This document shows, in pieces, positions 1 through 22,089 of a stretch of DNA of 22,089 nucleotides (position 1 is its first letter; every line of letters begins with the position of its first letter). Location: positions 1 through 22,089 of IMG/VR virus record IMGVR_UViG_3300003691_000061; one strand, written 5' to 3'. Both the position numbers and the translations under genes were made by a program. The notes under the pieces were generated by a model. It was not told where the DNA came from. It saw only the letters and a program-made list of their open reading frames with translations, and searched no databases. The DNA comes from a virus.

Positions 1-2
1 TC

Positions 3-107
3 AGGAAAACTAGATTAGTTAAGCAGAAAAAGTCGTTGAAGAAATTATCGAACGTAATGGCTAATATGATTCCTAATCTTGGCGGGAAGGTACCAGCTTA
101 CCAATAA
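3..107 (+). CDS. C-terminal end of a convergent plus-strand gene (partial)
   Basis: A reading frame is open from the left edge to a TAA at 105-107, giving 34 residues. The first half is rich in lysine and arginine, and the peptide ends in LGGKVPAYQ. The stop codon lies directly against the terminator hairpin at 111-140, as expected for two convergent genes sharing a terminator. The minus-strand frames opposite are interrupted by stops. I do not recognise the protein. A random frame of 34 codons can stay open by chance, so this is a tentative call that depends on sequence to the left of the window. Confidence 0.4.
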   Translation, partial: RKTRLVKQKKSLKKLSNVMANMIPNLGGKVPAYQ

Positions 108-140
108 AAAAGCCGCGTCTCGAATCATCAAGGCGCGGCT
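106..140 (-). terminator. Intrinsic terminator of the late structural operon
   Basis: Bases 111-120 (AGCCGCGTCT) and 131-140 (AGGCGCGGCT) pair into a 10-bp GC-rich stem with one G-U pair and a 10-nt loop. Read on the minus strand, the stem is followed by TTTTTTATT (111-103). This is a textbook Rho-independent terminator placed about 100 nt after the last structural gene. On the plus strand the following bases are CTAAAGGTTT, a weaker tail, so any termination of the convergent gene would be less efficient. Confidence 0.88.
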
Positions 141-244
141 CTAAAGGTTTGCTTTCTATCGTTAGATAGTCGGCAATAAGGAGAAAGTTAAGAAGGGAGT
201 TCAAACCCTGACTAGATTGTAACGTTAAAGTTTAATAATATCAA
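141..244. other. Non-coding stretch downstream of the last structural gene
   Basis: These 104 bases separate the TGA of the last structural gene from the operon terminator. They contain a small perfect hairpin (CTATC at 156-160, GATAG at 165-169) and an AAGGAG-like run near 178 on the plus strand with no start codon at a usable distance. No open frame, RNA gene or clear attachment site is visible. Confidence 0.5.
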
Positions 245-1345
245 TCACGGCTCGTACTGTTCTTTAAAGGTTTGCGTTTTATCCCCCGCTGCAATGAGCT
301 TACCGTCCGAATCGTAAATCCTACGCATGTTGGTGGTGTCAAGTTGAAACCCACCATCAACCGCTGTTCTAGTTGCGCCATCATTGCCATCCGTCGTGCA
401 ATACTCAACAAATGATGTGCCGTCGCCTTTGTATTTATCGGGTAGGTCAGGGTCAAGCTCATGTCCTTTGAATGTTAAGCCGTCAAAGATTAAGTCATAG
501 CAGCCGTCGGCAGGCCAGACTCCATCCTGAACTGGTACTTCTATCGGGCAGGTTAGACTTCCTTCTGTTGGCGTGCAAGAATACCGCCGCACTCGCCAAT
601 ACCTGTTTAATGAATCACCGTTTCGATAGTTAGACCACACGAAATCATCATCCGCGACCCAATCATGCCCGCTTGTAGGGTTCCACTTATCCTCAATAAC
701 CCCATAATGTGTATCTGCTTGCCTGGTTGCTTGATAAGCAGCTTCCCACGATGAGTACGATCTGCCCGCAGTCGGCCAATCATACGAGTCTGTACCGTAC
801 AAGTAGAAGTAAAACCCTTGCTCCCAAACCTCTAAAGGCGGCGGACTATCAGGATCAGTCCACCCATCGGGCGTAGGAAAAACCCCATCATAATTTATCG
901 TAAAGCAATCACCTGAACCTGTCGCGCAATTACCCTCGGTTATGCCCGTTAAATCATCAACGTCACAGCCGATACACGTCTCGCCCTCGGTCGATGTTGC
1001 ATTTTCTAGGTCATCACCTGTATGCGCTCCGCTTGTGCCTTCAGTCGTTGCCCATGTGCTTGGGTCATCGGGATTAAACGTTATTCCGCCGCCTGTGCTT
1101 CCACTTGCGCTTGTGTTTTCCTCTGCGCCTTGTGTGTCGGTAGTTTCGCCATCGCCTCCAGCGTCACCACTTCCACTATCTGCTGATGTGTTGTTGCCAT
1201 CGCTTCCACCGTCAACGAATACGTCATTATAAGATATAGTTTCGCCGTCAATTGGTGGTCTTGCTTGTCTTGCCTCAGGTACGCCTTTCTCTTTGCCTTC
1301 TCTTGCCTGTCTTCTGGTTTCGTCTGCTTGATTAATAAATATCAT
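245..1345 (-). CDS. Acidic, Cys-containing tail-tip or adhesin-like protein
   Basis: A 366-aa protein whose ATG overlaps the stop of the upstream hub gene (ATGA, 1342-1345), so translation is probably coupled. Residues 1-30 are highly charged. Residues about 44-122 are a low-complexity linker of Gly, Ser, Asp, Thr and Glu. The remainder is aromatic-rich and contains eight cysteines in two groups (124, 127, 140, 147 and 257, 266, 282, 316), which could form four disulfides. No signal peptide or membrane segment is seen. Its position as the last gene of the tail module, after the hub, and its flexible linker plus globular end suggest an exposed receptor-binding or adhesin role. I do not recognise a named family; the function is inferred from place and composition. 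Confidence 0.75.
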   Translation of the reverse strand: MIFINQADETRRQAREGKEKGVPEARQARPPIDGETISYNDVFVDGGSDGNNTSADSGSGDAGGDGETTDTQGAEENTSASGSTGGGITFNPDDPSTWATTEGTSGAHTGDDLENATSTEGETCIGCDVDDLTGITEGNCATGSGDCFTINYDGVFPTPDGWTDPDSPPPLEVWEQGFYFYLYGTDSYDWPTAGRSYSSWEAAYQATRQADTHYGVIEDKWNPTSGHDWVADDDFVWSNYRNGDSLNRYWRVRRYSCTPTEGSLTCPIEVPVQDGVWPADGCYDLIFDGLTFKGHELDPDLPDKYKGDGTSFVEYCTTDGNDGATRTAVDGGFQLDTTNMRRIYDSDGKLIAAGDKTQTFKEQYEP

Positions 1346-3489
1346 TTGAAAGTCACCGTTAAAGCGTCATTTTGAATCGGTATATCGTAAGCATAGTTGG
1401 CTTCTATTAGCTGTTCATCACGGCTTACATCGTCTATTGCTGGCACATCAAAAGAATGGTTAGCAGTATCAGCAGTGGGAGTTCTAAAGGTTCCATAAGA
1501 AGGGTTAGCCGCCTCATCTGAGTACATTATTAATGGATCAGTTGAGGTATTCCCCACCAAAGGCGCTGTTAATAACGGAATACTTAACGAATCAGAAGGA
1601 GGTGAATTATCGCTTTGTGAAAATGCCAAGGAAATGGCGCTTGATGCTGCCCTCGTTGACATGTTGAAGCGGTGCTTAATATCAACCACTTTCCCAGTAA
1701 CAGAAAGGTAATCAGTATTAATAGCAACGGTATGTTTTAAGTCAATATCTGATCTGACAGGCGTTTCAAAAGTAGCAATATTAGCTCTATGTGAATTCTT
1801 TATTGTAGCCATTGCCATAGAAAGAGCCGTATCTATTGCTGTAATGTACTCGACAGTTTCGCCCGCTACGTCCCGATAAGTATCAGACCCTAGGGTTGCC
1901 CCTGACGGGTATGTAAACGCCTCGTTTTTCTCGAATTCTGTAGCGTCGTACTCGATGCGATGACCGTTCTTTTGATCGGCTTCTATTACTCCGAGCCTTG
2001 CTTGCGATTGGGGCGCGTTGACTTCGATGCTTATCTTCTCTTGAATATCTTGAGCAAAGTCTTTAGCGCCCGTCCAAGAGGCCTCAAGTGCAAAGGCTTT
2101 TGCAAAGTCGGTAACTGATGTTCTGACAGTTTCATAGATAGGGTTTCCGCTTGAATCAAAAACTTGATTACCGCTTGAGTCTAAAACTGGCTGAGTTTGG
2201 TAGGCTGTTTGAGCTGTTGACCAAAAGTACTCGCGGAAAGCCCCGGTGTAAATACTTCGGCAAGTATAAGCCCCGCTGTCCGGCATATAAATAAATGCTA
2301 GCGAATTCGGTTTTTCTTTGAAACTTGTTGAACTAATCGTTGAAGGTACTGATGAAACCCTAATGAACTTATAAAGCCCATTACTTGTGATGATCTGACA
2401 GAAAGACGGACTCTTTAATATGAAGTCAAGCTCGCGATGTCTAAGCCTAATATATTGAAAAGTGAACTCAACGTTAACGCGGTTAGTTAGCCTTGCTCTG
2501 CTTGCTACTTGGATGCTTGGCTTGCGATAAAATACATCAGAATTGTTAACGGTAATATCAGCCAACGGCTTCGGCATAGTGCTAGCCACGGTATAATTTC
2601 CGTATGCGTCAAAATCAACCGCTGTGGTGGTGGTTTTTAGTCGCTGGGTTAATTCATCGAATGTATCTACCGGCGTGTCAAATATATAGCTCGACCACTT
2701 ACCTATGCTTTGAACGCTCAATGCAAACTGTGAGTTAATCTGTTCTTTTCGCTTATCTGTACAGCGTAACGTAATCAGGCCATTGATTAAATCAACTTCT
2801 GGAATATCAATAATGCCCGTGTAAATTCGGCCTATTTTATTCGGCTCGATCAAGTCAACCGTGATGGATTTACCGTGGTAATAGTAGAGGTCTTGAACGC
2901 CTGTTGATTTCTGTAGAGTGATGTCAAGCAAAGCAGCGTTAGACTCGCGCCTTGTGATGTTTAGATCACCATGTATTTCATCGTTTGGTGTTACTACCCC
3001 ATCAATCGTTACCAATAAGTCCCAGCCGAATTTGTCCTCATTGGTTAGCACGGTAGGGCTTGAATCTTTTATACGCTGCTCAATCGTTATTAATGAACCT
3101 ATGCCCGTTGTGATTGTAGATTGCTCAACCGTGATTAGTGAGCCGCTGGCTTGAATTTGCTGGAGTATCGTTTGCTCAATACCAACCAGTGAGCCGCTTG
3201 CGTAAATACCAACTGTTTGAGATACGTCAATTAATTGACCACCTGTAGCGGTTATTTGCACAGACTGTTCAACGGATACTAACGAGCCAGCTAGCGCGTT
3301 AATCTCGATTGACTGTTCAGCGGTAACAAGTGGCCCACCTGCTGCAACGATATTAAAAACTTCTACCGTCTGCTCAATGACGATCAATGAGCCAGCTAAG
3401 GCATCAACTGGCCCCGTTGCTATTGAACCTGAGCCAAGCGCTTTAGTGCCTAACGCTATACCGCCTAATGCGCCGCTATTCAGTGCCAT
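1342..3489 (-). CDS. Large tail-tip hub-like protein with N-terminal repeats
   Basis: A 715-aa protein. The ATG is preceded by GAGG at a 7-nt spacing. After a Gly/Ala/Leu-rich start, residues 33-138 hold seven copies of a motif close to GSLxxxEQ (at 33, 52, 68, 84, 99, 116 and 131), spaced 15-19 residues apart; the spacing suggests stacked beta-strands. Residues 150-250 look like a beta-rich hub domain (GWDLLVTIDGVV, then TGIIDIPEVD). The rest is a long mixed beta region with a small internal duplication (DSSGN at 437-441 and 445-449). Size, position two genes before the end of the tail module and domain layout fit the central tail-tip or baseplate hub protein of a siphophage, which links the tube to receptor-binding parts. 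The hub role is inferred, since no catalytic motif is visible. Confidence 0.75.
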   Translation of the reverse strand: MALNSGALGGIALGTKALGSGSIATGPVDALAGSLIVIEQTVEVFNIVAAGGPLVTAEQSIEINALAGSLVSVEQSVQITATGGQLIDVSQTVGIYASGSLVGIEQTILQQIQASGSLITVEQSTITTGIGSLITIEQRIKDSSPTVLTNEDKFGWDLLVTIDGVVTPNDEIHGDLNITRRESNAALLDITLQKSTGVQDLYYYHGKSITVDLIEPNKIGRIYTGIIDIPEVDLINGLITLRCTDKRKEQINSQFALSVQSIGKWSSYIFDTPVDTFDELTQRLKTTTTAVDFDAYGNYTVASTMPKPLADITVNNSDVFYRKPSIQVASRARLTNRVNVEFTFQYIRLRHRELDFILKSPSFCQIITSNGLYKFIRVSSVPSTISSTSFKEKPNSLAFIYMPDSGAYTCRSIYTGAFREYFWSTAQTAYQTQPVLDSSGNQVFDSSGNPIYETVRTSVTDFAKAFALEASWTGAKDFAQDIQEKISIEVNAPQSQARLGVIEADQKNGHRIEYDATEFEKNEAFTYPSGATLGSDTYRDVAGETVEYITAIDTALSMAMATIKNSHRANIATFETPVRSDIDLKHTVAINTDYLSVTGKVVDIKHRFNMSTRAASSAISLAFSQSDNSPPSDSLSIPLLTAPLVGNTSTDPLIMYSDEAANPSYGTFRTPTADTANHSFDVPAIDDVSRDEQLIEANYAYDIPIQNDALTVTFK

Positions 3490-3528
3490 TGGTTAGCCTC
3501 TTTGTTGTTTTACTGTTTTGTGGCATGA

Positions 3529-4203
3529 CTACTCGTTAAAGAGAGCTGTTTTTTCTGACTTTGTCAGAATTCTGTCATATATCCTAATTGAATCAATGAC
3601 ATTAACAGTTTGCGGAGTGTTGGTATTGCCGTTTTCATAACATCCTATATAGGCATTCGCGCTATTTGTTAATGTATTATGAACTAGGGTGGCACTATCC
3701 ATCAGGACATCATCTTGATACAACCTTATGGCAGTTCCTTCGCGCTCTGCAATGTAATGATGGAAATTTCCGTCCGCTAGTATCGGAGTCTGCGCTGAGT
3801 TGTTATTGGCTATTTGGTCGCTTCTAGCGTGGGTGAATAATATATTGCTAGACAGACTGATAAACTCAATACCATGTCCAGCCCAGCCTGTTAGATTAGA
3901 GCAATATATTCCAGAATAACCAGCCGCGCTAAACATTAACCAAGCAGAGATCGTGTATACATCAGTATTATTTATTGGCTTTGCACTAAGATTTGTTCTG
4001 TCAGTAGCGTTCGCTGGGTATGTCGTACTGTTCCCAATGTGACCTGCTGATATGCCGACACCTGCGGTCATTATGCCGTCATTTCCGTTTTCACTTTCAT
4101 CAACCAACGTCGTTCCGCTGATATTGTCCATCGTGTAATGAGCGATAAAATCATCTGGAATGCCGTTGCCGAATCCAGCCATATTTAAGCCGCCAGCTAT
4201 CAC
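3529..4203 (-). CDS. LamG/concanavalin-like tail protein
   Basis: A 224-aa protein with one laminin-G or concanavalin A-like beta-sandwich over most of its length. It shows the typical series HYTMDN, then GNDG, then YTISAWLMF, then DGNFHHYIAEREG, and finally IDSIRIYDRILTKSE, the closing signature of LamG_3-type domains. Such domains bind glycans or other surface ligands, so the protein probably helps in host recognition or decorates the tail tip. I chose the GTG at 4203 because it overlaps the upstream stop as GTGA. A TTG at 4209 and an ATG at 4182 are in-frame alternatives, and none has a strong ribosome binding site. A 39-nt gap follows before the hub gene. Confidence 0.82.
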   Translation of the reverse strand: MIAGGLNMAGFGNGIPDDFIAHYTMDNISGTTLVDESENGNDGIMTAGVGISAGHIGNSTTYPANATDRTNLSAKPINNTDVYTISAWLMFSAAGYSGIYCSNLTGWAGHGIEFISLSSNILFTHARSDQIANNNSAQTPILADGNFHHYIAEREGTAIRLYQDDVLMDSATLVHNTLTNSANAYIGCYENGNTNTPQTVNVIDSIRIYDRILTKSEKTALFNE

Positions 4204-4874
4204 GACCAAGCCCGTGTTAGTTGCGCGTGAATTGAACCAGTTGTTCTTACCAAGTAATCAAGCCTATCAACCGCGTTAGCCGTTGTTGATAAAATAGGAG
4301 GCGTACCGTTGGCAAAGTCCCAAAACGTGTCATAGATTAGCGTTCTGGAGCCTGTAGCGTCCTGTGTAATGAATATTGAACCTGACTGCCCTGCGACTAA
4401 GTTTGACGGGTTAGCCAGCGTTGAGGCTTGATTTAGCGTTACTGAGAAAAAGTTACTCGCGTTAAAATCAGACGCTATTAATGCGGCTGGTGTTAATGCT
4501 GTTATGCCACCACGTTGGCTTGCTGAATACGTTTGATTCTTATCAACCCTTGCAGAATTGTTTTTGTCATCTGCAACGGGGCCACAAAGTATCGTATGAG
4601 CACCGACTGACAAAGTGATATTTGTAGCAGGGTTAGTATCTACGACCGTTCCGTTAAAATTCCAGTTATCGTTTCGAGTGATGTCATCTGTTGCCGCTAC
4701 ATATATTCCAACGCCGGTAACTTTAATAATGCCGCCTGCATCTTCCAGCGCGTAAGCTATTTCATCGCCATCAACAAATGATTTAGAGAATTGTATGCCG
4801 CCGGCAGTCGTACCGGTAAGCTCTAATAAGTCCCCCGTCCCCGTGCATTCTTCGCTTGTGAAATTAGTAAACAT
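4200..4874 (-). CDS. Beta-rich phage tail structural protein
   Basis: A 224-aa protein with two visible parts. Residues 1-95 carry a pattern seen in phage virion proteins (DLLELTGTTAGGIQFSKSF, DGDEIAYALED, then NITLSVGAHT). The C-terminal part ends with LVAGQSGSIFITQDATGSRT and a hydrophobic strand-rich closing segment, common at the end of phage tail-fibre-like proteins. No enzyme motif, signal peptide or membrane helix is seen. It begins 8 nt after the upstream gene and overlaps the LamG gene, so the three genes after the tape measure form one coupled set. A minor tail or tail-tip role is inferred from context and strand-rich composition. Confidence 0.72.
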   Translation of the reverse strand: MFTNFTSEECTGTGDLLELTGTTAGGIQFSKSFVDGDEIAYALEDAGGIIKVTGVGIYVAATDDITRNDNWNFNGTVVDTNPATNITLSVGAHTILCGPVADDKNNSARVDKNQTYSASQRGGITALTPAALIASDFNASNFFSVTLNQASTLANPSNLVAGQSGSIFITQDATGSRTLIYDTFWDFANGTPPILSTTANAVDRLDYLVRTTGSIHAQLTRAWS

Positions 4875-4882
4875 ATCAGCCC

Positions 4883-5497
4883 CTAAGTTTCTGTCACGCC
4901 GTTAATGTCAATAGATAGCTCTGAATGACCTACGTTATTACTGACCTCAGTTACCGCGTTGGTGTATCGGATATTAACCTCCACCGCGTTAGCCGTGCCA
5001 CTGAGCAAAGTCTGACCTAATACTAAAGCCGCGCCTGCCGTTGCACCTGCTAGCCCTGCTGCTGTTAAAGCCAGCTTAATTTCTGTTGGCTCGTGCGTTT
5101 GCGCGGTTAGCTGCCATGTGACAGTCCCATCAACCTGAGTTGATCCGAATCCAACGGTTATCCAAGTCGGTTCGGTTTCTGCTGTCGTGCCTGCGACGGT
5201 ACAAACGTATCTGAACCCGTTTTGTACTGTTGGTTCGATTGTATCGCCAATGCTATAAGCGGTTGATAATACCCATTCAGGCAATGTTTCGGTCGGTGTT
5301 AATGTAATATTATCAATGCCGGGATTACTTGTTGCCTCAAGTTGGTTAGATGCTGCCACCGAGCCAAACCACATCTGGAAGTCCTGCGGATTGTCTGATA
5401 AATCCGACTGATGAGTGAGTTGATGAAGCCCTGCAAAGGCGCTTGTAAGCCCTGAGTCGGTGTATAATTTGAACGATAAGTCTGCAAGTGTTGCCAT
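4883..5497 (-). CDS. Minor tail protein with a CBM-like module
   Basis: A 204-aa protein immediately after the tape measure gene. It begins ADLSFKLYTDSGLTSAF, an N-terminus found in phage tail proteins. Residues about 73-131 form a compact module (WVLSTAYSIGDTI, FRYVCTVAGTT, EPTW, GTVTWQL) resembling the small chitin-binding-like modules (CBM5/12 style) in many phage tail and fibre proteins. A hydrophobic Ala/Gly/Leu-rich stretch at about 145-168 precedes a final beta region. The position directly downstream of the tape measure is where distal tail proteins usually lie, so it may cap or surround the distal tube. The exact role is not determined by the sequence. Confidence 0.75.
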   Translation of the reverse strand: MATLADLSFKLYTDSGLTSAFAGLHQLTHQSDLSDNPQDFQMWFGSVAASNQLEATSNPGIDNITLTPTETLPEWVLSTAYSIGDTIEPTVQNGFRYVCTVAGTTAETEPTWITVGFGSTQVDGTVTWQLTAQTHEPTEIKLALTAAGLAGATAGAALVLGQTLLSGTANAVEVNIRYTNAVTEVSNNVGHSELSIDINGVTET

Positions 5498-5524
5498 GGG
5501 TTAAGCCTCGTTTTATTGTTTATT

Positions 5525-7306
5525 TTATGCGCTGTCTGCGCGTGTTCCTTCTTGCCGTTGTCTGTCTGTAAATGCTCTAAGATCATCTACAAATTTAGGC
5601 TCTGCAAATATCTTGCCTGCGACTTCACCCGTATCAGTCACGAACTTTAACTCTAAGTTTCCGAATTGTGGCGTACTGTTAAGCTTGTCAATAAAGTGGT
5701 TAAGTTTGACGTTTGATTCGTTGTTAGAATTAGCCATCTTTTCAGCAGATAAAGCCATTGCTTGACTTGATACTTTGACCTCACCAATTAAGCCGCTGTT
5801 TCGAAGTTCTTGAATAAGGTCAGCACCTTTCGTCCCGCTCGTGTTCAAGGGCGAATTAGCAGCCATGAGCGTCAAACCTTTGACAACCTCGGCCATCCCC
5901 TGAACGTCAACCTTCTCAAATTGGTTGTTGTTACTAAAGACCATTTGATTCTTTGAAGCACTTTCGAGAATATCACCCAAGTGTTTAAGATGATCTACCG
6001 TGAACTTTGAACCTGATTCAATGCCTTCTTTTACGCGCCTTGCTACTTCATCGAATTGATTTGATCGTGCGGTTATTTCTTCTGTTTTGAATATGTCTTG
6101 CCATACTGTTGATTTGCTTACATCGTCGAGTGTTTTTGCTAGTGTTGCGGCCGCCTTTGCTGCTGCGTCACCTGCTATTTCAACCGCGCTTAGATCAGTA
6201 ATGGCTTGCTCGTTGTTGCTGTTCGCGCTGGCCTCCATTTTCACTTCGACTTCTTTTATAAAGTTTTCAGCATCACGGATAAACTCATTTTCCCCAATTA
6301 AGCTGAACGCTAGATTAGATGACTCCCTGTTAAGCGCTGCTATTTTTTTTGCTACCTTAGTGGTATTAATGTCAGCGTCAATAGGGTTCATCAACTCCAG
6401 CCACTTGACCTGCAAGTCCATTATTTCAATCTGTATTTTGCCGATTATCTTAGATATTTTGGCAAAACCTACAACGATGCTTCCAATAGCATTAATAAAA
6501 AACTTAGCCATCACGCTTGCTGCTTTTTTAACGCCGCCTGTTTTCTTCACCCAATCAGTGAACTGAGTAATAACATGATCCATTGCTGGTGATAAGTGTG
6601 CGGCAAGGTTATTGCCAACGCCGCCGATAATAGCCTTCATTCTATCCATTGAGGCGTTGAACTTTTGAACGCCTGCAACCTGTGAGCCTGAAAGAATAAC
6701 GCCCATTTCTTGCGCTTCTTTGGCTAGTTTTCTAAATGCGTCACCACCTTGGTCTAGCAGTGGTAATAATAAAGACGTGTCACTTGCGATTGATTCAAGA
6801 AAGAATATCTTTTTTTGCTTGGTTAATCCTTCCATTGCTTCGCCTAATTTGAGCAAAGCCTCATCAGGTGCTAGGCCGATGAATTCCTCAGCTTGGATAT
6901 TCATATTCTTGAATAAATCAGCAGCACCGCCGCCGCCTGTGGTTAGGAAGTCACCTAGCTTATCTGAAATATCCTTGAATATATCACCGACTTTCTCGGT
7001 GCTCACTCCGGCCGTCTTAGCAGCATAGCCCCACTCTTGCATGGCCTTGGTACTGATTCCGAAAGCATCAGCCATATTAGCCATCTGCTTTATATTGCTC
7101 GCAGCATTGAGCGTTATAGCTGCTATTCCTGTGACCACACCAGCAGCAGTGATAGACATGACCTTGAATGCCTTAGCCGCTCGTTTAGTGATAGACGCAA
7201 CACTTTTACCCCAGCCTTTTAAACGCTTCTCAGACAGATTAAGAGCCTTGTATAGCTTTGCGCTATTCGCTTCGAGTGAAACTACTAGTTTTGATATTGT
7301 CGCCAT
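5525..7306 (-). CDS. Tail tape measure protein
   Basis: A 593-aa protein that sets tail length by acting as a ruler during tube assembly. The start (MATISKLVVSLEANSAKLYK) is typical of tape measure proteins. A hydrophobic helix lies at about 50-68, a TLNAASNIKQMANMADAFGI segment follows, a second hydrophobic region is at about 265-295, and the C-terminal half is helical with Asn-rich stretches. The gene follows the frameshifted tail chaperones; its ATG shares a base with the stop of the frameshift product (TAATG). If about 0.15 nm of tail per residue applies, the tail would be near 90 nm, shorter than lambda. That estimate is inference. No peptidase or muralytic domain is recognisable. Confidence 0.93.
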   Translation of the reverse strand: MATISKLVVSLEANSAKLYKALNLSEKRLKGWGKSVASITKRAAKAFKVMSITAAGVVTGIAAITLNAASNIKQMANMADAFGISTKAMQEWGYAAKTAGVSTEKVGDIFKDISDKLGDFLTTGGGGAADLFKNMNIQAEEFIGLAPDEALLKLGEAMEGLTKQKKIFFLESIASDTSLLLPLLDQGGDAFRKLAKEAQEMGVILSGSQVAGVQKFNASMDRMKAIIGGVGNNLAAHLSPAMDHVITQFTDWVKKTGGVKKAASVMAKFFINAIGSIVVGFAKISKIIGKIQIEIMDLQVKWLELMNPIDADINTTKVAKKIAALNRESSNLAFSLIGENEFIRDAENFIKEVEVKMEASANSNNEQAITDLSAVEIAGDAAAKAAATLAKTLDDVSKSTVWQDIFKTEEITARSNQFDEVARRVKEGIESGSKFTVDHLKHLGDILESASKNQMVFSNNNQFEKVDVQGMAEVVKGLTLMAANSPLNTSGTKGADLIQELRNSGLIGEVKVSSQAMALSAEKMANSNNESNVKLNHFIDKLNSTPQFGNLELKFVTDTGEVAGKIFAEPKFVDDLRAFTDRQRQEGTRADSA

Positions 7307-7862
7307 TATTTCCCCAACATTTTCATCATTGCATCTGATCGCTGATCGGCCGTCATCATTTCAGCATCTAGCTTTGTTTTGTATTCCTCGTTGCTAAGCA
7401 AATCGTAAGCAAATTCTTCAGCTATTTCTTGGCTATCTAGCTCTTTCAGCATTCGAGAAAATGGCATATTTAGCCGTCTTGCCAGCCCGTAACAATAAGT
7501 CCTGTACGGCTGGCGAATTAGTTTTTTGCTAGCTCCTCAACATCTTCATCACCAATTCTGTTTAGCTTTTGAGCTGCTTCAAAGATACGATCTAGGGCTG
7601 CTGCGCTTTTCTTGCCCAAGGCTGTAATGTCTTTCTCAGTAAATAACAAATTGCCTTCTTCATCCTGCAAAGTGCTAGCAGCGAGCTTAGCGCGTATGTT
7701 GCCAGCGTTAGTGCCGCCATTCTTGCCGATGATAGACGCCTCGAATCTGTCACGAGCAAAGCCAGACATAACGCCGATTATTACTTGCCCGCCCCATTCC
7801 TGAACGTCAACCACGGTTGTTTTTGTATCGTCTGCATTTAAAATATCTTGTTTAGTTAACAT
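7306..7862 (-). CDS. Tail assembly chaperone, long form made by -1 frameshift (GT-like)
   Basis: A -1 slip on the heptamer at 7527-7521 joins the 114-aa short form to a 71-residue extension that stops at the TAA at 7308-7306, for a predicted 185-aa fusion. The extension starts LIRQPYRTYCYGLARRLNMP and continues with FSRMLKELDSQEIAEEFAYD, the characteristic sequence of lambda gpT-like (DUF4035-type) chaperone domains. In lambda, G and GT bind the tape measure protein and recruit tail tube subunits. The extension has no good start of its own at its beginning, which supports its being made only by frameshift. Its stop overlaps the tape measure start. The frameshift itself is predicted from sequence, not measured. 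Confidence 0.85.
7481..7527 (-). promoter_or_regulatory. Programmed -1 frameshift site with downstream hairpin
   Basis: On the minus strand, 7527-7521 reads A AAA AAC in the zero frame (codons GCA AAA AAC), a canonical X XXY YYZ slippery heptamer, followed at once by TAA. After a 6-nt spacer (TAATTC), bases 7514-7505 (GCCAGCCGTA) pair with 7491-7481 (TACGGGCTGGC) to form a 10-bp stem with one bulged G and a 13-nt loop. A Shine-Dalgarno-like GAGGAG (7538-7533) lies 5 nt upstream of the heptamer and could add to slipping. All three elements match known bacterial -1 frameshift stimulators. Confidence 0.88.
7518..7862 (-). CDS. Tail assembly chaperone, short form (gpG-like)
   Basis: A 114-aa protein (MLTKQDILNADDTKTTVVDV at the start, DVEELAKN at the end) directly upstream of the tape measure gene, where G-type tail chaperones lie. 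The N-terminal half is strand-rich (VVDVQEWGGQVIIGVMSG) and the C-terminal half helical, as in this family. It is the product made when ribosomes do not slip at its last codons, which contain the A AAA AAC site. The ATG at 7862 lies inside the end of the upstream zinc-ribbon gene (11-nt overlap), and AAGGG upstream can serve as ribosome binding site. Present during assembly, it is normally absent from the mature virion. Confidence 0.87.
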   Translation of the reverse strand: MLTKQDILNADDTKTTVVDVQEWGGQVIIGVMSGFARDRFEASIIGKNGGTNAGNIRAKLAASTLQDEEGNLLFTEKDITALGKKSAAALDRIFEAAQKLNRIGDEDVEELAKN

Positions 7863-8022
7863 TCCAATTCCCTTTAGGACACTTTTGTCCGTTTAATCTT
7901 GCTTTGAAGTTGAGGAGGCATCCGCAAATTTTGCAGGTTTTTATGACTTTACCTAACTTGTGAACGTGTTCACACTCAAAGCAAATTCTTAAACGCCTTT
8001 CAAGTTCTGTCATTTCTTTCAT
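7852..8022 (-). CDS. Small zinc-ribbon protein (DUF6171-like)
   Basis: A 56-aa protein between the tail tube and chaperone genes. The ATG at 8022 is preceded by GGGGTGAG, a close but usable ribosome binding site. Six cysteines lie in a zinc-ribbon arrangement: C14-x2-C17, then C30-x2-C33-x-C35, then C48. The end KCPKGNW matches the CPxGxW closing motif of small phage zinc-ribbon proteins (DUF6171-like). The C-terminus overlaps the chaperone gene by 11 nt. Such proteins are often seen near phage structural genes, without a settled role; RNA or protein binding through the ribbon is plausible. The family assignment is from memory of the motif, not a search. Confidence 0.82.
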   Translation of the reverse strand: MKEMTELERRLRICFECEHVHKLGKVIKTCKICGCLLNFKARLNGQKCPKGNWNVN

Positions 8023-8051
8023 AGCTCACCCCACTATTCACCTAATTAAAT

Positions 8052-8101
8052 AACGGCAATACATCGGTGTAATGTACTTTCAGCTTATCAGCCTAGCCGT
8101 T
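8052..8101 (-). other. Possible structured RNA between tail tube and zinc-ribbon genes
   Basis: In the 94-nt gap after the tail tube stop, AACGGC (8101-8096 on the minus strand) can pair with GCCGTT (8057-8052). The enclosed RNA holds two further hairpins: AGGCTGATAAGCT, with one bulged base, and TACAT/ATGTA around 8076-8060. Together they could form a three-way junction. The outer stem is followed by ATTTAATT, so it might act as a partial terminator that lowers expression after the abundant tail tube gene. The stems are short; this is a weak call. Confidence 0.35.
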
Positions 8102-8116
8102 AAGGTCGTTACTTGT

Positions 8117-8512
8117 TTAACTCCAGACGATAGCTCCAGTGATTCGCAAATCAATTGTAGATTTAAGGTCATCATCAGCAGAGCCGTCAATGGGCAATGC
8201 TTTCACCAATGCGTCAAACGTAGCAATGTCACCACTTGCCAAGGTTAAGATTACTTCACGCTCGATATTCAAAGCACGAGCCGCAATCATTGCAGCTTGA
8301 CCTACATTATCTGGGTCGTATAAAACGCTAAGCTGTAAAGTACCGTTATCTTGTAGACCTAGCTTGTATTCTTTAGCTGTAGATGCAAGCGTAGTTGTTT
8401 CTCGCTCATCAGCCGTTGAGTCCATGCTGAATGATTTAATGCCGCCAACAACTTGCGCCGATGTTCCATCGTTAAATGATACTGTTGTTCCTTGTGCTGG
8501 GATTATTGCCAT
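8117..8512 (-). CDS. Major tail tube protein
   Basis: A 131-aa protein that should polymerise into the tail tube. It begins with AIIPAQGTTVSFNDGTSAQV and contains MDSTADERETTTLAS and then LQLSVLYDPDN, the usual pattern of a short tail tube protein: an initial beta-hairpin, a loop with TADERETTTL, and later strands. It ends in a strand (DLRITGAIVWS). The length matches the single-domain tube family. The ribosome binding site is strong (GAGG, 7 nt before the ATG), in line with high expression. It lies between the tail terminator and the chaperones, the expected order in siphophages. Confidence 0.9.
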   Translation of the reverse strand: MAIIPAQGTTVSFNDGTSAQVVGGIKSFSMDSTADERETTTLASTAKEYKLGLQDNGTLQLSVLYDPDNVGQAAMIAARALNIEREVILTLASGDIATFDALVKALPIDGSADDDLKSTIDLRITGAIVWS

Positions 8513-8525
8513 TTTCTTTCCTCGG

Positions 8526-8921
8526 TTATTGAGTTACGTTGTATTGAATAATTACCGGCTGAATAAACCACCCATCAGCAACCGCGCTATTCTCTAAATA
8601 TACGTTGCCTATTGCAACCAGTGTACTACCATACGTTAAAATATCATCCTTGACAAACGCCGCTAGGATAGAATTAACAATAGTTGTCGCGTCTAACTTG
8701 CCATTACCAGCCTCACAAAATACGTCGATCTGATAAAGCCCTTTATATCTTGCTGCAACGCCTTTTAGTACCAGCCCTTCTGTTGCTGCTGGTAAATTAG
8801 TTGGTCGAATAAAATCCGTTCCTATCGTCGGTACGAACTTCTTGTTCATCCATGCGGTAGGTAAGGCTAAAGTCGCTGTTTTTGCATCTAACGCGGCTTG
8901 TATGTCTGTCTCAATGCTCAT
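8526..8921 (-). CDS. Tail terminator protein (DUF4128-like)
   Basis: A 131-aa protein that begins IETDIQAALDAKTATLAL and has the helix-strand layout of tail terminators, including VFCEAGNGKLDATTIVNSIL and the closing strand GWFIQPVIIQYNV. Tail terminators (lambda gpU, DUF4128 types) cap the finished tail tube and join it to the head. The gene starts within an ATGA overlap with the HK97 gp10-like gene and stands directly before the tube gene, which fits this role. The family name rests on pattern and gene order rather than a profile match. Confidence 0.83.
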   Translation of the reverse strand: MSIETDIQAALDAKTATLALPTAWMNKKFVPTIGTDFIRPTNLPAATEGLVLKGVAARYKGLYQIDVFCEAGNGKLDATTIVNSILAAFVKDDILTYGSTLVAIGNVYLENSAVADGWFIQPVIIQYNVTQ

Positions 8922-9340
8922 TTTTCACCATGTTCTGCTACTTGTTTTCTAATGTGTGCGTCGAATTCTTCCAATACCACCTTTACCATGCCAGCCGGTG
9001 CTTTGACTTTACTGTGACCGCTTTCAATAGCTTCTGCATATTTTCTGTTATTCGTGAAAAAAATCTCATCGCCTATGTTTGCGTTTAAAGCGGTTGAATT
9101 TAAATCAGCAGTTGAATCAGCACCCGTCTTGCTTGCTTTGTCTCTAGCTTCGTTAGACGACGTGTTAATTTCTGTCTGCCAATCGTTAATCAAGAACCCT
9201 GTATCAACCGGCGTTCTTTTAATGATCGCGCTAAACATAGCTAATGCCGTACCTCTAAAAACTTTCTCACTGATCTTCTCCGTCTTTTTAACGAAGTTCT
9301 TCAGGTCTAGCTTAAACTTAGCGTCTACCGGTGGCGTCAT
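8918..9340 (-). CDS. HK97 gp10-like tail completion or neck protein
   Basis: A 140-aa protein with the markers of the HK97 gp10 family: a helical N-terminus, then KRTPVDTGFLINDWQ, then the segment FFTNNRKYAEAIESGHSKVK followed by APAGMVKVVLEEF. These proteins act at the head-tail junction and help tail completion. The ATG is preceded by GAGG at a 9-nt spacing and overlaps the upstream head-closure gene by 23 nt. Placement between the head-closure and tail terminator genes is the usual one. Confidence 0.9.
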   Translation of the reverse strand: MTPPVDAKFKLDLKNFVKKTEKISEKVFRGTALAMFSAIIKRTPVDTGFLINDWQTEINTSSNEARDKASKTGADSTADLNSTALNANIGDEIFFTNNRKYAEAIESGHSKVKAPAGMVKVVLEEFDAHIRKQVAEHGEK

Positions 9341-9671
9341 AGATTACAGCCTCATTTGATGGAGCAATTACTAGCACGTTTACCACCTTTAATATCGCAC
9401 CGCTGATCTGAATGGTTGAGCCGACTAATGGCTTATTATCCGAATCTAGCAGAATACGTGAATCACCTTTTTGCACGACTGTACCGTCTATTTCAGATGT
9501 TTCATAATCGAAGATTGCAGCATTAGCCGTGAATGTTGTGGTTGCACCAGCCGATGTGATGCCGGTAACGGGGTCATAAGTACCATCGCTCTCATGCGTA
9601 ACTGTAGCCTTTTGTCCGAATTTAACCAGCAATCCTTTTGCTGTCTTCGCTAAGTTTGAATAAAAACTCAT
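9318..9671 (-). CDS. Head closure (stopper-like) protein
   Basis: A 117-aa protein that begins SFYSNLAKTAKGLLVKFGQK and continues with a strand-rich core (ATVTHESDGTYDPVTG, KGDSRILLDSD, VGSTIQISG, LKVVNVLVIAPSNEAVIYDA). This is the pattern of small head-closure or stopper proteins that seal the portal channel after packaging. It starts in an ATGA overlap with the connector gene upstream and its end overlaps the gp10-like gene. The assignment uses pattern and order; it could also be listed only as a head-tail joining protein. Confidence 0.8.
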   Translation of the reverse strand: MSFYSNLAKTAKGLLVKFGQKATVTHESDGTYDPVTGITSAGATTTFTANAAIFDYETSEIDGTVVQKGDSRILLDSDNKPLVGSTIQISGAILKVVNVLVIAPSNEAVIYDATGRR

Positions 9672-10147
9672 GCTCTGGTTAACTTAACCGACAAACCACC
9701 ACCGCCACGAACCAATCCGGCTTCATAAGCTCTAATCGTGGGTGATGTTGCTTGCGCTGCTGTACCCGCTTCATATTGAACCGTTATTGGCCCAACTGTT
9801 TCAGACGATGCAACTCGCTCCTGTACTGCCAATGGGTCGACGTCTTTATCTATCGAAACAGCAACCGATAATTGCAGATCAATTAGTTTGCGCGGTATTT
9901 CTGATTCGGTAATGTAAAAGCCGTCAATACGAACACTTGAGCGAGGCCATTGCAAAGACTGGTCTTTAGTGAATTTGCTGCCGATAAAATCGAGGCCTTC
10001 AACGTACTGCATGGCCCTGAATAATAACTCTAATTTATTCGTCTTTAATGTATGACCAATTCGCCCAGCGTATAGCTCTAAATCGGCTGTAGACGCATAA
10101 GAATTCGAACCAGCTACAATGCTGCCGTCTTCAATAATTAAACTCAT
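9668..10147 (-). CDS. Head-tail connector (DnaT-like, gp6-type adaptor)
   Basis: A 159-aa protein that begins SLIIEDGSIVAGSNSYASTA and contains LLFRAMQYVEGLDFIGSKF and SLQWPRSSV, then helical segments. This matches phage proteins annotated as DnaT-like ssDNA-binding or gp6-type adaptors, which sit beneath the portal and form the first ring of the connector. The DnaT name comes from a family profile and need not mean a replication role here. The ATG overlaps the stop of the upstream small structural gene (ATGA). The C-terminal Gly-rich segment may be flexible. Confidence 0.86.
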   Translation of the reverse strand: MSLIIEDGSIVAGSNSYASTADLELYAGRIGHTLKTNKLELLFRAMQYVEGLDFIGSKFTKDQSLQWPRSSVRIDGFYITESEIPRKLIDLQLSVAVSIDKDVDPLAVQERVASSETVGPITVQYEAGTAAQATSPTIRAYEAGLVRGGGGLSVKLTRA

Positions 10148-10476
10148 GCTGCGCCCTGCTCGGTGACTGTTAGGTGATTGTGACTTTCATCGTTAATGCC
10201 CGATGCCGCGTTAATCATTTCTGTAATGACGTGATACTGTCCAACGTCTAAACCTGCCATCTCAGTAGGCGTGATTCTAACCACGAAACGGGTGTTGGTG
10301 TCCGATTGTTCGGTTATCGCTTTATCAATCGATGCTGTGCCGCTTAACCCGCCTGACAATGGTTTAACGACTAATCTACACGTCCAGCCTGCCGTTAAGT
10401 TTTCATCAACGCCATCAATCTGCAATCCACGTTTGAATGCTAGTGATTCGCCTTGGTATTTCTCAAAATCAGCCAT
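10144..10476 (-). CDS. Small structural protein of the fibre/connector junction
   Basis: A 110-aa soluble protein with a strand-rich pattern (FEKYQGESLAFKRGLQIDG, WTCRLVVKPLSGG, TRFVVRITPTEM, GQYHVITEM). It looks like a small immunoglobulin-like or beta-sandwich domain, similar in style to N-terminal domains that attach baseplate or fibre parts. It overlaps the upstream 88-aa gene by 8 nt and is coupled to the connector gene downstream. I do not recognise a named family. It may attach fibres to the virion. Confidence 0.65.
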   Translation of the reverse strand: MADFEKYQGESLAFKRGLQIDGVDENLTAGWTCRLVVKPLSGGLSGTASIDKAITEQSDTNTRFVVRITPTEMAGLDVGQYHVITEMINAASGINDESHNHLTVTEQGAA

Positions 10477-10735
10477 TGATATCAGTCCTAATTAGTTTAG
10501 TAACAACCTCGGTCATATCGCTTGAAACGCTAGATGTCATGTTTTCAGTTGCCAATATTTCTGTTTCCATAATATCACTTATTGACTCTTGAGTGATTAT
10601 ATTAGTCACGAACTCACCCTCTACAATTCTAAGTTCACCACCACCCGTCTGCGTAATAGCTAAAAGGTGATCTCTAGCCGTAGCGCCTGAAGCAAGCGGA
10701 CTTAGTTCTAACATTCTGACTCTAGCTGTTGGCAT
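10469..10735 (-). CDS. Small protein downstream of a fibre gene, unknown function
   Basis: An 88-aa protein whose ATG shares a base with the stop of the upstream fibre gene (TAATG). It begins TARVRMLELSPLASGATARD and has a short strand-rich middle followed by a helical, Ser/Thr/Glu-rich C-terminus. No signal peptide, membrane helix or known motif is visible. The tight coupling to a 392-aa fibre-like protein and to a small beta protein suggests a chaperone or accessory role for fibre assembly, but that is guesswork from position. Confidence 0.6.
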   Translation of the reverse strand: MPTARVRMLELSPLASGATARDHLLAITQTGGGELRIVEGEFVTNIITQESISDIMETEILATENMTSSVSSDMTEVVTKLIRTDING

Positions 10736-11913
10736 TAAAGCACCTCATCCCATATCGCTTTGGCTTCGGTAGCTTTTATAACTTCAAAACCTACAGCAGA
10801 AGTATCTAGTATCTCAAAGGGTAATCCTCGAACATGTACTTGACCACCTGCGTTTGTGTTATCGGCTAAGAACCTGCCTTCGGTCAATCCAACGCTATGA
10901 GTTCCAGCAGTTGTATTTGTAACGCCTAATGACCCAATGAAACCTCTAACTTCAGATGAGGTGTCCATACCATTGATAACCGGATAACCTAATCCTTTTA
11001 CAGCTGATTGGCATTTAATCAATGAGAATGTCTCACCTGATACAGCGTTAACAATACCGTTGAGAGAGCAATTCTCAAAATACCCAATTACACTAAAACT
11101 GGTAAACAGTAGTGAGTCCTGTACAGTGATAAAGCCTGTGTAAGTACCTTTCATAGTACAGTGGTCAAACCTTGACCTATCTAAATTGTGTCCGTTGCAA
11201 TCAATAGCGGGAATACCTATACCACTTACAACAAAGTTCTTTAAGTTCCTATCAATGGTAATATCAGATAGTACATGGAGTAATTTGTAACCATTCAACT
11301 CTGCAAAGTCTAAAGCTGCTTCCAACGTATTAAACGGATTAGCTTGCGTACCTATACCTTGTGTAATAGCTTCTGTATCAATATGTACAGCCCGCTCTAT
11401 ATAATGCACTTCTTCGATAAGGTCTACGGCTTGCTGTGCTTGCCATACCGCGCTTGCTGTTTGCTCCTCTGTCAGTGCTGTACCTGTTATTACATTTTCC
11501 ACTGTTGTTGCTGTATTTACAATAGCACTAACCTGAGCAGGAAACACCTGCTTACCCGTTGGTGAGAAATAAGCAGAAGGGAAGTCATCAGAAGTTAAAA
11601 CACCACTAATAGCTGTTTCTGTTAAATCAACTATGAACTTCCATCCATTTGTCATAAAGAAGATAGCTCCAGCTTCTTTAAAACCACCTTTGCCATCAGG
11701 TACAGGGTCAAACCCTACAAACCTCATACCTAATCCGTACTTGGTGTTATCTCTTAATGCTAACCAGTCTACGTACCTAGTCCAGACATCAGTACGAATA
11801 TCTACGTTAGTTACGTCTGGATTTACGGTTATCAGCTTGTTGACACCATCGAAAGTTACTTTGCTTTGCAACTCCCAATCATCCCAATAACCGAAACCCA
11901 GACTAGCTAACAT
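10735..11913 (-). CDS. Fibre-like virion protein with beta-helix-like region
   Basis: A 392-aa protein with three parts. Residues 18-115 carry a conserved virion domain (FDGVNKLITVNPDVTNVDI, YVDWLALRDNTKYGLGMRFV, FFMTNGWKFIVDLTE). Residues 120-180 are a helical connector. From about 186 a region starting with GTQANPFNTLEAALDFA leads into short repeated strands of the kind seen in right-handed beta-helix fibre proteins. The C-terminus ends EAKAIWDEVL. Proteins of this layout form head or tail fibres or appendages. It lies outside the usual tail-fibre position, in the block between capsid and connectors, so a head or neck fibre is plausible. Confidence 0.75.
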   Translation of the reverse strand: MLASLGFGYWDDWELQSKVTFDGVNKLITVNPDVTNVDIRTDVWTRYVDWLALRDNTKYGLGMRFVGFDPVPDGKGGFKEAGAIFFMTNGWKFIVDLTETAISGVLTSDDFPSAYFSPTGKQVFPAQVSAIVNTATTVENVITGTALTEEQTASAVWQAQQAVDLIEEVHYIERAVHIDTEAITQGIGTQANPFNTLEAALDFAELNGYKLLHVLSDITIDRNLKNFVVSGIGIPAIDCNGHNLDRSRFDHCTMKGTYTGFITVQDSLLFTSFSVIGYFENCSLNGIVNAVSGETFSLIKCQSAVKGLGYPVINGMDTSSEVRGFIGSLGVTNTTAGTHSVGLTEGRFLADNTNAGGQVHVRGLPFEILDTSAVGFEVIKATEAKAIWDEVL

Positions 11914-11914
11914 T

Positions 11915-13279
11915 TTATTCGATACTCCACAGTGTTAGTGATACACCAGCTAATGTTGGTGTATCAGCACCTTCCATCAGTCTAACTGAGATAGTAGCGA
12001 CATCAGAAGTAGCGTGATTGTAACGCCTAGTTACACCTGATTTACTAGCATTGAATACACCATCAACTACCATGTTAGAGTCTCTTCCGGCTCCGACAAA
12101 CCTACCAAATCTACGAGTATCATCTGTGACTGTAATAGCTGTAGCTCCTGCGTCGAAATCAACTGTACCATTACTCTCAAGCCATGTATCGCCTGTTAGA
12201 GTGGCGTTAACATCAGTTCTAATTTCTATGTGCTCACTACCAGCTAAGCATGAAATTACTCTTGGTAGAACTCTTGATCTATTAGGATCACCTGCTGCTG
12301 TTAGTTGTGAAGGTCTGTAAGACAAAACAGGAACCCAAACATCTGAGCTAACTGTAATCTGGTTAGAATGCGATACTTGAGAATGAATGAAGTCATCGTA
12401 GCCATCATTTGTAACAGTCACACAGTACACATGCATTGTTGAATCACTGCCAGTAATAGCGGTATTAGTTTGACTCATATGCAATGCCATTGAGGCAGAT
12501 TCCATATAAGGCCTATCTAGCTCAGCATAGTGACTTTCTCTATGGCATAAAACCTTAACACCTGATACATACTGACCAAACTCTACGATACCCATTGAAA
12601 GGTATTGGAAGCTAATCCACCAAATATTACCTTTTTGGGGAAGTGTAGTCACACCAGAATCACCAGTACCATCAAGGTTATCGTGACTCCAAGAACCTTG
12701 TGGGATTCTTGTTGTGATGTTGGATAGCGAATCATGTATAAGAAAACTTAAAACACCATCCCTCTCTTCCATGATGATTTTATCATTTTCACTCTTCCAG
12801 CCAATTTCACGAGTTAGACCAACTTTCCCAACTGTAGAGGTTGAAGTCCATGTCAATGTCATGTCATTTAAAGGTCTGTAGTTATAGAACCTGTGGCTAT
12901 TGTAAGCTGATACATCACCATTTAGCGTAGTGTTGTTGAGCTTCATACCTCTATTGACTAAATCATTGGTAACTGTAGCTGATCCAGTTTCAGTCTTCAT
13001 AAATTTAGAGGCGTAATCACGCTCATAGAATTTATAAACACCCATCAGATTCACTTCTGATACTGTCTGCCTACCAAAGATATCAAATACTGGTGAGCCA
13101 TCAGCAAACCGAGTATAAGCAGCACCCTTGTTATCTACGGACTGATGCTGGTCAGGGTTATCCTTATCCCCAACATGCACCACTTGCGTATAGATGTCAT
13201 TAACGCCATCGTTACTTAGTCCAGCATTTACCCTCTTCCCTGTTGAGGTATCTGCTGGTGGTCTAATAAAATCAGTCAT
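11915..13279 (-). CDS. Large virion structural protein (LDGTG-type beta-sandwich)
   Basis: A 454-aa protein that starts with a probable attachment region (residues 1-60), then FDIFGRQTVSE at 65-75. A large beta-rich domain spans about 125-260, containing GLTREIGW, NLDGTGDSG at 201-209, IWWISFQYLSMGIVEFGQ and CHRESH. This combination recurs in large uncharacterised virion proteins of many tailed phages, usually linked with fibres or capsid decoration. A separate strand-rich region occupies the last third. No enzyme motif is visible. It is the third large beta-rich protein in a row, and the next gene starts only 1 nt after its stop. Confidence 0.72.
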   Translation of the reverse strand: MTDFIRPPADTSTGKRVNAGLSNDGVNDIYTQVVHVGDKDNPDQHQSVDNKGAAYTRFADGSPVFDIFGRQTVSEVNLMGVYKFYERDYASKFMKTETGSATVTNDLVNRGMKLNNTTLNGDVSAYNSHRFYNYRPLNDMTLTWTSTSTVGKVGLTREIGWKSENDKIIMEERDGVLSFLIHDSLSNITTRIPQGSWSHDNLDGTGDSGVTTLPQKGNIWWISFQYLSMGIVEFGQYVSGVKVLCHRESHYAELDRPYMESASMALHMSQTNTAITGSDSTMHVYCVTVTNDGYDDFIHSQVSHSNQITVSSDVWVPVLSYRPSQLTAAGDPNRSRVLPRVISCLAGSEHIEIRTDVNATLTGDTWLESNGTVDFDAGATAITVTDDTRRFGRFVGAGRDSNMVVDGVFNASKSGVTRRYNHATSDVATISVRLMEGADTPTLAGVSLTLWSIE

Positions 13280-13287
13280 AAGTTATC

Positions 13288-14946
13288 CTAAGCTGGGTTA
13301 GAGTAGCCTCTATCTTGCTCGGCTGTTAGTGTAAATGATTGCCCTGTAGTACCACCAATAGTACCAGTAGCTACAACGGGTTTAGCGCTCCCGGCGTTAC
13401 CAGCTACGATGATAATATCAGCATCAGTGGCTTGAGTTCTACCACCTTGGGTGTTGGAATCATAAGCAAAGTTAAAGTTGATAGCAGCTTGCGTAATAGT
13501 ACCTGTAATTGGAACACCATCTTTGTCATTCACTGTAATAGCTGATGATTCACCATAGTCTTCTAGTGCGTTAGGAACATCATCAAAGTACATTCTGTAG
13601 TAGCCAGTACCACCAGATGTAAGGAATGAGTTGAAGTTCAGAGTACCTGTAGCAATAAATGGGAACTTACGAAGAGTAGCACCATTATCATAGAATTCAA
13701 TGGTTGTAACATCTTCTGCTTGTACGCCGTTAAAACCGGAGATGAATACACCACTACCACCACCATTAGCATTGGCAGGAACTAACTTGCCACACTCTAG
13801 CGTGTCACCCGCAAACAGCATTGTCTCATCAGCAGTATTACCTGTGATAACACCTGTCACTGTATTGATGTCTGCATTCTGTCGCATTTGGTAATGCATC
13901 CAAGTATAGATCTGTGCTTTAGTAGCAGTGATCGGGGTAGCCCGTTGGATTGTGAATGAACTGCCAGTAGCACCTGTAGGGAATGTACCTGTAATTGTTA
14001 CCACAGTACCTGTAGGTGTGCCTGAGATGTTATAAGTACCTGCATCAGCACCTTCGTGGATAGTTACTGTACCGCCTGTAAAGTCAGCGCCCACAATGCC
14101 AGCTTCAGCAGAAGTAAGTGTAGAACCTGATGCACCGGTAGCACCATCAACGCCAGAGTGCGTACCTACGTCTAGTACGATACCAAAATCTCTAGGGGTG
14201 CCGACTAAGTCAACGTCAATGCTGAAAGCAGTATCGAAATACTTAAGGCTAAGTTCTTGCCAAGGGTCTGTAGCACCACCAACTGTACCATCGACATCAG
14301 TGATCTTTAGATCAAGCTCATTGGCAGCAACCGGGAAACCAATCTTATAAGCACCAGTAGCTGTTTCGTTAACCAACGCTAAATCAGCAGAAGCGTACTT
14401 GTATTGGTATTCACGAGCAAACACTTTAAAGAAGGCTCTGTCATCAAAGTTACCGTTAGCAGCATCCCCAAATACTTGAATACCTTCATTGATGTTGTCT
14501 GTAAAAGTAAAGTCAGCAGAAGCCCCACCAGAAATCTTTTGGTAGTACAACTGAGCGCCTGTAGATACAGCACCCTGAGATACAGCACCAACATACTCTC
14601 TGTTTAGAGCAGAGGTATCATCGTACTCAGCCCAACCAATGCTACGCATGTAAGTACGTGTAGCGTCATCGGCAGGTGCCCAACCATTGTACGAAGCACC
14701 ATCAAAGCCAAATACGAACATACCGGCTCTTGGGTCACCAATAACGTACGCAGGGAATGGGTATTTGTTGTAAGCAGCAGTTGTCCACAGATCAACAAAC
14801 TTTGAGTACAAAGCCTGACCTGAAGCACCATCTTTAGCAACTAAGTTGCCAGTAGCTACAAGCTGGAATGTTGGAGGAGTAGCAGTCTCATCTAAGACAA
14901 GTTCTGTTGCTACGTTTAAATCATCGGGATCGATTAGTAATGCCAT
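13288..14946 (-). CDS. Large virion structural protein with C-terminal QDRGYSNPA
   Basis: A 552-aa protein without an obvious enzyme motif. Residues 1-120 (ALLIDPDDLNVATELVLDE, FVDLWTTAAYNKYPFP, PRAGMFVFGFDG) are seen in marine-phage virion proteins. The middle holds a Gly/Thr-rich beta-sandwich-like insert at about 275-340 (DFTGGTVTIHEGADAGTYNI and GTVVTITGTFPTGATG). The protein ends in LTAEQDRGYSNPA, almost the same peptide that ends the 523-aa neighbour. The length, Gly/Thr/Ala richness and abundance of GGT, ACT and GCT codons suggest a highly expressed surface component, possibly a head fibre or decoration protein. The role is inferred from context. Confidence 0.75.
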   Translation of the reverse strand: MALLIDPDDLNVATELVLDETATPPTFQLVATGNLVAKDGASGQALYSKFVDLWTTAAYNKYPFPAYVIGDPRAGMFVFGFDGASYNGWAPADDATRTYMRSIGWAEYDDTSALNREYVGAVSQGAVSTGAQLYYQKISGGASADFTFTDNINEGIQVFGDAANGNFDDRAFFKVFAREYQYKYASADLALVNETATGAYKIGFPVAANELDLKITDVDGTVGGATDPWQELSLKYFDTAFSIDVDLVGTPRDFGIVLDVGTHSGVDGATGASGSTLTSAEAGIVGADFTGGTVTIHEGADAGTYNISGTPTGTVVTITGTFPTGATGSSFTIQRATPITATKAQIYTWMHYQMRQNADINTVTGVITGNTADETMLFAGDTLECGKLVPANANGGGSGVFISGFNGVQAEDVTTIEFYDNGATLRKFPFIATGTLNFNSFLTSGGTGYYRMYFDDVPNALEDYGESSAITVNDKDGVPITGTITQAAINFNFAYDSNTQGGRTQATDADIIIVAGNAGSAKPVVATGTIGGTTGQSFTLTAEQDRGYSNPA

Positions 14947-14947
14947 T

Positions 14948-15133
14948 TTATGCTACCTCTTTAAGTTCTAAGTATTCGCTATCTTTATTCCAAACCTTCC
15001 ATACACCGTTACCGATATGCATTCTACCTATAGCTTCAAAGGTTCTATCCTCTAATTCTATAGTGGTAAGGTCTGTATGAATGTTCTCAGCAAGAACGTT
15101 CTTGCTGGTATCTCTAACTATTGCTATTTTCAT
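14948..15133 (-). CDS. Small conserved-looking protein between two large virion genes
   Basis: A 61-aa protein whose ATG overlaps the stop of the upstream 523-aa gene (ATGA, 15130-15133); the downstream 552-aa gene starts 1 nt after its stop. It begins KIAIVRDTSKNVLAENIH and is mixed strand and acidic helix (TIELEDRTFEAIGRM, YLELKEVA). No signal peptide, membrane segment or cysteine is present. I do not recognise it. The tight coupling on both sides means it is very likely translated and may aid folding or linking of its large neighbours. Confidence 0.6.
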   Translation of the reverse strand: MKIAIVRDTSKNVLAENIHTDLTTIELEDRTFEAIGRMHIGNGVWKVWNKDSEYLELKEVA

Positions 15134-16701
15134 GGTGGATTATCATACCCTCTATCTTGTGTTTGCTGAACAGGTATCGACTGAACACTAGATGAATAAG
15201 GTGTCATGTTGATAACCAAGAATTTATAACCTGCCTTAATAAGTGTAATGAAACCGTTAGTACCGCCTACTGACTGGCTAAATGTATAGCTAGTGCCACT
15301 AGACTCAGTACCTGTCCCAATCTCTACTGCTGCTGCTCCCTGTACGCCTGTATAAGCGTGAATCTCTGTCCCAGCTACCAATCCAGTCAGTGTAACGTCT
15401 ACTGCGGCATTAACTACTACAGTTCCTGTACCCACGTTGTTGTAAGTTGGAGTTGATCCTCCTGATACATTTATTGTCAGTGTTTGACCCGATGCAACAC
15501 TGACTAAAACAGCTTCATTACCCGTTGCTCCGTTTACTACTGCATAGCCTGACAGAGTATTGTTCCAAGTAACTGAGGTTGTTGCAGCTATTGTACCAAG
15601 ATCAACTGCATGATTAGATCCATCAGATACGAACGTACCACCAGATACTAGAGCTAAATCATCTACCAATAGGGATACACTATTTGGTGACTCAGTAAAA
15701 GTTACATTAGTGAGTGTTGCTCCATTTTGGGTAACTAATCCACATCTTACGAACTTAGCACCAGGCATTACACTATTCGAGTCATAGGTGAATGTACCCA
15801 TGTCGTTGAACGTCATACCCGTGTGATCTATTAATAGCGATGAAACAGCGTTGAAGCTACCCTTAGAGTTCGTACCAACTGCTGAGATTGTGCCGTTATT
15901 CCATATACAAGTTGAACCAGCGTTAACCACTTCAAATGCTTGGAATGCAGGATCTACGAACTCTAAGTCATTAAGAGATATGTTGAAGTTGCTATCCTTA
16001 AAGTAGGCCGCTGTAGCAGCTGTACCTATGGAGAAGTGACATTGCATTGTATAAGAACCTGAGATTCCAGGAACACCTTGAAGTTGACCGTATCTATTAG
16101 CCTGTAAATCATTCTTAGCTGCTGCACCAGTAAACGTAGCAGGAGTACCTGAGTCACCAGCTGTGACTTCGTAACTTCTACCTTGACGTATTGCATCAAT
16201 ACCTAGAGGGGCACCTTTAGTTGGACCACCAACTAGCTTAGCTTGACCACCGTAAGTGTCCATAGCCGTGTGTGAAATTGTACCTGTACTAGCTGTCGCA
16301 TTTTCAGGATCTACTACAGCACATATCCAAGGGGCACCGTAGTCAATAGTATCTGATCCAGCATAGTTGTATGTATTAATAGCATTTGATGCTGAACCCA
16401 TAACAATAGAGATGCCGCCGTTAGCTTTAGTATCTAGTGAGCCAGGAGTCGTATGAGTAATCCAAGTATAGACAGCAGACAGATCACCTGTAGTAAGTGC
16501 TGTTGCAGTAGTGTCTTCAACCATGCCTTTTGTAGCATTAGCGAAAGCATTCTTAGATAGGCAGTTGACACCTTGAATGAAGTAATCAGTCTCAATGTTT
16601 AGACCTGATGCACCACCACCTAAAGCTGCCCAATTACCAGTAGACACTGCATCATCTGGTATTAACGCAGTAAGATCAGAAGTGTATATAGCAACAGCCA
16701 T
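15130..16701 (-). CDS. Large beta-rich virion protein with C-terminal QDRGYDNPP
   Basis: A 523-aa protein rich in Gly, Thr, Ser, Ala and Val. The central third (about 200-400) has short repeated strands with regular Asn and Gly turns (NISLNDLEFVD, GSTCIWNNGTISAV, GATLTNVTFTES, SGGTFVSDGS), which suggests a right-handed beta-helix of the fibre or pectate-lyase-like type. The last 100 residues form a separate beta domain (VDVTLTGLVAGTEIHAYTG, FITLIKAGYKFLVINM) and end in QDRGYDNPP. No catalytic signature was recognised, though beta-helix virion proteins can be depolymerases. The gene begins directly after the stop of the membrane-protein gene. It is probably a head-associated or tail-associated fibre. 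Confidence 0.75.
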   Translation of the reverse strand: MAVAIYTSDLTALIPDDAVSTGNWAALGGGASGLNIETDYFIQGVNCLSKNAFANATKGMVEDTTATALTTGDLSAVYTWITHTTPGSLDTKANGGISIVMGSASNAINTYNYAGSDTIDYGAPWICAVVDPENATASTGTISHTAMDTYGGQAKLVGGPTKGAPLGIDAIRQGRSYEVTAGDSGTPATFTGAAAKNDLQANRYGQLQGVPGISGSYTMQCHFSIGTAATAAYFKDSNFNISLNDLEFVDPAFQAFEVVNAGSTCIWNNGTISAVGTNSKGSFNAVSSLLIDHTGMTFNDMGTFTYDSNSVMPGAKFVRCGLVTQNGATLTNVTFTESPNSVSLLVDDLALVSGGTFVSDGSNHAVDLGTIAATTSVTWNNTLSGYAVVNGATGNEAVLVSVASGQTLTINVSGGSTPTYNNVGTGTVVVNAAVDVTLTGLVAGTEIHAYTGVQGAAAVEIGTGTESSGTSYTFSQSVGGTNGFITLIKAGYKFLVINMTPYSSSVQSIPVQQTQDRGYDNPP

Positions 16702-17124
16702 CTATCTTTTAACCTTTGAATTCATATGTCTGAGTCTGTCTTGGGTATATGAATTTACCTGTAATTCTTCCCTTAAGTCAGTTAATTCACCAAGCTCTTT
16801 AATCGTATACTCGTTTGTAATCCATTCATCACCGCTGGCTTCAAACCTAGCATACATCGAGTTAACAGCGCCTTTTAGGCTTTGCCTTCTCATTTGTAGG
16901 GACAATTCATCTATCTTTTTAGACGCTAACTTCATACTAATCATAACGGACTCATATAGGACTGCTACACAAACAAATACAACGGTTAAAAAGACTTTGC
17001 TATGCTCTGGTATGAAGTCAGCTAGTAATGGGAAGCTTTGCCATATAACAACCACTACAAGAAGTATCAGTATTGTGAACGGACTAATCTTTCCTAATAT
17101 GCTTTTAAAAACAACTTCAAACAT
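16702..17124 (-). CDS. Two-helix membrane protein, possibly holin-like
   Basis: A 140-aa protein. I chose the ATG at 17124, just inside the end of the DUF1353 gene and preceded by AAAGGCGG; a GTG at 17166 is less likely. Two hydrophobic helices at about 14-34 (FTILILLVVVVIWQSFPLL) and 43-63 (KVFLTVVFVCVAVLYESVM) are followed by a charged C-terminal tail containing YTIKELGELTDLREELQVNS and ending SKVKR. Two membrane segments and a basic, soluble C-terminus resemble some holin-like phage proteins, but no holin family was recognised with certainty. It is the only predicted membrane protein in the window apart from the tape measure helices. It could also be a membrane-docking or superinfection factor. 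Confidence 0.72.
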   Translation of the reverse strand: MFEVVFKSILGKISPFTILILLVVVVIWQSFPLLADFIPEHSKVFLTVVFVCVAVLYESVMISMKLASKKIDELSLQMRRQSLKGAVNSMYARFEASGDEWITNEYTIKELGELTDLREELQVNSYTQDRLRHMNSKVKR

Positions 17125-17491
17125 CTTTACCGCCTTTGTAACGCACCCAACCGCCTGCGCGAACACCCAGCCAGACCGTGTATCGTTTAATACGGCCTAC
17201 GCCATTCTCTTTCATTGCTTTTAAAAAAACGCCATCAGCACCGCTTCTGCTTATTGCCCTATGCCATACCCCTGAGTAAAGGAAGTCATGTAGAACGCTA
17301 GGTTCTGTTAATCTGCCTGTTGGCCTACCTATTACCGATAACATCACCCTAGGTATTGATGCAAAATCAGTGATAAACCCCTTTGGAACTTTGATAACGC
17401 ATGTTTCAGAAGACGCATAAGCTAAAGCAGATGATAACGTCCACGACGTGCCTTTACCGTGTGTGACTTCTAGCTTAGTGATGAACGGCAT
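17117..17491 (-). CDS. DUF1353 family protein
   Basis: A 124-aa protein with the hallmarks of DUF1353: VPKGFITDFASIPR at 35-48, SVLHDFLY at 65-72 and ADGVFLKAM at 85-93. The conserved Asp42, His68 and Asp69 look like a metal or catalytic site, but no activity is established for this family. DUF1353 genes are common in phages, often near lysis or structural genes. Here it overlaps the following membrane-protein gene by 8 nt, so the two are probably coupled. That pairing makes a link to lysis or cell-wall processing possible, though it is not shown by the sequence. Confidence 0.87.
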   Translation of the reverse strand: MPFITKLEVTHGKGTSWTLSSALAYASSETCVIKVPKGFITDFASIPRVMLSVIGRPTGRLTEPSVLHDFLYSGVWHRAISRSGADGVFLKAMKENGVGRIKRYTVWLGVRAGGWVRYKGGKDV

Positions 17492-17494
17492 TAA

Positions 17495-17608
17495 TTAGCC
17501 TTTCTTTGGTTTTGCTGCTGGCTTCTTAGCCGCTGGCTTCTCTCTTGATCCCGCCTCAGCCTTGGCTGCTGCTTCCCTTCGCTGTCTTTCAAATGCTGCT
17601 AAACCCAT
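17495..17608 (-). CDS. Small Ala/Lys-rich basic protein after the capsid gene
   Basis: A 37-aa protein: MGLAAFERQRREAAAKAEAG, followed by a Lys/Pro/Ala tail ending AAKPKKG. The ATG is preceded by AAGGAG at a 6-nt spacing, a near-perfect ribosome binding site, and the stop lies 3 nt before the DUF1353 start. Short basic proteins of the MGLAAF type commonly follow phage major capsid genes. The N-terminus is a likely amphipathic helix and the tail resembles histone-like Lys/Ala/Pro repeats, so it may bind DNA inside the head or aid assembly. That function is a guess. Confidence 0.78.
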   Translation of the reverse strand: MGLAAFERQRREAAAKAEAGSREKPAAKKPAAKPKKG

Positions 17609-17628
17609 GATGCTCTCCTTGTTAAAGA

Positions 17629-17652
17629 AAGGGCGGCTTTTTACACCGCCCT
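17629..17652 (-). terminator. Intrinsic terminator after the major capsid gene
   Basis: On the minus strand AGGGCGG (17652-17646) pairs perfectly with CCGCCCT (17636-17630) across a 9-nt loop, followed by TTCTTT (17629-17624). It starts 8 nt after the capsid stop codon. Partial termination here would make the capsid transcript more abundant than the downstream genes; read-through must still supply them, unless another promoter exists. Confidence 0.75.
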
Positions 17653-17659
17653 GAACTAT

Positions 17660-18664
17660 CTAGCCGTTAGTGATGATCTGAGCAATACGAACGTTTTTAC
17701 GCTCATATACTCGGTTCCAGTTACCAACTGTTGCAAGTTCTGCATTAGTTGGACTAGCGCCTGCCACTGCCGCACTTTGGAAAGCTACACCACGTGGGTG
17801 CATGATAAAGTGTGAACGAGTGATAAGAATGTCATTACCCGCTAGTGAATCACGATCTGTCTCACTAGGTACTGGAGCTGACCCTTGACCCATGCCTAAC
17901 GCACCGCTACCGAATAGGTAAGTAGTGTATTGAGGCGCTGCATCGCCAACCAATGGCCCTGCTGCTGGGGTATAAGGCATGCCATCGTCAATAACTAAGC
18001 GGATGCCGCGATACGTTTCAACTTCTGCATCACCCTGTGATTCTTTCTCAAATGAGATTGAATCCAATTTTTTAAGGTTACTGTAAACAGTCGAGTGCAT
18101 CGCGATACCAGCAATACCGCCAAGCGCATCACCGAAAGTAGCTTGACCGTCAACGAAAGCATCGCCACTGAATTTAGTGCCTGCTGCAATATCCGCATTA
18201 GTCGCGCCATGGATATCAGAAGTCATGTCACTTGAATCATTAGCAACGTTGTCTAAGAAAACACCCGCTAATGAGTTAAGACCGACCGCCTGGTAACGTC
18301 TAGCCCAATAATCAGCAACTAGATTGCCAATAGCTGCCATTGGATCAGAGCCAGCCAATGCTTTGGCTAGATCATTAACCGACCATGCTCGACCGCGCAT
18401 TAATAGTGCTGCGATATCTTGGCCTGAACCAATTTTGGCAGGAGTCAATGAGCCTGAGTCACTTAGGATTTCATCGTCACCTGTTAGATCCGTCCAAAAA
18501 GGCATATTGATTAATTTGCCACCTTGTGATGCCAGCGCGTTTAGTTCGGGATTAGTTGAAACAATGCCGCCCATGTAGAACGCCGCCAATTCTGCGGTTT
18601 TTTCTTGAACATAAGGATTAAATACTTCTGGGACAATTACGTCCGCGATTGTGGTTGTAGCCAT
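17660..18664 (-). CDS. Major capsid protein (gp13-like)
   Basis: A 334-aa protein that forms the icosahedral shell. It starts ATTTIADVIVPEVFNPYVQE and contains AAFYMGGIV, GGKLINMPFWTDL, AALLMRGRAWSVNDLAKALA, YWARRYQAVGLNSLAGVF and the closing SHFIMHPRGVAFQSAAV. This series is characteristic of the gp13-like major capsid family with the HK97 fold. AAAGG lies 8 nt before the ATG. There is no protease gene in the visible head module and no N-terminal delta-type domain, so the protein is probably assembled on the separate scaffold encoded just upstream, without a fused scaffold. Confidence 0.93.
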   Translation of the reverse strand: MATTTIADVIVPEVFNPYVQEKTAELAAFYMGGIVSTNPELNALASQGGKLINMPFWTDLTGDDEILSDSGSLTPAKIGSGQDIAALLMRGRAWSVNDLAKALAGSDPMAAIGNLVADYWARRYQAVGLNSLAGVFLDNVANDSSDMTSDIHGATNADIAAGTKFSGDAFVDGQATFGDALGGIAGIAMHSTVYSNLKKLDSISFEKESQGDAEVETYRGIRLVIDDGMPYTPAAGPLVGDAAPQYTTYLFGSGALGMGQGSAPVPSETDRDSLAGNDILITRSHFIMHPRGVAFQSAAVAGASPTNAELATVGNWNRVYERKNVRIAQIITNG

Positions 18665-18678
18665 TTGCGTTTACCTTT

Positions 18679-19374
18679 TTATTTAGTTTGCGCGGCTACT
18701 TTTAGTGCCGCATATTTTGCAGGATCAGCTTTTAATAACGCTGCCTGCTCAGTTAAATTAAAATGCTCCGTCTTAAACGGGTTATTAATTGCGGCACTGC
18801 CGTCGCCCCCTGTAGCACCGCCACCAGAAGCTTGATTTCCTCTTAGTAAAGAGTTATACCTCTCATTCGATTTAAATTCAACACTTAATTGTTCAAGGGT
18901 TGAAACTGTTAGCTCCCCATCCTCACTAAGCACCTTTAAGCCGTCGCTGGTACTCTTTAAGCGCCTAGCTATAAAATCACTAAGGATAGTTGCGTTGTGG
19001 CCGTCTGCAAGCTCTGCTGCAATCTTCATTGCTGCTGAGCCTACTCGCTCTTTGCTTACGCTTGCTTCCACTGTTGATAGCTGTGCGCTTAATCTTTCGC
19101 GTTCTTCCTCTGAACTTTTGAGTAACTGCTCATAGTCGCCATCTTTTCTGGCTTTATCCGCAATAGCTTTGGCTGCTGCGTCGGATTCTTCTTTCGCCTT
19201 ATTTTTAGCTTTCTTAGTCTCACCCAATAATTCCTGAACTTTGTCAGCCAAAGACTTAACGTCACCAACGTTTAAAGAATCGGTTATTGATTTCAATGCC
19301 TCGCGCTCAGTAGCGGATTCTTCAATCTCTGCCTTTTGCGCTTCAATTAGTTTTAATGCTTCTTCGAGTTCCAT
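18679..19374 (-). CDS. Capsid scaffolding protein
   Basis: A 231-aa, strongly helical, charged protein directly upstream of the capsid gene. Residues 1-110 are a predicted coiled coil with many Glu, Lys and Ala residues. Residues 111-178 form a second helical region, 179-192 are Gly/Ser/Ala-rich (GNQASGGGATGGDG), and the last 30 residues are a helical tail ending LKVAAQTK that may contact the capsid protein. Scaffold proteins guide capsid assembly and are then lost or degraded. GGAG lies 8 nt before the ATG. The type and place are typical; the assignment rests on composition and context. Confidence 0.83.
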   Translation of the reverse strand: MELEEALKLIEAQKAEIEESATEREALKSITDSLNVGDVKSLADKVQELLGETKKAKNKAKEESDAAAKAIADKARKDGDYEQLLKSSEEERERLSAQLSTVEASVSKERVGSAAMKIAAELADGHNATILSDFIARRLKSTSDGLKVLSEDGELTVSTLEQLSVEFKSNERYNSLLRGNQASGGGATGGDGSAAINNPFKTEHFNLTEQAALLKADPAKYAALKVAAQTK

Positions 19375-19399
19375 TTTATGTCTCCACTAGAGTTTTGGT

Positions 19400-19412
19400 G
19401 CGTCACTGACGC
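19400..19412. repeat. Short perfect inverted repeat in the MuF-scaffold gap
   Basis: GCGTCACTGACGC is a 13-nt inverted repeat with a single central base, in the 40-nt gap between the minor head gene and the scaffold gene. It starts 2 nt after the minor head stop. No T-run follows on the minus strand, so it is not a classic terminator. It could be an RNA-processing or stability hairpin. Confidence 0.45.
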
Positions 19413-19414
19413 GG

Positions 19415-20431
19415 TTAATCGAACGCCAAAGGGTTTAAAGCCTTTAGTTGTTCTAAGGTGTACTCCTTCCCCGTATCATCGGAAAAGCTTTTGATTGATA
19501 TTTTGCCTGATCTGAATAGCTTGGCTCGCTCTACGCCTAACACTTCATCTTGTACGCTGTGAGGCTGGTCTTTTAGCCAGCCACCGTATGTTGTTTTTGC
19601 ACTTACTGGCCCACCTTGTGCTGCTCGTTTTCCTGTTACGCCTGCGCCTAGGTTGTATTTAGGGTTAATGCGAGCGGTTCTCATGCTCCTGCAATTCCAA
19701 TGGACGGGCGGGTGAGGCCCTTCTCCAATTTCGTGCTTACTCCCATCTAGGCTGGCACAAATTCTTGTGACTCTGGAATCTAGCACCGACACATATTCTT
19801 CGCCAATTATCACATCGTCATTAGCCTTATAAACCTCCGATCTAGCCAATGAGCCAACCTGATTAGTCGCTGTTCTAATAACCGCCTCGGCTTGCTGCTT
19901 AGTCCTGACATTGACTTCATCCATTACCGCATCGGTGACTTCTTTTAGTGTGCTGCCCATTGCTGAATGATCGCGTATTATTTGCTCAACTACTTTCGCT
20001 TTCTTCTCTGAAAATTGCCGGACTATTCCGCTAATCGTGGTCTTTTCTGCTGTTTTGCCGTTAAGTAATGTCATCGGCTTATTGGCAAATGCGGATAATA
20101 GCTGTTCTGTAGATGGCGAATCAAACGTGGACAATGCTGTCGAGTTAACAAGTGCTTTACCTGCAAATTCGGCCTCTTCTTTTGCGAATGCCGCCGCACC
20201 TGTAAGAATATCGTCACCAAACTCTGCAAGAATGTCGCGCGCTAACCTTGCTATTTGAGCCGCTACCGCTACGCCTGATTGGAGTTCATAGCTTTTCTTC
20301 AAGCCAGCTTTAGCCCTTGCCGATAATCTCTGCAAATGAACTAATAGCCGTCTGGCCTCAGCTTTAGAGTATCGCTGTGTAAAGATCTGACGACGAGTGA
20401 GAATATCTATCAATCTTTGATTGCTACTCAT
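19415..20431 (-). CDS. Minor head protein (MuF / SPP1 gp7-like)
   Basis: A 338-aa protein of the Mu F / SPP1 gp7 morphogenesis family. The N-terminal 200 residues are helical. The diagnostic segment is at about 218-252: VLDSRVTRICASLDGSKHEI followed by PHPPVHWNCRSMRTA, with the paired Cys225 and Cys247 and the conserved HxxxxWNCR. These proteins sit with the portal inside the prohead and are ejected or needed for DNA delivery. No fused toxin domain is present, as the protein ends soon after the motif with DKEYTLEQLKALNPLAF-like sequence. Its ATG follows the portal stop with no gap (TAAATG). Confidence 0.92.
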   Translation of the reverse strand: MSSNQRLIDILTRRQIFTQRYSKAEARRLLVHLQRLSARAKAGLKKSYELQSGVAVAAQIARLARDILAEFGDDILTGAAAFAKEEAEFAGKALVNSTALSTFDSPSTEQLLSAFANKPMTLLNGKTAEKTTISGIVRQFSEKKAKVVEQIIRDHSAMGSTLKEVTDAVMDEVNVRTKQQAEAVIRTATNQVGSLARSEVYKANDDVIIGEEYVSVLDSRVTRICASLDGSKHEIGEGPHPPVHWNCRSMRTARINPKYNLGAGVTGKRAAQGGPVSAKTTYGGWLKDQPHSVQDEVLGVERAKLFRSGKISIKSFSDDTGKEYTLEQLKALNPLAFD

Positions 20432-21805
20432 TTATAAGAGCGGGCTTACCTGCTCAACTTCGCCCTCGATATCTTCATCGGTTCTATCAGTTGCGATAAT
20501 CCCAGCTTTACGCACTGATTTCCTAATGTCAGTCTTAGCAATGATCTGCCTGTCGTATAACTGAATCTCGGCCATAATGTCAGCCGGTTGTTTCTTAGCT
20601 TCGTAAAAGTCTGAATTGATAACAAACGTCACTTCTTCATTTTCTGATACGCCCATAAACATGCCGCACCAAGTAACCGCTTTAGCAATGGCTAGCGAAG
20701 CATTACCGACAACGTTAGCTAATACTGAGTTATCCCCAGCGTGCTTAATCCTTGCTGCTTCTGCCGTTTCTGCTTGCCCTGTTGCTTGAATAAGTCTAGC
20801 CCCAATGCTTACCATCTGAGCCTCTTTGTGAATCATTGCTTCCATTGCCATGCTATTTGGCTGAGCCTGTAGCATTAAAGCGCCACCGCCTTCTGGTAGT
20901 GTCCACGCGTTACGTGAACCGAATTTAAACGTACCACCAGCTTTATCAACCCATGTTTGCGTTAGTCCTGATATTACCGCTTGAGGCTGTCCAACCAAAA
21001 ACACCGACTCTTCATAGTCCGCACTATTGCGATAATGTCCTACGTTAACCTCTGCAATGTCGATCAAAGGCGCGTCATCAACATCGGGATCGTTAGCATA
21101 AGCACCGGCCATAACGAACGGTATTACATCGAACGTTTGCCCATTGCCTTGAGACGGTGAAAATGTATCAAGGATCGAGTCGTCACGCCAAATATAAACC
21201 GTATAAACGCCACCAAGCAACATAAGCACGCGATATTGCTCTATATCCTCCTGCTGAAATTCATCACCCTCACCCTTGGCTGTTTCTTTCAATACGACTA
21301 AAGTTAGCTTCGATTGCCCGTTAACCGTTTCAGTCGCCCAGTTAATGATTGATTCAGCCGGGTAAGTCTTAATACTTGCTTGAATGCCGCTTGTTTGCGC
21401 TGCCGTTTGGCCTGCTTCGGTCTTAGGGTAATCGGCCAATAAACCATAGCGGCCTGTTATCAACAAATCACCGACTGCTTTTTTGCCTAATTGCTCAATG
21501 CTTAATCCATCACCCGTGGCATTATCTGTTAAATATTCAATTTGGCTTGGCAGCTCTATTTCTGAATCTTTACGAAAGGCCATGCCAACCATCGCGTTTT
21601 TAGTTCGTGCCGTGACATTCAAGAATTGAGCCGATTGTAAATAATCCGCGTATCGTTGCGCTGCATCATCAGCTTCTGGATCAGGGTTTCTTAAATACGT
21701 TAATGTTGCTGCTTTGATAGCCTTTGCGCCTTTTACGCAATCCCGCGCCATCTTCCACTTGCTTAAACTGTCTGAATATTGCGGGTGTATTGAGTCAACT
21801 GGCAT
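20432..21805 (-). CDS. Portal protein (DUF4055 family)
   Basis: A 457-aa protein that should form the dodecameric DNA-entry ring. It matches the DUF4055 portal type: the start contains HPQYSDSLSKWKMARDCVKG, then AQFLNVTARTKNAMVGMAFR, then GLSIEQLGKKAVGDLLITGR and YGLLADYP. Further on are VIPFVMAGA, LIDIAEVNVGHYRNSADYEE and the late helix ATGQAETAEAARIKHAGDNS. The order (hinge, clip and long crown-like helices) and the length are normal for the family. The gene lies 1 nt after the terminase stop, the usual packaging-gene arrangement. Confidence 0.93.
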   Translation of the reverse strand: MPVDSIHPQYSDSLSKWKMARDCVKGAKAIKAATLTYLRNPDPEADDAAQRYADYLQSAQFLNVTARTKNAMVGMAFRKDSEIELPSQIEYLTDNATGDGLSIEQLGKKAVGDLLITGRYGLLADYPKTEAGQTAAQTSGIQASIKTYPAESIINWATETVNGQSKLTLVVLKETAKGEGDEFQQEDIEQYRVLMLLGGVYTVYIWRDDSILDTFSPSQGNGQTFDVIPFVMAGAYANDPDVDDAPLIDIAEVNVGHYRNSADYEESVFLVGQPQAVISGLTQTWVDKAGGTFKFGSRNAWTLPEGGGALMLQAQPNSMAMEAMIHKEAQMVSIGARLIQATGQAETAEAARIKHAGDNSVLANVVGNASLAIAKAVTWCGMFMGVSENEEVTFVINSDFYEAKKQPADIMAEIQLYDRQIIAKTDIRKSVRKAGIIATDRTDEDIEGEVEQVSPLL

Positions 21806-21806
21806 T

Positions 21807-22089
21807 TTAGAATCTCACTTTAATTTGTGTTACTGGTTTATTAATCGGGTATTTTCGATTAACGAAATAACCGGAACAATCAAGCCAATCATCTACCGCT
21901 GGATGCTCATTGCTTTTTTCCGGTGCGCCTTTCTTATCATAACCCTGTATTTCTAGCGCGTTAGTTAAATTCGGGCATTTATCAGTATTAATCTTGATCT
22001 TATCATGTGACAGAAGCGCATTAAAAGCGTTTATTCTATCGCGTACCGGCGGGTTAGCGCTTGGTGCGTCAACCAAATATCCAGCGCCT
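21807..22089 (-). CDS. terL: Large terminase subunit, C-terminal end (partial)
   Basis: The frame is open to the right edge, so the true start lies beyond the window; a TTG at 22076 is not the start. The visible 94 residues (GAGYLVDAPSANPPVRDRIN, then AFNALLSH, ALEIQGYDKKG and HPAVDDWLDCSGYFVNRKYP) belong to the C-terminal RNase H-like nuclease domain of large terminases. The Asp pair in HPAVDDWLDC includes the conserved acidic residue near the end of the nuclease fold. The protein cuts and packages genomic DNA through the portal encoded next to it. The ATPase domain is outside the window. Confidence 0.87.
   Translation of the reverse strand, partial: GAGYLVDAPSANPPVRDRINAFNALLSHDKIKINTDKCPNLTNALEIQGYDKKGAPEKSNEHPAVDDWLDCSGYFVNRKYPINKPVTQIKVRF

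Follow-up and report, generated by a model that had tools for sequence, protein, structure and literature searches.

The tail assembly chaperone gene of an uncultivated phage (IMG/VR record IMGVR_UViG_3300003691_000061; the whole 22,089-nt stretch analyzed is hereafter called the window) very probably carries a lambda G/GT-type signal for −1 programmed ribosomal frameshifting, from which we infer the slippage itself. Judging from its sequence, this one gene almost certainly gives the phage two versions of the chaperone. The first-pass annotation had proposed such a frameshift, and this reading was supported by the comparison with relatives, which conserve the heptamer and its phase as well as the −1 frame and the gpT-like domain.

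Organization of the locus

The following features were located in the window:

5525..7306, minus strand: tape measure protein gene (phrog_2854, tail length tape measure protein, E 2.7e-63)
7306..7521, minus strand: −1 frame extension of 71 codons with a gpT-like domain (stop TAA at 7308-7306; relatives' profile E 1.9e-11)
7481..7514, minus strand: bulged hairpin of 10 bp (arms 7514-7505 and 7492-7481), starting 6 nt past the heptamer
7518..7862, minus strand: G-like tail assembly chaperone gene, zero frame, 114 aa (phrog_344, E 1.8e-26; stop TAA at 7520-7518)
7521..7527, minus strand: slippery heptamer A_AAA_AAC, in phase and adjoining the zero-frame stop
7533..7538, minus strand: Shine–Dalgarno-like GAGGAG, 5 nt 5' of the heptamer, within the codons of the conserved DVEEL motif
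8117-8512: major tail protein gene (PF16460 and phrog_158)

The order of the genes, major tail protein, chaperone, and tape measure, was that of lambda-type G/GT loci. The zero frame of the chaperone ended in GAG GAG CTA GCA AAA AAC TAA (minus strand). All the elements that had been described from the letters of the window were recovered: the A_AAA_AAC directly before the stop (7527-7521, in phase), GAGGAG 5 nt upstream of it (7538-7533), the bulged hairpin 6 nt downstream (7514-7505 with 7492-7481), and the −1 extension up to the tape measure start, which comprised 71 codons and would give a 185-aa fusion. The stop codon of the extension (7308-7306) shared bases with the tape measure ATG (7306), forming TAATG. 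Annotation at the level of open reading frames would lose these 71 residues, as had been noted.

When codons were shuffled, 2.4% of trials had an in-phase heptamer among the final five; when the downstream DNA was shuffled with its dinucleotides preserved, the −1 frame stayed open for 65 codons or more in 0.9%. The product of these chances is about 2e-4, with homology not yet counted. The predicted genes of the window contained 22 in-phase X_XXY_YYZ heptamers; the chaperone heptamer was the only one with a −1 frame running far past the zero-frame stop (209 nt vs. 59 nt for the next best). On the other hand, A_AAA_AAC has been reported as weak in E. coli (PMC4066793), which counts against frameshifting. 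Such weakness suits a signal that needs just a few per cent of slippage, and stimulators may have been selected for this reason.

Regarding the neighboring genes, those for the major tail protein and the chaperone flank an ORF of 56 aa that encodes a cysteine-rich, zinc-ribbon-like protein (7852-8022, minus strand). It overlaps the chaperone start codon, had been missed because it is below the 60-aa ORF limit, and matched DUF6171 weakly (E 1.6e-4, under the curated cut-off). A Laminin_G_3/concanavalin A-like lectin domain (PF13385, E 7e-14) was encoded near the tail genes at 3529-4209 (minus strand); this protein is possibly a receptor-binding part. The product of 9668-10147 (minus strand) was named DnaT_2, 'putative DnaT-like ssDNA binding protein', by Pfam and head-tail adaptor Ad1 by PHROGs; its location among connector genes favors the adaptor, and the Pfam name is probably misleading. 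Rfam gave no matches in the window, and neither a near-identical phage record nor a close named relative of the 22-kb stretch was found.

Conservation of the heptamer and the −1 frame

We collected 90 loci by the chaperone, comprising 80 relatives from viral contigs, nine loci of named phages, and the window. An in-phase slippery X_XXY_YYZ near the zero-frame end was present in 84 of them, with AAAAAAC in 46, GGGAAAC in 19, and other heptamers in the remainder; in the few relatives with more than one candidate heptamer, the exact slip site is a guess. A reverse search that began from the T domain only gave 80 loci, some contigs being common to both searches, and in 76 of these an in-phase heptamer was preceded by an open zero frame. 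None of the 80 encoded the chaperone and T as one in-frame gene. The comparison with relatives that the first-pass annotation had called for thus went in favor of its reading: an in-phase heptamer was kept in 84/90 and 76/80 loci, and the −1 frame and the gpT-like domain were conserved.

Three close relatives, L012, L130 (from a Motiliproteus MAG), and L092, had chaperones 72%, 68%, and 61% identical to that of the window, respectively. Each had GCA AAA AAC followed by TAA directly or one codon on, and their extensions were T-like and 71–80 aa long. Loss of one A during assembly or sequencing, the true run having seven A's within one fused gene, would fit a heptamer that is a homopolymer run in which one added A joins the frames, but such an indel is practically ruled out, since these three independent assemblies of 61–72% identity share the same AAAAAAC and prompt stop, relatives with the non-homopolymer GGGAAAC share the arrangement, and fused genes were absent from all the T-domain loci; with the heptamer conserved as well, −1 frameshifting remains as the explanation.

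The canonical heptamer, by the rule used here, was missing in six of the 90 chaperone loci. Three Rhodococcus phages (L004, L005, L008) and a Thermobifida phage (L009) had no such heptamer, yet retained both the chaperone and T in the −1 frame. Near the chaperone end, non-canonical loci had sequences such as GAG TCT TTC, with TCTTTC-like sequences in the Rhodococcus phages; these four phages probably use a different slip motif. In another locus (L073), the −1 extension continued in frame into the tape measure for 829 codons; a shift there could give a chaperone–T–tape measure fusion, or the record could be in error.

The T-like extension

A profile built from about 53 dereplicated extensions of relatives, with the window and L012 left out, scored the extension of the window at 40.5 bits (E 1.9e-11), compared with a maximum of 8.0 in 1000 shuffles, bearing out the gpT-like character that had been assigned to it. 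The top matches of this profile included no further six-frame fragment from the window. The extensions of relatives matched Pfam PF06223 (Phage_tail_T) with E-values down to 1.6e-25; three relatives passed the curated cut-off of this family, and L130 did not. For the extension of the window alone, PF06223 was not reported, the Pfam match being at chance level, and there was no PHROG match; tblastn of the 71 residues against named phages also gave no matches. We aligned the extension with those of the three close relatives, and this four-sequence alignment, led by the window, matched lambda gpT over 29 columns (hhalign E 0.0054, low probability). The extension is short (71 aa) and lacks the latter half of the T domain, which is conserved. 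By sequence comparison, it is T-like yet below formal PF06223 membership, and its link to T runs through the relatives.

Conservation of the T domain began at codon 1 of the extension. This bears on reinitiation after the TAA, in which translation would restart inside the extension, where the first ATG is codon 19, and give a separate small T protein. The extension does contain several in-frame ATG codons; however, the domain is conserved from codon 1 on, and the 18 codons ahead of the first ATG include neither GTG nor TTG. Together with an in-phase heptamer that would be superfluous and is retained in more than 90% of relatives, this makes reinitiation extremely improbable.

RNA structure downstream of the heptamer

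The stem of the window had a free energy of about −17.9 kcal/mol, and z ranged between −2.4 and −4.2 according to which stretch was folded. Its 6-nt spacer is within the 5–8 nt at which a stable hairpin is placed in dnaX-like signals. When codons were replaced at random by synonymous ones keeping the −1 protein, 2 of 200 sequences folded as well as the window, and the same number was obtained for L012 (2/200).

Over 55 loci, the excess of structure had its maximum right after the heptamer. We further used a synonymous null in which codons were permuted between relatives, per column and within G+C quartiles; it ignores the tree. With kinship so ignored, the first set of 59 loci gave z −9.5 at extension codons 3–20, while its four control stretches gave −1.9, −0.5, −0.9, and 0.0. 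A second set of 35 further loci, picked to differ from the first, gave z −5.8 after the heptamer under the same kinship-blind null, with controls at −4.0 (codons 21–38), −1.3, and 0.1. The control value of −4.0 indicates that the structure effect is real, yet not perfectly local. By these codon statistics, a selected RNA structure is located just after the heptamer family-wide, and this was replicated in the second set.

The pairing itself differed among relatives. The 5' arm paired with codons 11–14 in the window and with codons farther downstream in L012; stem pairing in L130, a prophage, and in the IMG/VR loci L012 and L092 was unlike that of the window, and L092 folded weakly after the heptamer. 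Compensating stem changes, which the first-pass annotation had suggested looking for, were not seen: relatives had stems at the same place with other 3' partners, and the base pairs were not conserved through compensation in the manner of dnaX-like signals. Since the register varies, compensation within a single stem is not borne out, and what is kept is structure at the same place.

One conserved stem was likewise rejected on the 59-locus alignment, in which mean pair probabilities were spread over several registers. A pseudoknot between the hairpin loop and downstream sequence was unconvincing, with 5-nt matches including G-U as the only candidates. Structure was not significantly stronger with A_AAA_AAC than with G_GGA_AAC (p 0.20).

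The Shine–Dalgarno-like element

Because the Glu-Glu of the conserved DVEEL motif is encoded by GAGGAG, finding this sequence there does not by itself prove a function. The choice between synonymous codons was more telling: the first Glu codon was GAG in 27 of 30 Glu-Glu loci, vs. 57% for the Glu-Glu pairs located elsewhere in those loci (Fisher p 2.8e-4). The second set repeated this, with GAG in 17/17 (p 1e-4). No GAG preference was found for the second Glu codon (11/30). On this codon evidence, GAG over GAA is selected family-wide in a GAGGAR located 5 nt before the heptamer, and the element lies at a stimulatory distance by the dnaX-like standard (published range 6–17).

Transcriptional slippage on the A run, producing mRNAs with extra A that are read without any ribosomal shift, would be expected to yield the same 185-aa protein, and runs like A6 are prone to slippage. 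Six A's are, however, short for this process, many relatives have GGGAAAC without a long run, and the ribosome is implicated by the selection acting on GAGGAR and on RNA structure; we consider transcriptional slippage very unlikely.

A further alternative retains the ribosomal frameshift and takes the hairpin and GAGGAG as incidental, with the heptamer acting alone. Prokaryotic −1 signals sometimes have no downstream structures (PMC4066793), GAGGAG codes for conserved residues, and the register of the stem varies. These points are set against the synonymous-codon tests, which detected selection for both the hairpin and GAGGAG and were both replicated, and a heptamer acting alone is therefore rather unlikely.

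Proposed mechanism and comparison with known systems

Under −1 programmed frameshifting with both stimulators, most ribosomes would stop at the TAA and release the 114-aa chaperone. A minority, delayed by the downstream hairpin and by base pairing between GAGGAG and 16S rRNA, would move back by one base on A_AAA_AAC and produce the 185-aa fusion with the T-like domain. Slippage probably happens, at a rate of a few per cent. For two genes belonging to an HK97-like tail chaperone cluster, 6–7% frameshifting was measured (PMC3711429). If the two proteins act as they do in lambda, the shorter one would cover the tape measure protein, and the longer, rarer one would bring in the major tail protein to begin tail-tube assembly. 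That G/GT frameshifting is known in lambda-type phages was correctly stated in the first-pass annotation: lambda makes many gpG per gpGT; the tape measure is bound by G, and the major tail protein by T (PMC5009743).

The locus shares with lambda G/GT a −1 shift near the chaperone end, the setting between the major tail protein and the tape measure, and a rare T-domain fusion. The lambda heptamer is G_GGA_AAG. The window differs in having A_AAA_AAC right at the stop and a short T-like extension of 71 aa, and its chaperone has no recognizable sequence relation to gpG. The Streptomyces phages phiSASD1 (genes 35/35.1) and Dubu (13/14) have chaperones of about 44–46% identity, the heptamer at the stop, and a T extension reaching the tape measure, but their heptamer is G_GGA_AAC followed by TGA, their extensions are 115–118 aa, and their hosts are actinobacterial. 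With E. coli dnaX, the window shares a three-part design of a Shine–Dalgarno-like sequence, an A-rich heptamer, and a downstream hairpin. In dnaX, the heptamer is A_AAA_AAG and the Shine–Dalgarno-like sequence is about 10 nt upstream; the shift shortens the product there and lengthens it in the window.

The signal had been called unusually clean. Its layout is complete; however, many relatives are equally complete, and joined genes are annotated in named relatives, namely Jflix2, phiSASD1, and Dubu, in which the frameshift CDS is already given. Genes of the G/GT type also served as the training case of a published predictor covering 2,476 joined genes (PMC10885494). The kind of frameshift is thus known, and the window, from an uncultivated phage, adds one more G/GT gene that had not been annotated before. 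Family-wide selection on both stimulators was not found in the literature searched, a scope outside which the survey of Xu, Hendrix and Duda (2004) lies.

The annotation of the chaperone locus is corrected by the 71 residues regained. The synonymous-codon tests exposed stimulators that are missed by a fixed consensus structure, and they may help frameshift predictors. The phrog_344 chaperone family relies largely on heptamers reported to be weak in E. coli (PMC4066793). We consider it rather likely that the codons for two conserved protein motifs, DVEEL ahead of the slip site and RPER...LALALG past it, double in this family as a Shine–Dalgarno-like brake and a stimulatory hairpin with a drifting partner, both under selection.
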